Notes under the pieces: generated by a model
What the model was told of the DNA's origin: nothing
Seen by the model: only the letters and a program-made list of their open reading frames with translations
Databases searched by the model: none
In this document: in pieces, positions 1 through 64,000 of the stretch
How the letters are laid out: each line of letters begins with the position of its first letter
Numbering within the stretch: position 1 is the first letter of the stretch
DNA from: Halorussus rarus
Lineage (GTDB): Archaea > Halobacteriota > Halobacteria > Halobacteriales > Haladaptataceae
DNA: 64,000 nucleotides
Direction: 5' to 3'
NCBI RefSeq assembly: GCF_003369835.1
Contig: NZ_QPMJ01000003.1
Span: forward strand, 248,001-312,000
Position numbers and translations under genes: made by a program

Positions 1-434
1 CAGTTGCGGGCCAGGCGGGCGAAGAAGCCGCCGGTGGGCCCGTCGACGCCGACGACGTCGGCGCCGCACTCCTGGGCGGCCTGTGCGGCCGCGCTCATCT
101 CGCCGCCGAACGCGGGCGGGGTGCGGTCGCTCCGGGCGTAGGCCCGGTAGAGCGGCGTCGCCAGCGGCGGCGCTTCGAGCGCGACGGTGTCGGGCTCGCG
201 CTCGGCCACCACCGCGCGGGCCCGGAAGACGCTCGCGGGGTGGTCGTGGACGACGCCGACCAGGGTCACGTCGCCGTCGGGGTGGGCGACGGTGCGGACG
301 TACTCGTCGCCCAGGCGCGGGTCGTCCGGGCCGTCGGTCGGCGGTTCCGCCGGCTCGTCGCTCGGTTCGGGGGTGTCGTCCGACCCGCCGTCGGGGGCGT
401 CGGTCGAGTCGGGTGCGTCGTCGGGGGAGGGCAT
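1..434 (-). CDS. TraB/PrgY-like domain protein (3' end off window)
   Basis: This is an N-terminal fragment of 144 codons running off the left edge. The first 45 or so residues are low-complexity acidic and proline-rich. A folded stretch follows with a VGVVHDHPAS strand, then PDTVALE, then FGGEMSAA and DVVGVDGP. This order (glycine/histidine strand, 'PDxVALE', 'GGEMsAA') resembles TraB/GumN/PrgY-type proteins, whose function in archaea is unknown. The ATG at 434 lies 118 bp from the divergent ligA start. The family assignment rests on motif resemblance only, because the C-terminal half is missing. Confidence 0.55.
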   Translation of the reverse strand, partial: MPSPDDAPDSTDAPDGGSDDTPEPSDEPAEPPTDGPDDPRLGDEYVRTVAHPDGDVTLVGVVHDHPASVFRARAVVAEREPDTVALEAPPLATPLYRAYARSDRTPPAFGGEMSAAAQAAQECGADVVGVDGPTGGFFARLARN

Positions 435-468
435 CGACGTGCGGGCCGGTATCACGCACCCCACATAA

Positions 469-2625
<2,157 letters not shown>

Positions 2626-2678
2626 AGGTCAGTCCCCTCGACCGCCTGGCAGTGATCACACACCCGAAACGCGTGTCA

Positions 2679-2703
2679 CCCCAAAATTATTACTTAATTG
2701 GGG
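2679..2703. promoter_or_regulatory. CCCCAA/TTGGGG inverted repeat around an AT-rich core
   Basis: Arms CCCCAA (2679-2684) and TTGGGG (2698-2703) flank an AT-only core that looks like a TATA element. The repeat lies 12 bp before the ATG of the small membrane protein at 2716 and 53 bp after the ligA stop. It could be an operator over the downstream promoter or part of the ligA transcription end. The sequence alone does not decide which. Confidence 0.4.
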
Positions 2704-2715
2704 GGATTTAGACGC

Positions 2716-2940
2716 ATGAGCGCGCTCAAGTCGCTGTTCGCATACTGGAAGCGACTCCACGCGGCGGTGCACGTCGATTCGCCGTGGCGGAGGGCGATTA
2801 TCGGCGGAGTCTCTGGCCTTTCGGGTGCACTGCTCGCAGATGCGGTCACGCAATCGTACTCGCTACGACTGCTCACCATCTTCGTCGTCACTACCGGTCT
2901 CATGGTCGTCCTCTCGGCCCTCGCGAATCATCTTCAGTAG
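2716..2940 (+). CDS. small membrane protein of unknown function
   Basis: A 74-residue protein starts at ATG 2716, directly after an AT-rich promoter-like stretch. A short basic, amphipathic N-terminus is followed by two hydrophobic segments at roughly residues 24-44 and 48-70, consistent with a helical hairpin in the membrane. It has no cysteines or recognisable motif. Its GC content is lower than that of ligA next to it. I do not recognise the family. Confidence 0.6.
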   Translation: MSALKSLFAYWKRLHAAVHVDSPWRRAIIGGVSGLSGALLADAVTQSYSLRLLTIFVVTTGLMVVLSALANHLQ

Positions 2941-3076
2941 CGTATCGCCTCCTGCGGGCAGACTTTCGCCGACCGACACCGTCGCAGATGGCCCGCTCGT
3001 AGACGTACGAACCGGCCGATTCGACCGGTTGGGTTCGGGAACACCCTTCGAACAGAAAGCGTGTTCTCGACGTCGG

Positions 3077-3958
3077 CTACAGGTCCGAGTCGTTGAACGC
3101 CAGGTAGCCGAGCGCGACCGGGACGAGCAGCCACAGCAGGAACTGGGCCAGCACGACCCAGTCCGAGAGGTAGACCGGCGTCTCGCCGATCTGCTTGGCG
3201 ATGAACGACTGCATCCGACCGGCGCCGTACAGCCGGGCCGACAGGACGCTGTCGGTGTACAGCCGGGTGACGAGGCTCTCGTACGCCCGGATGGGGTTGA
3301 AGAACTTGATGAACAGCCCGTACTTCACGAGCGTCATGTTCTCCCAGCCGAGGCCGAGCTGGTCGTTGAACACCACCAGGACCCGCCGGACCTGGGTCCA
3401 GAGCATCGTGAGCACGACGTACGTCCCGACCGTACCGAGCATCGCCCGGCGGTTCGACGACGACGCGGCCGAGAACCCGACCGCGACGCTGACGAACACG
3501 ACGCCGAGCAGCAGCGTCAGGGCGACGAACGCGAAGTACTTCAGGGGCTCGACCTGCACGCCGTAGAGCGCGAGGACGACCGCCGCGAGCAGCATGGCGA
3601 TCAGCACCGGCAGGGTGAGCACGGTGCTCCGCCCGAGGGTCTTGCCGGCGACCACGTCCTGCCGGGAGTGGGGCAGCGAGAGCAGCAGCTTCAGCGACCC
3701 CGACTCGCGCTCGCCGATGATGGAGCTGTACGCGACGGCGATGGCGACGATGGGGACCACGAGCGCGACCACCCGGTTGCCGAGCGTCGGCACGAACACC
3801 TCGGAGGTGAGCGGCTGGTTCCCCTGCGGCTCGACGCCCGACCCGATGAGGTAGGCGCTCCCGACGAACAGGCCGAAGAAGACGGCAGACAGGCCCCAGA
3901 GCCACCGCGAGCGCACCGCGTCCCGGAAGTCCTTCCGGGCGATGGCCTGCCACGTCAT
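3077..3958 (-). CDS. ABC-2 type transporter permease
   Basis: The 293-residue integral membrane protein has about six hydrophobic segments, a large extracytoplasmic loop after the first, and a GERESGSLKLLLSLP motif near residue 86. That motif is typical of ABC-2/NatB-like permeases. It overlaps the stop of the upstream ATPase by 4 bp (ATGA), so the two are almost certainly co-translated. The substrate cannot be told from sequence; this family includes sodium, copper and lipid exporters. A paralogous pair lies at 40554-42442. Confidence 0.88.
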   Translation of the reverse strand: MTWQAIARKDFRDAVRSRWLWGLSAVFFGLFVGSAYLIGSGVEPQGNQPLTSEVFVPTLGNRVVALVVPIVAIAVAYSSIIGERESGSLKLLLSLPHSRQDVVAGKTLGRSTVLTLPVLIAMLLAAVVLALYGVQVEPLKYFAFVALTLLLGVVFVSVAVGFSAASSSNRRAMLGTVGTYVVLTMLWTQVRRVLVVFNDQLGLGWENMTLVKYGLFIKFFNPIRAYESLVTRLYTDSVLSARLYGAGRMQSFIAKQIGETPVYLSDWVVLAQFLLWLLVPVALGYLAFNDSDL

Positions 3959-4878
3959 GCCGTCACCTCCTGTCTGTCGGTGGTGTACGCCATGAACAGG
4001 TCCTCGAGCGACGCCTCCTCGGTCTCGAAGTCGCTGACGTCGACGCCGGCCGATTCGAGGGTCGTGATGACCGACGTCTTGGCGTCGCTCCCGCAGGAGA
4101 CGACCAGCCGGCCGCCGTCGTCCCGCTCGACCTCGGAGACGCCGTCGAGGTCGCGCACGTCGGCCAGCGCCTCGTCGGAGACGCCGTCGGCGGTGATCCG
4201 CAGCACGGTGTCGGCGCTGGTCGCCTCGCGCAGCCCCTCGATGGAGTCCTCGGCCACGAGCTGGCCGTCCCGGAGGATGCCCACGCGGTCGCAGACCGCC
4301 TCGACCTGGCCCAGGATGTGGCTCGAGAAGAAGACCGTGGCGCCCCGGTCAGCCTCCTCGCGGACGATGTCGCGCATCTGGCGTGCCCCCTGCGGGTCGA
4401 GCCCGGTCGAGGGCTCGTCGAGGACGAGGATGTCGGGCTCGCCCACCAGCGCCATCCCGAGGACCAGGCGCTGGGCCATCCCCTTGGAGTAGCCGCCGGC
4501 CTTCCGGTCGCCGGCGTCGCCCAGCCCGACGCGGTCGAGGATGGCGTCCGGGTCGTCGTCGGCCTCCTTCGACTCGATGGCGAACTCGAGGTGCTGTCTG
4601 CCGGTCAGGCGGTCGTACACCGAGAACCCCTCGGGGAGCACGCCGAGGCGCTCGCGGACCGCGACGCCCTCCTCGCGGACGTCGCGGCCGAGGATGCGGA
4701 CCTCGCCGTCGGTCGGGCGGACGAAGTCCAGCAGCATGTTGATGGTGGTGGACTTGCCCGCGCCGTTCGGGCCGAGGAAGCCGAACACCTCGCCCTCCTC
4801 GACCTCGAAGGAGAGGTCGCGGACGGCGACCACGTCGCCGTACCGCTTGGTGACTCCGTCGATCTCGATAGCGGCCAT
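3955..4878 (-). CDS. ABC transporter ATP-binding protein (ABC-2 exporter class)
   Basis: The 307-residue nucleotide-binding subunit has Walker A GPNGAGKST near residue 37, a variant signature YSKGMAQRL, Walker B ILVLDEP and the switch histidine in FFSSHIL. A C-terminal extension of about 90 residues, ending in EEASLEDLFMAYT, is characteristic of the NatA/CcmA-type ATPases that drive ABC-2 permeases. It is the first gene of a two-gene operon with the permease downstream. It is clearly related to the ATPase at 41531-42442. Confidence 0.92.
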   Translation of the reverse strand: MAAIEIDGVTKRYGDVVAVRDLSFEVEEGEVFGFLGPNGAGKSTTINMLLDFVRPTDGEVRILGRDVREEGVAVRERLGVLPEGFSVYDRLTGRQHLEFAIESKEADDDPDAILDRVGLGDAGDRKAGGYSKGMAQRLVLGMALVGEPDILVLDEPSTGLDPQGARQMRDIVREEADRGATVFFSSHILGQVEAVCDRVGILRDGQLVAEDSIEGLREATSADTVLRITADGVSDEALADVRDLDGVSEVERDDGGRLVVSCGSDAKTSVITTLESAGVDVSDFETEEASLEDLFMAYTTDRQEVTA

Positions 4879-4984
4879 AGGAGCGCCTTTTGCGTTCCCC
4901 TACGTAAACCCTTGTCTTATCCCGGCGTTCGTCTGACGGAGACGGTGTCCCGCTAGTTCTCTCGTAGCGAGTGCCTCCGGTCGC

Positions 4985-5245
4985 TCAGACCGCCTCGTCC
5001 GGGTCGTGCCGGTCGGCCATCCGGGTCGCCTCGTCGGCGTAGCGCTCGCGGGTCGCCTCGTCGTCGACCGCGTCGAGCGACTCGGGGTCGGCGTCGACGG
5101 CCGCGGTCACGTCCACCTGGCTGAGCATGTTCATCGACCGCTGCTTGTGGAGTCTGCGCTCGCCGTCGGTCGTGGCGTACACCAGCGAGACCATGCCCTT
5201 GTCGGTGTACGTCCGCTCCACGAGCCAGAGTCGCTCCTCGTCCAT
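4985..5245 (-). CDS. small conserved-looking hypothetical protein
   Basis: An 86-residue acidic protein beginning MDEERLWLVERTYTDKG. The first 45 residues look like a short beta-rich unit (an LVERTYTDKGMVSLVYATTDG pattern in two strands), and the rest is a charged helix. It has no cysteines, membrane segment or signal. It is transcribed in the same direction as the ABC-2 operon but lies 106 bp upstream of it. I do not recognise the family; codon use is typical of the region. Confidence 0.7.
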   Translation of the reverse strand: MDEERLWLVERTYTDKGMVSLVYATTDGERRLHKQRSMNMLSQVDVTAAVDADPESLDAVDDEATRERYADEATRMADRHDPDEAV

Positions 5246-5458
5246 GTTGACACCTACTCGGGCGGCGAGTTGAATCCACCGGGTCGGTCGCGCCCTCGCG
5301 CTCGCGTCGGCACGCCGGGTCAGCGTCGCGTGCCAGTAGCGTTAAGGCGCGAAGCGGCGTAACGGACTGTGAATGATGGACTACGGGTGGCAGGACCGAA
5401 GGGGACACGGAGTACCGGGTACCGGTAGCAACAGCCTCGGTCCCCTCCCCGCGAAGGC

Positions 5459-6073
5459 ATGAGGATGAGCCAGTCCCCGCTCTCCCAGGCCACGGACGAC
5501 CGCCTCTCGGAGATGCTCTTCCAGGGCGAGGAGGTCGAGGAGGAGTTCACCGTCGAGGGCGCCCGCGTCGCGGTCACGACCCACCGCGTGCTCGTGTTCA
5601 CCCCAGACGGCGACGGCCGGCGGTTCGACCACGCCGACCGGCCGAACGTCCTGGACGCGAGCGTCGAGACCTCCGGGCGGAACTCGTACGTCGAGTGGGG
5701 CGTCCGGACCGGCGTCTACGGTGCGGTGCTGCTGGGCGGCGGCGTCCTCCTGAAGACCAGCGGCATCCTCGAGCAGATCGGGGCCACTCAGGCGCCCGCG
5801 GACGTCCCCGGGTCCGGCATCGCGCAGTTCGTCTCTCTCCTCCCGAAGGCGCTGGGCACGCTCACGACCGGCTTGCTGCTCGGCGGCGCCCTGCTGGCGC
5901 TGGCGGCCGCCGCGCTCGGCGCCCTCTACTTCGACTCCCGCGAGCGCGAACTCGTCATCGAGCGGGCCGGCCGCGACCCGATGCGGGTGCCGGTCCGCGA
6001 CGACGAAGCCGAGGACGTCGCCCGACGGCTCCGGACCGCGGTGGGAACAGGTTCAAAGCCGCGCAGCGACTAG
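5459..6073 (+). CDS. membrane protein with N-terminal PH-like domain
   Basis: The product is 204 residues. Residues 10-60 contain LFQGEEVEEEFTV, VAVTTHRVLVFTPDG and a FDHADRPNV turn, resembling the bacterial/archaeal PH-like domains that begin many haloarchaeal membrane proteins. Two long hydrophobic segments follow (about 82-102 and 138-162), then a short soluble tail. An alternative ATG at 5465 is two codons downstream and equally plausible. The uvrC ATG comes 9 bp after the stop, so the two genes may be co-transcribed. The role is unknown. Confidence 0.75.
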   Translation: MRMSQSPLSQATDDRLSEMLFQGEEVEEEFTVEGARVAVTTHRVLVFTPDGDGRRFDHADRPNVLDASVETSGRNSYVEWGVRTGVYGAVLLGGGVLLKTSGILEQIGATQAPADVPGSGIAQFVSLLPKALGTLTTGLLLGGALLALAAAALGALYFDSRERELVIERAGRDPMRVPVRDDEAEDVARRLRTAVGTGSKPRSD

Positions 6074-6082
6074 CGGCGCTCG

Positions 6083-7918
6083 ATGGACGGCGACGCGGTA
6101 CGCGACCGAGCCGGAGAGCTGCCCCGACAGCCCGGCGTCTACCAGTTCGAAGACGGCGAGACGGTCGTCTACGTCGGCAAGGCCGTCGACCTCCGGGACC
6201 GGGTGCGGTCGTACGCCGACCCGCGGGGCGAGCGCATCCGCCGGATGGTCGACCGGGCCGACCGCATCGACTACTCGGTCACCGACACCGAGACCCAGGC
6301 GCTGCTGCTCGAAGCGAACCTCATCAAGCGGTTCCAGCCCCGGTACAACGTCCGGCTGAAGGACGACAAGTCCTACCCCCTCGTCCAGCTCACCGACCAC
6401 GAGTTCCCCCGCATCGAGATCACCCGCGACCCGGACCCGGCGGCCCGCGCACGACGGGCCGGCGAGGCCCGGAGCGACGGCGGCGCCCGGGCGAGCGCGG
6501 GCGGCGGTCCCGACGCCTCCGGACCCCGGGTTTTCGGGCCCTTCACGCGGAAGACGCGGGTCGAGACGGTCGTGAAGGCCCTGCGGGAGACCTACGGCGT
6601 CCGGGGCTGCTCGGACCACAAGTTCGCCAACCGCGACCGGCCCTGCCTCGACTACGACATCGGCCTGTGCACCGCGCCGTGTACCGCCGAGATCGACCGG
6701 GACTCCTACATCGCCGACGTGGAGTCGGTCGTCCGGTTCTTCGAGGGCGAGACCGGCGTGCTCGCCGACCCCTTGCGCCGCGAGATGGAACGAGCCGCCG
6801 AGAACAGGGAGTTCGAGCGCGCCGCGAACCTCCGGGACAAGCTCGACGCGGTCGAGGGGTTCCACGGCGGCGCGGGCGAGGCGGTCGCCCACGAGAGCGA
6901 CGAGCGCGCCGTCGACGTGCTCGGCGTCGCGCTGGAGGGCGACTCGGCGACCGTCGCGCGGCTCCACAGCGAGTCGGGCCAGCTGGTCGACCGCGAGCGC
7001 CACGCCGTGACGGTGCCCGAGGGCGACGCCGACGACGCCGACACCCGGGCCGGCGCGGTGCTCTCGGCGTTCGTGACCCAGTACTACGCCGAGCGCGACC
7101 TGCCCGACGCGCTGCTGTTCTCCGACCGGCCGGACGACGAGGAGGTGCTCGACTGGCTGGAGGGAGAGGGCGTCGCGGCCAGGGTGCCGGGCGCCGGACG
7201 CGAAGCGACGCTCGTGGACCTCGCGCTCAAGAACGCCCGGCGGGGCGCGAGCGAACCCGACGCCCTCGCGGCGCTCCGGGACGCGCTCGACCTCGACCGG
7301 GTGCCCCGGCGCATCGAGGGGTTCGACGTGAGCCACGCCCAGGGCAAGCACGCGGTCGGCAGCGACGTCGCCTTCGCCGACGGGTCGGCCGACAAGTCGG
7401 GCTACCGCCGGAAGAAGCTCAGCGACGAGAACGACGACTACGCCAACATGTACGACCTCGTGCGCTGGCGGGCCTCCCGTGCGGTCGAGGGCCGCGACGA
7501 CCGGCCCGACCCCGACCTCCTGCTCATCGACGGCGGCGAGGGGCAACTCAACGCCGCCCGCGAGGCCCTCGCCGACGTCGGCTGGGACGTGCCCGCTATC
7601 GCGCTCGCGAAGGACGAGGAGGTCGTGGTCACCCCGTCGGGAACCTACGACTGGCCGAGCGACGCCGACCACCTCCACGTCCTCCAGCGGGTCCGCGACG
7701 AGGCCCACCGGTTCGCGGTCCAGTACCACCAGACGCTCCGGGACGACGTCTCGACCGAACTCGACAACGTGCCCGGCATCGGTCCGCAGACCCGCCGGAA
7801 GCTCCTCCGGCGGTTCGGCAGCGTCGAGGGGATTCGGGAGGCGTCGGTCGCGGAACTACAGGAGGTGGAGGGCGTCGGCGAGAAGACCGCCGAGACCATC
7901 GAGACGCGGCTGTCGTAA
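6083..7918 (+). CDS. uvrC: excinuclease ABC subunit C
   Basis: The 611-residue UvrC is the dual-incision nuclease of bacterial-type nucleotide excision repair. The N-terminal GIY-YIG domain ([19 protein letters not shown], about residues 14-42) makes the 3' cut. A cysteine cluster lies near residues 176-198. The UVR motif ([15 protein letters not shown], about residue 242) binds UvrB. The RNase H-like C-terminal endonuclease ([10 protein letters not shown], about residue 413) makes the 5' cut, and a tandem helix-hairpin-helix ends the protein. Residues around 120-148 hold an Ala/Gly/Arg-rich insertion before RVFGPF, absent from compact UvrCs and probably a surface loop. uvrB lies 4 kb away on the other strand; uvrA is not in the window. 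Confidence 0.96.
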
Positions 7919-7987
7919 CTCCTCGATTCCCGCTGACTGGTCGAGCCACCGAACGCCTTTCCCGCCGTTCTCCGAGCCGAGTCGGTG

Positions 7988-8116
7988 ATGCCCTCCAGCG
8001 CGAAGTCCGCGCTTCTGTCTGCCGTCCGCGTCGTCTTCGTCGCCCTCGCCCGGCGGTTCGCCGAGACCGTCGTCGGAGGACTGTTCCGAACTCTCGGCCG
8101 GCGCAGTCGCCCGTGA
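7988..8116 (+). CDS. possible 42-residue basic peptide
   Basis: A short frame with ATG at 7988 follows uvrC by 69 bp and ends at 8116. It encodes a basic peptide with a hydrophobic centre (VRVVFVALARRFAETVVGG). It is convergent with the membrane protein that ends at 8117. Codon use is GC-rich as expected, but the length is too small to separate from chance. Confidence 0.3.
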   Translation: MPSSAKSALLSAVRVVFVALARRFAETVVGGLFRTLGRRSRP

Positions 8117-8446
8117 TTACGTGCTCTCCTCGAGGTGCTCGCGCGTCCGCCCCGAGTAGCCCAGCACCAGCGCGACCACCAGCAGCACTGCCAGGCCGAC
8201 GACGAGCGCGCCCTGCAACACCGCCACGATGAGCAACCCGACGGCCCCGACGGTCGCGACTCTGTATCGGCCGGCCCAGATGCCGCGCGCGCCGGTGAGC
8301 GCGAACGAGACCGTCAGTAGATAAACCAGGAGTCCGCTGTCGGAGAAGCCCCTCGAGTCGAAGAGGACGACCGCACCGATGGCGAGGACGAGGACCACCA
8401 CCCCGACCGAGAACCCCTTCGCCAGCGCCGAGCGCGTGTTCGCCAT
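8117..8446 (-). CDS. small multi-pass membrane protein
   Basis: The 109-residue protein starts at ATG 8446 (MANTRSALAKGF). There are four hydrophobic segments: about 12-29, 36-50, 57-78 and 79-98. A charged C-terminus with basic and acidic residues (GRTREHLEEST) ends the chain. It has no conserved catalytic motif. A frame continues upstream of 8446 but is rich in Arg/Gly and lies in the promoter region, so the internal ATG is preferred. The function is unknown. Confidence 0.65.
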   Translation of the reverse strand: MANTRSALAKGFSVGVVVLVLAIGAVVLFDSRGFSDSGLLVYLLTVSFALTGARGIWAGRYRVATVGAVGLLIVAVLQGALVVGLAVLLVVALVLGYSGRTREHLEEST

Positions 8447-8568
8447 ACGCCACGTTGTCCGGCCAGCGACATAATACGCCGTGGTGCCCCGCCGCCGACG
8501 CCCTCCCCGTCGCCCGGTAGGCGACACAAAGGCCAAACGTTATGACCGCATAGCATCGTGTAACCAAC

Positions 8569-9717
8569 ATGAACAACCCCTTCTACGAACTCGGACGGCT
8601 CACCGCCGGGGTGAGCGTCTCGCGCCTGCTGGCCGGCGTCGTCGGGGTGCTCGCGCTCCTCGTCGCCCTCCCGTACCTCGACGCCGCGGCGGTCGCGGGT
8701 CTGCTCGCGCTGGGGTTGGTGGTCGCGGTCCTCGCCAGCGCGGTCGAGATCGTCGGCCCGTACGAGAAGCGAGCGCTGACGGTGTTCGGCGAGTACCGGG
8801 AACTGCTGGGGCCCGGCCTGAACGTCGTCCCGCCGCTGGTGAGCGAGACCCACGCGTTCGACATGCGGACCCAGATGCTCGACGTGCCCGAGCAGGAGGC
8901 CATCACCGAGGACAACTCGCCGGTGACCGCCGACGCCGTCATCTACATCCGCGTGATGGACGCCGAGAAGGCGTACCTCGAGGTCGACGACTACCGGAAG
9001 GCGGTCTCGGACCTCGCCCAGACCACCCTCCGGGCGGTCATCGGCGACATGGAGCTCGACGAGACGCTCCGGCAGCAGAAGGAGATCAACGCCCGCATCC
9101 ACGAGGAACTCGACCGGCCGACCGACGAGTGGGGCGTCCGGGTCGAGGCCGTCGAGGTCCAGTCGGTGATGCCCACGCCGACCGTCGTGAGCGCGATGGA
9201 GCAGCAGACCGCGGCCGAGCGCCGTCGTCGGGCGATGATCCTGGAGGCCCAGGGCGAGCGCCGGAGCGCCGTCGAGAAGGCCCAGGGCGAGAAGGCCTCG
9301 AACGTCATCCGCGCGCAGGGCGAGAAGCGCAGCCAGATGATCGAAGCGCAGGGCGACGCGGTGTCGACCGTGCTCCGGGCGCGCTCGGCCGAGTCGATGG
9401 GCGAGCGCGCGGTCCTCGACAAGGGGATGGAGACGCTCGACGCCATCGGGCAGGGCGACTCGACCACGTTCGTCCTGCCCCAGGAACTGTCGTCGCTGGT
9501 CGGCCGGTACGGCAAGCATCTGACCGGCAGCGACGTGGGGGACGTCGGTGACGGCGATTCGCTGGAGAGCCTCGACTTCGACGCCGAAACCGAGGAACTA
9601 CTCGGCCTCGACGACGTCGACGAACTGGTCGGCGAGTTGGACGGCGGCACAACCGACGGCGAGAAGGCCGATGCCGAGTTCGACGCCGACGTCGAACTCG
9701 AGACCGAGAACCAGTGA
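8569..9717 (+). CDS. SPFH/band-7 (stomatin/prohibitin) family protein
   Basis: The 382-residue protein has one or two N-terminal membrane segments (about 23-60) and then an SPFH domain (IVGPYEKRALTVFGEYRELLGPGLNVVPP, through QTTLRAVIGDMELDE). An alanine- and charge-rich coiled coil carries repeated EAQGER/EKAQGEKAS/EAQGDAVS units at about 228-270, where oligomers form. The C-terminus of roughly 60 residues is strongly acidic. Such proteins scaffold membrane microdomains and often escort proteases; no NfeD partner is adjacent. It is convergent with the downstream exporter. Confidence 0.92.
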   Translation: MNNPFYELGRLTAGVSVSRLLAGVVGVLALLVALPYLDAAAVAGLLALGLVVAVLASAVEIVGPYEKRALTVFGEYRELLGPGLNVVPPLVSETHAFDMRTQMLDVPEQEAITEDNSPVTADAVIYIRVMDAEKAYLEVDDYRKAVSDLAQTTLRAVIGDMELDETLRQQKEINARIHEELDRPTDEWGVRVEAVEVQSVMPTPTVVSAMEQQTAAERRRRAMILEAQGERRSAVEKAQGEKASNVIRAQGEKRSQMIEAQGDAVSTVLRARSAESMGERAVLDKGMETLDAIGQGDSTTFVLPQELSSLVGRYGKHLTGSDVGDVGDGDSLESLDFDAETEELLGLDDVDELVGELDGGTTDGEKADAEFDADVELETENQ

Positions 9718-9732
9718 CGGCGTCGCCCGACC

Positions 9733-10605
9733 TCAGAGGAACAGGACGCGGAACAGGACGAACGCGCCGACCAGCGAGTAGACGACCATCATCGCGCGGA
9801 CGGTCGCCTTCTCGGAGACGCGGCTGTTGATGAACGCGCCCGCCTGGCCGCCGACGAGGCACGTCAGGCCCGCGGCGAGGCCGAAGTCGAACGGGACGGT
9901 GAAGTCGTGGCCGCTGAACGCCGGCGGCGCGAACTCCAGCAGCAGGAGGTTCGTCACCAGCGCGGCGACGATGGTCCCGTGGAGCACGAGCGCGCTGGTC
10001 CCGGTCGAGAGCTTGACCGAGACGCGCTTGCGGACCGTCAGCAGCGTCTGGGTCAGCTCGCCGATGGCGATGGCGACGAAGCCGGCCATCGCCCCGCCGA
10101 CGCCCGCGACCAGTCGGTCGTAGCGGTCGAAGGTGGAGGCCGGCGATACGACTTCGCCCCCGTCCGCGGCGACTCCCTCGGCGCCGCCCTCGTGACCGTC
10201 GTGGGCCCGGAACAGCACGGCCGAGAGGACGATGAGCATCCCGCCGAACAGCAGCTTCAGCACCGTCGAGGGCGCGAAGTACGACAGCGCCCGGGTGACG
10301 ACGGCGACCGGGACGCTGATGGCGAGGATGGCCTTCGCCACGTCGAGGTCGATCTGCTCGCGGAGGTAGTACGCCGAGACGCTGCTGGTGTAGCCGAACA
10401 GCTCGACGAACAGGGCGAGCCCGATGGCGGCCTGGAGGGTGACGTCGGGGAACGCCGGGACGAGCGCGGGGTACACGAACAGGAAGGCGGGGACGAAGAG
10501 GACGGCCGCCTCCATGGCGAACGTGTTGACCGTGGTGCATATCGCGAACGTCAGAAGCACGAACGTCAGGAGACCGACCGCGGAGAAGCCGAGCGGGAGC
10601 GCCAT
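9733..10605 (-). CDS. sulfite exporter TauE/SafE family permease
   Basis: The 290-residue integral membrane protein has about eight hydrophobic segments and the two-half arrangement of the TauE/SafE (DUF81) family. Supporting features are VLKLLFGGMLIVLSAVL near the middle and GVGGAMAGFVAIAIGELTQT at the start of the second half. Members move sulfite, sulfonates or organic anions across the cytoplasmic membrane. It starts at ATG 10605 (MALPLGFSAVG). Nothing in the neighbourhood fixes the substrate, although two rhodaneses lie 6 kb away. Confidence 0.85.
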   Translation of the reverse strand: MALPLGFSAVGLLTFVLLTFAICTTVNTFAMEAAVLFVPAFLFVYPALVPAFPDVTLQAAIGLALFVELFGYTSSVSAYYLREQIDLDVAKAILAISVPVAVVTRALSYFAPSTVLKLLFGGMLIVLSAVLFRAHDGHEGGAEGVAADGGEVVSPASTFDRYDRLVAGVGGAMAGFVAIAIGELTQTLLTVRKRVSVKLSTGTSALVLHGTIVAALVTNLLLLEFAPPAFSGHDFTVPFDFGLAAGLTCLVGGQAGAFINSRVSEKATVRAMMVVYSLVGAFVLFRVLFL

Positions 10606-10691
10606 CTACGCGAAGCCTCCTGTCGGGGGTTGGATGGGGTGGCCCGGGTCCGAGCGAGCGTCCGGCAGTCGTTGAATCATGGTGGCCCGGT

Positions 10692-11321
10692 CTAAGCGAC
10701 GCCGAACTGAAAAGATTTGATGAAGCAGAAAATCGTTCCGGGCGGTGGCGACGCTCTGCGTCTACAGGTCCGATGCGACGCCGCCCGCTCGACCGCCGGG
10801 TTCGCGTTCGCGGCCATCCACGTCCGGAGGCCGCCGTCGGGCCGCACGGGAATCGTCGCGTCCTCGACCGCGTAGTACTCGCCCTCGTAGCTGACGTTCG
10901 TCTCGGTGAGGAGTCGGTCGACGAGCTCGAGCCCCTCGACGAGGCGGGGCACCCGCTCGCGTTTCGGGACGCCGAAGGCGTCGAACTCCTCGTCCCGGTA
11001 GCCGGCACCGACCCCGAACGCGGTCGGGCCGTCGTGGAGCGCGTCGAGCGTCGCGACCCGCTCGGCGATGTCGACCGGATGGCGGAACGGCAGCAGCACG
11101 ACGCCGGTCGCCAGCTCCATCCCGGACACCTCGCCGGCCACTCGTGAGAGGAACGGGACCAGCTGGAGCTGCGTGAAGTCCGAGAGGTAGTGCTGGCCGG
11201 CGCTCAGGTGGTCGAACCCCACCTCGTCGGCCGTCCGCGCCAGTTCCAGCAGCCCGTCGCGGAGTTCGGTCGGCGTCCGGTCCGGGTCGCCCTGCGGATT
11301 CAGGTAGAGGCCGAACTTCAT
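10692..11321 (-). pseudogene. truncated luciferase-like (LLM) flavin/F420 monooxygenase
   Basis: Residues 1-176 read as the N-terminal part of a bacterial-luciferase-like (beta/alpha)8 protein: MKFGLYLNPQG at the start, then ADEVGFDHLSAGQHY, ATGVVLLPFRHP and FGVGAGYRDEEFDAFG. Similarity stops after WMAANANPAVERAA. The last 33 residues are Arg/Cys/Phe-rich and unlike the family. LLM enzymes are normally about 320-350 residues, so the final barrel strands are missing. The junction lies near 10795, where the sequence becomes less GC-rich. A deletion has probably removed the 3' part, and the gene is most likely non-functional. Start ATG 11321; a GTG lies two codons upstream. Confidence 0.75.
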
Positions 11322-11534
11322 ACCCACACCACGAGAGGTCTTATCAAATGCGTTCGCGTCCGGCGGCGAGTAGCGAGCGAAGCGCCGATTCGGGCCTCTT
11401 TTCCGCGGTCTCGTAGATGCGCCGGATGCAGGCGGCGATTCGCAGCGGGGGCCGACACCGGAGTAAATACTCCCAGCCGAATACCTGTACTATACGGGAA
11501 AATTACATATTTCTGGCCGTAGTCCCGATAGACG

Positions 11535-11978
11535 ATGGCGCCAGGTGTCCGTTCGGACGGAGCGGTGCCGGTGAACGCGTTCCACGTCGGGGACTCGTAC
11601 CTGTTCAAGCACTACTTCGAGGGCGAGGCGGTGTTCGACCGGCTCCGGCGGTACTACGACAACACCCAGTACCGGTTCGCGGTGCCGACCGAGGAGTTCG
11701 ACGGCGTCCGCCGATTTCTGGCCGATCGCGGCTACGCGCTCGACCCCGTGACGTCGCTCGACGACTACGCCGTCGTCGTGCGCAAGTACACGGCCCATCC
11801 GGACGACATCTTCAAGACGTCCGTCCTCCAGCGCAGCCACGGGGACTACAACCTCTTCGTGCTGACCGACGAGAACGCGGTCGCCGAGGCGGTCGCCGAC
11901 GGCGGAACCCGGCTCGCGGACTCGCCGCTCTCCGTGACGCTCGGCTCGCAGATGCGGCTCTCGGCCGCCGAGGGCTGA
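11535..11978 (+). CDS. conserved-looking hypothetical protein
   Basis: A 147-residue soluble protein. Two similar stretches alternate Phe/Tyr-rich helices and strands (YLFKHYFEGEAVFDRLRRYY; YRFAVPTEEFDGVRRFLADRGY). A basic/aromatic middle follows (VVVRKYTAHPDDIFKTSVLQR) and an acidic tail. An AT-rich block at 11465-11515 immediately upstream is a strong promoter candidate. It has no catalytic signature and I do not recognise the family. Confidence 0.75.
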   Translation: MAPGVRSDGAVPVNAFHVGDSYLFKHYFEGEAVFDRLRRYYDNTQYRFAVPTEEFDGVRRFLADRGYALDPVTSLDDYAVVVRKYTAHPDDIFKTSVLQRSHGDYNLFVLTDENAVAEAVADGGTRLADSPLSVTLGSQMRLSAAEG

Positions 11979-12018
11979 CCCCTCTCTGCCGGCTACGCGC
12001 GGAGGTCCATTAGGAATG

Positions 12019-12055
12019 TGCGGGCGTGTCGGATTGGAGTCTGCGGGCGTGTCGG
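12019..12055. repeat. two 14-bp direct repeats 23 bp apart
   Basis: The same 14 bases (TGCGGGCGTGTCGG) occur at 12019-12032 and 12042-12055. They lie in the 181-bp gap between two convergent genes, the hypothetical protein ending at 11978 and uvrB ending at 12160. The spacing is slightly over two helical turns. The role is unknown; a small tandem duplication is the simplest reading. Confidence 0.6.
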
Positions 12056-12159
12056 CCCGCGCGGTTCGCAGACGACGGCTTTGAAGTGGAGACGTTCTCG
12101 AACCGATTCGACCGTTCCGCCCCGGTGGTCGACCGAGGAAACCGGTTGCCGGCCGCCGG

Positions 12160-14220
<2,061 letters not shown>

Positions 14221-14345
14221 TGTGGCGCGAGGTAGGGATTGGAGCTACTTTACCCTCTCGTCGCGGCTTTACCTTCCCCTCGCCCCGTCGGTTCGTCGCG
14301 TCGATAGGTCGCACCCCACTCTCCCATCGACCACCCGCAGGACTA

Positions 14346-14368
14346 AGGTATTACAGTTAGTATTACCT
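14346..14368. promoter_or_regulatory. putative promoter/autoregulatory operator of the VapBC-type module
   Basis: An AGGTA/TACCT inverted repeat encloses two copies of GTATTAC (14348-14354 and 14360-14366) in an AT-rich stretch ending 3 bp before the antitoxin ATG. AbrB/SpoVT-type antitoxins commonly repress their own promoter at such sites. Binding here is inferred, not shown. Confidence 0.5.
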
Positions 14369-14371
14369 GCT

Positions 14372-14632
14372 ATGAGTGAGACGACGCGCGTGACCGAGAA
14401 GGGTCAGGCGACCATTCCGAAGGAACTGCGCGAGAAGTACGACCTCGAACCGGGCGACGAGGTCGTCTGGATGGACACCGATGAGGGAATCGTCGTGAGA
14501 AAGCGGACGCGAACCGCCGGTCGTGGGATGCTGCTTCCCGACGACACTTCCGATGAGAAGCGCGAGGAGGTCGCCGAGGAACTCGGTCAGCGACTCCGCG
14601 ACCGCCGAGATCGCAACTACGAGGAGACCTGA
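14372..14632 (+). CDS. AbrB/SpoVT-domain antitoxin (VapB-type)
   Basis: The 86-residue protein has a swapped-hairpin AbrB DNA-binding domain at residues 4-48, seen as TRVTEKGQATIPKELREKY, LEPGDEVVWMD and GIVVRKR. A charged helical tail (DEKREEVAEELGQRLRDRRDR) probably wraps the toxin. It ends 1 bp before the GTG of the PIN-domain gene, the classic antitoxin-toxin order. GC is slightly below that of the neighbours, as is common for mobile toxin-antitoxin modules. Confidence 0.88.
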   Translation: MSETTRVTEKGQATIPKELREKYDLEPGDEVVWMDTDEGIVVRKRTRTAGRGMLLPDDTSDEKREEVAEELGQRLRDRRDRNYEET

Positions 14633-14633
14633 C

Positions 14634-15041
14634 GTGGCGACCTACACGGCCGACGCGGTCGCACTCCTGGTCTATCTCGTCGATGCGCTCCCGGACTCAG
14701 CCGACCGAGTGTTCGCCGAAGCCGAGGCCGGCGAGACGGTCATCTCGGCGCCCGGTACCGCACTGGCCGAAGTCCTCTATTCGGTTTCGCGCGATAAGGA
14801 CGTTCGGGGCGTCACGCTTACCGGCACGCCCGAGGATGCTCGTCAGGCACTCGTCGCGAACGGTCCCGTCTCGGCGACCCCCCTCGACGATGACGAACTG
14901 ACCGAGTACGCCCAGATTATCGACGGGTTCGGCCTCCACGATGCGTTCGTCGTCGCCAGTCACCGCGCCCGAGCGACGGACGCTGTCATTACCGCGGACG
15001 GTGTCATCGGCGATGCCGGCGTCGAGACTGTTTGGGAGTAA
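14634..15041 (+). CDS. vapC: PIN-domain toxin (VapC-type ribonuclease)
   Basis: The 135-residue protein starts at GTG 14634, one base after the antitoxin stop. PIN-domain acidic positions are visible: Asp near residue 7 (TADAVALLVYLVDALP), Glu in the middle (GTALAEVLYSV), an Asp in FGLHDAFVVASHRA and a final Asp in AVITADGVI. VapC toxins cleave RNA, typically tRNA or rRNA, when not held by their antitoxin. The first acidic residue follows a TA rather than the usual hydrophobic-V/I-D pattern, but the rest of the pattern holds. Confidence 0.85.
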   Translation: MATYTADAVALLVYLVDALPDSADRVFAEAEAGETVISAPGTALAEVLYSVSRDKDVRGVTLTGTPEDARQALVANGPVSATPLDDDELTEYAQIIDGFGLHDAFVVASHRARATDAVITADGVIGDAGVETVWE

Positions 15042-15073
15042 TGTACGTCCTCGAAGAAAAGCCCTCTTGACCG

Positions 15074-15706
15074 CTAGCAGACCGGCTTCGGATTCACGCC
15101 CATTCCTTCTAACGTCTCGGTGTACTCGTCGTAGGCCGCCTGAATCGCACCGCCGGCCGCCTCCAGCGCGGCGTCCCAGTCAGCGTCGTCCTCGCAGACC
15201 GCCGCCAGCAGTTCCTTCCCGCGCTCTATCTGCCCGTCGAGGTCGTCGCCGAGGTCCCGGAACAGCTGGGCGGTCTGCGGATCGGCCTGCCCGGTGAAGA
15301 ACCCGACCATCTGGCCCTTGGACTTCTCGCTGGCGAGCGTCCGGCCGAGGAAGCCGCCGACGCGGGCCGGGTCGTCGCCGAGGTCGCGCAGGTACTCGTG
15401 GATGGCCGGCACCTCGCCCGGCTCGTGGTCGCCGTCGAGCTTGCCGACGACCTTGTCGTAGTGGTCGCGCTCCTGGTCGGCGAAGTCGGCGAACGTCTCG
15501 CGGACGCTCTCGCTGGCGTCATCGTCGTCGGCCCACCCCTGGAACGTCTCGCTGGCGGCGTGCTCGGCGTCCGCCGCCGAGGCGAACACCACCTCGGGGT
15601 CCATCTCGCCCTCTGTCGCGGCGTACAGCGACTTCGAGGAGCCGAGCCGCGAGAGCGCGGTCTCGTTGTCGTCCCGGACGGCGTCGAGGAACTCGTCGGC
15701 GTTCAT
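15074..15706 (-). CDS. ferritin-like / rubrerythrin-type protein
   Basis: The 210-residue, mostly helical acidic protein starts at ATG 15706 (MNADEFLDAV). Two helix motifs fit a ferritin-like four-helix bundle: SAADAEHAASETF (ExxH-like) and FADQERDHYDKVV. A single cysteine is the C-terminal residue, and there is no rubredoxin zinc/iron domain. Related proteins are di-iron carriers in oxidative-stress defence. Iron binding is likely but not every ligand is certain. The gene is convergent with the toxin gene. Confidence 0.72.
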   Translation of the reverse strand: MNADEFLDAVRDDNETALSRLGSSKSLYAATEGEMDPEVVFASAADAEHAASETFQGWADDDDASESVRETFADFADQERDHYDKVVGKLDGDHEPGEVPAIHEYLRDLGDDPARVGGFLGRTLASEKSKGQMVGFFTGQADPQTAQLFRDLGDDLDGQIERGKELLAAVCEDDADWDAALEAAGGAIQAAYDEYTETLEGMGVNPKPVC

Positions 15707-15820
15707 GCGGGAGGGTACGAAAGGAAGGCGCTTGTAAGTAGCGACGGCGGCGAGAAAACGACGGGGCTTGTGCCGACGGAATCGCATCCCATATCGTTGC
15801 GAAGGCTGCTTCGAAAGCCC

Positions 15821-15917
15821 CCGCCCGCTCGCGGTCGCTCGGCGACATATCCTCCGCTCACTCCGTTCGCTCCGGATAGGGGTCGCCGAGACGACTGAAG
15901 TGAACGCGAGCGGGCGG
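15821..15917. repeat. nested palindromic intergenic element
   Basis: A perfect 13-bp inverted repeat (15821-15833 with 15905-15917, CCGCCCGCTCGCG) encloses a second perfect 9-bp one (15838-15846 CTCGGCGAC with 15882-15890) and an ATCC/GGAT pair. Together they could extrude as a long stem over almost 100 bp. It occupies the 381-bp gap between the ferritin-like gene and the rhodanese, which holds no convincing ORF. It could be a structured RNA, a palindromic repeat unit or a transcription barrier. Confidence 0.6.
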
Positions 15918-16087
15918 CCCCTTTCAGTCCCCCCCGTCAGCTGATTCACCGAGCGCTTCCGGTGGACAGTCACGCAGTCTCCGGTTTTTTCGTCATTGAG
16001 CGCTACCACCGACTGGCGGCTGTTGGCGCAGAAAATGGGAAGACGACTCTCGTCTCGCAACCGGTCAGAAAAGATTATTATACCGGA

Positions 16088-16954
16088 TCAGTCGCTGCTG
16101 CCGGTCTCGATGGGCGCGTCGACGAGGTTCCCCCACTCGGTCCACGAGCCGTCGTAGTTGACGGTGTCGTCGTAGCCCAGCAGCTCGTGGAGCGCGAACC
16201 AGGCGACCGACGAGCGCTCGCCGATGCGGCAGTACGCGACCGTGGTGCCCTCGCCGTCGATGTCCTCCTCGGCGTAGAGCTCTTCGAGCTCGTCGCGGGT
16301 CTTGAACGTGCCGTCCTCGTTCGTGACCGCGGCCCACGAGATGTTCTTCGCGCCGGGGATGTGGCCGCCGCGCTGGGCGGTCTCCTGGAGGCCCGGCGGC
16401 GCCAGCACCTCGCCGCTGTACTCCTCGGGCGACCGGACGTCCACGAGCGGAACGCCGCGGTCGATGGCCTTCTCTACGTCGTCGCGGTACGCGCGGATGG
16501 ACTCGCGCGGGCCGCCCGCGTCGTAGCTCTGCTCGGAGAACTCCGGCACCTCGTCGGTGGTCGGGTAGTCGTTCTCGAGCCAGTACTCGCGGCCGCCGTC
16601 GAGCAGGCGCACGTCGTCGTGGCCGTAGTACTTGAACTGCCAGTAGGCGTAGGCCGCGAACCAGTTGGAGTTGTCGCCGTAGAGGACGACCGTCGAGTCC
16701 TCGGTGATGCCGTGGCTGCCAAGCAGGTCCTCGAAGTCGTCCTTCTCGAGGATGTCGCGCTGGGTCTGGTCCTGGAGCTGGGTCTCCCAGTTGAAGCCGA
16801 TGGCGCCGGGCGCGTGGGCCTCCTCGTAGGCCTCGGTGTCCACGTCGACCTCCACGAGCCGGTACTCGGGGTCGTCGCTCTGGAACTCGTCGAGGTGATT
16901 CTCCGCCCAGTCGGCGGAGACGAGGACGTCGTTCGCGTACTCTGTGTCGCTCAT
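16088..16954 (-). CDS. two-domain sulfurtransferase (rhodanese/TST)
   Basis: The 288-residue tandem rhodanese starts at ATG 16954 (MSDTEYANDVLVSADW); another ATG four codons upstream is less likely. The N-terminal inactive domain carries LVEVDVDTEAYEEAHAPGAI. The C-terminal domain has the active-site loop VAYCRIGERSS, whose cysteine takes the persulfide. Such enzymes transfer sulfane sulfur from thiosulfate or 3-mercaptopyruvate to cyanide or thiols. It is divergent from a second rhodanese at 17211 with about 256 bp between them. The two are related but not closely. Confidence 0.93.
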   Translation of the reverse strand: MSDTEYANDVLVSADWAENHLDEFQSDDPEYRLVEVDVDTEAYEEAHAPGAIGFNWETQLQDQTQRDILEKDDFEDLLGSHGITEDSTVVLYGDNSNWFAAYAYWQFKYYGHDDVRLLDGGREYWLENDYPTTDEVPEFSEQSYDAGGPRESIRAYRDDVEKAIDRGVPLVDVRSPEEYSGEVLAPPGLQETAQRGGHIPGAKNISWAAVTNEDGTFKTRDELEELYAEEDIDGEGTTVAYCRIGERSSVAWFALHELLGYDDTVNYDGSWTEWGNLVDAPIETGSSD

Positions 16955-17210
16955 AACCACTTCCATCTACACGGCCTCTCGTTATATCCTCTTTACTTAC
17001 GGTAGGTAACGCCTCCTGTCGGCCGTCCCGGAAATTGTTGCCCCTTCCCCGTCGGCCCGCGAGAAGTATCCTCGAACTGATACGGGCGGCCCGCGGCCGG
17101 CTCCCGACCGCTCTTCCGGAATCAGGCAGTTCTTTCCGGTAGCTGTGAGACCGGGCGAGTAGTCGCCCGAACCAGGGGCCATTTAGCCCCGGCGCGCCTA
17201 CCCGCCCGAC

Positions 17211-17993
17211 ATGAACCAGGACGTCGTGGTCGGCGCCGACTGGCTCGCCGACCGCCTCGACGAGGTGCGAGTCGTCGACGTGCGCGAGGCGTGGGAGTAC
17301 GACGGCATCGGCCACGTCCCGGGCGCGGTCAACATCCCGTTCGACAAGTTTCGGAGCGGCGACGACGAGGACGCGGGGATGCTGCCGGGCGCCGAGGCGT
17401 GGGCCGAGCTGCTCGGCGAGGCCGGCATCGCGGCCGACGACACCGTGGTCGCCTACGACGACACCCACGGGGTGTTCGCCGCCCGCTTCCTCGTGACCGC
17501 GGAGCTGTACGGCCACGAGGACCTCCACCTGCTCGACGGCGACTACAGCTCGTGGATGCGCGAGCACGAGACGAGCAGCGCGACGCCCGACGTCGAGCCG
17601 ACGACCTACCGGATCAGCGAGCCGACCGACTCGCCGCTGGTCGACCGCGAGGATGTCGAGGCCGCGCTCGACGACCCGGACGCCGTCGTCGTCGACACCC
17701 GCGACGACTGGGAGTACGTGGAGGGCCACCTCCCCGGCGCAGTCAACCTCGACTGGCGCGAACTCGTCGACGAGGAGACCCGGGGGCTGAAGCCCCGGGA
17801 CGACATCGAGGCCGTCCTTGCTGACCACGGTATCACTCCCGACCGGCGCGTGGTCCTCTACTGCAACACGGCCCGGCGCATCAGCCACACCTACGTCGTG
17901 CTCTCGTCGCTGGGCTACGAGGACGTCGGGTTCTACGAGGGGAGCCTGACCGAGTGGGAGGCGGTCGGCGGCCCCATCGAGACCGGGTCGTGA
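17211..17993 (+). CDS. two-domain sulfurtransferase (rhodanese/TST)
   Basis: The 260-residue protein has two rhodanese folds. The first contains VRVVDVREAWEYDGIGHVPGAVNIPFD, with a YDDTHG loop lacking cysteine. The second contains VVDTRDDWEYVEGHLPGAVNLDW and the active loop VLYCNTARRISH with the catalytic cysteine. Its predicted activity is thiosulfate or mercaptopyruvate sulfurtransferase. Its active loop (CNTARR) differs from the CRIGERS of the divergent paralogue, which suggests different acceptors. Confidence 0.92.
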   Translation: MNQDVVVGADWLADRLDEVRVVDVREAWEYDGIGHVPGAVNIPFDKFRSGDDEDAGMLPGAEAWAELLGEAGIAADDTVVAYDDTHGVFAARFLVTAELYGHEDLHLLDGDYSSWMREHETSSATPDVEPTTYRISEPTDSPLVDREDVEAALDDPDAVVVDTRDDWEYVEGHLPGAVNLDWRELVDEETRGLKPRDDIEAVLADHGITPDRRVVLYCNTARRISHTYVVLSSLGYEDVGFYEGSLTEWEAVGGPIETGS

Positions 17994-18073
17994 GGCGGCG
18001 GCCGGACGCGCGTTCTCGGTCAGTTCGGAACCGACCACGGTCGCTCCGACCCGCCCGTCGACACGGAGGGGGT

Positions 18074-19075
18074 CTACGCCCGGCTGCGGTCGTACCCGTT
18101 GACCTCGGCCGCGAGCAGTTCGGTCGCCTCCGCGAGCAGCGCGACGACCAGCGGCCCCGCGATGAAGCCGATGGGGCCCAGGCTGAGCAGCCCGCCGGTG
18201 AAGCCGATGAAGTAGAGGCTCCCCGGCAGGTGGGCGGTCTCGCGGGCCAGCCGCGTCCGGATGACCGCGTCGGGAAGCCAGCCGATGATGACGCCCCCGA
18301 GCACCAGCACCAGCGCCGCCGCGACCACCTGGTCGGCGGTCAGTCGGTAGGCCGCCAGCAGCGCGACCAGGAACGAGGGGCCGACGATGGGCAGGAACTG
18401 GAGGAACCCCGCGACCAGCGCGAGCGTGACGACGAACGGGTAATCGAGCACGTAGAACACGGGGAGCGCGACCAGGAAGGTGGCCGCGGCCGTGGCGGCC
18501 TGCAGGACGTAGATTGCGAACAGCGTCTCGCGCGTGCGCTCGTGGAAGGCGGCCGCCACGTCGCGGTACGCCGGCGGAATCGGGGCGAGCAGGGCGCGGC
18601 GGGCTTCGCCGCGCCGGATGAGCAGCGCGAACACCAGCAGCACGAACAGCGTCGCCTTGATGGCGAGCACCGGCGCGACCCGGGCGAACTGGAACGCCAG
18701 GACGCCGAGGTACTCCCGGGCGGGTTCGGTCACGGCGCCGGCATCGACGGTGTAGACCGTACCCAGCAACTCCACGCTGACGCTCTCGGGGAGGTCGAGG
18801 AGGAAGTCGACCAGCGCGGCCCGCCGCCTGTAGACGAGGAAGCCGAACGACGCGAAGAACAGGAGCAGTCCCACGAACGCCACGGTCGTCGCGGCGACGC
18901 TGGCCCACCACGGGTGGACCCCGCGCCGGACGAACCGCTCGTGGAGCGGCACGAGCACGTAGGCCACCGTGACCGCGAAGAACACCGTTCCGAGCACGTC
19001 GAACAGCACCGCGGCCGCGAGCAGCCCCAGCAGTCCCAGCACCCCCGCCAGCACCCACTGTCGTCTCGCGGACAT
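18074..19075 (-). CDS. AI-2E family (PerM/UPF0118) transporter
   Basis: The 333-residue membrane protein starts at ATG 19075 (MSARRQWVLAG) and has about eight hydrophobic segments. Family features are the N-terminal pair of helices, a large loop after the third helix, and GFLQFLPIVGPSFLVALLAAY and GGVIIGWLPDAVIRTRL in the second half. The GPIGFIAGPLVVALLAEATEL C-terminus is also typical. Members export autoinducer-2, ions or other small solutes; the substrate here is unknown. It is divergent from the thiamine-type ABC operon. Confidence 0.9.
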   Translation of the reverse strand: MSARRQWVLAGVLGLLGLLAAAVLFDVLGTVFFAVTVAYVLVPLHERFVRRGVHPWWASVAATTVAFVGLLLFFASFGFLVYRRRAALVDFLLDLPESVSVELLGTVYTVDAGAVTEPAREYLGVLAFQFARVAPVLAIKATLFVLLVFALLIRRGEARRALLAPIPPAYRDVAAAFHERTRETLFAIYVLQAATAAATFLVALPVFYVLDYPFVVTLALVAGFLQFLPIVGPSFLVALLAAYRLTADQVVAAALVLVLGGVIIGWLPDAVIRTRLARETAHLPGSLYFIGFTGGLLSLGPIGFIAGPLVVALLAEATELLAAEVNGYDRSRA

Positions 19076-19217
19076 AGCCGCCACATCGGACCCCCGGACG
19101 AAAACGTTTCGGCTCCGCCCGGCCGACGCCGATCTCGGTCGCGTCGGGGTCTCGACGTCCCCGCCACCCGGCGCCAGATGACGCCAGTTAAGTATCACCG
19201 ACTGTAACCACCGGGTA

Positions 19218-20369
19218 ATGAGACGACGAACCGTACTGAAACACGGCGCGACCGCGACGCTCGTCGGACTCGCCGGCTGCACGGGCGCCGGCGACGGCGG
19301 GCAGGAGACGACCACCACCGAGTCGACGACGACCGAGTCAACGACGACCGGGGAGACCACCGCCGAGACCACGACCCGGGCGGGGCTCAGCGGCACTCTC
19401 CGGGTCGCGACGTACGGTTCGTTCGTGGACGCACCGAGTTCGTCGCCCGGGCCGTGGCTCAAGGAGGAGTTCGAGAAGCGCCACCCCGACGTCACCCTCG
19501 AGTGGCAGACGCCCGAGAACGAGGTCAACTACTTCATCCAGCGGGCCGCCCAGGGCGTGGACATCGAGGCCGACGTGTACGTCGGGCTCAACGTCGACCA
19601 CCTCATCCGGATCGACGAGCAACTGGGCGAGACCCGACTGTTCGAGCCGACGGCCGACGCGCTCTCTCATTACGGCCACGTGAAGGAGGGGCTGAAGTTC
19701 GACCCCCAGAACCGCGCGATTCCCTACGATACGGGCTACATCAGTCTGGTCTACGACGAGAGCGCGTTCGAGGCGCCCCCGACGACCTTCCAGGACCTGC
19801 TGAAGGACCGGTACCAGGGCGACCTCATCGTCCAGAACGCCAAGACCGCCGCCACCGGCCGGGCGTTCCTGCTGTGGACCGTCAACACCGTCGGCGAGGA
19901 CAAGTACCTCGACTACTGGTCGAAGCTCAAGGACAACGGCGTCAAGATACTCGGCTCGTGGGACGACGCCTACACGGCCTACGGGAACGGCGAGGCCCCG
20001 ATGGTGGTCTCGTACTCGACCGACCAGGTGTACGCCCACCGCCAGGACCAGGACCTGACTCGGCACCAGGTCGGGTTCCTCAACAACCAGGGGTACGCCA
20101 ACCCCGAGGGGATGGCGAAGTTCGCGAGCACCGACCAGCCCGAACTCGCCGAGGCGTTCATGGACTTCATGCTGAGCAAGCAAGCCCAGAAGCAGATCGC
20201 CCAGCTCAACGTCCAGTTCCCCGCGACCGACTGGGCGCCGCTCGGCGAGGAGTTCCAAAAGTACGCCAAGGAGCCCGAGGAGCCGGTCACGTTCACCTAC
20301 GAGGAGCTCCAGGGCAACCTCGACGACTGGGTCGACTCGTGGGCGCGCCAGATCGCCGGCGGCAGGTAG
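19218..20369 (+). CDS. thiB: thiamine-type ABC transporter substrate-binding lipoprotein
   Basis: The 383-residue exported protein has a signal sequence with an RR near the start and a lipobox LAGC at about residues 18-21, followed by a Thr/Glu-rich linker to about 54. The mature domain follows the ThiB/TbpA pattern: LRVATYGSFVD, then PYDTGYISLVYDES, QNAKTAATGRAFLLWTV, WDDAYTAYGNGEAPMVVSYSTD and a C-terminal QFPATDW. It would bind thiamine or a phosphate ester outside the cell and deliver it to the downstream permease. A TTAAGTATC box 30 bp upstream is a likely promoter. No TPP riboswitch is evident. Confidence 0.85.
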   Translation: MRRRTVLKHGATATLVGLAGCTGAGDGGQETTTTESTTTESTTTGETTAETTTRAGLSGTLRVATYGSFVDAPSSSPGPWLKEEFEKRHPDVTLEWQTPENEVNYFIQRAAQGVDIEADVYVGLNVDHLIRIDEQLGETRLFEPTADALSHYGHVKEGLKFDPQNRAIPYDTGYISLVYDESAFEAPPTTFQDLLKDRYQGDLIVQNAKTAATGRAFLLWTVNTVGEDKYLDYWSKLKDNGVKILGSWDDAYTAYGNGEAPMVVSYSTDQVYAHRQDQDLTRHQVGFLNNQGYANPEGMAKFASTDQPELAEAFMDFMLSKQAQKQIAQLNVQFPATDWAPLGEEFQKYAKEPEEPVTFTYEELQGNLDDWVDSWARQIAGGR

Positions 20370-20370
20370 C

Positions 20371-22203
20371 GTGACCCGAGACGGGGCGGGCGGCGACGCG
20401 ACCTCGCGCGGGGACGCGCAAGCGCGGCGCGCCCCGGGTCAGCGCGTGCCGACCCGGTGGCTCGAACGGCACGCGCTCGCGGTCCTCGGAGCCGCGACTG
20501 CGGCCGTCCTGCTCGTCGTCTTCTACTACCCCGTACTCACGGTGTTCGCCGACGCGGTCCGGGTCGGCGGCGCGTGGACCCTCGACGTCGTCGCCGACGT
20601 GCTGACCGACCCGTTCTACTTCGGCGCGCTCGCCCCCGTCTTCGCCGGGGAGTTCGGGCAGGTCGGGGCGGTCGCCGCCGAGTCGCCGCTCGGCCTCGTC
20701 GGGTTCACCGCCTACCAGGCGCTGCTCTCGACGGTCGCCAGCGTCGCGCTCGGCCTGCCGGGGGCCTACGTCCTCTCGCGCTACGAGTTCCCGGGCCGCC
20801 GGACGCTCCGGTCGCTGACCATCCTCCCGTTCGTGCTCCCCTCCATCATGGTCGCCATCGGCTTCGTCGCGTTCTTCGGGACGAACGGCCCGCTGAACGA
20901 CCTGCTGGCCGCGCTCGGCCTCGGTCCCGTCAATCTCCTGTTCACGCTCGAAGCCATCGTCGTCGCCCACGCCTTCTACAACGCGCCGCTCGTGGCCCGC
21001 GTGACGACGGCGGCCTGGGAGAGCGTCGACGCCCGGATGGTCGAGACCGCCCGGTCGCTCGGCGCCGACCCCTGGCGAGCCTTCCGGGACGTGCTGGCGC
21101 CCCAACTCCTCCCCGCGATTCTGACCGGCGCGCTGCTCACGTTCATCTTCACGTTCATGTCGTTCCCCATCGTGCTCGCGCTGGGCGGGTTCGAGCTCGC
21201 GACCGTCGAGGTGTGGGTCTACTCGCTGGTCCAGGAGCTCGACTACGCCGAGGCCGCCACGCTCGCCGTCGTCGAGACGGTCCTCTCGCTCGCGCTGACC
21301 TACGCCTACCTCCGGTTCGAGGCCCGCCAGTCGGGCGGCGGCCGGGCCGCGAACCCGCCGGCGCGCAAGCGATTGCTCCCGGCCGACCCCTCGCCGGGCG
21401 CGGCGCTCGAACGCCTCGGCGTGCTCGCCTACGCGCTGGTCGTCGCCGTGGTGTTCGCCGGGCCCGTCCTGACCATGGTCGTCGAGAGCCTGACCGGGCC
21501 GAACGGGTTCACGCTCCAGTACTACCGGTTCCTCGTCGAGCGACAGGTCGAGGGCGCCTCCTTCCAGACGAAGCCGGGGGTCGCGGTCCGCAACTCGCTC
21601 TTGTTCGGCGTCGCCACCCTCCTCGCGGCGCTCCCGATGGGCGTGACGGTCTCCGTCCTCACGGCCCGTGGCGGCCGGTGGGCCCGACTCGCCGACGTCG
21701 CGGCGATGGCCCCGTTCGCGGTCAGCGGCGTCGTCGTCGGCCTCGGGATGCTCCGGGGCCTGGTCTTCGGCGTCGACCTGTTCGGCCACCGGCTCCAGAT
21801 AACGGGCCCCGTCGCCATCGTCGCGGCCCACGCGGTCGCGGCCTACCCCTTCGTCGTCCGGAACGTCGCGCCGCTGCTCGGCGGCGTCGACCGCTCGGTG
21901 GTGGAGTCGGCCCGGGCGCTCGGCGCGACCCGGGTCCGGGCGCTGCTCGACGTGGAGCTCCCGCTGGTGGCGTCGGGGGTCGCCGCGGGCGCCGCGTTCG
22001 CGTTCGCCATCAGCATCGGCGAGTTCGATTCGACGGTGATTTTGGCCACCGGGAGCTCGAGCTACACGATGCCGGTCGCCGTCGAGCGCTACATCGGCAA
22101 CCGCACGCTCGGGCCCGCCACCGCGATGGGGACGGTGCTGCTGGCGGTCACGAGCCTCAGCTTCGTGGTGGTGGACCGGTTAGGGGGTCGATGGGAAGCG
22201 TGA
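20371..22203 (+). CDS. thiP: thiamine-type ABC transporter permease (fused two-domain)
   Basis: The 610-residue permease starts at a GTG one base after the thiB stop. It has about twelve hydrophobic segments in two homologous halves, each with an EAA loop: ESVDARMVETARSLGADPWRAF near residue 217 and DRSVVESARALGATRVRALLD near 507. This single-chain, two-half form is typical of ThiP and of Fe3+ permeases. Its position between a ThiB-like binding protein and an ATPase favours thiamine. The stop overlaps the ATPase start by 13 bp. Confidence 0.87.
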   Translation: MTRDGAGGDATSRGDAQARRAPGQRVPTRWLERHALAVLGAATAAVLLVVFYYPVLTVFADAVRVGGAWTLDVVADVLTDPFYFGALAPVFAGEFGQVGAVAAESPLGLVGFTAYQALLSTVASVALGLPGAYVLSRYEFPGRRTLRSLTILPFVLPSIMVAIGFVAFFGTNGPLNDLLAALGLGPVNLLFTLEAIVVAHAFYNAPLVARVTTAAWESVDARMVETARSLGADPWRAFRDVLAPQLLPAILTGALLTFIFTFMSFPIVLALGGFELATVEVWVYSLVQELDYAEAATLAVVETVLSLALTYAYLRFEARQSGGGRAANPPARKRLLPADPSPGAALERLGVLAYALVVAVVFAGPVLTMVVESLTGPNGFTLQYYRFLVERQVEGASFQTKPGVAVRNSLLFGVATLLAALPMGVTVSVLTARGGRWARLADVAAMAPFAVSGVVVGLGMLRGLVFGVDLFGHRLQITGPVAIVAAHAVAAYPFVVRNVAPLLGGVDRSVVESARALGATRVRALLDVELPLVASGVAAGAAFAFAISIGEFDSTVILATGSSSYTMPVAVERYIGNRTLGPATAMGTVLLAVTSLSFVVVDRLGGRWEA

Positions 22204-23297
22204 CCGACCTCTCGCTCCGCGGCGTCTCCAAATCGTTCGGCGGCGTCGACGCCCTCCGCGACGTCAGCCTCGACGTGGCCGACGGCGAGTTCTTCACGCT
22301 GGTCGGCCCCTCGGGCTGCGGGAAGACGACCACGCTCAGAGCTATCGCGGGCTTCGAGTCGCCGGACTCGGGGTCGGTGCGGTTCGGCGGGACCGAGATG
22401 GCCGGCGTCCCGCCGGAGAACCGCGACGTCGGCATCGTCTTCCAGAACTACGCGCTGTTCGCGAACATGACCGTCGGCGAGAACGTCGCCTACGGCCTCC
22501 GGTTCCGCGACACCCCCGGCGGCCAGTCGAAGGAGGCGCGAGTGGCGAACCTGCTCGAACTCGTCGACCTGCCGGGGTTCGAGGACCGCGACCCCGACGA
22601 GCTGTCGGGCGGGCAGCGCCAGCGCGTCGCGCTGGCGCGGGCGCTCGCGCCCGGTCCGGACGTCCTGCTGCTCGACGAACCCATGAGCGCGCTCGACGCG
22701 CGACTCCGCCAGGAGCTCCGGACGCAGGTCAAGGCCATCCAGTCGGAACTGGGCATCACGACCGTCTACGTCACCCACGACCAGGAGGAGGCCCTGGCCG
22801 TCTCGGACCGGGTGGCCGTGATGAACGACGGTCGGGTCGAGCAAGTCGGCGCGCCCGAGGCCGTCTACCGGCGGCCCGACACCCGGTTCGTCGCGGAGTT
22901 CCTCGGCGAGAACAACGTCTTCGCCGGCGAAGTCGCGGAGAGTGCGGGCGAGCCTGCGGGCCGCGGAGGCGACGGCGCGGGCGCGACGGTCCGGGTCGGC
23001 GCCGCCTCGTTCCGGCTCGCGGAATTCGACGCGTCCGAGGGTAGCGAAGTCGTCTTCTGCGTCCGCCCGGAGAAGCTGGCCGAGGGCGGCGGGCCGAACG
23101 GCTTCGAGGCCGACGTCGAGACCGTCGAGTTCCTCGGCGAGGCGTTCCGGGTCCACCTCGACTGGGACGGTCGGGACGTGACGCTCCGGACGCCCGAGCG
23201 ACCGTCCGCCGACCGGCTCTCGGTCGGCTTCGCGCCCGAGGACGCTCACGTGGTCTCGGCGGGCGGCCGCGAGCGGGCGGTCGTCGAGGAGCGGTAA
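22191..23297 (+). CDS. thiQ: thiamine-type ABC transporter ATP-binding protein
   Basis: The 368-residue protein has Walker A GPSGCGKTT near residue 38, signature LSGGQRQRVALARALA, Walker B VLLLDEP and switch VTHDQEEAL, followed by a TOBE-like C-terminal region of about 130 residues. The ATG at 22191 overlaps the permease end by 13 bp; a GTG at 22200 is an alternative. It powers the upstream importer. The long C-terminal domain resembles PotA/FbpC-type ATPases more than short ThiQ, so the name reflects operon context. Confidence 0.88.
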   Translation: MGSVTDLSLRGVSKSFGGVDALRDVSLDVADGEFFTLVGPSGCGKTTTLRAIAGFESPDSGSVRFGGTEMAGVPPENRDVGIVFQNYALFANMTVGENVAYGLRFRDTPGGQSKEARVANLLELVDLPGFEDRDPDELSGGQRQRVALARALAPGPDVLLLDEPMSALDARLRQELRTQVKAIQSELGITTVYVTHDQEEALAVSDRVAVMNDGRVEQVGAPEAVYRRPDTRFVAEFLGENNVFAGEVAESAGEPAGRGGDGAGATVRVGAASFRLAEFDASEGSEVVFCVRPEKLAEGGGPNGFEADVETVEFLGEAFRVHLDWDGRDVTLRTPERPSADRLSVGFAPEDAHVVSAGGRERAVVEER

Positions 23298-23332
23298 CGC
23301 GCTCGCCGCGACGTCGAGACGGGCCGTTCGAA

Positions 23333-23581
23333 TCAGGTATCGTCGGCGTCGCCGGGGAAGCAGTTGGTGCAGTCGTCGTAGAAGACGGTCTGGCGGGGCG
23401 AGAGCTTCCGCCACGTCGCGTCGTCGCGCTGGAGGAACGCCCGGCACGCCGGCTCGTCGCCGGTCTCGTCGGGACGATGGCGCTTCTTCGTGGTCGCCGA
23501 GGGGCTGACGAGGTACTGCCGGTCGGCGTCCTCGGTGGCGGCTCGGTCGCCGTCGTCGGGGGCGGCGCGGCCCGCGCTCAT
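23333..23581 (-). CDS. small protein with C-terminal CxxC
   Basis: An 82-residue acidic protein whose ATG overlaps the stop of the upstream 56-residue gene by 4 bp (ATGA). The central part is basic (SATTKKRHRP). A cysteine follows in EPACRAFL and a pair in DDCTNCFPG, three cysteines in all, which suggests metal binding. The family is not recognised with certainty. The ATGA coupling makes both small genes more credible than either alone. Confidence 0.65.
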   Translation of the reverse strand: MSAGRAAPDDGDRAATEDADRQYLVSPSATTKKRHRPDETGDEPACRAFLQRDDATWRKLSPRQTVFYDDCTNCFPGDADDT

Positions 23582-23748
23582 CGGTGCTCCTCCACGTCGA
23601 CTGTGCTCGACCTGGCGGCCCTGATCCACTCGCGGGTGGCGTCGGGCGTGTAGAGGACGAGTTCGGCCTCGCCGTCGCTGTTCGTCCGGGCGTACGTCTC
23701 GACTCGGCCGCGTGCGTCGTCTGCGGTTAGGGTGGCGTGTGTGTTCAT
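23578..23748 (-). CDS. 56-residue hypothetical protein
   Basis: ATG 23748 to TGA 23578. The sequence MNTHATLTADDARGRVETYAR, followed by GEAELVLYTPDATREWIRA, shows helix-strand-helix character with no cysteines. It overlaps the next small gene by 4 bp and lies 130 bp downstream of the helicase, in the same direction. I cannot assign a function. Confidence 0.65.
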   Translation of the reverse strand: MNTHATLTADDARGRVETYARTNSDGEAELVLYTPDATREWIRAARSSTVDVEEHR

Positions 23749-23878
23749 TTTCGGGTGCCTCCCGTGGGGTCGGTCGACACCCGGATATTGGGGTCTCAAC
23801 CGGTTAAAGGCGAGCCAAGGGCGCGGTGAAAGTGAAACTGGCGATCGAGTCGGGCAGGGTAGTCCCGGCCGACTCCCC

Positions 23879-26230
23879 CTATTCACGCCCGCGCCAGAAC
23901 CGCTCCAGTCCGAGCGAGAGCATGTCGGGACTCACCGGCTGGAACTCCTCGCGCTCGGTCGGGGGCAGGTACTCCCGGACGCTGTCCCACGAGTCGCGGG
24001 CGTACCGGGAGTCGACCAGGACCCGGACCCCGACCTCCTCGGGCCCCCGGATGACCCTGCCCAGCGCCTGTCGTGCTTTGCGGACCGCAGGGACCGTCAG
24101 CGCGTACTCGAATCCGTCGCCGAAGGCGCGGTCGTAGGCCGTCCTGACCGCCTTCGTCCGGGGACTCGCGGTGTTGATGATGGGAACGCCGCAAACCGCC
24201 GCGGCGTGGAGGCGGTCGCCCTCGTAGTCGACGCCCTCGGTGAGGGTGCCCCGGAGGCTGGTCACCAGCACCTTCCCGTCGCCGCCGAAGAACTCGGCCT
24301 TGAGGTCCTCGGTCGCGTCGTCGGCGCTGCTCTCGTCGAGCAGCACCGGCTTCTCGACCTTCGGGTTCGCGCGGAGCGTCTCGGCGGCCCACTCGGCCTC
24401 GGCGTAGTTGGGCATCCCGACCAGCACGTTGCCCGGCGACTGGGCCACGTCCCGGAGCGCGTCGGCGTACGCCTGGCGGGCTGGCGTCTCCTCGCCCGGT
24501 GCGCCTCGATTCTCGTAGGTGAACTTCGGCGCGTCCACCGCGAAGCTCTCGCGGTTCGCCTCGGGGAAGTTCAGCCCGTAGGTCCGCCGGACGACCGGCC
24601 GGCGCTCCTCCTCGCGGAGGTGCCGGAGGCCGGTCACCTCCTCGAACACGTCGAGGGGTTCGAGGGTCGCGCTCATCAGCACGCCGCCGCCGAACTCCGC
24701 GAGGCGCTCGCCGATGGCGTCGCTGGGCACGCAGTTCTGGATGGCGAGGCGGGCGTTGTACGCCCGGCGCCACGAGGAGTCGGGCTCCTTCTTATTCCAG
24801 GTCCGCTCGAGCTCTATCTCCCGGAAGTAGCGCTCGTGGTCGTTGCGGTACCACTCGCCGAGCACCCGGCCCGCCGCCGGGGCGGCCCGCTCTTTCTCCT
24901 CGTCCTCGGCCTCGTTGAGGATGCGGGCCGCGACCGCGCCGGCCGCCTCGGCACGGACCCAGACGCCGTCGTGGTGGCCCGCCGACTCGGCCCACTCCGA
25001 TATCTCGTCGGGCTGTGGCTCGGTCGGGTCCCGGAGCGGGATCTCGTCGTCGGGCAGGTCGTGGAGCTGCGACTTCCAGCCGCGGTGCTCGCGTTCGAGG
25101 TGGGCCGTCACCCGTCGGTCGAGCTCCTCGCGGAGGTCCCGGAGGAAGTCCCGGACCTCCTCCAGCTCCGAGAGGCTCACGTCGCTGTCCGAGAGCTCGC
25201 CCCGTATCATGTCGGCGTCGGCAGTGGTGTGCGTCTCCCTATCGTCGAACTTGACGGGCTGGATGACCCGCGTGAGCTCCGATTCGGCGTCCCGCAGGGT
25301 CGCGTCGCCGACCGCGTCGCTCACGAGGTCCCGGACGCGGGGTTCGAGCATGTGGGCCTCGTCGCAGACCACGAAGGTCGAGTCGTCGAGCAGCGCGCCG
25401 GTGAACCCGCCGGTCGTCACGGGGTCGAAGGCGTGGTAGTAGTTGCCGACGACGACCTCGGCGTGGGCCAGGATCGCCCCCATCATCGAGTGGGGGCAGG
25501 TGCCGTGCTGGACCGACAGCCCGACCAGCTCCTCCGGGTCGATGAGCCCCATCCCGTCGAAGTCGAAGGGGACCGACTCCACGGGGTCGCCGTCCTCGGG
25601 CAGTTCCTCGAGGAACTGGGCGTAGAACGGGCAGTACTCCACGTCGTCGTACTCGGGCATCTCCGGCGGATAGGGCGAGGGCTCGCCGGCGGTCTCCAGA
25701 TAGGACGCGGCGGCCCGGCCCTGCGCCCCCGAATCGGCCAGTCCGGTCTGTTGGCTCCGGGCGCGCGAGACGAGGTTCTGCGCGGTGGTCGAGCCGCCCT
25801 CGCCGGTTATCGCCCGGGTGTCCTCGCGGAGCGACTCGCACCGCTCGTAGACGTTGCCGTCGTCGATGCCGCCCGCGCTCTCCCGGTTGTACGGGCAGAC
25901 GTCGGCCTTCCCGACCAGCGTGAGCCCGGTGACGGGGTCCCAGTCGTCGGGCAGGCCGGCGTTGATGGTCCGGAGGTCCTGCTCGAACTGCCGGAGTTGC
26001 TGCTTGACGCTGGTGAGCACGACCACCCGCTCGTAGTCGCTGTCGGGGTCCCGGACCAGGTGGATGCCGGCGGTCAGCGCCAGCATCGTCTTGCCGGTGC
26101 CGCAGGCGCCCTCGACGACCGCGAAGCCGCCGTCCTCGGCGGTGTCGACGGCGGTCTCGATGCCGTCGACCTGCTCGTCGTACGGCTCGGCGTGGCCGAA
26201 GATCTCGCGCCACGAATCGCTGGACGTCAC
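23879..26230 (-). CDS. XPD/Rad3-like iron-sulfur superfamily 2 DNA helicase
   Basis: The 783-residue protein starts at GTG 26230. Walker A is EGACGTGKTMLAL near residue 40 and the DEAH box is FVVCDEAHML. Four cysteines at spaced positions (DVC, YERC, VEYC, HGTC) between motifs Ia and II match the 4Fe-4S cluster of XPD, DinG and FANCJ helicases. The C-terminal half has GVLMSATLEPLDVF, LVTSLRGTLTEGVDYEG and the motif VI stretch QALGRVIRGPEEVGV. It unwinds DNA 5' to 3' by family precedent and probably serves repair. About 120 residues between the second and third cysteines are low in conservation. Confidence 0.9.
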   Translation of the reverse strand: MTSSDSWREIFGHAEPYDEQVDGIETAVDTAEDGGFAVVEGACGTGKTMLALTAGIHLVRDPDSDYERVVVLTSVKQQLRQFEQDLRTINAGLPDDWDPVTGLTLVGKADVCPYNRESAGGIDDGNVYERCESLREDTRAITGEGGSTTAQNLVSRARSQQTGLADSGAQGRAAASYLETAGEPSPYPPEMPEYDDVEYCPFYAQFLEELPEDGDPVESVPFDFDGMGLIDPEELVGLSVQHGTCPHSMMGAILAHAEVVVGNYYHAFDPVTTGGFTGALLDDSTFVVCDEAHMLEPRVRDLVSDAVGDATLRDAESELTRVIQPVKFDDRETHTTADADMIRGELSDSDVSLSELEEVRDFLRDLREELDRRVTAHLEREHRGWKSQLHDLPDDEIPLRDPTEPQPDEISEWAESAGHHDGVWVRAEAAGAVAARILNEAEDEEKERAAPAAGRVLGEWYRNDHERYFREIELERTWNKKEPDSSWRRAYNARLAIQNCVPSDAIGERLAEFGGGVLMSATLEPLDVFEEVTGLRHLREEERRPVVRRTYGLNFPEANRESFAVDAPKFTYENRGAPGEETPARQAYADALRDVAQSPGNVLVGMPNYAEAEWAAETLRANPKVEKPVLLDESSADDATEDLKAEFFGGDGKVLVTSLRGTLTEGVDYEGDRLHAAAVCGVPIINTASPRTKAVRTAYDRAFGDGFEYALTVPAVRKARQALGRVIRGPEEVGVRVLVDSRYARDSWDSVREYLPPTEREEFQPVSPDMLSLGLERFWRGRE

Positions 26231-26397
26231 TGGGCCGGGGTTGGTCGCCTTCGGGTTTGAACGTTTGGAATCGGGGAATCGGGCGGGTCGACCGTCGGGT
26301 TCGGTCGGCGGGCCGGGGTGACCGACCGGCGTGGTCGCCGCGTCGGACCGGGTCCGGGAAGCGAGGATTTTTGCCGAGCGGCCTCACAGGTACCCAC

Positions 26398-26853
26398 ATG
26401 ACCGAACCGCCGCTCGAAGTCGATTGCGTCCTCGTCCCCGTCGACGGGAGCGACGAGTCGGCCGAGGCCGTCGAGTACGCGCTCGCCGTCGCCGAGAAGT
26501 ACGGCGCCTCGGTCCACGCGATGTACGTCCTCGGCGAGGAACTGGTCCGGGGCATCGAGAGCGGCGCGGTCGACGAGGAGGACGTCGTCTCCGAGACCGA
26601 GACGTTCCTCGGGGAGGTCCGGGCGACGGCGGCCGACTACGACGTGGCCGTCTCGTCCTCGAACGCCTACGGCTTCTCGACCACCCGGAAGACCCAGCAC
26701 CCCGGCAGCGCGGTGCTCGACACCGCCGAGGACATCGAGGCCGACTTCGTCGTCATCCCGCGGGAACCCCTGAGCGGCGAACCGGGCGAGGTGCTGGAGA
26801 AGGCCGCCGAGTACGTGCTGCTGTACGCGAGCCAGCCCGTGCTGTCGGTGTGA
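26398..26853 (+). CDS. universal stress protein (UspA family)
   Basis: The 151-residue protein starts at ATG 26398. The opening strand VLVPVDGSDESAEAVEYAL is typical of UspA, but the ATP-binding Gly-2x-Gly-9x-Gly(S/T) loop near the C-terminus is replaced by VIPREPLSGEPGEVLEKAAEYVLL. This probably makes it a non-ATP-binding member. It is divergent from the helicase, with about 167 bp between the starts, and has a TTTTTGCC promoter-like tract upstream. Confidence 0.85.
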   Translation: MTEPPLEVDCVLVPVDGSDESAEAVEYALAVAEKYGASVHAMYVLGEELVRGIESGAVDEEDVVSETETFLGEVRATAADYDVAVSSSNAYGFSTTRKTQHPGSAVLDTAEDIEADFVVIPREPLSGEPGEVLEKAAEYVLLYASQPVLSV

Positions 26854-27037
26854 CGAGGTTGCTCGACCGCATTTTCCACCGTGGGGAACCAGTTATTGTA
26901 CCGCGAGTGACCGCAGGAAGCGAGCGGACCAAGTGAGGACCGGAACGGGCAGAGCGAGTGGAGGGCGAACGCAGTGGTTTTCATCAACGTTTTGCAAGAG
27001 AGCGCCTCTCGGGGCGCGACCGCAGCAAACGGTCGTC

Positions 27038-27562
27038 CTACAGCCGCAGCACCATCTCGATCTCGAAGCTCTCGGTGCCGTGGGTCTCGAAGCCGACCGA
27101 CTCGTAGAGGTTGACGGCGGCGTGGTTCCAGCGCTCGACCGTGAGCCAGACCTTCTCCGCACCGTTTGCCCGCCCGTGGCCCAGCAGCGCCCGGATGAGC
27201 CGCGAGCCGATGCCCGAGCGCTGGAACTCCTGGTGGACGAAGATGGCGAGCTCGTAGGCGTCCTCGTCGGGGACCAGCGTGGCGTGGCCGACCGCCCGGT
27301 CGTCGTGCCACGCCACCACGTTCAGGCCCTCGAGCAGGGTCTCGAGCCAGTCGCGGACCCGCTCCTCGGTGGCCGGCGGGATGCCCTGGGCCCGGTCGGC
27401 GGGGTCGAAGTCGGCGTACATCTCCACGATGGCGTCGAACTCGCCCTCCTCGTAGGGCCGGATCTCGATCTCGCGGCCCTCCTTGTCGGCGAACGACAGC
27501 GGCGGCTCCGGGAACGACCCCGCGGCCGGTTCGTCGGGGTAACTCCGCTCGCTCGGGCTCAT
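27038..27562 (-). CDS. GNAT family N-acetyltransferase
   Basis: The 174-residue protein starts at ATG 27562. The GNAT core reads IEIRPYEEGEFDAIVEMYADF, GHATLVPDEDAYELAIFVHQEFQRSGIGSRL (acetyl-CoA loop Q-RSGIG) and NHAAVNLYESVGF. The acceptor is unknown. Its ATG overlaps by 4 bp the stop of the upstream UspA gene, so the two are co-transcribed. Confidence 0.92.
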   Translation of the reverse strand: MSPSERSYPDEPAAGSFPEPPLSFADKEGREIEIRPYEEGEFDAIVEMYADFDPADRAQGIPPATEERVRDWLETLLEGLNVVAWHDDRAVGHATLVPDEDAYELAIFVHQEFQRSGIGSRLIRALLGHGRANGAEKVWLTVERWNHAAVNLYESVGFETHGTESFEIEMVLRL

Positions 27563-27927
27563 CGTACCAGTTTGACGCTCACGGCGGAGTTCAGCAGGAC
27601 GAACTCCGCGATGTGGCCCAGCTTGATCTTGCCCATGGGGCTGCGCTGGCCGCCGCCGAGGACGATCTGGTCGAACTCCCCGCGCTCGGCGAGGTCGACG
27701 AGCTGGCTCCCGGGGTCGCCCGAGAGCTGGCGCACCTCGGCCGCGAACGCCGCCGTCTCGAGCGCCTCGAACACCCGCGACTCGATCTCGCCCGTTTCGC
27801 GGTCGCTCTCGGGGTTCTCCAGGACGACGACGGTGAGGTCGTCGCCGGCGGCCTTCGCGCGTTCGATGGTCTCCTCGAGGGCCCGCAGCGAGTCGTCGCT
27901 CCCGCCGATTCCGAGCAGTACGTTCAT
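27559..27927 (-). CDS. universal stress protein (UspA family)
   Basis: The 122-residue UspA-fold protein begins MNVLLGIGGSDDSLRALEE. It carries the C-terminal loop ILGGGQRSPMGKIKLGHIAEFVLLNSAVSVKLV, which retains G-2x-...-G-x9-type spacing close to ATP-binding members. It is the first gene of a two-gene unit with the GNAT acetyltransferase. The pairing recalls Usp-acetyltransferase associations, but no regulatory link is visible in the sequence. Confidence 0.85.
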   Translation of the reverse strand: MNVLLGIGGSDDSLRALEETIERAKAAGDDLTVVVLENPESDRETGEIESRVFEALETAAFAAEVRQLSGDPGSQLVDLAERGEFDQIVLGGGQRSPMGKIKLGHIAEFVLLNSAVSVKLVR

Positions 27928-28079
27928 GTCTCCCACAACCGCACCCGCCCTCAAAACAGTTGTCAGTCTCCCACGACCGCGGTTCCGAGCCTCCCGCTCG
28001 AATCCCGGTAACGACCGCCAGACCGCGGGAACCGCCGCCAGACGACACGCTTTTCCACCTCCACTCGTAACCCCGACCC

Positions 28080-29084
28080 ATGGCAGACGACCAACCGCGT
28101 CCGCCCGAGAACGACAACAAGGACGCCGACGGTGAAACGCCTCGCAGCCCGGAAACCGACAGCGAGGTCCGACGTTCCGATGCCGGAATCGAGAGCGACG
28201 CCGACGAAGCGATTGCTGCGGAAACCGACGCTGAACCTGACGCCGAAGTCGACGCTGACGCCGCGACCGATTCCGGCGACGAGAGCTCCGAGGAATCGCC
28301 CGACGCGGCCGCCGACCGGTCGACGGACGATCCGGCGGATGCCTCGGTAGATGAGACCGACGAGTCGCAGGTGGACGAGTTCCAGGCCGACGCAGCACCT
28401 GCGGATGACTCGGCCGGGCGCGACGAGGGAACACCGGCGCAGGACGAGGAGAGCGCGACGGACCTCGACGAGACGCCCGCGGAGACCGACGATACAGCCG
28501 ACTCACCGGCCGACGACTCCCCGGCCGCGGACGTGCCCGAGGACGTCCGGAAGTACGCCCGGTTCAAGAAGATGGACGGCGCCCAGTACGACCGGGTCAA
28601 CGAGTTCCTGCGCGACCGGACGTACATCACCGCCCGCGAGTGGGCCATCGCCCGGCTCTGCGCCGACTTCCGGACCGAGACCGGGGTCGAGATGACCAAG
28701 ATCGGCGAGAACCTCCCCGAGCTCGTCCCGTTCATGACCGACACCTACACTCCGCAGGCGGTCAACCAGGCCCGCAGCTCCTTCGAGAACAAGGTCCGGC
28801 AGGCCGGCGCGACCTTCCTCTACGGCGCGATGTCGGGGTTCTTCACGGCCGAGGAGCTCGACGACATGATGTACGAGGTGACCGAAGTCGCGAAGTTCCT
28901 GCTCGAGGTCGAGGGCGTCGACCTCTCGGTCGAGGAGGAGCTCGAGGCCGAGGACCGCATCTCCGACGTGATGCGGGAGGTCCAGTCGGCCAGCGAGGAG
29001 CTCCGCCACGACGAGCTCGCGTGCCCGAACTGCGGCCACGAGCTCGAGGCCGCGGAGGCCGACACGGTAGAGGGCGACGACTGA
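28080..29084 (+). CDS. haloarchaeal conserved protein with acidic N-terminal tail and CxxC end
   Basis: The 334-residue protein splits clearly in two. Residues 1-150 are a disordered, extremely acidic tail (Asp/Glu/Ser/Thr/Ala). From PEDVRKYARFKKMDGAQYD onward it is a well-structured helical domain with REWAIARLCADF and GVEMTKIGENLPELVPF. It ends with CPNCGHE, half of a zinc ribbon. The domain resembles a haloarchaeal family of unknown function (DUF5806, as I recall it; not checked). The helical core with KIGENLPEL looks like a winged-helix-type fold, so DNA binding is possible. Confidence 0.8.
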   Translation: MADDQPRPPENDNKDADGETPRSPETDSEVRRSDAGIESDADEAIAAETDAEPDAEVDADAATDSGDESSEESPDAAADRSTDDPADASVDETDESQVDEFQADAAPADDSAGRDEGTPAQDEESATDLDETPAETDDTADSPADDSPAADVPEDVRKYARFKKMDGAQYDRVNEFLRDRTYITAREWAIARLCADFRTETGVEMTKIGENLPELVPFMTDTYTPQAVNQARSSFENKVRQAGATFLYGAMSGFFTAEELDDMMYEVTEVAKFLLEVEGVDLSVEEELEAEDRISDVMREVQSASEELRHDELACPNCGHELEAAEADTVEGDD

Positions 29085-29138
29085 CCAGTCGCTGACTGAC
29101 ACGACTGAACGTTGACGCCGACCGACGAGACGCCCCGC

Positions 29139-30191
29139 CTACTCCTCCTCCTCGTGCTGGTCGCTTCCCGCGACGAACGGCCCGATGAACAGCGTCGACT
29201 GGGAGACGGTCGCCAGTCGCGAGATGTACGAGATCAGTATCATGAACGGGACGAGCGCCACGGTCGCGGCCCCGCTGACGAACCACAGCCGGTTCTCCAC
29301 CCCGAGGGTCGCCTCGGGGAAGACGCCGGGGTCGTACATCTGGCTCGCCCAGAACGCCAGCAGGAGACACGGGAGCCCGGCGTAGAGCAGCGCCCGCGAG
29401 AAGTTGATGAACTCCGTGCGGATGTACGTCGTCTTGAGGTACCCCCGCGCGGTGACGAACAGCTCGATGGCGTTGACCATCTCGACCAGCGCCTCCTTCT
29501 CCGCGTCGTCGAGCCGGTCGGCGTACTCCTTGCGGATCCGCCGCAGGTGGCGTATCTTCCCGGAGGTGTCGAGGTCCATCACGGCCGCGACCGCCTCGAA
29601 CCCGCCGAACTTCGCGTCGGTCAGCTCCTCGTTGACGTCGTCGGCGTCCTCGACCAGCTTCCGGGCGAACTCCCGGACCTCGGACTCCAGCTCCGGCCCG
29701 CCGTCGACGGTCTCGGGCAGGTCGGTCGCCCGGTCGCGGAGCGCCGACACCAGGTCGTCGAGGTACTGCCCCGGCGAGAGCGGGCTCACGGTGTCGTCGA
29801 GCAGCCCCTCGCTCTGACGGCGGAGCTTCATCGTGTCGTCGAGCCGGCCGCGCTGGTCGCTGACGGGACCGAGCTCCGGCGAGAGCACCAGCTGGTTGAT
29901 CGAGAGGACGATGGTGACGACCGAGACGATGGTCTTGAGCAGTTCGACCAGCGCCGTGGCGGGCGAGACGCCCTCCGAGAGGAACCGCTGGACCGACACC
30001 GGCCCGAACGTCCCGACCGCGACCGTGAGGACGAACGTCCCCGCGGCCAGCAGGCCGACGACCAACCAGCGGTTGGCGTCGATGAGGAACCACCGCTTGA
30101 GGTCGAACAGCGCCCGGCGGAGCCGCCCGCGGTCGGGCTGCTCGATGGTGTCGGTGATCTCCGTCGGCGAGTCGACGTCCGCTCCTGACAT
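29139..30191 (-). CDS. four-segment membrane protein of unknown function
   Basis: The 350-residue protein starts at ATG 30191 (MSGADVDSPTE). An acidic N-terminus leads into two hydrophobic segments (about 42-62 and 85-105). A long soluble, charged helical region of about 160 residues follows, and then two more membrane segments near 275-335. The C-terminus is acidic (DQHEEEE). It has no enzymatic motif. The architecture of helix pairs flanking a coiled soluble core recalls bestrophin- or Mid1-like membrane proteins only superficially. Confidence 0.75.
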   Translation of the reverse strand: MSGADVDSPTEITDTIEQPDRGRLRRALFDLKRWFLIDANRWLVVGLLAAGTFVLTVAVGTFGPVSVQRFLSEGVSPATALVELLKTIVSVVTIVLSINQLVLSPELGPVSDQRGRLDDTMKLRRQSEGLLDDTVSPLSPGQYLDDLVSALRDRATDLPETVDGGPELESEVREFARKLVEDADDVNEELTDAKFGGFEAVAAVMDLDTSGKIRHLRRIRKEYADRLDDAEKEALVEMVNAIELFVTARGYLKTTYIRTEFINFSRALLYAGLPCLLLAFWASQMYDPGVFPEATLGVENRLWFVSGAATVALVPFMILISYISRLATVSQSTLFIGPFVAGSDQHEEEE

Positions 30192-30257
30192 TCCGACCGA
30201 TGGGTTCGACGGCCGGCCCTTTCGGTCCGTCGGCCGACGGGGAGCTGTCGACCCCAC

Positions 30258-30878
30258 TTACCCGTCGGCGCCGTCGCCCTCGTCGTCCTCCGTCGGCGCG
30301 AAGTTCGCCGGCTCGTCGTGGGTGAACTCGATTTGCTCCTCGCTCAGCGTCCGGACGTAGGTCCGCATCTCCCCGGCGTGCTCGGCCTCCTGGAGCATCC
30401 CCTGGGCGTCCTGCGTGTCGTAGTAGGCCGGGTAGAGCACCGCCACCTCGGCGTCGGGGTCCTCCATCGCGACCACGAGCAGCACGAGCGAGTCGGCGGT
30501 CGCCCGGAACGCCTCGTAGGAGTCGAAGCCGACCTCGCCCTCCACGAGGGTCTCGAGCTCGGCGAACTCGTCGTCGGGGACCAGCACGTCGAGCCCGAAC
30601 CGGTCGTCGTTCTCCGTCGGCGCGAGCGCGGTCACGTCGCCGGGGTGGAGCTGGAGCGTCTCCCACCCTTCGGCCTCGTACTCGGCGGCCGTCGCCTCCA
30701 TGTCACCGATGATGTCGTCCCAGTACTCCGCCGCCCGGAGGTGCGTGCCGGGAATCTGGCTCGCCTGCTCGAACGCCGCGGCCGGGTCCTCCTCGGCGAG
30801 CCGTTCGAGCTCCGCTTCGTCCTCGGGGGTCGTCTCGTCGGCGACCGACTCGTCGCGCTCCTCGGCGTCCTCGCTCAT
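30258..30878 (-). CDS. conserved-looking haloarchaeal hypothetical protein
   Basis: The 206-residue soluble acidic protein starts at ATG 30878. A disordered acidic stretch covers residues 1-40. An alpha/beta domain follows with IPGTHLRAAEYWDDIIGDMEATA, LHPGDVTALAP and GLDVLVPDDEF, ending in MRTYVRTLSEEQIEFTHDEP. It has no cysteines or known catalytic motif. The same transcription direction as 29139-30191, with a 66-bp gap, allows an operon. Confidence 0.78.
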   Translation of the reverse strand: MSEDAEERDESVADETTPEDEAELERLAEEDPAAAFEQASQIPGTHLRAAEYWDDIIGDMEATAAEYEAEGWETLQLHPGDVTALAPTENDDRFGLDVLVPDDEFAELETLVEGEVGFDSYEAFRATADSLVLLVVAMEDPDAEVAVLYPAYYDTQDAQGMLQEAEHAGEMRTYVRTLSEEQIEFTHDEPANFAPTEDDEGDGADG

Positions 30879-30955
30879 GGTTACGAACGCGACGTTCCGG
30901 GCAAAAAGTCTTGGTACTCGAATCCGCCCTCGACTCGGACGTTTCCGGCCCTCGT

Positions 30956-31402
30956 CTACTCGTCGAGCTGCCGCGCGATGTCGGCCAGCCCCTCGTCGGG
31001 CGACTCGGTGGCCTCGTAGAAGACGCGCCGGCCCGGTTCGCGCAGGCCGTACTTGAATCCGGGCTCGACGACGTCGACCAGCACCGACTGGCCGAACTCG
31101 ATGCCGGTCCCCTCGACCCACGTCGAGAGGTGGTTCTCGCCGTCCTCGGGGTTGCGCGCGAGCGACGGCGACTCGTAGAGCCCCCGGAGCTCCCGGCCCT
31201 CGCCGGTCAGCGGCGACTCGATGCGGGCGCGGTACTCGGTGTCGTCGGCGACGACCCGGACGAGTTCGCCGTCCGGGAAGGTGTCGAGGTCGACTTCATC
31301 GGTCGGAATCTCGACCTTCGGGCGGTCGAGCCCGCCGCTCCGGACGAGCGTCGCGCGGACGGTCGTCAGCGAGGAGTGGTCGCTGGAGATGCGGTCGGCC
31401 AT
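30956..31402 (-). CDS. conserved-looking haloarchaeal hypothetical protein
   Basis: The 148-residue beta-rich protein begins MADRISSDHSSLTTVRATL. Later motifs include FPDGELVRVVADDTEYRARIES, ENHLSTWVEGTGIEFGQSVLVDVV and PGRRVFYEATESP. The strand pattern suggests a small beta-barrel that could bind nucleic acid or a ligand, but no family signature is certain. It lies 128 bp downstream of the S6e gene, in the same direction. Confidence 0.78.
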   Translation of the reverse strand: MADRISSDHSSLTTVRATLVRSGGLDRPKVEIPTDEVDLDTFPDGELVRVVADDTEYRARIESPLTGEGRELRGLYESPSLARNPEDGENHLSTWVEGTGIEFGQSVLVDVVEPGFKYGLREPGRRVFYEATESPDEGLADIARQLDE

Positions 31403-31530
31403 GCGTGTGCTGTTCCGTTCTAGCCGTCTGAGAGAGAAAACGCCTGCGGTCGTTCCGCGGCGCGTCGCGGGGCGTCCCGCACCGCGTCGCGGGCCGTGTT
31501 CCGCGTTACTTCCCGAGACGCGGTCCCGCG

Positions 31531-31938
31531 CTACTCCTCGTCCTCGCCGCCGTCGCCGCCCTCGCCGAGCAGTTCCTCGACGTCCTGGTCGCCGCGCTCG
31601 GCGATCTTGACGTTGAGCTGGGCCGTCGCGTCGCTGACCTCGCCGCCGCGGACGGTCACGCGCTTGCGCTCGCCGTCGCGGGACGGCTCGTAGCCGACGC
31701 CGCCCTCGAGGAGGACTTCCTTGAGGTTCGGGCCGGCGACGTCGCCGCGCATCGGGCGACCCGCGTCGTCGGAGCCGCCGGTGATCTCGACCGTGTAGCC
31801 GTCGAGGCCGACCGCGCCGCCGTCGACCTCCTCGCCGATGGACATGCCGAGGAACCGGTTGGCGTCCTGTCCGTCAACGTCGCGCTGGTAGGTCGTCCCG
31901 GAGTCGGGGTCCGCGACGACGACCTGAAAGTCTGCCAT
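31531..31938 (-). CDS. rps6e: 30S ribosomal protein S6e
   Basis: The 135-residue archaeal/eukaryotic-type S6e begins [21 protein letters not shown]. It shows the family core [32 protein letters not shown] and [21 protein letters not shown]. The acidic C-terminus ([15 protein letters not shown]) is the usual haloarchaeal addition. It is a component of the small ribosomal subunit. No other ribosomal genes are adjacent. Confidence 0.97.
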
Positions 31939-31984
31939 ACGGGTCAGAAAGGGGACGTTGCCTAAAAATACGTCGAAGTGCGGC

Positions 31985-32581
31985 TTACGACTCGCAGCCG
32001 AATCCCGCGCCCTCGACCCCTGACTCGCCGACTCGCAGCGACAGCTCCGTGACGTGGCCGTCGCACCGGATCAGCCCCCAGGCGGTCAGGACGGTCGCGT
32101 TCGTCCCACTGCCCTCGCGCTTCTCGCGGACCGTGTAGACGACGTTCCCGGTCGGCGGCACCCCGTCGTCGGTCACCGTGAAGTTCGGCGACCCCTCGAA
32201 GAAGGCACCGCCGACCGTATCGCCGCCCGGGTCCACGTCGGTCACGTTCGACTCGGGACCGAACGCGACCGCGCCCAGTCGGTCGGGCGCCGCGATTCGC
32301 CGCGTCGAGCCGTTCGCGTACGTCACGGTGACGTTCTCGAAGGGCTCGGCGACCAGGCGGGCGGCGACGACGTACGTCCGGGCCGGGTCGCCGGTCAGCT
32401 CGACCGCGAAGGTCTCGTTGCCGGCCGGGGTCGGCGTCTCGGCGTCGGGTGCGCTCGCACAGCCCGCGAGCACCGCCAGGAGGGCGAACGCGAGCGGAAC
32501 CGTGAGGCGCCTCGCCCGGCGTCGCGGCGGACTCGATTCGGTGGTACGGGGCGGTCGACTCGCGGGGGGACGTCGCGTCAC
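31985..32581 (-). CDS. lipoprotein of unknown function
   Basis: The 198-residue protein has a long basic N-terminus (about 28 residues, Arg/Pro-rich) and then a hydrophobic segment ending in the lipobox LAGC at residues 38-41. It is predicted to be lipid-anchored on the outer face of the membrane. The mature part is beta-rich with repeated [23 protein letters not shown]-type strands and two cysteines near the C-terminus (IRCDG, FGCES). No relative is recognised. A shorter start nearer the lipobox is possible. Confidence 0.7.
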
Positions 32582-32683
32582 GGAGGACGATTCGCCGACA
32601 CTGCACTTGAATCTCCGTAGATTTCGCGCCGGCGGCGCGAACCCGTGGCGCGGACTTTTCTTCCCCGGCGCCGTACCCGACCC

Positions 32684-33379
32684 ATGCGCGACAGCATCAA
32701 AGCACTGACAGCCGGCGCCGGCGGCCTCCTCGCGGCGTGGGTCGGCTGGGGGCTCTACGTCGACCGCACGACCGAGCGCGTCCCCTACGAGACCGTCGAG
32801 ACGTTCGACGGGGCGGAGCTCCGGCGCTACCCCAGGACGGTCCTGGTGGAGACGACCGCCGACGACCAGCGCACCGCCTTCGGGCGGCTCTTCGGGTACA
32901 TCTCGGGCGAGAACGCGGCCGACGAGGAGCTCTCGATGACCGCACCCGTGGCCACCGACGCCGATGGAGGGGGTACCGCGGTGTCGATGACCGCCCCGGT
33001 CCGGACCGCGCTCTCCGGCGGCGAGCGCGTGCCGATGACCGCCCCGGTCCGCACCGACTCCGGGTCCGGCGCGGGCGGCGGCAGCGTCACCATGGCGTTC
33101 TACCTCCCGGCGGAGTACTCGCCCGGCACCGCCCCGACGCCGACCGACCCGCGAGTCCGGCTCGTGGTCGAACCGCCCCGCACGCTCGCGGTCCGGTCGT
33201 TCTCGTGGTACGCGACCGACGACCGGATCGAGCGCAATCTCCGGGACCTGCGCGACGCGCTCGACGCCCGCGACCTCGCCGCCCGCGGCCGGCCGGTCGT
33301 CCTCCAGTACGACGACCCGTGGACACCGCCGTTCATGCGCCGGAACGAGGTCGGCGTCGAGGTCATAGACGAGACGTAG
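32684..33379 (+). CDS. SOUL heme-binding family protein
   Basis: The 231-residue protein starts at ATG 32684 with an N-terminal membrane anchor (residues 8-27). SOUL/HBP features follow: YETVETFDGAELRRYPRTVLVET, FGRLFGYISGEN, repeats of MTAPV and VTMAFYLPAEY, and the end segment FSWYATDDRIERNL. SOUL proteins bind heme or tetrapyrroles. MTAPV occurs three times (near residues 86, 103 and 116), where two is usual, so the inter-repeat linker looks duplicated. It is anchored and probably faces outward. Confidence 0.88.
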   Translation: MRDSIKALTAGAGGLLAAWVGWGLYVDRTTERVPYETVETFDGAELRRYPRTVLVETTADDQRTAFGRLFGYISGENAADEELSMTAPVATDADGGGTAVSMTAPVRTALSGGERVPMTAPVRTDSGSGAGGGSVTMAFYLPAEYSPGTAPTPTDPRVRLVVEPPRTLAVRSFSWYATDDRIERNLRDLRDALDARDLAARGRPVVLQYDDPWTPPFMRRNEVGVEVIDET

Positions 33380-33433
33380 CCGCGAGCGTCCGTCGCCGTC
33401 GCGATAGCGCCGTCGGTCGCGCTGGTCGCCCGG

Positions 33434-34195
33434 CTACGCGAAGTCGCCGAGTTCGCTGTTGACCCGGTAGGTCAGCTCCTCGCCGTCCTCCTCCTCCCCG
33501 TCCGGCGAGACCCGCCGGACCCACGCGGTGTAGCTCTCGGGCAGGTCGTCGAGGTCTACGCGGATCTTCAGAACCGTGGCCTCGCGGGCCTTCGCCCGCA
33601 TCGCCGCGCGCTGGCTCCGCTCGAACGACCCGTCGCCGGCCTTGACCTCGCACCAGTACTCGGTCAGGACGGGCCGGTCGGGTCCCAGCCGGACGACCGC
33701 CCGGCAGTCGGGCTCCCACCGCCGGTCCGACCGGACGACAACCGGCTCGGGGGCGGTGTCGAGTTCGACCCGCAGGGGCTCGTCGCTCGCGTCGCCGCTG
33801 TCGGAGAGATCGACGTCGACCCGCGCGAAGTGGGTGAGCAGCGGCGGATTCACCGGCGGCGTGCAGACCAGCGCCTCCCCGAGCGCGCCGTACTGGTTGG
33901 CCTCGGTGTCGAACGTCAGCCCCTCGGTCGGCGTCCCCTCGGGCGTCCGGGTCCGGCGGTCGGGCCACCCGACGAGGTAGCCGTCGACGTCGTCGGGGTC
34001 CTGCGGGGCGGCCCGCTGGACCTTGACCGCGGCGTCGCCGTCGGCCGACAGCTCCCGGGCCCGCCGGTGGGCCGCGGCCTCCGAGTCGAAGTCGAGGCGG
34101 TCGCCCTCGGCTCGGACGAGCCGCCGGACCGCCCGGTTCTCCTCCCGCGCGCTGTCCTTGACGGCGACGGTGAACGGGTCGGGGTCGAAGCTCAT
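33434..34195 (-). CDS. hypothetical protein with a PD-(D/E)XK-like C-terminal motif
   Basis: The 253-residue protein starts at ATG 34195 (MSFDPDPFTVAV). The first 90 residues are charged, with a YLVGWPDRRT strand. The C-terminal half has RWEPDCRAVVRLG, then LTEYWCEVKAGDGSFERSQRAAM and ATVLKIRVDLDDLPESYTAWV. An Asp, a hydrophobic-ExK strand and a downstream Gln in a helix match the PD-(D/E)XK nuclease layout (compare VRR-NUC/Holliday-resolvase types). Nuclease activity is inference. Its neighbours on the other strand include an RNA-ligase-like gene and an Mrr-type gene. Confidence 0.7.
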   Translation of the reverse strand: MSFDPDPFTVAVKDSAREENRAVRRLVRAEGDRLDFDSEAAAHRRARELSADGDAAVKVQRAAPQDPDDVDGYLVGWPDRRTRTPEGTPTEGLTFDTEANQYGALGEALVCTPPVNPPLLTHFARVDVDLSDSGDASDEPLRVELDTAPEPVVVRSDRRWEPDCRAVVRLGPDRPVLTEYWCEVKAGDGSFERSQRAAMRAKAREATVLKIRVDLDDLPESYTAWVRRVSPDGEEEDGEELTYRVNSELGDFA

Positions 34196-34615
34196 TACCG
34201 GGTGTGTTCGGGCGCGGTATTTGTATCTGAAGATGCGCGACCGAGGGTGAAATCTGACGGCTACTCTGTGGGCCGGAACTGCTCCCTACGTAGCAGAACG
34301 TCGAACGACGGCGCGAAGCTAGCTACTGCCGTCACCTGTGTACCGCAACCGCCCCGCCACGCAACCGCGGGCCTCACACCTCCCCAACCGCTTGCGTTGC
34401 TCGCTCGCTCCGCTCGCTGCGCTACTCTATCCCTCGCACGCCTGGCGCGACACGAGGTCGAGCCAGCGCGCGCCGGCCTGCCGCCGAGCCACCCGAAAGT
34501 TCTCAAGGACCTCCCCGCGGAGCGCCGTCCCCGGTCGCCGGCCGCGTCGCGCCCGACCCCGTGCGATTGGCCGGTTTCTCAACCTCTTTATCGGTGCTCG
34601 CCCGTAGCCACGGGC
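34196..34615. other. 420-bp non-coding interval
   Basis: There is no convincing ORF. It contains a run of alternating CTCGC/GCTCC units (about 34395-34425) and ends in an AT-richer promoter stretch (CAACCTCTTTATCGG) before azlC. The opposite strand holds the start of the PD-(D/E)XK-like gene. No tRNA or repeat unit was recognised. Confidence 0.5.
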
Positions 34616-35332
34616 ATGTCCGGCTCCGCGACCGGGTCCGGCGAGCCGCGCGCGGCGTTCCGCGCGGGCGTCCGGGACGTGCTGCCCGCGCTGCCCGCCA
34701 ACGTCCCGTTCGGTATCATCGCGGGGGTCGCCACGGTCGGCGCGGGGTTCGACCCGGCCCAGGCCACCGCGTTCGCCGGGATGCTGTTCGCCGGGGCCGC
34801 CCAGGTCGCCGCGGTCGAACTCGTCGACCAGCGCGCGCCGGTCGTCGTGGTCGTCGCGACCGCGCTGGTCGTGAACCTCCGGTACCTGATGTACAGCGCG
34901 TCGCTCGGCGCGCACTTCCGGGACCTCTCGACCCGGTGGAAGCTGGTGGTCGCGTTCTTCCTGCTCGACGTGACCTACGCGCTCTCGGTCGGCCGGTTCG
35001 AGGGCCGCGAGGACGCCGACCCGACCGGCGAGGGCCGGTGGTACTACCTCGGGACCGCGCTCCCGCTGTGGGGGACGTGGATCGCCGCGAGCCTCGTCGG
35101 CATCGTCTTCGGCGCGCGCGTCCCGGCGGGCTGGCAGCTCGACTTCGCCATCCCGCTGCTGTTCATGGGGCTGCTGTTCCCGGCGCTCGACGGCGGTCCG
35201 TCCTACGTCGCCGCGGGGGCGGCCGGCGTCCTCGCGGTCGCGGGGTTCGGCCTGCCGTTCAACGTCGGCATCCTCGCCGCCGCGGTCGGCGGCATCCTCG
35301 CTGGCGTCCTCGCGGAGGTGAGCCTGCGGTGA
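34616..35332 (+). CDS. azlC: AzlC family branched-chain amino-acid exporter, large subunit
   Basis: The 238-residue membrane protein has the AzlC/YgaZ pattern: VLPALPANVPFGIIAGVATVGAGFDPAQA, then FAGAAQVAAVEL and LVVNLRYLMYSASLGAHFRDL, with about seven hydrophobic segments. With AzlD it forms a two-component exporter of branched-chain amino acids or analogues. It overlaps the downstream azlD by 4 bp (GTGA). The ATG at 34616 lies about 30 bp after a TTTATC box. Confidence 0.92.
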   Translation: MSGSATGSGEPRAAFRAGVRDVLPALPANVPFGIIAGVATVGAGFDPAQATAFAGMLFAGAAQVAAVELVDQRAPVVVVVATALVVNLRYLMYSASLGAHFRDLSTRWKLVVAFFLLDVTYALSVGRFEGREDADPTGEGRWYYLGTALPLWGTWIAASLVGIVFGARVPAGWQLDFAIPLLFMGLLFPALDGGPSYVAAGAAGVLAVAGFGLPFNVGILAAAVGGILAGVLAEVSLR

Positions 35333-35676
35333 CTCGGGCGCCGCTCGGCGACGCCTCGGTCTGGCTGGTCGTCCTGGCGGCGAGCGCCGGCACCTTCGCC
35401 ATCCGGCTGTCGTTCATCGCGCTGTTCGGCCGGCTCGAACGCGTCCCGCCCCGTCTCGAACTCGCGCTGCAGTACGTGCCCGCGGCGGTCCTGACCGCGC
35501 TGGTCGCGCCGCGACTCGTCTACCTCGACGGCGCGCTCGCGCTCGGCGCCGGCAACGAGCGACTGCTCGCGGGCCTGGTCGCGGCGGTCGTCGCGTGGCG
35601 GACCGAGAGCCTGCTCTGGACCATCGTGGTCGGGATGGCCGCGCTCTGGACGCTGACGTGGCTTCCGGTCGGGTGA
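35329..35676 (+). CDS. azlD: AzlD family branched-chain amino-acid exporter, small subunit
   Basis: The 115-residue protein with four hydrophobic segments starts at GTG 35329, overlapping azlC by 4 bp. The strand ASAGTFAIRLSFIALFGR near the start, LELALQYVPAAVLTALVAPRL in the middle and TIVVGMAALWTLTWL at the end are typical of AzlD/YgaH. It is the partner of the preceding AzlC. Confidence 0.9.
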   Translation: MTRAPLGDASVWLVVLAASAGTFAIRLSFIALFGRLERVPPRLELALQYVPAAVLTALVAPRLVYLDGALALGAGNERLLAGLVAAVVAWRTESLLWTIVVGMAALWTLTWLPVG

Positions 35677-35747
35677 CTGTCCGGCGCGTTTCGCCCCCGG
35701 GGCTCCCGTGCAAACCCTTACCTCCGCGCGCCGACAACTCCCCGGCC

Positions 35748-36701
35748 ATGAAGCGGTACCCCGAGACCCCCCGCGCCGCCGACGCGCCGCCCGGCCTGTT
35801 CGAGTCGGGGCACCTCTGGCTCCAGGAACTGGTCGACGGCGCCCACCTCCGGTTCCGCCTGCGGGAATCGGGCATGCTCGAATTCGGCGACCGGGACAGG
35901 GTCTATCGGGACACCGCCGCGCGAAGCGCGTCGAGCAGTCGGACGGGGTCCGACGACGCGGACGAGATCCCCGCGTCCTACCGCCACGCGGTCCGGCACG
36001 TCCGCGAGTCGTTCGACCGCGAGGCGCTCCGGGCGGCCCGCGAGGACCCCTCGTCGGTCGTCTTCTTCGGCGAGGCGACCGTCCGGTGCGGCGTCGACTA
36101 CGACTGGGACCGTACCCCCTCGTTCCTCGGGTTCGACGTCTGGGACGCCGACGCGCAGGGCGCGTCGAGCAGTCGGACGGGGTCCGACGACGCAGATGCG
36201 GGACAGTTCCTCCCGCCGGACGCGGTCGAGCAGGTGTTCGACCGCGTCGGACTCGACTCGGTCAACGTCTTCGCGAAGGAGGTCCGGGCCGCGGACTTCG
36301 ACCCCGAGGACTACGCGATTCCCGACTCGGCGTGGTACGACGGCCCCGCCGCGGGCGCGGTGGTCCGGAACAAGACCGGCCAGCGAGCCGTGATTCCCAA
36401 TCTCGACGTCGAGGAAGCGGCGGTCGACGAGACCGCGCCGGTCGACCCGTCGGCCGAGGACGCCGAAACGCGCGCCGAGGAACTGGCCGAGCGGTTCGTC
36501 ACCCGCGAGCGCGTCGAGGCGGTGGCCGACGACCTCGAAGCCCGGGGACGCCCAGCCACGTTCGACGCCGTCTTCGAGCGCGTGTTCGAGGCCGTCGCCC
36601 GCGAGGAGCACCGCCTGCTGTTCGGCGAGCGCGCGTCGGTCGACGTCGGCGCGTTCCGCTCGGCGGTGGCGGCCCGGACCCAGCGGCTCCGCGAGACCTG
36701 A
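35748..36701 (+). CDS. RNA-ligase-like protein with degenerate active site
   Basis: The 317-residue protein has the fold pattern of a haloarchaeal RNA-ligase-like family: HLWLQELVDGAHLRFRL, then VVFFGEATVR, TPSFLGFDVWDAD and GPAAGAVVRNKTGQRA. The expected motif I lysine (KxDG) is Leu28 in LVDG, and motif V, where lysines are expected after VVRN..., reads RAVIPN. Two insertions of the same ASSSRTGSDDAD peptide, at about residues 60-72 and 138-150, come from a 34-bp repeat. Without the lysine, nucleotidyl transfer is not expected, so it is a pseudoenzyme or a decaying gene. The reading frame is intact. Confidence 0.7.
   Translation: MKRYPETPRAADAPPGLFESGHLWLQELVDGAHLRFRLRESGMLEFGDRDRVYRDTAARSASSSRTGSDDADEIPASYRHAVRHVRESFDREALRAAREDPSSVVFFGEATVRCGVDYDWDRTPSFLGFDVWDADAQGASSSRTGSDDADAGQFLPPDAVEQVFDRVGLDSVNVFAKEVRAADFDPEDYAIPDSAWYDGPAAGAVVRNKTGQRAVIPNLDVEEAAVDETAPVDPSAEDAETRAEELAERFVTRERVEAVADDLEARGRPATFDAVFERVFEAVAREEHRLLFGERASVDVGAFRSAVAARTQRLRET
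35926..35959 (+). repeat. palindromic in-frame insertion element, copy 1
   Basis: These 34 bases recur identically at 36160-36193, 234 bp away and in the same codon phase. The core GTCGGAC-GGG-GTCCGAC (35938-35954) is a hairpin with 7-bp arms. GCGTC and GACGC extend the stem after a five-base bulge (35933-35937). It encodes ASSSRTGSDDA inside the RNA-ligase-like gene. Confidence 0.85.
36160..36193 (+). repeat. palindromic in-frame insertion element, copy 2
   Basis: This is the identical 34-bp copy of the element at 35926-35959, with the same hairpin core. It sits between FDVWDAD and FLPPDAVE, a position where a compact relative would need only two or three residues. Flanking codons differ from copy 1, so this is not simple slippage of a tandem repeat. 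Confidence 0.85.
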
Positions 36702-36786
36702 CCGTGGTCGAAAATACGGTTCGGTATTCAGCAGCGCTTGTGTGGTACTCGTTCCATGATGCCCTCGGCGACACGCAACCAGGTGA

Positions 36787-37110
36787 TCAGTCCTCCTCGT
36801 CGTCCCCGCCGGGCAAGCGACGGACCGCCTTCAGCCACCTGTCTTTGGCCGCCTGCCCGGGGTACGCGATCGGGTCGTACGCGATGTCTTCGGCCGTCCC
36901 GAGATGCTCCCCTTCCCTGCCGGTCGCCCGTCGCCACAGGCCGACTACCGCTGCGATCAGCAACGACGCGAACAGGACAGCCAACGCGACGCTGGCGAAA
37001 CTATCGAACGGCGACACCACGAAGGCCAGAAGTGTCGCGAGCGCCGCCAGCGACGACCCGTAGAAGAGGTAAATGAGCGACTTGCCGGATATATCGAACG
37101 TGCGGCTCAT
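36787..37110 (-). CDS. two-segment membrane protein of unknown function
   Basis: The 107-residue protein starts at ATG 37110. A short polar N-terminus precedes two hydrophobic segments (about 11-31 and 36-58). An Arg/charged tail follows, with DPIAYPGQAAKDRW and an acidic end. It has no cysteines. GC is lower than in neighbouring enzymes. I do not recognise the family. Confidence 0.7.
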   Translation of the reverse strand: MSRTFDISGKSLIYLFYGSSLAALATLLAFVVSPFDSFASVALAVLFASLLIAAVVGLWRRATGREGEHLGTAEDIAYDPIAYPGQAAKDRWLKAVRRLPGGDDEED

Positions 37111-37277
37111 CTTCGTATCGGACGGTCACTCGATGGACTGATAATCCTTTTCGACTGGTTGGATACCTCGCACCACGCTACAGCACGGAAGAACTCGATT
37201 CGTCGCACTCCTCCTTACCGAGCAACAGCCTGATTCTGCGAGGTGGACGGAGAGAATGGGCGCATTTTCACCGACTG

Positions 37278-37661
37278 CTAACGGCCCAGCGCACGGCGAA
37301 TCCTCGCCATCAGACCACCGCCGCCCGACGTCGGGAGTTCGCGGGCCAGCGCGTCGAGCTCGTCGTCGCCGAACCGACCGTCGTGGCGGGCCTCGGTCAG
37401 CCAGTCGTCCCACTCCTCGGCGGTTAGGGTGCCCCGGGACTCCTGGCCCCACTGCTCGACCAGCGCCTCCCGGTCGCGGAACGGGATGTCCATCTCGCCG
37501 CCGCCCCAGTGGAGCGGCGAGAGCCAGAACTCGTACTCGGCGTCCTCGCCCGGCGGCTCGTCGCCGCCCGGGAACTCGACGCGATAGGGGTAGTTGTTGT
37601 AGAGGAAGACGTCGTCGGGCGCGACGGTCTCGCCGTTCGGGAGTTCGAGCGTGCGGGTCAT
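37278..37661 (-). CDS. conserved-looking hypothetical protein
   Basis: The 127-residue acidic soluble protein begins MTRTLELPNGETVAPDDVFLYNNYPYRVEF. It is rich in Trp and Tyr in the middle (YEFWLSPLHWGGGEMDIPF) and then helical (REALVEQWGQ, WDDWLTEARHDGRF). The C-terminus is basic (LMARIRRALGR). No motif reveals a function. Confidence 0.75.
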   Translation of the reverse strand: MTRTLELPNGETVAPDDVFLYNNYPYRVEFPGGDEPPGEDAEYEFWLSPLHWGGGEMDIPFRDREALVEQWGQESRGTLTAEEWDDWLTEARHDGRFGDDELDALARELPTSGGGGLMARIRRALGR

Positions 37662-37819
37662 CCGGGCGGGCGGAGCTACGGTCGGCGACCTATTGAGCGT
37701 TCGGCCGGGGGTCTCGAAGCAGATTCGGTCACCCCATCGACGACTGGCGTCTCCTGTCCGGACACTCTCTCGAACGCGACCGCGAAACCTTTAGATCCCC
37801 GGTCTCGCTACGTGGGAGC

Positions 37820-38847
37820 ATGGCGATGTCGGCGGCGCAGGACCGACTGCTCGACCGCATCCTGGAGCTCTCCCCGGCGGAGTTCGAGGTGCTCTGCAAG
37901 GTCGTCCTCGCGGGGAGCCTCCGGACGACGCGGCTCGCGGTCACCCCCGCCTCGCAGGACGGCGGCATCGACATCGAGGGCCGGCTCAGCTACGACTGGT
38001 TCGCCGCGGACTTCGGCGCGCAGGTCAAGCGGTACGCCCCCGGTAACGTCGTCGGCAGCGACCGCATCCACCGGCTGGCAGGCGCGCTCACGGAGAACGG
38101 CTACGACCTCGGCACCTTCGTCACCACGAGCTCCTACTCGGGACCGGCCCGCGAGACGGCCGAACGACTGCCGATTCAACTGGTCTCGGGCGCCGACCTC
38201 ACCGAATCGATGCTCCGGACCGGCGTCGGCGTGACCGGGGCCGGCGACGACTACGACCTCGACCCGACGTTCTGGCGGGCGCTCGCCGAGAGCGACGAGA
38301 AGGTCCCGGCGAGCGAGGTGCCGCTGGCCAACAACCTCGACCGGGTCCGCGACGTGCTCGGGGCGCTCCGGGCGACCGACGGGACCCGCGACGAGATACG
38401 GCGGTGGGCGGCCGAGTCCGCCGACCGCGACCTCTCTGAGCGCCACGTCTACATCAACGCCAACTCCGCGACCGTGCTCGGGCTCGCCCGCGAGGAACCG
38501 TCGCCCGAGGGCGACGCTCGGCGGTGGGGACTGACCGCGACGGGCGCCGACTACCTCGATGCGGGCGCCGAATCCTCGAACGAGCGATCCGCAGCGTCGA
38601 CCTCGTCGGGCGCGTCCGCGCGGCGGTCGCCGACGCCGGCGAACTCCCCGCGACCGAGATAGACGAGACCGTCGCCGCGGAGACGTCCGGCCTCTCCGAG
38701 ACCAGCGTCGAGCGCCGAAGCAGCGCGATACGGGCGTGGCTCGGCGTCCTTCCCGAGATATCGGTCGAGGGGCCGCGGTCGGCGAAGCGATACGTCCTGT
38801 CGGACGACGGCGACGGGGAACTTCCGCCGGAGTCGCCCCGCGAGTAG
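37820..38847 (+). pseudogene. Mrr-type restriction endonuclease interrupted by a frameshift
   Basis: The frame from 37820 (ATG; another ATG at 37826) encodes an N-terminal Mrr-like nuclease domain. It has SPAEFEVLCKVVL at 20-30, then ASQDGGIDIEG with the metal-binding Asp51, and AQVKRY with Lys70, the Asp-QxK pair of type IV restriction enzymes. A helical middle follows. Around 38560-38580 the homologous-looking sequence leaves this frame. The original frame then becomes Ser/Arg/Pro-rich and stops at 38662. The next frame continues with a helical domain (RAIRSVDLVGRVRAAVADAG, ETSVERRSSAIRAWLGVLPEI) to 38847. A one-base loss explains this and restores about 342 residues. It could be a sequencing error, a decayed gene or phase variation. 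Confidence 0.75.
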
Positions 38848-38886
38848 CGACTCGCTGCAGGAGTCGGGCCACGGCTCTGCTCTCGT

Positions 38887-40062
38887 TCACTGACTATCCC
38901 GAGCGCAGAGCGCGAGCCGCCAGTCCGTAGGGTCGCCCAGCGCCCGACCCTCCAGCGTCCAGTCGCCCCCGTCGTCGGCCGGCCGGGCGACCTGCACCGT
39001 CGGCGTGGCGACCCACGACAGCGGCGGTCGTCGGTCGCCGCGGAAGCCGTGGGCCGCCAGCAGCGAGTCGGGCAGGCTGTCGCCCTCGGCGAGTATCACG
39101 TCGGCGTCGGCGTGCTCGTCGAGCACCGCGGGCAGCAGCGCCGACAGCGCGCGGTCGCGCTCGGGGCTCCCCGCCAGCGGGACCACGTCGGCGAGCTGGA
39201 CGACCCGCGTCCCGTCCGACCGGGTCCGCGCGCCCACGACGAGGGCGGCGGCCGGGCCGTCGGCCGACGCCACGACCGTCTCGTACGCCCACGTCGGGTT
39301 GTCGAACCGCCAGCGGTAGAACCGCTCGTCGCGGGCGACGTGGAATCGGCGCGGCTCGCCGGCGTCGGCCAGCGACGCGAGCAGTTCGGGCGGCACGCGG
39401 TCGTGCCACCGGACGGCGGTTCCCTCGGTCCCCGCAGCTTCTTCGGACGACGCCGCCGACGCTGGCGATGCCGACGCCAGGCGCTCCCGAGCCGCGAAGT
39501 ACGACCGCGCCGCGCGTCGACCGGCGTCCGCCGCCGCTTCGCCGAGCCGGTCCGGCGGCTCGACCGCGACGGCGTCCGAGACCCACGCGGCCGGGTTCTG
39601 GACCCGGTAGTAGGTCGTGCGCTCGGCGACGACCTCCCAGCCGAGCTTGCGGTTCCCGGGCAGCGAGTACCGGTTCGGGAAGTTGAAGTAGCAGTCGACC
39701 CGGTCGGCGTAGCGGTCGAGCGCGGCCTCTGTCATCCGGGTGAACAGCCCCCGACGCCGGTGGTCGGGGGCGACCACGGTGTCGCACGGCTGGAAGGCGA
39801 GGCGGTCGGTCCCCTCGACACGGAGCGCGAGCGGGAGGAACGCCCTGGCGCCGACCACCTCGCCGCCGGTCTCAGCAAGGAGTATCGGGACGTGGTCGAC
39901 GTACGGGTTCGACCGGTACTTCCAGTCGAACCACGGCTCGCTCGCCCGACCGCCGAGCACGCGCTCGAACAGCGAACGGAACGCCTCGCTGTCGCCCGGT
40001 TCGTACGGGCGAATCTCGTACTCCGGGCTCTCGCGGCGACCGCCCGCTTTCGGTCGACTCAC
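38887..40062 (-). CDS. GNAT family N-acetyltransferase (two-lobe)
   Basis: The 391-residue protein starts at GTG 40062 (MSRPKAGGRRES). The N-terminal GNAT lobe reads YEIRPYEPGDSEAFRSLFERV. The acetyl-CoA loop is VVAPDHRRRGLFTRMTEAAL and FPNRYSLPGNRKLGWEVV follows. A long C-terminal part has FYRWRFDNPTWAYETVVA, as seen in large haloarchaeal GNAT proteins related to Eis. The frame could extend about 57 codons upstream, but that part is Arg/Gly/Pro-rich and unlike coding sequence. The substrate is unknown. Confidence 0.82.
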   Translation of the reverse strand: MSRPKAGGRRESPEYEIRPYEPGDSEAFRSLFERVLGGRASEPWFDWKYRSNPYVDHVPILLAETGGEVVGARAFLPLALRVEGTDRLAFQPCDTVVAPDHRRRGLFTRMTEAALDRYADRVDCYFNFPNRYSLPGNRKLGWEVVAERTTYYRVQNPAAWVSDAVAVEPPDRLGEAAADAGRRAARSYFAARERLASASPASAASSEEAAGTEGTAVRWHDRVPPELLASLADAGEPRRFHVARDERFYRWRFDNPTWAYETVVASADGPAAALVVGARTRSDGTRVVQLADVVPLAGSPERDRALSALLPAVLDEHADADVILAEGDSLPDSLLAAHGFRGDRRPPLSWVATPTVQVARPADDGGDWTLEGRALGDPTDWRLALCARDSQ

Positions 40063-40553
40063 GCGACCACCTCCGGCGGTCCGGCTCGCGGTCCGATTCG
40101 ACTCGGCGACCCCCGCCCGGAGCTCTCCCGACCCGGCGGACGTTCCGCCGGACCGCCTGACCCCGGTGGGCGTTCCGGCTCCCCGTCGTGGCGCGCAGCT
40201 AGCATCGGGCGTCCCTCGGTGCTCGCCGCACAATACTACTGGCCGCCTAACCGCCGCCGCGGACCGGCGGGGCGGCCGGCCCCTCCGCCGGCTCCGAGTT
40301 AGCCGTGCGCTTCCATCGTGATTAGCTGACGCCTAAGGCCGGGCTCGGTGCGAGCGCGGCGCCGCTGTTCGGGACGAAACCCCGACGGGACGACTGACCA
40401 GCAATCCGTCGAGTCGGCCGGGTCTACGGGCTGTCGAGACGGACTCGGAACGCGGACAACGGTTCCGGGAGCGAATACGCGACGCCTACCGGCGATTCGA
40501 GCGTCCCCGTCCCGAACGTCTCCCTCCTCGACCCGGGCGCATCGACGCCGCGC
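40063..40553. other. 491-bp intergenic interval
   Basis: There is no convincing gene. A small perfect hairpin (GGCGGA-CGT-TCCGCC, around 40136-40150) and other GC-rich inverted stretches near 40255-40300 are present. The segment 40320-40550 has degraded codon character. The far end holds the 3' end of the ABC-2 permease. A remnant gene cannot be excluded. Confidence 0.4.
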
Positions 40554-41534
40554 TCAGAGCAGGTCCCGGCCCCGGAAGTAGAGCACGCCGGCGACCGGCG
40601 CGAGCGCCGTCCAGCCCAGCAGCACGACCGCGGCGAACGGGTAGCCGGTCGCCGCCGAGGCGAGCGGTTCGTACGGGGTCGTGACGAGCGGGTGGCCGTG
40701 TTCGACGTTCGCGAACAGGGTCGTGAGCTTCACGTAGGCGTTGATGGGGTTGAGCCGGCCGATCCAGAAGTACCACTCCGGTCGCGGGAACGGATTCTCG
40801 ACGCCCTGCAGCAGGACGAACTGGAACGCGGGCCAGCCGGCGCGGAGCACCGCGAACGCCGCGATGACGGCCGCGACCGCCCGGTTGGAGTTGTCGGCGT
40901 ACGCCGACGCGGTCAGCCCGATGCCGACGAACAGCAGCGCGTAGGGGATAGAGACGGCCGTGAGCCCGACCATCCCGAGGAACGAGCCGTCCTCGAAGGT
41001 GGCGGCAACGATGACCCCCGTGAGCGCGAGACAGACCACCAGCGGGACGACGACGACCGCGGCCCGCGAGAGGTACTTGCCGAGGAAGGCGTCGTCCCGG
41101 GAGTTGGGCAGGCCCAGCAGGAACCGGACGCTGCCGGTCTCGCGCTCGCCGACCAGCGCGGCGTAGCTCCCGACCAGCCCGACCAGCGGGAGCAGGAACG
41201 AGAGCGCGCTCCCGATGGTGACGACCGCGAACGACATCGACGGGCGGACCCCGCGGGCGGGGTCGGAGAGCGCGAGCGTCAGCGCCACGGCGAGCGCCGT
41301 GAAGCCGACGACCACGCCCGCGATCTGCTTGGGGTTGCCCAGGAAGACCAGCGCGAGCAGCGCCCCGACGGTGAGCAGCCCGCCCACGCCGGCCAGCGCG
41401 GCCACGTCGGCCGCCAGGGCGAACAGCCCGACCGCGACCACCGTCGAGAGCGCGAGGATGGCGGACACCGCCGTCCCGGTCCGCGACCGGTAGACGCTCG
41501 TCAGGTCGCGCCGGCAGACGTCGCGGTAGCTCAC
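40554..41534 (-). CDS. ABC-2 type transporter permease (paralogue)
   Basis: The 326-residue membrane protein starts at GTG 41534, overlapping the ATPase stop by 4 bp. It has about eight hydrophobic segments and the same GERETGSVRFLLGLPNSRDDAFLGKYLSR motif after the first loops as the permease at 3077-3958. It has extra N-terminal membrane segments compared with that paralogue. The substrate is unknown. Confidence 0.86.
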   Translation of the reverse strand: MSYRDVCRRDLTSVYRSRTGTAVSAILALSTVVAVGLFALAADVAALAGVGGLLTVGALLALVFLGNPKQIAGVVVGFTALAVALTLALSDPARGVRPSMSFAVVTIGSALSFLLPLVGLVGSYAALVGERETGSVRFLLGLPNSRDDAFLGKYLSRAAVVVVPLVVCLALTGVIVAATFEDGSFLGMVGLTAVSIPYALLFVGIGLTASAYADNSNRAVAAVIAAFAVLRAGWPAFQFVLLQGVENPFPRPEWYFWIGRLNPINAYVKLTTLFANVEHGHPLVTTPYEPLASAATGYPFAAVVLLGWTALAPVAGVLYFRGRDLL

Positions 41535-42442
41535 GCCCGGCCCTCCGTGTACTCCGAGAAGACGTCCGACAGCGACGCCTCCTCGACCGCGAAGTCCTCG
41601 AAGACGCCCGCGTCCGCGACCGCGTTGAGCGCCCGGAGCTTGATCGCGCCGTCGCCGTCGCACGCGACCTCGATGCGACCGTGGCGGGGCCTGACCTCCT
41701 CGACGCCGTCGAGCGCCCGGAGGTCCGCGAGGAGCGCGTCCGGGACCGACGACACCCACACCGAGAGCGTCGTTCCGGCGCCCAGTTCCCGCCGGAGCTC
41801 CTCGACCCCGCCGACCGCCGCGAGCGACCCGTCGAGCAGGATGGCGATGCGGTCGGCGACCGCGTCGACCTGTTCGAGGATGTGGCTCGAGAAGAAGACG
41901 GTCGCGCCCCGGTCGGCCTCCGCCAGGACGACCTCCCGGAGGGTGCGGGCGCCGTTGGGGTCGAGCCCGGTCGACGGTTCGTCGAGCACGAGCAGGTCGG
42001 GCTCGCCGACGAGCGCGACCGCGAGCGCCATCCGCTGGCGCATCCCCTTCGAGTAGCCGCCGGCCCGCCGGTCGGCCGCGTCTTCGAGGCCGACGCGGTG
42101 GAGGAGCGCGTCGGGGTCGTCGTCGGCGTCCTTCGTCTCGATGGCGTGCTCGACGTGCTCGCGCCCGGTGAGCCGCGGGTACGCTCCGTACCCTTCCAGC
42201 AGCAGGCCCGAACGCCGCCGGACCGCGACCGAGTCGCGCCGCGAATCGCGCCCGAACACCCGGACCGTCCCGCTGGTTGGCTTCGTGAAGTCGAGCATCG
42301 CGTTGATGGTCGTGGACTTGCCGGCGCCGTTCGGGCCGAGGAAGCCGAACACCTCGCCCTCCTCGACCTCGAAGGAGAGGTCGTTCACGGCCGTCACGTC
42401 GCCGAAGCGCTTGGTGAGCCCGTCTAATTCGATGACTGACAT
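41531..42442 (-). CDS. ABC transporter ATP-binding protein (paralogue)
   Basis: The 303-residue ATPase begins MSVIELDGLTKRFGDV. Walker A is GPNGAGKST near residue 37, the signature variant is YSKGMRQRM, Walker B is LLVLDEP and the switch is FFSSHIL. The C-terminal extension ends EEASLSDVFSEYT, closely paralleling the ATPase at 3955-4878. An AT-rich promoter lies just upstream. It forms an operon with the permease. Confidence 0.9.
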   Translation of the reverse strand: MSVIELDGLTKRFGDVTAVNDLSFEVEEGEVFGFLGPNGAGKSTTINAMLDFTKPTSGTVRVFGRDSRRDSVAVRRRSGLLLEGYGAYPRLTGREHVEHAIETKDADDDPDALLHRVGLEDAADRRAGGYSKGMRQRMALAVALVGEPDLLVLDEPSTGLDPNGARTLREVVLAEADRGATVFFSSHILEQVDAVADRIAILLDGSLAAVGGVEELRRELGAGTTLSVWVSSVPDALLADLRALDGVEEVRPRHGRIEVACDGDGAIKLRALNAVADAGVFEDFAVEEASLSDVFSEYTEGRA

Positions 42443-42582
42443 GGGGACCGTACCTCGAACCCCAGACGCTCGGAGGATAAGTCTTGTCACGCGGTAATCG
42501 TGACCAAGTGCGCGACAATCTGTCGGTAGTTCGACGGACCAGCCAGAGAACGACCGGTTTCCGCCACGCCCCGCTCGGACGC

Positions 42583-43875
42583 CTACACGACGACCGTCTC
42601 GTCGTGCTCGGGCGCGGTCGCGTCGTACCCCTCGTCCCCGAGTTCCGCGGCGAAGTCCGCGCACCGGTCGCCGTGGTTCACGAGAATCTGGGCGCCCTCG
42701 TACTCCCCGAGGAAGTCCAGCAGCCCCTCGCGGTCGGCGTGCGCAGAGAAGTCGTACCACTCGACCTGCGCGCTGACGGGCATCACCCGGCCGTCGAGTT
42801 CGGCCCGACCGGTCTCGAGGAGTTCGCGGCCGGGCGTCCCCTCGACCTGGTAGCCCGTGAGCGCGACCTTGTTCGTCGGGTTCGCCCGGATGGCCGGCAC
42901 GTAGGTCATCGCCGGGCCGCCCGAGAGCATCCCGCTGGTCGTGACGACGACCGTGTTCTGCTCGGCGATGCGCCGGCGCTGGCCGTCGCGGCCGGTGACG
43001 AACCGGGCGTTCGACGTCGCGCGCTTGAGGGCGTCGGCGTCGCGGACGAACTCGGGGTGGCGGCGCAGCATCTCGGTCACCTCCTTTCCCATCCCGTCGA
43101 CGTAGCAGTCGACGTCGCGGGCCTCGCAGACCAGCAGCATCTCCTGGGTGCGGCCGATGGCGAACGCCGGGACGACGACCGTCCCGCCCTCCCAGACGGT
43201 GGTCTTGACACTCCGGGCGAACCGGTCCTCGATGTCCCCGCGGGGCTCGTGGTCGACGTCCGAGTACGTACTTTCGCAGAGAACGACGTCGGCGTCGGGT
43301 CGCGCGGTCGAGGGCGAGACCAAGCGCTGTCCACGAATCGGTTCGCCGGCGCGATTCGTGCGGCTCGCGGGAGCTTCGCTCTCGCGGTGGTCGTCGGTGT
43401 GGAAGTCGGCGGTGTAGAGCAGTCGCGTCTCGCCGTCGTCGACCAGCACGTGGGCGCTACCGGGGATGTGGCCCGCGTTGTAGAACGTCACCTCGTGGCC
43501 CGCCGCCTCGAACGTCTCGCGGTAGCCGTGGGTCTCCGAGACCTGCGTGACCCGCCGGACCTCGGTCTCGGTGAACGGGCAGTCGTACGTCCCGCCGTGG
43601 AGTTTGAGCGTGTCGCGGGCCAGGGTGAGCGCGAGTTCGCGGGTCGGCGGTGTCCAGTGGATGGGCGGCCGACGGTCGCCCGAAAGCAGCGAGGGAATCG
43701 CCCCGACGTGGTCGAGGTGGCCGTGGCTCGCAACCACCGCCTCGGGGTCGGGGGCGTCGACCGGGAACTGCGGGGGGTTGCCGGTCTTTATCCCGTAGTC
43801 CAGCAGCAGGCGGTCGTTGACGAGGATGGCGCTCCGCCCGACCTCGCGGACGCCGCCCAGGAACCGGAGTTCCAT
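42583..43875 (-). CDS. beta-CASP metallo-beta-lactamase ribonuclease (archaeal CPSF-like)
   Basis: The 430-residue protein is a zinc-dependent RNA nuclease of the beta-CASP group. Motif 2 is HGHLDH at 51-56, DYG at 26-28 is motif 1, and later motifs read NAGHIPGS (near 133), TADFHTDD (155-162) and the beta-CASP stretch GGTVVVPAFAIGRTQE. FSAHADREGLLDF and VNHGDRCADFA lie near the end. Such enzymes process RNA 3' or 5' ends in archaea. Residues about 163-182 form an extra segment between TDD and QRLVSPST, and the DNA (43330-43389) folds into two hairpins. All metal ligands lie outside the insert. Confidence 0.9.
   Translation of the reverse strand: MELRFLGGVREVGRSAILVNDRLLLDYGIKTGNPPQFPVDAPDPEAVVASHGHLDHVGAIPSLLSGDRRPPIHWTPPTRELALTLARDTLKLHGGTYDCPFTETEVRRVTQVSETHGYRETFEAAGHEVTFYNAGHIPGSAHVLVDDGETRLLYTADFHTDDHRESEAPASRTNRAGEPIRGQRLVSPSTARPDADVVLCESTYSDVDHEPRGDIEDRFARSVKTTVWEGGTVVVPAFAIGRTQEMLLVCEARDVDCYVDGMGKEVTEMLRRHPEFVRDADALKRATSNARFVTGRDGQRRRIAEQNTVVVTTSGMLSGGPAMTYVPAIRANPTNKVALTGYQVEGTPGRELLETGRAELDGRVMPVSAQVEWYDFSAHADREGLLDFLGEYEGAQILVNHGDRCADFAAELGDEGYDATAPEHDETVVV
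43330..43389 (-). repeat. in-frame palindromic insertion of 60 bp in the beta-CASP gene
   Basis: Two inverted repeats lie here. CACGAATCG (43332-43340) pairs with CGATTCGTG (43352-43360), a perfect 9-bp stem with an 11-base loop. CGCGGGAGC (43366-43374) pairs with GCTCTCGCG (43378-43386), 8 of 9 with a three-base loop. Together they fill the stretch coding for residues 163-182, just after the TDD motif. The reading frame is preserved. Confidence 0.7.
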
Positions 43876-43928
43876 CGGATCACGATAGCCACCCGGGCGG
43901 TTTGGGTCCGTCGCTTTCCGGCGAGACG

Positions 43929-44843
43929 CTACTCACCCGCTCCGACGGCCGCCAGCGCGGTCTCGACCGCGTCGGCGAGCGCGGCGACCGCGCCGGGTTC
44001 GGTGTCGAGGCTCAGGTACGGCTCTATCAGTTCGAGCTCCATCAGCCGGAACCCCCCGTCGCGCTCGATGCTGTCGACCCTGGCGTACGGGAGCCGGGCC
44101 GGGTCGACGCCGAGCAGTTCGCCCGCGGTCTCCAGTACTGCCCGCGAGTCTTCGACCACGTCGCCCGGCGGGTCGTCGGGCTCGGAGGTGCCGCCGTAGT
44201 CGTGGTGGGCGCGGAAGTCGTCGGCCGCGGGGTAGCGCCGGAGGGCGTGGCTGAACTCGCCGCCGAAGAAGACCAGCGAGCGCTCGCCGTCGGCGATCTC
44301 GGGCGCGAACTCCTGGACCAACACGTCGCCGTCGCCGACCAGCGACGCGAACCGGTCGCGGCGGTCCGGCGCCTCGGCGAGCGACGTCCGGAACGCGCCC
44401 CGGGCCTTCGCGCCGACCGCCGGCTTCACCACGGCTCGCTCCCAGCCGCGGTCCCGGAGCAGCGCCGGGAGGTCGGCGTCGCTCGACGCCTCGACCCACG
44501 CGGTGGGCAGCACCGGAACGCCGGCGTCGGCGAGGTCCCGGAGGTAGAACTTGTGGCTGTTCCACCGGACGACCTCGGGCGGGTTGAGCACCGTCGCGCC
44601 GGCGTCGACGAGGGCGTCGAGTCGCGCTCGGAACGCGTCGGGCGCCTCGTGGTAGTCCCAGCACGACCGCAGGAGCGCGACGTCGAGGTCCGCCCAGTCG
44701 ACCTCGTCGTCGGTCCAGACGACGGGGACGGCCGCGAAGCCGCGACGCCGGAGTTCTGACCGGAGGGCTCGACCGTTCTCCGTGAGCCGAGGCGCGCTCT
44801 CGCCCGTGACGATGCCGACGCGCGTTCGCGGGGAGTCGGTCAT
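43929..44843 (-). CDS. ATP-grasp domain ligase
   Basis: The 304-residue protein has an ATP-grasp layout. An N-terminal Rossmann-like part (VPVVWTDDEVDWADLDVALLRSCWDYHEAPDAF) is followed by NSHKFYLRDLADAGVPVLPTAW, KPAVGAKARG (nucleotide and metal lysine), VLVQEFAPEIADGERSLVFF and YARVDSIERDGGFRLMELELIEP, the last providing the magnesium-binding acidic residues. It joins an amine to a carboxylate using ATP. The substrate is unknown; relatives include RimK-like and cycloserine-pathway ligases. Confidence 0.87.
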   Translation of the reverse strand: MTDSPRTRVGIVTGESAPRLTENGRALRSELRRRGFAAVPVVWTDDEVDWADLDVALLRSCWDYHEAPDAFRARLDALVDAGATVLNPPEVVRWNSHKFYLRDLADAGVPVLPTAWVEASSDADLPALLRDRGWERAVVKPAVGAKARGAFRTSLAEAPDRRDRFASLVGDGDVLVQEFAPEIADGERSLVFFGGEFSHALRRYPAADDFRAHHDYGGTSEPDDPPGDVVEDSRAVLETAGELLGVDPARLPYARVDSIERDGGFRLMELELIEPYLSLDTEPGAVAALADAVETALAAVGAGE

Positions 44844-44981
44844 GTGAGCCGGATACCGGCGCGAGCGACTAATACGCTCGCTGTACCTGTCTTTTGTAGG
44901 AAAAGTTACTTCCTGGTGTATCGCTCCGCCGACGGTCGGTCAGAAACCGGGCTACCGAGCGACTGCCGAATCCGCTTCGCC

Positions 44982-45707
44982 TCACGAGGGGTCGGCTTCG
45001 ATCGCAGTGAGTATCCCGAGCGGCCCGGTCCGGGCCTCGGTGACCGTCAGCCCGGCGCGCTCGGCGACCGCCACCGGCTCCTGGTTCCACCGGCAGCCGG
45101 CCTGCTGGTAGTGGGAATCGGCGCGCCAGTCCTGGAACCGCGCGAGCGGGCCGACGTCGCTCCGGCCGTGCTCGACCAGCAGTATCCGGCCCTCGGGCCT
45201 GCAGACCCGCTCCATCTCCCGGAGCGCGGCGACCGGGTCCGGGAACGTGCAGGTCGACAGCGCCGAGACGACCGCGTCGAAGCTGTCGTCGTCGAACGCC
45301 AGTTCCTGGGCGTCCATCCGCCGGAGCGTCCCGTCGCGCCCGAGGCGGTCGAGTCGGTTCTCGGCCTTCGCCAGCATCTCCGGGCTGATGTCGATTCCGA
45401 CCAGGTCGACTCCCTTCGGGAGGTATCGGAAGTTGGTCCCGGTGCCGCAGGCGACGTCGAGCACCCGGCCCGTCGCGTCGCCGAACTGCCGACGGCGAGT
45501 ACGGCCGGTGAGCAGCCGGTCCATCCAGTCGAACCGCTCCATCCAGTCGGCGTACTCGGCGTACGACTCGCGGATCTCCGCGACCGACATCGGGCGGTCG
45601 CCCGCCGGGTCGCTCGCGGGGTCGGGCTCGTCGTTCGGTCGGCGCGGCTCGTCGGCCGGTCGGGCGGTCGCCTCGCGCCGGCCCGCCGAATCAATTTGCT
45701 CCGTCAT
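44982..45707 (-). CDS. class I SAM-dependent methyltransferase
   Basis: The 241-residue protein begins with an acidic, disordered leader of about 38 residues. A helical cap (IRESYAEYADWMERFDWMDRLL) leads to motif I VLDVACGTGTNFRYLP near residue 82, IDISPEML and FDAVVSALSTCTFPDPV, with a later VEHGRSD. The cap and core resemble UbiE/phospholipid N-methyltransferase types. The methyl acceptor is not known. It is transcribed toward the ATP-grasp gene with a 139-bp gap. Confidence 0.9.
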   Translation of the reverse strand: MTEQIDSAGRREATARPADEPRRPNDEPDPASDPAGDRPMSVAEIRESYAEYADWMERFDWMDRLLTGRTRRRQFGDATGRVLDVACGTGTNFRYLPKGVDLVGIDISPEMLAKAENRLDRLGRDGTLRRMDAQELAFDDDSFDAVVSALSTCTFPDPVAALREMERVCRPEGRILLVEHGRSDVGPLARFQDWRADSHYQQAGCRWNQEPVAVAERAGLTVTEARTGPLGILTAIEADPS

Positions 45708-45889
45708 CTCTCGTTCCTCTAGCCGCGCCGCTCGACCATAATAGTATCGTACAACTGATAATTTGTCGGTTCCGCTTCAAAATCGCGATTGACCGTTTCG
45801 CAGCCGATGCAGGTCATCCGGGACGAATTCCGACGCTCGCGACGTGCCGACCGGCCAGCCCACTCAACCGCGATAAAGTAGTCTTTCTG

Positions 45890-46816
45890 TCATTCCTCGC
45901 CGGCGTCGACGGTCGAGGCTCGGACGCGCTCGGTGCGCGTGACGTTCGCGGCGGCGTCGAGTCGGGCCCGGAGCGCGTCGTCGCCCCGGCGCAACACCAC
46001 CTCGAAGGCGTCGGGGTCGGTCGCGGTCCGCTCGGACGTCCACCGGCCCGCGCGGAGGTGCTCGTGGAACTCCCACATCCCGGCGGTGCTCACGTCGACC
46101 CCGCGGTCCCAGTGGAACGCGACCGACGCGGGGTGGTAGGCCACGCCGTAGGTGAGCGGGCCGGAGTACCGCCGGAGACAGATCTCGCAGGCGTCGACCG
46201 CGAGGTACGGGTCGGCGTCCGGGAACGACGGCTCGGGGACCTCCCGAACTTCGGTCGAGAGCGACCCACCGCACTCGGGACACGTGCCGCGCCGGATCTG
46301 GGCGTAGTCGGCCGCCTGCCGTCGCGCGACGCTCGCCAGCAGGTCGGCGTCGGACTCGACCATCGCCGGCGTGACCGGGTAGCCCGCCACCGGACGGTCG
46401 CAGGACTCGCACTCGACGCTGAAGAACTGGTCGCGGAGCCGCGCGACGAGCGCCGTCTCGCCGCAGTAGGGGCACGCGCCGTCGGCCTCCCGCGGGTCGA
46501 CGTCGCCGAGGCGCTCGTACCCCTCGGCCAGCACGAACCGGACGACCTGCTCGCCGGCGGGAGTCAGCGAGTAGCGCCCGCCGCGCTTCCGGAGGAACGT
46601 CCCGGCGAGCTCGCCGAGGTGGTACGACAGCCGGGAGGTGCTGTCGACGTCGATCCGGTCGCGTATCTCGGAGAACCCGAGCTGGGCCGGCCCGGTCCCC
46701 AGCCCGTCCCGGTCGTGCTGGGCCCGCGCGACGGCCCGGAGGACGTCGACGCGGGTCGGGTCGGCCAGGAGTGCGAACGCCTCGTCGGCGGTGCGGTCCT
46801 CGCCCACGGCGGTCAC
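45890..46816 (-). CDS. winged-helix transcriptional regulator with zinc-ribbon-like C-terminus
   Basis: The 308-residue protein starts at GTG 46816 (a second GTG at 46807). Residues 8-90 form an ArsR-type winged helix: AFALLADPTRVDVLRAVARA, LGFSEIRDRIDVDSTSRLSYHLGEL and YSLTPAGEQVVRFVLAEGY. Three cysteine pairs follow (CPYCGE, CESC, CPECGG) and a later CEIC. They probably hold zinc and sense or dimerise. It is divergently transcribed from the DoeA-like hydrolase with about 126 bp between the starts, which contains two TGTACACA boxes. By position it probably controls that gene; ligand and sign are unknown. Confidence 0.82.
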   Translation of the reverse strand: MTAVGEDRTADEAFALLADPTRVDVLRAVARAQHDRDGLGTGPAQLGFSEIRDRIDVDSTSRLSYHLGELAGTFLRKRGGRYSLTPAGEQVVRFVLAEGYERLGDVDPREADGACPYCGETALVARLRDQFFSVECESCDRPVAGYPVTPAMVESDADLLASVARRQAADYAQIRRGTCPECGGSLSTEVREVPEPSFPDADPYLAVDACEICLRRYSGPLTYGVAYHPASVAFHWDRGVDVSTAGMWEFHEHLRAGRWTSERTATDPDAFEVVLRRGDDALRARLDAAANVTRTERVRASTVDAGEE

Positions 46817-46865
46817 CTGCGCCGACAGAGGTCGGCCGCGCCCTTGAAACTCCGGTCTCGGAGGG

Positions 46866-46895
46866 TGTACACACAATCCGTTTCCAATGTACACA
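46866..46895. promoter_or_regulatory. two TGTACACA boxes, candidate operator
   Basis: The same eight bases lie at 46866-46873 and 46888-46895, start to start 22 bp apart, which is about two helical turns, so both would face the same side of the DNA. Each contains the palindrome TGTACA. They lie between the winged-helix regulator (start 46816) and the DoeA-like gene (start 46943), just before an AT-rich AAAAAAG stretch. Confidence 0.6.
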
Positions 46896-46942
46896 AAAAA
46901 GTTAACCGGCGGCGCGTCGAACCGCCTGTGAACGTCGGTGCC

Positions 46943-48121
46943 ATGCCACAGGAAATCTTCGACGACAGCGAGTACCAGCGGCGGATCGCCCGGACGAAAG
47001 ACCGACTGCGCGAGGAGGAACTCGACGCGCTCGTGGTCGCCGACCCGGCGAACATGAACTACCTCGCCGGCTACGACGGGTGGTCGTTCTACGTCCACCA
47101 GGCCGTGGTCGTCACCCCCGACCGCGACGAGCCGGTGTGGGTGGGTCGCCAGATGGACGCCAACGGTGCGCGGGCGACCACGTGGCTCGGCGAGGAGAGC
47201 ATCCGGGCCTACTCCGACGACCACGTTCACTCGCCCTACGACCTCCACCCGATGGACTTCCTGGCGGACGTGCTCGAGGACCTGGGCGTCGACGACGGCC
47301 GCATCGGCCTCGAGATGGACGCCTACTACTTCACCGCGAAGTCCTACACCCGCCTGCAGGAGAACCTCCCCGAGGCGACCTTCGAGGACCACACCCTCCT
47401 GGTCAACTGGGTCCGGGTGAAGAAGTCCGACCGGGAACTCGAGTACATGGAGCAGGCCGCCCGCATCTCCGAGAACGCGATGCGTGCGGGCCTCGACGCC
47501 ATCGGCGAGGGCGTCCCCGAGTACGAGGCCGCCGAGGCCATCTACTCGGCGCTCATCGACGGGACCGACGAGTACGGCGGCGACTACCCCGCCATCGTCC
47601 CGCTGATGCCGTCGGGCGACCACACCGGGACGCCCCACCTCACGTGGACCGACCGTCCCTTCGAGGACGGCGACCCCGTCATCATCGAGTTGTCGGGCTG
47701 TCGCCACCGCTACCACTCGCCGCTGGCCCGCACCACCTTCGTCGGCGACCCGCCCGAGGAGATTCAGGAGACCGCCGACATCGTGGTCGAGGGCCTCGAA
47801 GCCGCGCTCGACGCCGCCGAGCCGGGCGTCTCCGCCGAGGAGGTCGAGCGGGCGTGGCGCGAGACCATCGCGAAGTACGACGTCGAGAAGGAGGACCGCA
47901 TCGGCTACTCGATGGGGCTGGGCTACCCGCCGGACTGGGGCGAGCACACCGCCAGCCTCCGCCCCGGCGACGAGACGGTGCTGGAGGAGAACATGACCTT
48001 CCACATGATTCCGGGCCTCTGGTTCGACGACTTCGGCGTCGAGCTGAGCGAGACGTTCAAGGTGACCTCCTCGGGCGCGGAGACGCTGGCGGAGTTCCCG
48101 CGGGAGCTGTTCACGGCGTAG
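46943..48121 (+). CDS. doeA: ectoine hydrolase-like M24 family enzyme (DoeA/EutD type)
   Basis: The 392-residue protein matches the DoeA/EutD family closely. It has MNYLAGYDGWSFYVHQ, VWVGRQMDANGAR, HPMDFLADVLEDLG, GGDYPAIVPLMPSG, PHLTWTDRPFEDG and YHSPLARTTFVG, and ends GYPPDWGEHTASLRPGDETVLE, TFHMIPGLWFDDFG. The metal-ligand aspartates of M24 peptidases are replaced (IIELSG, YHSPL), as in creatinase-type hydrolases. By family precedent it opens the ectoine ring to N-acetyl-diaminobutyrate. In-frame GTG at 46928 is an alternative start. I recognise the family from memory; it was not searched. Confidence 0.82.
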   Translation: MPQEIFDDSEYQRRIARTKDRLREEELDALVVADPANMNYLAGYDGWSFYVHQAVVVTPDRDEPVWVGRQMDANGARATTWLGEESIRAYSDDHVHSPYDLHPMDFLADVLEDLGVDDGRIGLEMDAYYFTAKSYTRLQENLPEATFEDHTLLVNWVRVKKSDRELEYMEQAARISENAMRAGLDAIGEGVPEYEAAEAIYSALIDGTDEYGGDYPAIVPLMPSGDHTGTPHLTWTDRPFEDGDPVIIELSGCRHRYHSPLARTTFVGDPPEEIQETADIVVEGLEAALDAAEPGVSAEEVERAWRETIAKYDVEKEDRIGYSMGLGYPPDWGEHTASLRPGDETVLEENMTFHMIPGLWFDDFGVELSETFKVTSSGAETLAEFPRELFTA

Positions 48122-48440
48122 GCCCGAGTCGGGGTTCGCCTTTCGGCGCGAATCGACAGCTACAACGAATCGAATAGACCGCCCTTGTTGAACGCCTCAA
48201 TCGGTGATACGTTTCGGGGGTCGTGCTGAATAGGGAGGGATAGTCCGTACCAGACCCGGAGTTATGGGGTGGGTGGTCGCTCGGGAATTACAGAGCCTCT
48301 GCTGAGGAGCACACAGGATCAGGTGACGAGGTCAGCCGACACGACAATTCTCAGAGCGCGCTCTCGATTGCTGCTCTACATTATGCCTCGGCAGGGGTTC
48401 TCTCAACGGAGGCGTCGGAAACCCTTCCTCCCGAGGGGAT
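48122..48440. other. 319-bp intergenic interval, lower GC, possible mobile-element remnant
   Basis: There is no gene. GC is visibly lower than upstream. It contains CGTGCTGAATA at 48222-48232, whose reverse complement recurs at 51309-51319. The right end runs into the 3' end of the UspA gene. Confidence 0.45.
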
Positions 48441-49310
48441 TTACTCCGGTTCGGCGACAGTCATGACGGGGACCGGTGCCGAGCGCACGGTCTTCTCCGC
48501 GACACTGCCGAGCAGGATCCGATCCGTGCCGCGTCTCCCCGTCGTGCCCATACCGACGGCGTGGATGTCGTTCGATTCGATGCAGTGGAGAATCTCCTCG
48601 ACGGGCGTTCCACGTTCGATATGGCGAACCGTGTTCGTAACCCCACGTGACTCGGCTTCCGAGACGACAGCCTCGACAGCGTCGGTCGCAGCATCTTCAC
48701 TTTCTTTGCCGGACCCCGTCGACCGGACGTCCAGTCCGAGTGCAGTGTCGTCCACGACAGACAAGACGTGTACAGTTGCATCGAGCGACGCCGCAAGCTC
48801 GATAAGATGACCGGCAGCGTGCGCCGCAGCGGTACTCCCGTCGGTCGGGATGAGGATGTTCTCGTAGGGGAACACGAGCTCCTCGTCGGGCTGCATGCGG
48901 ACTGTTAGCACGGGAATCGACGAGAGCCGAACGACCTTCTCGGAGACGCTTCCGATGAGGTATCGTGAGACCCCTTCGCGGCCGTGGGTCGGCATCACGA
49001 TCAGGTCCTGGTCGTACCGCTCGGCGTAGTCGACGATCGTGGGGGCCGGATTCCCCTGGACGATCTCGGTGTCGTACGAAACCCCGAGAGTGTCTAGCGT
49101 CTTTGCGGCCTCGTCGACGACATCCTCTCCCTGTTGCTCGAGCGCATCGACAGTTTCACCTTCGATGACGGTGACGCTATCGCGCGTCGTGTCGGCAACG
49201 TAGAGCACGTGGATGGTCGCGTCGGCCCAGTGGGCGATCTCGCTGGCGTGATGGAGCACCTCGGCTGCACCCTCGCTACCGTCGAACGGGAGAAGGATGT
49301 CCTCGTACAT
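48441..49310 (-). CDS. tandem-domain universal stress protein
   Basis: The 289-residue protein has two UspA domains, starting MYEDILLPFDGSEGAAEVLHHA and YENILIPTDGSTAAAHAAGHL. Both carry ATP-binding loops: VMPTHGREGVSRYLIGSVSEKVV near residue 105 and GMGTTGRRGTDRILLGSVAEKTV near 253, each ending in (S/A)VxEK. Nucleotide binding is therefore expected in both halves. Codon use is less GC-biased than in the surrounding genes. It lies next to a CNNM/CorC-type protein on the same strand. Confidence 0.92.
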   Translation of the reverse strand: MYEDILLPFDGSEGAAEVLHHASEIAHWADATIHVLYVADTTRDSVTVIEGETVDALEQQGEDVVDEAAKTLDTLGVSYDTEIVQGNPAPTIVDYAERYDQDLIVMPTHGREGVSRYLIGSVSEKVVRLSSIPVLTVRMQPDEELVFPYENILIPTDGSTAAAHAAGHLIELAASLDATVHVLSVVDDTALGLDVRSTGSGKESEDAATDAVEAVVSEAESRGVTNTVRHIERGTPVEEILHCIESNDIHAVGMGTTGRRGTDRILLGSVAEKTVRSAPVPVMTVAEPE

Positions 49311-49535
49311 GATTGATAAGACGGGCTACGTTTGCCGGCCTCCTAATGGTTTTCACCTCTCTCGTAGTGGCTCCCGACCGCAGGAGATCGGACTACCGAT
49401 CGCACGGTCCTGCGTCGCCACGTATCGAGTGCCAGTCTCGACTTCGGAACAGAGCCACAGAGGATAATTGTCGGCACGGGGTCCCCTGGAAGCCGAGTTA
49501 CCTGTTCGAAGTCTCGACTGCTGAGACTCTCCCGG

Positions 49536-50924
49536 TCAATCGATTTCGCCCTCGCCGGCCAGCGACCCCTCCTCGACCGGATCGACGGTGTCGCGGTCGA
49601 CGGTCACCCTGACCTTCTGAATACGGGTGTTTTCCACCTGTTCGGCTCTGAGCGTCGCGTTCCTGTAGTCGAACTCCTCACCCTGTTCGACGAGGCGACC
49701 CGCACGGTTGAAGAGGAAACCCGCGATGGTCTCGAACTCCTCGCCCTCGGGGAGGTCGATGTCGAGGGCCTCGTTGACCTCGTCGATGTTGACATCGCCG
49801 CGGACCAGCACCTCCGCGTCGTCGACGAACTCGATCGGGTGTTCCTCGTCACCCACCAGTATCTCGCCGACGATCTCCTCGAGCAGGTCTTCCATCGTGA
49901 TGAGGCCCTCAGTAGCGCCGAACTCGTCGATGACGATGACCATGTGCATCCGGTTCTCTCGCATCTCCGAGAGGAGGTCATCGACGTTCTTGGACTCTGG
50001 GACGTGGAGCGTCGGGTTGACCACGTCCGCCACTTCGAGGTCAGCGAAGGTGCCGTAGTCGGACTCCTCCAGGTCACGGATATCGAAGAGCCCGACCACG
50101 TTGTCCAGCGAGCCCGCGTAAACCGGCAGGCGGGCGTGCCCTGCCCGCATACACTCCTGGATGGCCTCCGCGACGGTCGCGTCTTTGGAGATGGCCGCCA
50201 TGTCGAGACGGGGGGTCATCACCTCCTTGGCGGTGGCGTCGGTGAACCGCAGGGTGCGCTGGAGTATCTGGCGTTCCTCCTCTTCGAGGACGCCTTCGCG
50301 TTCTCCTGTCTTGATCATGTTCCGAATCTCGTCGCGGGAGACGTACGAGGACTCGATGGCCGAGCCGCCGCCGGTAACCTTGTTGACAAGTGTTGTCAAG
50401 TAGTAGAACAGGGTGATGAGCGGCCACAGCACTTTCTCGACGATCTTCAGCCCTCGGGCGACGCGCCGTGCGTGCAATTCGGTGTGCTCGACGGCGTAGG
50501 ACTTGGGTGCGCTCTCCCCGAATATCAGGACCATCGACGTGATACCGAGCGACGAGACGAGCACTGCCGTGCCAGGGTCGAAGTAGAAGCCGACGAGGGT
50601 CGTCGAAATCGAGGACATCGTGATGTTGACCATGTTGTTCCCCACGAGGATCGTCACGAGCAAGCGGTGGGGGTCCTCCTTAAGCGATTTGACTGCGCGG
50701 GCACCACGCTTACCCTCCTCGACCATCGCGTCGATCTGGTGGGCCGGCAACGAGAACAGCGCGATCTCGGACGACGAGAAGAACCCCGACCCGACGAGGA
50801 GCAGCAGAATCATGAGGATGCCGACTGCGGTGATCTCCGTCTGTCCCAGTTCGATACCGACGACCGGCACGGTGTACAGCGTGATACCGGCCTCCGATGC
50901 TGCTCTGAGCACGGATAACTCCAT
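49536..50924 (-). CDS. CNNM/CorC-type (HlyC) transporter-associated protein
   Basis: The 462-residue protein starts at ATG 50924. An N-terminal DUF21/CNNM membrane domain has about four segments, with GSGFFSSSEIALFSLPAHQID and ILVGNNMVNITMSS. Paired CBS domains (VMTPRLDMAAISKDATVAEAIQECM; HARLPVYAGSLDNVVGLFDIRDL) and a CorC-HlyC C-terminal domain follow. The family is linked to magnesium or cobalt efflux. Base composition is lower in GC than in most of the window. Confidence 0.92.
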   Translation of the reverse strand: MELSVLRAASEAGITLYTVPVVGIELGQTEITAVGILMILLLLVGSGFFSSSEIALFSLPAHQIDAMVEEGKRGARAVKSLKEDPHRLLVTILVGNNMVNITMSSISTTLVGFYFDPGTAVLVSSLGITSMVLIFGESAPKSYAVEHTELHARRVARGLKIVEKVLWPLITLFYYLTTLVNKVTGGGSAIESSYVSRDEIRNMIKTGEREGVLEEEERQILQRTLRFTDATAKEVMTPRLDMAAISKDATVAEAIQECMRAGHARLPVYAGSLDNVVGLFDIRDLEESDYGTFADLEVADVVNPTLHVPESKNVDDLLSEMRENRMHMVIVIDEFGATEGLITMEDLLEEIVGEILVGDEEHPIEFVDDAEVLVRGDVNIDEVNEALDIDLPEGEEFETIAGFLFNRAGRLVEQGEEFDYRNATLRAEQVENTRIQKVRVTVDRDTVDPVEEGSLAGEGEID

Positions 50925-51380
50925 CAACTCTGGCTATTCGTAGAGCGGAAAAGTAACTCTTGTGGAACGTAGTAAATATTTATGACGGACACTCGGGGAT
51001 ACTGGATTATTGATGGACGGTTGTCTCGTAATTGTTCCACGAACCATTCAGTTCAAAACCCTACGATATAGGGTCTCAGAACGTTACTCGCTACCCTCGG
51101 TCAGACGGAGGCGACTACATCAACAACGTACTCGAGTAGCACCTTGTTGATGGAGAGACCTCTTGTGGTCCTTCTGTACTCCGATCTTATCGACATGAAA
51201 CAGTACTTCGAGTGGGACCCGTGAGCAGTTCGATTCGCACACCCACGGGAGTCGCTCCACCATCAAGGAGTGAAACAGATATCGACCGCTTGCAGCATCC
51301 ACGCTCTGTATTCAGCACGCAGTTCCTGTCAATTCACGCCATGTTATGTAAGGCGAACTTTTTGATCCGGCTACGAAGAT
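50925..51380. other. 456-bp low-GC intergenic interval, possible element remnant
   Basis: This is AT-richer than elsewhere, with short broken frames on both strands and no complete gene. The right end holds the inverted CGTGCTGAATA copy (51309-51319). A short frame around 51112-51224 (…LVVLLYSDLIDMKQYFEWDP, stop) resembles a gene tail but is not recognised. It is probably degraded mobile-element DNA. Confidence 0.4.
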
Positions 51381-52352
51381 TCATTCCGACTTCGGCGCGA
51401 GTACCTGATTCTCCAGTTCCTCGCCCGCCTCCAGCCGTCGGACGTTCTCTGCCACGATGTCGGCCAGTCGCTCCCAGTGCTTCGGCGTGTGGCCGCCGGT
51501 GTGGGGCGTGATGAGGCAGTTCTCGAGGTTCCACAGCGGGTGGTCCTCGGGGAGCGGTTCGGGGTCGGTCACGTCGAGCGCCGCGCCGCGGATCTTGTTC
51601 GACCGGAGCGCCGCCACCAGCGCGTCGGTGTCGACGATGGCCCCGCGGGCGGTGTTGACCACCACGGCCTCGGGCGGCAGGGTCTTGAGTTCCTCATCGC
51701 CGACCAGCCCTCTGGTCGTATCGGTCAGCGGGCAGGCGACGACGACGTACTGGCTCCGCGCGAACGCCTCGTGGATGGCGTCCTCGTCGAACCCGACCAC
51801 CTCGTCGGTCGGGCCGCCCTTCTCGGGGGTGTACCGCACCCCGATGGTCTCGACCTCGAACCCCTGCAATCGCTGGACCACGGCCTGCCCGATGGAGCCC
51901 AGCCCGACCACCGTGACGGTGCTGCCCTGGAGTTCGCTCGACTGGAAGTGGCGCCACTCCCGCTTTTGTTTGCGGCGCCACCCCTCGTGGAGCCGGCGGG
52001 CGAACGCGAGCACGTTCCCGATGGCCTGCTCGGCGATGCCGGGCGCGTGGATGCCCCCGGCGTTGGTCACGGCCACGCCGCGGTCGGCCAGCGCGTCCGT
52101 CGGCACGTGGTCGGTGCCGGCGAAGGTGCAGGCGAACAGCTCCAGACGGTCGGCCGTCGCCAGCAGCTCCTCGTCGACCGTGATGCCGGTGACGACCCGG
52201 GCGTCGGCGACCAGGTCGCGCTCCTCGGCCGGGGTCCGGGCGTGCGCGACCCGCCGGTCGGGCAGCCGGTCGCGCAGCTCCTCGGCGTACGATGCCATCG
52301 ACAGCCCTTCCGTCCCCTCGCGGAGGACGACGACGTCGGGTCGGTCGGTCAT
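51381..52352 (-). CDS. D-2-hydroxyacid dehydrogenase
   Basis: The 323-residue NAD(P)-dependent protein has the NAD motif VTVVGLGSIGQAVVQ near residue 145. The catalytic Arg is in VVNTARGAIVD, the Glu in DVTDPEPLPEDHP and the His in CLITPHTGGHTP. It reduces 2-ketocarboxylates to D-2-hydroxyacids or the reverse. It is divergent from the M20 amidohydrolase. The exact substrate is not evident. Confidence 0.93.
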   Translation of the reverse strand: MTDRPDVVVLREGTEGLSMASYAEELRDRLPDRRVAHARTPAEERDLVADARVVTGITVDEELLATADRLELFACTFAGTDHVPTDALADRGVAVTNAGGIHAPGIAEQAIGNVLAFARRLHEGWRRKQKREWRHFQSSELQGSTVTVVGLGSIGQAVVQRLQGFEVETIGVRYTPEKGGPTDEVVGFDEDAIHEAFARSQYVVVACPLTDTTRGLVGDEELKTLPPEAVVVNTARGAIVDTDALVAALRSNKIRGAALDVTDPEPLPEDHPLWNLENCLITPHTGGHTPKHWERLADIVAENVRRLEAGEELENQVLAPKSE

Positions 52353-52543
52353 GGTGATTGTTGTGGTCTCGCGTCCGCGCGGTCGGCGGATCGTCCACGG
52401 TCGCCTTAGAGGCCCCGCTCGTGCACTGCGCGGACGCCGTTTCTGTGTTCGACTCGTCGCCCGCCCCCGACTTAATCCTTTTTGTAGCCGATATCAACGA
52501 AAAGCGTTTACAACTAAGTGGCTGGCGCGTGTCAGGGCCACGC

Positions 52544-53866
52544 ATGGCACGACCGGTGCGAGACCGACTTGCCGAGACCCGACGCGAGTTCCACCGCTAC
52601 CCCGAGCCCGCGTGGCGCGAGTTCCACACGACCCACCGACTCGTCGAGGAGCTCGAACGGATCGGAGTCGACGAACTCGCGGTCGGCCCCGAGGCGTACG
52701 ACCCCGACGACCGGATGGCAGTTCCCGCGGACGACGACCTCGACGAGTGGCGCGACCGCGCCCGCGACCGGGGCGCCGACCCGGACCTGCTCGACCAGAT
52801 GGCCGGCGGGAACACCGGCGTCGTCGCCGTCATCGACCGCCGGGATACTGACGGCGACGCTCCGGCCGACGGCGACTCCGCCGCCCCCGCAATCGGCCTC
52901 CGCGTGGACATCGACGGCCTGTTCGTCGAGGAGTCGACCGGCGACGACCACGTCCCGGCGGTCGAGGGGTTCCGGTCGGAGACCGGCGAGACGATGCACG
53001 CCTGCGGTCACGATACCCACATGACGTGGGGGCTGGCGACCGTCGAGGCCGTCAAGGACAGCGACTTCGCGGGCCGTCTCGTCGTCTTCTTCCAGCCCGC
53101 CGAGGAGGTGTCGGGCGGCGGCCACCCGATGGCCGAGAGCCGGTTCGCCGACGACCTCGACTACCTGTTCGCGGTCCACGTCGGCCTCGACCACCCGACC
53201 GGCGAGGTGGTCGCGGGCATCGAGAAACCACTGGCGATGTGCCACGTCGACGCCACCATCCGGGGCACCTCGGCCCACGCCGGGAAGGCCCCGCAGGACG
53301 GCGACAACGCGATGCAGGCGCTCGGGACGGCCATCCAGAACGCCTACGGGATTCCGCGCCACGAGGACGGGATGACCCGGGTCAACGTCGGGAAGGCCGA
53401 GGCCGGCACGTCGAGCAACGTCATCGCCGAGCGCGCCGACGTGGCCGCCGAGGCCCGGGGCGAGACCACCGCGCTCATGGAGTACGCCAAGGGCCGACTC
53501 CGGCGGGTCTTCGAGAACTCGGCCGAGATGCACGGCTGCGACCTGAAGTTCGACGTCGTGAGCGAGTCGCCCCGGGCCGACAGCGACCCCGAACTCGTCG
53601 ACGTGATCGCGGACGTGGCCGAGGGCGTCGAGGGCGTCGAGACGGTCGTCCCCACCGCGGACTTCGGCGCGAGCGAGGACGCCACCTTCCTGATGGAGCG
53701 CGTCCAGGAGGAGGGCGGCCTCGCCTCCTACCTCATCGTCGGCACCGACCACCCCACCAGCCACCACACCCCGACGTTCGACGTCGACGAGCGCAGCCTC
53801 GAGACGGGTGTCGAGGTGCTGACCCGGTCGATACTGGCGGTCGGAGACGGCGGCCGGGTCGCGTAG
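52544..53866 (+). CDS. M20-family amidohydrolase (AbgB-like)
   Basis: The 440-residue metalloenzyme starts at ATG 52544. The metal and catalytic motifs are visible: LRVDIDGLFVEE, MHACGHDTHM, VVFFQPAEEVSGGGHP and VHVGLDHPTGEV, with the dimerisation region near SAHAGKAPQDGDNAM and a final TDHPTSHHTPTF. It cleaves an amide or N-acyl-amino acid bond. It could act on an acylated intermediate, but no specificity is visible. The family here lacks a signal peptide, so it is cytoplasmic. Confidence 0.9.
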   Translation: MARPVRDRLAETRREFHRYPEPAWREFHTTHRLVEELERIGVDELAVGPEAYDPDDRMAVPADDDLDEWRDRARDRGADPDLLDQMAGGNTGVVAVIDRRDTDGDAPADGDSAAPAIGLRVDIDGLFVEESTGDDHVPAVEGFRSETGETMHACGHDTHMTWGLATVEAVKDSDFAGRLVVFFQPAEEVSGGGHPMAESRFADDLDYLFAVHVGLDHPTGEVVAGIEKPLAMCHVDATIRGTSAHAGKAPQDGDNAMQALGTAIQNAYGIPRHEDGMTRVNVGKAEAGTSSNVIAERADVAAEARGETTALMEYAKGRLRRVFENSAEMHGCDLKFDVVSESPRADSDPELVDVIADVAEGVEGVETVVPTADFGASEDATFLMERVQEEGGLASYLIVGTDHPTSHHTPTFDVDERSLETGVEVLTRSILAVGDGGRVA

Positions 53867-53973
53867 CCGGCCATCCGGTCCCGTAGTCGGCGGCCGACGG
53901 ACGCGACCTCGTAGTCGACTGTCGGCTGTCGGCGCGCCAACGTTAATAGTCCCGTGACTGTAGCTCTCCGGGA

Positions 53974-55605
53974 ATGGGGGACCGGGAAGCACTCGGCCGG
54001 GCGCGACCGTCGCGGCCGGAGGTGGCGGTGTTCGTCTCCGGGGTCGCGAGCATGGGGCTGGAGATCGTCGCCGGGCGGGTCGTCGCCCCGCAGTTCGGGA
54101 GCAGCATCTACACGTGGGGCAGTATCATCGCCGTCTTTCTCGCCGCGCTGAGCCTCGGCTACTACCGCGGGGGGAAGCTGGCGGCCTCGCACGCGACGAC
54201 CGACCGGCTGATCCGGCTGCTCCTCTGGACCGCGGCGTACGTCGCGGTGCTCATCTTCGCGGGCGACCTGCTGCTGACGGCCGCGGCGACGATACCGCTC
54301 CCCTCCCGGTTCGCCCCGCTGCCCGCCGTGACGCTGCTGTTCGGCCCGCCGACGTACTTTCTGGGGTTCGTCAGCCCGTACGCCGCCGAGCTCTCCGGGA
54401 AGGAGACGCCCGGCGAGGCGTCGGGGCACGTCTACGCGGTGGGGACCGTCGGGAGCATCGTCGGCGCGTTCGCCACCACCTTCTTCCTCGTCCCGGCGCT
54501 CTCGATTCCGCGGCTCGAGCTCGCCTTCGGCCTCCTGCTGGTCGCGACCGCGCTGTGGCTGGCGTCGCCGTCGTTCCGACGACGGCAGGTGGTCGCCGCG
54601 CTCGCGGTCGCGGCGCTGCTGGGCGCGGCCGTCGCCAGCGGGTCGTTCGGCATCTCGACCCACGGTCGGGTCGTCCACCAGACCCAGACCCCCTACCAGG
54701 AGCTCGAGGTCGCCGACCTCGGCGACACCCGGACCCTGTACCTCGACGGCCAGCGCCACAGCGCGATGGACCTCGACCACCCCCGCCGACACGTCTTCGA
54801 GTACACCCGGTACTTCCACCTGCCGCTCCTGCTGACCGACGGCGTCGACCGGGTGCTGTTCGTCGGCGGCGGCGGGTTCACCGGCCCCAAGCGGTTCGTC
54901 GCCGACTACGACGTGACGGTCGACGTCGCGGAGATCGACCCCGTGGTCATCGACACCGCCAAGCGGTACTTCGGGGTCGAGGAGTCCGAGCGGCTCAACA
55001 TCCACAACACCGGCGGACGTCGGTTCCTCCGCCAGACCAACAGGACCTACGACCTCATCGTGCTCGACGCCTACAAGAAGGACAAGGTCCCGTTCCAGCT
55101 GACCACGGTCGAGTTCATGCGGCTGGCCCGCGAGCGCCTGTCGGCGGACGGGGTGTTGCTCACGAACCTCATCTCCGCGCCCGACGGTCCCGCCTCGAAG
55201 TTCTACCGCGCGGAGTACAAGACCATCTCGCGGGTGTTCCCGCAGGTGTACAGCTTCCCCACGACGGATGCGAACGTGATCCAGAACGTCGAGGTCGTCG
55301 CCACGAAGAACGCGACCCGGGTCACGGAGGCCGAGCTGCTGGCCCGCAACGAGCGCCGGGACATCGGCATCGACCTCGAACGGGAAATCCGGTCGTACCG
55401 GAGCGACGAGGACACCGGCGGCGTGCCGGTCCTCCGGGACGACCGCGCGCCGGTCGACAGCCTCCTCGACCCCATGGTCGGCCAGCGGTACGTCGTCCAG
55501 CGGTCGGCCGAGGGGAACGCCACGACGAGCACTGACGTCCGGGGCCGAGACGCCTCTTCGGCGTCGTTCGACTTCGGTCCCGAGAGAATCGCGCTCGCGG
55601 GGTGA
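53974..55605 (+). CDS. membrane-fused spermidine synthase-like protein
   Basis: The 543-residue protein has about seven N-terminal membrane segments (residues 16-215; GVASMGLEIVAGRVVAPQFG first) fused to a cytoplasmic spermidine synthase-like domain. That domain has LYLDGQRHSAMDLD, RVLFVGGGGFTGPKRF, VDVAEIDPVVIDTAKRYF and YDLIVLDAYKKDKVPFQLTT. The acidic aminopropyl-transferase residues are partly kept. Polyamine synthesis is possible, but many such fusions have unknown substrates. The C-terminus carries a 100-residue extension. Confidence 0.88.
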   Translation: MGDREALGRARPSRPEVAVFVSGVASMGLEIVAGRVVAPQFGSSIYTWGSIIAVFLAALSLGYYRGGKLAASHATTDRLIRLLLWTAAYVAVLIFAGDLLLTAAATIPLPSRFAPLPAVTLLFGPPTYFLGFVSPYAAELSGKETPGEASGHVYAVGTVGSIVGAFATTFFLVPALSIPRLELAFGLLLVATALWLASPSFRRRQVVAALAVAALLGAAVASGSFGISTHGRVVHQTQTPYQELEVADLGDTRTLYLDGQRHSAMDLDHPRRHVFEYTRYFHLPLLLTDGVDRVLFVGGGGFTGPKRFVADYDVTVDVAEIDPVVIDTAKRYFGVEESERLNIHNTGGRRFLRQTNRTYDLIVLDAYKKDKVPFQLTTVEFMRLARERLSADGVLLTNLISAPDGPASKFYRAEYKTISRVFPQVYSFPTTDANVIQNVEVVATKNATRVTEAELLARNERRDIGIDLEREIRSYRSDEDTGGVPVLRDDRAPVDSLLDPMVGQRYVVQRSAEGNATTSTDVRGRDASSASFDFGPERIALAG

Positions 55606-55626
55606 GAAGAACACCGGGCCGAGCGC

Positions 55627-56994
55627 CTACGCGACCGACGCCGTCTTCCCGGCCGCCTCGACGGCCTCGTTGAAGATGCCGACGCCGAGTTCGATCTCGC
55701 GCTCGGTCGAGTCCAGCGGCGGGAGCAGCCGGACGGTCTTCGCGCCGCAGCCGAGCGTGAGGAGACCGCGCTTCAGCGCCTCCTCGACCACGGCGTCGCG
55801 GCGCTCCGCGGTGTCGAACTCCACGGCGAGCATCAGCCCCTTGCCACGCACGTCCTCGACGTGGTCGGCCGCGGCGTCCCGCAGGAGCTCCCTGGCCTGC
55901 CGGCCGCGCTCGGTGGCGTTGTCGAGCAGGTCGTGCTCCTCGATGGCCTCCAGCGTGAAGGCGCCCATCATCGACCCGAGGAGGTCGCCGCCGCCGAACG
56001 TGGAGCCGAGCCGATTCGCCTCCGAGGGGAAGACGTCCGACCGCGAGATGGTGGCTCCCACGCGGAGCGCCTTCGCGCTGGCGATGATGTCGGGCTCGAA
56101 GTCGTAGTGGTCCGAGGCCCACATCTCGCCGGTCCGGCCGACGCCCGACTGGATCTCGTCGACGACCAGCGGAATGTCGTACTCCTCGCAGACCGCCCCG
56201 ACCTCCGCCGCGAACTCCTCGTTCGGGAAGCGGTAGCCGCCGACCCCCTGGACCGGCTCCAGCACGAGGAAGCCGATCTCGTCGGGATTGAGGTGGCCGC
56301 CCTCGGGCTGGAGGCTGTTCCGGAGCCGGGAGCCCTCGGCCGTGAAGAAGCCGCAGTCGCAGGGGCCGTCGGCCGGGTCGTGGTCGCGGTCGTCGCAGAA
56401 CGGCACGGTCCGGACCCCGGCGATCTCCGGGTAGTGGCGGGTGTAGACCTCGTTCGACCGCGTGACCGAGAGGGTGCCCAGCGTCCGGCCGTGGAAGCTC
56501 CCGTCGAACGCGACCCCGTGCTTGGCGGTCGGGTTCCGGTCGTAGGTCACCTTCATGGCGTTCTCGACCGCCTCGGCCCCGGAGTTCGAGAGGAAGACGG
56601 TGTCCATCCCGTAGTGGCTCGACACCTCGGTCAGCTTCTCCATCAGGTGGCTCGACCCGGGGAACTCGCTCGACTCGGGGTCGGGGCCCGCGCCGTAGTA
56701 GACGTCCTGGCCGGCGATCTTCATCGGCTCGCGCAGGTCGAACTCCCGGAGCTTCCCGAGCACCTTCTCGTTGTCGTAGCCCAGCGGCGCGGCGCCGATG
56801 TGGCAGGTGAAATCGAGGAGGACGTTCCCGTCGACGTCGGTGACGAACGGGCCGTCGGCCTCGGCGGAGAGGTCCCAGACGAAGTCGTGGGAGTGCTCGC
56901 TGGGCGCCGCGTGCTCGCGGTGGAACGACACCCACTTCTCGGCGTTGGGGCCGGGGAGTGCGTCGGCGTCGGGCTCCGCGGTGTCCCTATTCAT
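55627..56994 (-). CDS. class III aminotransferase
   Basis: The 455-residue PLP enzyme has HGRTLGTLSVTRS-type and VVDEIQSGVGRTG motifs. The PLP lysine lies in DIIASAKALRVGA, and the C-terminal part reads LLTLGCGAKTVRLLPPLDSTEREIELGV. It transfers an omega-amino group to 2-oxoglutarate or pyruvate. An upstream inverted ATACA/TGTAT stretch (56993-57009) may regulate it. In this gene set a diaminobutyrate or GABA-type substrate is plausible, but that is inference. It lies downstream of the BCCT gene, same direction. Confidence 0.85.
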   Translation of the reverse strand: MNRDTAEPDADALPGPNAEKWVSFHREHAAPSEHSHDFVWDLSAEADGPFVTDVDGNVLLDFTCHIGAAPLGYDNEKVLGKLREFDLREPMKIAGQDVYYGAGPDPESSEFPGSSHLMEKLTEVSSHYGMDTVFLSNSGAEAVENAMKVTYDRNPTAKHGVAFDGSFHGRTLGTLSVTRSNEVYTRHYPEIAGVRTVPFCDDRDHDPADGPCDCGFFTAEGSRLRNSLQPEGGHLNPDEIGFLVLEPVQGVGGYRFPNEEFAAEVGAVCEEYDIPLVVDEIQSGVGRTGEMWASDHYDFEPDIIASAKALRVGATISRSDVFPSEANRLGSTFGGGDLLGSMMGAFTLEAIEEHDLLDNATERGRQARELLRDAAADHVEDVRGKGLMLAVEFDTAERRDAVVEEALKRGLLTLGCGAKTVRLLPPLDSTEREIELGVGIFNEAVEAAGKTASVA

Positions 56995-57109
56995 ACACAG
57001 AAAATGTATTCACCGTCAATTAAAACTTGTTATCGGCGAGGTGGCCGTTCCCGTCGGTCGGCCGCCGGCCGGCGTTCCGCCGTCGGCGTCTCGCGCCGGC
57101 CGTCTCGCC

Positions 57110-58735
57110 TCAGTCGTCGTCGGTCGCGGGCTGCTTGGCCGAGGCCGACGTCTCGTCGGCGTCGGCCGAGCCGATCAGCCTCGTCTCGTCCTGCAACAGC
57201 ACGCGGCCGTGGTCCGAACTGAACTCCCGGACGAGCCCGAGCATCGCGAACAGGCAGACGAAGGCGAACGGCGCGCCCGTGATGATGGCCGCCGACTGGA
57301 GCGCGTCGACGCCGCCGAGGGTCATCAGGATCGCGGCGGTCATCCCGAGCACCACGCCCCAGAAGACCCGGTTGATGGTCGACGGGCGGGCCTTCCCGCC
57401 GGTGGTCATCATCGACACCGCGAGCGTCGAGGAGTCGGCCGACGTGATGAAGAACGTGGTCACGAGCAGCATGAACGCGATCATCAGCACCGACCCGAAC
57501 GGGAACGTCTCGAACAGCGCGAAGCCGGCGACCGACGCGCCGTACTCGCCGACCGGGCCGAGGATCTCGGCGCCGTTGTGCTGGGCCCAGACCGCCGACC
57601 CGCCCACGAAGGTGAACCACGGGATGGTCGCGGCCGAGGTGGCGACGATGCCGGTGAACGCGACCTCCCGGACGGTCCGACCCTTCGAGATGCGGGCGAT
57701 GAACAGCCCCGCGAACGGCGACCACGACAGCGCCCACGCCCAGTAGAACACCGTCCAGCTGTTCATCCACCCCGTGGCGTCCGGGTTGCCCGCGCCGGTG
57801 AACAGGCTCATCGAGACGAAGTCGGTGAGCATCCCGCCGACCGCCTGGGTCCCGAGCAGCACGAGGAACACCGACGGACCGAGGACGAACGTCACCAGCA
57901 TGAGGACGACGAACGCGATCATGTTGAAGTTCGAGAGCCGGCGGATGCCCCGGTTGACGCCCAGCACCATCGACACCGTGAACAGCAGCGTCATCGTCGT
58001 CACGACGAGGATGATGCCGACGTTCCCGAGGTCGATGCCCCACTGGTAGTCGAGGCCGGTGATGAACTGGCTCCCGATGAAGCCCAGGGAGGTCGCCACG
58101 CCGCCGATGGTCGCGAAGACGGCGACGATGTCCACGAACTTCGCGGCGATGCCGTCGAGGTTGTCCGGCCCGAGCACCGGCGCGAGCGCCGAGGAGACCC
58201 GGAGCGGGACGTCGTCGTAGTTGTAGGCGAAGTAGCCGATGGCGATGCCCATGAGGGTGAACACCGCGAGCTGGGGGAGCGCCCAGTGGAACAGCGTCTG
58301 CTGGACCGCGATGACCATCGCCTCCGAGGACCGCGCCGAGACGTCGAACAGCGGCGACGGGTTGTCGTAGTAGTACAGCGCCTCGGTCGGTCCCCAGAAG
58401 ACGACGCCGGCGGCGAACCCGGCCGAGTACAGCATCGCGAAGAACGACAGGAAGCTGTACTCCGGCGACTCGTCGCCCAGCTTCAGGCTGCCCCACGGGC
58501 CGACGATGAGGTACAGCAGGAACACCACGACGAGGAAGACGATGAGCAGCAGCGCCCAGTTGAGGTACTGGTTCATCACCGAGTTGCCGACGTTGATGCC
58601 GTCCTGGACCAGCCCCGGGTTCAGAAAGTACAGCGCGATGATGCCCACCGTCAGCCCCGCGCCGAACAGGAAGACGACCGGGTCGAGCTCCTCGCGGAAG
58701 CGCCCGACTGCGCCGAGGTCGTCGGACCGGCTCAC
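57110..58735 (-). CDS. BCCT family osmolyte transporter
   Basis: The 541-residue sodium- or proton-coupled transporter starts at GTG 58735 and has about twelve hydrophobic segments. The Trp-rich motif WTVFYWAWALSWSPFAGLFIARISKGRT and the later TSADSSTLAVSMMTTGG are typical of BetP/OpuD-like carriers. Substrates are glycine betaine, choline, carnitine or ectoine; the last would fit this region. A TTATC-GT-GATAA palindrome lies about 200 bp upstream. Confidence 0.92.
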   Translation of the reverse strand: MSRSDDLGAVGRFREELDPVVFLFGAGLTVGIIALYFLNPGLVQDGINVGNSVMNQYLNWALLLIVFLVVVFLLYLIVGPWGSLKLGDESPEYSFLSFFAMLYSAGFAAGVVFWGPTEALYYYDNPSPLFDVSARSSEAMVIAVQQTLFHWALPQLAVFTLMGIAIGYFAYNYDDVPLRVSSALAPVLGPDNLDGIAAKFVDIVAVFATIGGVATSLGFIGSQFITGLDYQWGIDLGNVGIILVVTTMTLLFTVSMVLGVNRGIRRLSNFNMIAFVVLMLVTFVLGPSVFLVLLGTQAVGGMLTDFVSMSLFTGAGNPDATGWMNSWTVFYWAWALSWSPFAGLFIARISKGRTVREVAFTGIVATSAATIPWFTFVGGSAVWAQHNGAEILGPVGEYGASVAGFALFETFPFGSVLMIAFMLLVTTFFITSADSSTLAVSMMTTGGKARPSTINRVFWGVVLGMTAAILMTLGGVDALQSAAIITGAPFAFVCLFAMLGLVREFSSDHGRVLLQDETRLIGSADADETSASAKQPATDDD

Positions 58736-59285
58736 GCGCGACCACCTCGCCAGTTCGCGTCGTCCGGCGACGGCCTCGCGGCGCGGTCGTCGGAGCGCCG
58801 CCCGGACGGAACGTCGGGACGCGCTGTCGTTCGTAGTCGGGTCCCCGCACGTCGATGTCGGCCGTGGTTGCTGCGTTTCATGTAATGTTCACACCCTACC
58901 ATGTTGCCCGGTGCCGCACACCACGCCAGTCGTTAATTATCGTGATAAACGTTACGATTACTGGAGTCGATGAATACAAAATACGTTTACAGAATCGGAC
59001 GAGATACGCTATCTGTTGATAGGTAAAACGATAATCCGGTGACGGAGACGGAGGGAACGAACTCGCTCGTCGGGACCGACGCTTCCCCGACCTTCCCGAC
59101 GACCGCTCGGACGAACCGATGGACGGGCGACTGTAAACGCTAACTGTGAACGATCCGGGTCCGAAGCCCGCCACGGCTCCGCCGTCGTCATCTCATCGGG
59201 CCGGCACGGTCGCTCGCGACGCGAGGAGGCGGATATTCGGGGGTCTACCGTAACTCTTAATCCCGAACGTATACGAATTCCGTGT
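58736..59285. other. 550-bp intergenic interval with AT-rich regulatory-looking core
   Basis: There is no gene. The segment 58930-59040 is AT-rich and holds the palindrome TTATC-GT-GATAA (58937-58948) and a related ACGATAA near 59028. It lies between divergent BCCT (start 58735) and the hypothetical gene at 59286, so it probably contains promoters for both. Confidence 0.55.
58937..58948. promoter_or_regulatory. TTATC-GT-GATAA palindrome upstream of BCCT
   Basis: A perfect 5-bp-arm palindrome with a two-base centre lies in the AT-rich core of the intergenic region, about 200 bp before the BCCT start. It could bind a dimeric regulator. No protein is assigned. Confidence 0.4.
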
Positions 59286-59939
59286 ATGGTCGAATCCTCC
59301 GACGACCCCGACGCCGAGGACAGTCTGGCCCACTCGGCCGACCGCGGCCGGGGCATCCTCACGCCGAGCGACCGGGAGTTCCTGCTCGGCCGGAAGACCG
59401 ACTACACCGAGCACTCCAAGAAGCAGAAGCGCAACCGCATCCGGCGGCGCATCCGGAACGCCATCCTGGACTTCAGTATCCTGTTCGAGCATCTCGAGGA
59501 CCGCGACCGCGAGACGGTGTTCGACCCCGACGACGACGCCCGCGACGCCTACACCCGGGGCATCACCGACATGCTGGCGTTCCTCCACCTCGGGACGATG
59601 GGCTACTACACGCCGTTCAAGCACATGCTCGCCCAGGGCGTCAACAAGGCCGAGCAGGAGCTGGCGGGCTCGGACTACCGGATGGTCACCGTCGACTTCA
59701 ACGTCGACCCGGTGGGCCAGATCGACGTCGACGACGTCATCGACAAGCTCGAGTTCGGCGACTTCGAGGAGATCACCGACGAGGAGCTCCGGGCGTTCGC
59801 CCGGCTGCTCTCGGAGTCCGAGGACTTCTCGGCCACCACGCTGCGCTCGGACATGAAGGAGCAGATGTCCGCCTACATCGAGGAGGTGTACGCGGCGGCC
59901 GAGCAGCGAGACCAGCGCGTCGAGGAGCTCAACGACTGA
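59286..59939 (+). CDS. conserved-looking hypothetical protein
   Basis: The 217-residue soluble protein begins MVESSDDPDAEDSLAHSADRG. It continues with a basic stretch REFLLGRKTDYTEHSKKQKRNRIRRRIRNAILD, a helical core, and an acidic end with long helices (EEVYAAAEQRDQRVEEL). The basic patch could bind nucleic acid or membrane phosphates. A TTAATCCC box about 25 bp upstream is a promoter candidate. I do not recognise the family with certainty. Confidence 0.75.
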   Translation: MVESSDDPDAEDSLAHSADRGRGILTPSDREFLLGRKTDYTEHSKKQKRNRIRRRIRNAILDFSILFEHLEDRDRETVFDPDDDARDAYTRGITDMLAFLHLGTMGYYTPFKHMLAQGVNKAEQELAGSDYRMVTVDFNVDPVGQIDVDDVIDKLEFGDFEEITDEELRAFARLLSESEDFSATTLRSDMKEQMSAYIEEVYAAAEQRDQRVEELND

Positions 59940-60008
59940 CCGCGGGGCGGGCCGCTCGCCGGACGCTCCCGGCTCCGCCCGCCGCCCGACGCGACGGGCT
60001 GTTTCGCT

Positions 60009-60770
60009 TCACCCGCTCTCGAACCCGCCGTCGACGACCAGCCCGTGGCCGGTCACCCACGACGCGTGCTCGGACAGCAGGAAGGCGACGCAGTCGGCGA
60101 CCTCCTCGGGCTCGCCCAGCCGCTTGAGCGGGTACTGTTTCTCCATCTGCTCGCGGGCTCGCTCCGGGTCGTCGCGGCCCGCGAAGTACTGGTCGGTCAG
60201 CGGCGTGTCGACGAACCCCGGACAGACCGCGTTCACCCGGACGCCGTGGGGGCCGGCCTCCTGGGCGGCCGCGCGGGTGAAGTTCAGCACCGCGCCCTTC
60301 GTCAGCGAGTACACCGACTGGCGGGGCAGGCCGAGCTTGCCCGCGATGGAGGACATGTTGACGATGGCGCCGTGGCCCTGCTCCTTCAGGAGCGGGAGCG
60401 CGGCGTGACAGCAGTTCCACACGCCGTTGATATTGACGTCCATCACGAAGTCCCGAACGCTCTCGTCGACGTCCTCGATGACCTCGCCGGGGTGGCCCAC
60501 GCCGGCGTTGTTGAACAGGCCGTCGAGCCCGTACTCCTCGTGGGCGGCCTGGATGACGCTCGCGACCTGCTCGGGTTCGGTCACGTCGAGCTCGTGGGCC
60601 TCCGCGTCGCCGCCGTCGGCGCGAATAGCCTCCGCGACGTCCTCGGCGCCGGGCGCGTCGACGTCCGTGACGATCACCCGCGCGCCGTACTCGCCGCAGC
60701 GTTTCGCGGTCGCCTCGCCGATGCCGGAGGCGGCGCCCGTGACGAGCACCGTCCTGTCGTCGAGTCGCAT
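60009..60770 (-). CDS. short-chain dehydrogenase/reductase
   Basis: The 253-residue SDR starts at ATG 60770. The coenzyme motif TGAASGIGEATAKRC is near residue 12, NNAGVG near 88, and the catalytic Ser and Tyr-x-x-x-Lys lie at IVNMSSIAGKLGLPRQSVYSLTK. PGFVDTPLTDQYF follows. It oxidises or reduces an alcohol or ketone with NAD(P). The substrate is unknown. It lies between the hypothetical gene and the solute-binding protein. Confidence 0.92.
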   Translation of the reverse strand: MRLDDRTVLVTGAASGIGEATAKRCGEYGARVIVTDVDAPGAEDVAEAIRADGGDAEAHELDVTEPEQVASVIQAAHEEYGLDGLFNNAGVGHPGEVIEDVDESVRDFVMDVNINGVWNCCHAALPLLKEQGHGAIVNMSSIAGKLGLPRQSVYSLTKGAVLNFTRAAAQEAGPHGVRVNAVCPGFVDTPLTDQYFAGRDDPERAREQMEKQYPLKRLGEPEEVADCVAFLLSEHASWVTGHGLVVDGGFESG

Positions 60771-60846
60771 ACTCCGCCTACGAACCCCCGTCACATAACT
60801 TTGGAACCCGGCGCGGCCCGCTCGACCCCGTCTCGTACCCGGCGCC

Positions 60847-62427
60847 CTATCTGAACCCCATCTCGTAGGCGTAGATGAACTCGTCGCGCCGGGGCGTCCA
60901 CTGGAGCCGGGTGTTGAGCCCGTAGACGCTGAACTGCTGGTTCAGGTAGACCCACGGCGCCTGGTCGTGGCACAGCTTGTTGGCCCGCCGGAAGAGCCGC
61001 TTGCGCTGCTGCCGCTCGCGGGCCTGCGATGCCTGCCGCATCAGGCTGTCGAGCCGCTCGTTCTCGAACGAGGTCGAGACGCCGTCGCTGGTCAGGACCG
61101 GGCCGATGGAGACCGACGCGTCGAACATCTCGTTGGCCCAGCCGATGAGGTAGAACGGCGGGCTCGTCGTGATGTCGCCGCTGGCGACCTCCTCGACCAG
61201 CGGGCCGAACTCCCGCTGGCGCACCGAGCACGAGACGTTCGAGAGGCCGTCGATGGCGTTGGCGACCGCCTGGGCGATCTCGATGTCCTTGAGGTAGCGG
61301 CCGACCGGCGTGTGGAGCGTGATCGACGCCCCGGCGTGGCCGCTCTCCTCGACCAGCCGTTCGGCCCGTGCGGGGTCGTGTGGGTACGGCTCCACGTTCG
61401 GGTTGTGGCCGAACACGATGTCGAGGGTCGGCTGGCCGGTCGGCGCGCCGAACCCCGCCAGCACGTTCTCGACGATGCTCTCGAGGTCGACGGCGTAGTT
61501 CATCGCCCGCCGGAACGCCACGCTGGAGAACGGCTCGACGTCGTACCGCATGGCCGCGAACACCAGCCGGGTGCTCTCGGCGGCCTCGACGGCCCGACCG
61601 TCGGCGGACCTGATGCGCGAGACCTCCTGGGGCGGGACGTTGACGACGACGTCGGTCTCGCCTTCGAGGAGTTGGTTGACCCGGGTGCTGGACTCGCTGG
61701 CGGCGGTGAACCGCAGCCGGTTTATCGCGGCGGGCTCGCGCCAGTAGTCGTCGTACCGCGTGAACGTCACGTGGACGTCCGACTGGTACGACTCGAGCTG
61801 GAACGGCCCCGTTCCGTTCGCCTGCCTGTTGATCTCGGCCGTCGAGCGGCTCTGGACCCACGACTTCTCCATCACCTGCCCGAAGAAGCTCGCGAGCTGG
61901 TCGAGCAGGATGGGGTTGTAGCCGTTCGACAGGACGTCGACGGCCCGCTGCCCGTCGACGACCTCGGCGCCCGTGATGGGCTCGAGCGTGGACTGCTGCG
62001 GGCTGGTGATGCCGACGCCGTTCCGCACGATCCGGTTGATGCTGAACGCGACGTCCTCGGGCGTCAGCGCGTCGCCGTTGTGGAACGTCACGCCCTCCCG
62101 AATCTGAAATCGGACGCGTCCGGCCTCGACCCTGTTCCACTCGGTCGCCAGCCGGGCCGTGACGGTCCCGTCTCGCTGCCTGGCCACGAGGTTCTCGTAC
62201 GTCTGGCGCAGGATGTTGCCGTCCGGCGTGTTCACGTGGTCGTGCGGGTCGAGCCCGCCGAGCAGCTGGCCCTGCGTGACCGTCACCGAGTTCGACTGAC
62301 TCCGCTTCCCATCGTCGGCCTCACTGCGCTCCGGTCGTTCGTCCGCCCGGCTCCCCCGAACGCGCCCCGAAATCGAAGCGGCCGCGAGTCCCGAGCCCGC
62401 GGACGCGAGTAGCGTGCGTCGTTTCAT
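60847..62427 (-). CDS. ABC transporter substrate-binding protein (peptide/SBP_bac_5 family), orphan
   Basis: The 526-residue protein has an RR-containing export signal (MKRRTLLASAGSGLAAASISG), Tat-like and without a lipobox. The family 5 binding fold shows VTQGQLLGGLDPHDHVNT, VRFQIREGVTFHNGDALTPEDVAFSINRIV and SIVENVLAGFGAPTGQP. It binds oligopeptides, nickel or related solutes outside the cell. No permease or ATPase genes are adjacent in the window. It is divergent from the AstE/AspA gene. Confidence 0.9.
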   Translation of the reverse strand: MKRRTLLASAGSGLAAASISGRVRGSRADERPERSEADDGKRSQSNSVTVTQGQLLGGLDPHDHVNTPDGNILRQTYENLVARQRDGTVTARLATEWNRVEAGRVRFQIREGVTFHNGDALTPEDVAFSINRIVRNGVGITSPQQSTLEPITGAEVVDGQRAVDVLSNGYNPILLDQLASFFGQVMEKSWVQSRSTAEINRQANGTGPFQLESYQSDVHVTFTRYDDYWREPAAINRLRFTAASESSTRVNQLLEGETDVVVNVPPQEVSRIRSADGRAVEAAESTRLVFAAMRYDVEPFSSVAFRRAMNYAVDLESIVENVLAGFGAPTGQPTLDIVFGHNPNVEPYPHDPARAERLVEESGHAGASITLHTPVGRYLKDIEIAQAVANAIDGLSNVSCSVRQREFGPLVEEVASGDITTSPPFYLIGWANEMFDASVSIGPVLTSDGVSTSFENERLDSLMRQASQARERQQRKRLFRRANKLCHDQAPWVYLNQQFSVYGLNTRLQWTPRRDEFIYAYEMGFR

Positions 62428-62627
62428 GTTCTCCCTCTGGCACCGACTCCCACGGTGCCGAACACCACACCGTATCGGTGAGCTCCGGTTTAACAGTTAC
62501 GGATACCGTGGTGGCCGAAACCGAATTCTGTGTACGGCCGGCACCGTCGGCTGCCGAACCCGGTGAAAGCGTCGGACGGGGAGCGACGCCCGACCACGTT
62601 TTTGGCGATGCGGAGCGAACGCCGGGC

Positions 62628-63758
62628 ATGGACATCGGAACCGTCGACTCCCGGCCGGGCGAGGTGTCGCGGGGGTACGTCGAGGCGACCCGGCTCCCGA
62701 CCGGCGGTCCCGAGCGGTTCCCCGTCATCGTCGCCGAGGGCAACCGCGAGGGGCCGACGCTCTGGGTGACCGCCGCGATCCACGGCGACGAGGTGACGAG
62801 CCTGGCGGCGGCCCAGGACTTCTCGGACCGGCTCGATCCGACCGAGCTCGCCGGTCGGGTCGTCTGCCTCCCCGTCCTGAATCCGGCCGGCCTCCGCCGG
62901 AACCGCCGGACGTCGTACTACCACGGCGACGACCCGAACCGCTACTTCCCCGCGGCCGACGCCGGGTCGGCCCGGCCGCCGCGGGTCCAGGAGCTCGTCG
63001 ACGGGCGCCTCTTCGGACTCGTTGCCGACTCCGCCGACGCCTTAGTGTCGCTCCACTCGTCGTGGGCCGGGTCGGCGTCGTACGCCATCCGGCCGCGGGT
63101 GCCCTACGGAGCGGCGGACGACTCCGCGGAGACCGACGGTACCGACAACACCGACGAGCCCGCCGGCACTGACAGGCCCGGCAGGACGAGAGCCGAGGCC
63201 GAGGAGATCGCCGACCGGCTGGCGGACCTGACGGCGGCGTTCGGTCTGCCGGCGGTCAACCAGTTCGACGGGGACCGGGTCGAACGCCAGGGACTGCATC
63301 GGTCGCTCGCGGAGGCCGCGGTGCGCGAGGCCGGCGTCCCGGCGTTCACCCCGGAGCTCGGGGGCCGGTACGTCGTGGAGGAGGAGGCGCGCCGGCTGGG
63401 CGTCGAGGGGCTCCTGAACGTCCTCCGGGCGATGGAGATGGTCGACGAGCCGGTGCGGACCGACCAGCGGGTCGAACCGCCGGTCGAGCCGCCGCTGAAG
63501 CGGGCTATCCACCCGTACACCGACACCCCCGGCGTCGTCCGGTACCGGGTCGACGCGGGCGACGTGCTGGCGGAGGGGGACCCAGTCGCGGACGTCCTCA
63601 CCCCGCACGGCGACCGGAAGACCACGGTCCGGACCGACCGCGAGGGGTACGTGCTGAGCCGCCACGAGGGCGTCGCGGTCTACGAGAACGACCCGCTGCT
63701 GGACCTCGCGGTCCCCGACGACGACCCCCTGGTCGTCTCCGCGGAAGCGACCGAGTGA
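62628..63758 (+). CDS. AstE/AspA family deacylase (DoeB-type candidate)
   Basis: The 376-residue zinc hydrolase starts at ATG 62628. Metal motifs are AIHGDEVTS near residue 48 (His and Glu) and ALVSLHSSWAG near 141 (His), followed by an Asp/Thr/Gly-rich loop of about 30 residues. The C-terminal beta domain has GVVRYRVDAGDVLAEGDPVADV and GYVLSRHEG. The family removes acyl groups from amino acids (aspartoacylase, succinylglutamate desuccinylase); DoeB/EutE, the N-acetyl-diaminobutyrate deacetylase of ectoine breakdown, belongs here. Its role in that pathway is inferred from the neighbouring DoeA-like gene. Confidence 0.82.
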   Translation: MDIGTVDSRPGEVSRGYVEATRLPTGGPERFPVIVAEGNREGPTLWVTAAIHGDEVTSLAAAQDFSDRLDPTELAGRVVCLPVLNPAGLRRNRRTSYYHGDDPNRYFPAADAGSARPPRVQELVDGRLFGLVADSADALVSLHSSWAGSASYAIRPRVPYGAADDSAETDGTDNTDEPAGTDRPGRTRAEAEEIADRLADLTAAFGLPAVNQFDGDRVERQGLHRSLAEAAVREAGVPAFTPELGGRYVVEEEARRLGVEGLLNVLRAMEMVDEPVRTDQRVEPPVEPPLKRAIHPYTDTPGVVRYRVDAGDVLAEGDPVADVLTPHGDRKTTVRTDREGYVLSRHEGVAVYENDPLLDLAVPDDDPLVVSAEATE

Positions 63759-63814
63759 CCGCGTCGGCGGATTCGACGCGCCCCGAACGGTCGCGGTCGA
63801 CGCCCCTCGACCGC

Positions 63815-64000
63815 TCAGGCGCTCTGCTTCCCGCCGGCGACGACCTCCCGAATCGCGTCCGCGATCACGTCCATCGCGGTCTCGGCGAGCTCCTCGGTGA
63901 TGACAAGCGGCGGGAGCAGCCGGAGCACGTTGCCGTGTCGGCCCGCCTTCCAGACGAGGACGCCCCGCTCGTAGCACCGCTGTTGGACCGCGTCGGCGGC
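63815..64000 (-). CDS. class III aminotransferase, C-terminal fragment (start beyond window)
   Basis: The last 61 codons are visible, starting at the right edge. AVQQRCYERGVLVWKAGRHGNVLRLLPPLVITEE is typical of the C-terminus of class III (GABA/diaminobutyrate-type) aminotransferases, with the conserved Arg-Leu-Leu-Pro-Pro-Leu strand. The gene continues past 64000 upstream. It is convergent with the AstE/AspA gene. Together with that gene it could handle diaminobutyrate, but the fragment does not show substrate residues. Confidence 0.8.
   Translation of the reverse strand, partial: AADAVQQRCYERGVLVWKAGRHGNVLRLLPPLVITEELAETAMDVIADAIREVVAGGKQSA

Follow-up and report, generated by a model that had tools for sequence, protein, structure and literature searches.

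A repeat in a Halorussus RNA-ligase-family gene as two copies of a probable mobile palindromic element of haloarchaea

How does a single protein-coding gene come to contain the same palindromic sequence twice while its reading frame remains intact? This question is raised by a gene for an RNA-ligase-family protein in Halorussus rarus, located in a window of 64,000 nucleotides (contig NZ_QPMJ01000003.1, positions 248,001 to 312,000), which is the whole stretch of DNA analysed and to which all coordinates refer. As the initial annotation had stated, two identical 34-mers (GCGCGTCGAGCAGTCGGACGGGGTCCGACGACGC) occupy 35926-35959 and 36160-36193 of the forward strand, 234 bp (78 codons) apart and in the same codon phase. 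The best explanation, to which a probability of about 0.78 is assigned, is that the gene holds, twice over, a mobile palindromic element of haloarchaea which is built from two 7-bp hairpins, inserts within genes, is kept almost only in one frame and encodes a hydrophilic, acidic and flexible loop of 15 residues. Its mobility is inferred, since transposition has not been observed directly and no donor site has been matched to an acceptor site.

The repeat had originally been described as a 34-bp palindromic insertion with a 7-bp-arm hairpin and a bulged stem. Both the in-frame palindromic insert and this hairpin (hairpin 2, Table 1) were recovered in the present analysis, while the boundaries of the unit had to be redrawn: the 34-mer begins at the right arm of another hairpin, and the left end of the unit lies about 13 nt further upstream. 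The putative bulged stem is better regarded as this second hairpin just upstream, the left arm of which had fallen outside the 34 bp delimited. Most of the haloarchaeal matches to hairpin 2 (see below) were found to be preceded by an upstream hairpin with a 7-bp stem and a 3-nt loop that had formed no part of the query; its sequence varies between loci, yet its pairing is almost always perfect. The unit was therefore defined as 45 nt, comprising two successive hairpins, each with a 7-bp stem and a 3-nt loop, and GAC at the end, with the layout NNN-[7 bp, 3-nt loop]-4 nt-A-[7 bp, 3-nt loop]-GAC. No structured RNA family in Rfam was matched above its gathering score, the best ones remaining far below threshold. 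In-frame variants with a loop of 9 nt in hairpin 2 are present at four loci of the source genome (L242, L244, L245 and L246).

Table 1. Coordinates of the host gene, the two 45-nt units and their hairpins in the window.
Feature	Position	Strand	Sequence or encoded peptide	Remarks
Host gene, RNA-ligase-family protein	35748..36701	+		317 aa; PF09414 match 5.9e-7; 30 orthologues aligned
Copy 1, 45-nt unit	35913..35957	+	15 codons, T A A R S A S S S R T G S D D	Absent from orthologues
Copy 1, covariance model match	35910-35963			67.9 bits
Copy 1, hairpin 1	35916..35932	+	GCCGCGC-GAA-GCGCGTC	One mismatch
Copy 1, hairpin 2	35938..35954	+	GTCGGAC-GGG-GTCCGAC	Followed by terminal GAC, 35955-35957
Copy 2, 45-nt unit	36147..36191	+	A D A Q G A S S S R T G S D D	Insert common only to relatives G004 and G015
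Copy 2, covariance model match	36144-36197			68.1 bits
Copy 2, hairpin 1	36150..36166	+	GACGCGC-AGG-GCGCGTC	Perfect
Copy 2, hairpin 2	36172..36188	+	GTCGGAC-GGG-GTCCGAC	Followed by terminal GAC, 36189-36191

The covariance model scores both copies at 68 bits, whereas its next-best match in the window reaches only 23 bits. This weak match, at 52907-52954, and another of 19 bits at 2509-2553 were judged to be chance; the former was rejected as an element because it falls within a conserved part of an amidohydrolase and its stems are poorly formed. The two copies of the RNA-ligase-family gene differ from each other within the first 13 nt, and the next 34 nt are identical, an indication that the right-hand part was recently copied or converted. 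Because copy 2 is the older, as it is shared with two relatives while copy 1 is unique to this gene, and yet the cores are identical, homogenisation between the two copies within the gene is likely; the pair would then result from recent local copying or conversion involving copy 2. Simple gene conversion, which the initial annotation had named as the alternative that would refute an invading element, is likely to have a part in the history of this gene without being the sole cause of the repeat, given the dispersed family described below. At the place of copy 1 (window 35913), a further genome (G002, locus L006) carries a decayed or different insert, DADRLPSPNGRRESGDADAIP, with GACGCCGAC on both flanks.

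An AlphaFold model of the host protein, with a mean confidence of 86.8, gives the two inserts as its least-ordered predicted segments (47 and 53, the two lowest values), and a search of solved structures yielded no match to either the insert peptide or the host protein. In this protein, leucine replaces the lysine of the KxDG nucleotidyl-transfer motif (LVDG, window 35829-35831), and many Halorussus orthologues are likewise without it (QVDG, RVDG or QIDG). Because the lysine is missing in both, this RNA-ligase-family group may represent a catalytically dead lineage.

The distribution of the unit extends well beyond this gene. An exact scan of approximately 85,000 prokaryote genomes with hairpin 2 alone (AGTCGGACGNNGTCCGACGAC) returned 76 matches, of which 75 were haloarchaeal, against 1.4-2.4 expected by chance (Markov models of order 2-5, using an estimated haloarchaeal total of 2.6 Gb). 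The sole non-haloarchaeal match, in Gordonia, is without hairpin 1, and the same scan found none in Rickettsiales. With the covariance model (E up to 0.001), the unit was detected in at least 328 of 392 Halobacteriales genomes and in at least 86 of 95 genera. This census is a lower bound, with 14 candidates scored per genome, and it leans towards copies with a paired hairpin 1, for which the training copies had partly been chosen; the exact scan is free of this bias. All 18 Halorussus genomes contain the unit, with 6 to 31 matches each and about 29 copies in the source genome (E up to 0.05). Near copies of the core are present in 8 of the 28 genomes of the family, the source genome included, those of the relatives lying at other loci.

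Such recurrence, both in further genes and in further genera of haloarchaea, which a search of the genomes had been expected to reveal if the element were real, establishes a dispersed family. It also disposes of the simplest alternative, namely that the window copies are a coding-level duplication produced by chance local gene conversion and have no wider meaning. That view can draw on the source genome, in which a core with up to 3 mismatches occurs only at the two window sites, and is refuted with near certainty by the presence of the two-hairpin unit in unrelated genes of those 86 or more genera. Plasmids gave only a few haloarchaeal matches. Viral spread was considered and rejected, as IMG/VR, queried with two core variants, held no exact matches and phage records no relevant ones.

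Comparison of orthologues documents a clean insertion polymorphism, in that element-free genes are common and are distinguished from filled ones by a clean 45-nt gap. In the valyl-tRNA synthetase gene (valS) of Haloferax, the insert is missing from 14 of 15 genomes; the nearest empty gene (G393) shows about 10 differences from the filled one over about 440 aligned flanking nucleotides, three of which are adjacent at the junction (GAG TCC to GAC AGC). Most orthologues of a beta-CASP nuclease read VDDGETR and the filled ones have gained a clean 45 nt, the exceptions being a tandem pair (+90 nt) and one case of +42 nt, and entry has taken place after VLV, VLVD or VLVDD in different genera, that is, at three codon boundaries. 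For DNA polymerase X (polX), about 20 of 121 Natrialbaceae genomes carry extra codons at one loop. Seven of these inserts, distributed over more than one position, are recognisably the 45-nt element, which in Haloarcula is found at a different codon of that loop. At the level of aligned sequences, repeated independent entry of the element into tolerant loops is thereby demonstrated. This polX loop also holds, in three genera (loci L389, L405 and L409), another type of palindromic insert that keeps the frame, GEGTDGSRTSSDRGSDGS.

Duplications flanking the unit are inconsistent, with none beyond GAC in the beta-CASP nuclease and 9-14 nt at some other sites, and a repeat of the left flank follows the unit more often than in shuffles. 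The constant target-site duplication expected of a MITE was not found at the sites compared across orthologues, and the arms are variable. A target-site duplication that includes the whole left arm would fit the histidine kinases, the enoyl-CoA hydratase and some others, but was ruled out by the beta-CASP nuclease and polX, whose empty sites gain the whole 45 nt, left arm included.

Unrelated proteins carry copies of the element in their reading frames, a check that the initial annotation had called for, and the placement of these copies is one-sided. With the coding frame assigned by the third-position GC rule and not by annotation, a single frame and strand of the host gene accounts for 99 of 115 non-redundant perfect copies, 65 of 76 exact hairpin-2 matches, 43 of 47 matches in Halorussus and 66 of 69 order-wide (the four sets overlap). 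Stop codons are rare in five of the six frames of the unit, so stops alone do not explain this placement. The peptide of the used frame has a mean hydropathy of -1.59 and a net charge of -1.2, both the lowest among the six frames, and its hydrophilic, acidic character suits halophilic proteins. From this comparison, in which the peptide of the used frame ranks first of six in both hydrophilicity and acidity, it is inferred that selection would remove copies in the other frames.

Besides valS (a class I synthetase by Pfam and ValS by eye), polX and the beta-CASP nuclease, the hosts include the genes for MutS (mutS), adenylosuccinate synthetase (purA), enoyl-CoA hydratase, a universal stress protein, a carboxyl transferase, histidine kinases and a calcineurin-like phosphoesterase (Mre11-like by eye), which are unrelated and have no function in common. 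This bears on the proposal that the unit is a selected protein or RNA module, such as a linker, a modification site or an mRNA structure, that is convergent or kept for its function. The confinement to one frame and one strand and the palindromy retained in coding sequence would agree with it; the lack of a shared function and the absence of the insert from most orthologues, so that the host proteins presumably manage without it, render it highly improbable. At many histidine-kinase loci, including L237, L240 and L241, units form arrays in the N-box motif with NSVEHG repeated, and the conserved N-box motif itself constitutes the left arm of hairpin 1.

Both stems of the element were found to change by compensatory substitutions, as seen from the paired columns of the alignments. 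Double changes affect all 7 pairs of stem 1 and, in the Halorussus set, 13 of the 14 pairs across both stems, with 212 double-change cells as opposed to 54 in shuffles. Pairing in this set amounts to 98%, compared with 24-46% when the partner column is slid, and the fetched DNA contains 151 perfect double hairpins against 0 in a complement-not-reversed control. Moreover, the polX inserts of two genomes (G186 and G251) are identical save for loop 1, which reads TAC in one and the reverse complement GTA in the other; this is the only clear orthologous case of loop inversion. Template switching is known to be recognisable by arms that have become homogenised and loops that have been inverted (PMC8794818; PMC8604942). 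Because the loop inversion fits this pattern, polymerase template switching between the arms is the probable means by which they stay matched, and it would restore their complementarity after insertion.

With regard to the source of new copies, a MITE- or REP-like derivative of IS200/IS605, comparable to the PATEs of Haloquadratum and moved in trans by a hairpin-recognising Y1 transposase, has to be weighed. Hairpin ends and single-strand logic fit such an origin, haloarchaeal PATEs with near-terminal palindromes exist (PMC3119063), and 10 of the 18 Halorussus genomes encode Y1. Nevertheless, no Y1 transposase (PF01797) was found in the source genome, despite its roughly 29 copies, or in seven further Halorussus genomes that contain the unit; the number of copies does not track the number of Y1 genes, and the arms vary at almost all stem positions, which would not be expected of a hairpin with a fixed recognition sequence. 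This origin is thus considered unlikely. Since eight copy-bearing Halorussus genomes have no Y1, the element can at present do without an enzyme of the IS200/IS605 or RAYT kind, although past or foreign Y1 activity and a lost or unrecognised transposase are possible and not excluded.

Spread without any transposition, by homologous recombination, gene conversion and transfer of carrier genes with short homology determining the target, is an alternative that cannot be set aside, though it falls well short of being probable. The histidine-kinase copies in a shared motif and their tandem arrays, the identical core of the window copies despite the greater age of copy 2, the valS junction, which appears converted, and the excess repetition of the left flank all speak for recombination. 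What it does not accommodate is that units are found in many unrelated genes without flanking homology and at different codons of one loop. For the mobile palindromic element favoured here, new copies are inferred to come about when the hairpin-forming strand is copied in the course of replication or repair, or through an unidentified enzyme in trans, and spread would not require a resident Y1 (IS200/IS605/RAYT) transposase. A bolder version, advanced only tentatively and still open to considerable doubt, holds that the 45-nt double hairpin is a self-propagating coding palindrome that would multiply order-wide without a dedicated transposase, as strands fold and templates are switched while DNA is replicated or repaired, adapted to life in genes by an acidic disordered loop that suits halophilic proteins.

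Among known systems, the resemblance to Rickettsia palindromic elements (RPEs) pointed out in the initial annotation holds for the mode of insertion and not for membership, in view of length and host domain; no sequence comparison with RPEs underlies this statement. RPEs are in-frame palindromic repeats in unrelated genes that add extra peptides, sometimes two per gene, and no dedicated transposase is known for them (PMC10969869; PMC3733652). The haloarchaeal unit is also palindromic, lies in unrelated protein genes with the frame kept and occurs twice in the window gene. The first-described RPEs, on the other hand, are bacterial, about 150 bp long and within genes in nearly half of the copies (PMC10969869; PMC3733652), whereas the present unit is a double hairpin of 45 nt, the arms of which covary freely; it occupies a whole archaeal order and is far more strictly coding, approximately 86-96% of copies being in one coding frame.

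REPs tagged with CGTC or GTAG are short palindromes that form dimers and clusters, some of them within genes, with RAYT accompanying the GTAG type (PMC3733652). They are mostly intergenic, in contrast to the haloarchaeal unit, whose copies are nearly all coding apart from a Haloglomus subseries, and they bear an unpaired GTAG or CGTC tag; the unpaired end of the haloarchaeal unit is GAC/GTC, CGTC arising only by continuing into the stem. The survey of tagged REPs contains no word beginning with 'halo' (PMC3733652). Non-autonomous elements bearing palindromes or inverted repeats, the PATEs and SMRs, have been described in Haloquadratum (PMC3119063); PATEs differ from the 45-nt unit by their IS605-like ends, and SMR-A elements are about 110 bp long, have inverted terminal repeats and target other mobile elements instead of loops of housekeeping genes. 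By the tests made, the element does not appear to be a tagged REP, and it is not a PATE. Coding inverted repeats made by template switching, with arm homogenisation and loop inversion, are known from yeast (PMC8604942), and coding palindromes from nematomorph mitochondria (PMC6649704). These are likewise within coding sequence, but do not constitute a dispersed family with one consensus.

No such family had been known to the initial annotation, and none was found described in the searchable open-access literature; subscription journals were not covered, and priority is uncertain. To our knowledge, archaea would thereby acquire their first described family of palindromic elements inserted in frame. 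Since it extends to almost all genera of haloarchaea and has housekeeping enzymes among its hosts, the family provides a natural repeated experiment on loop gain in proteins and explains some of the length differences among conserved haloarchaeal proteins. In tractable hosts such as Haloferax, the long-open questions of how RPE-like elements move and why they are retained in frame become directly testable. The Haloglomus subseries (L365-L371 and L373) lies outside the usual coding frame; most of its members are flanked by sequences like CGCGCGAGCA and GAAGCGAGCGCG, and in most of them loop 2 reads TAG, a stop codon in the frame that copies elsewhere use.
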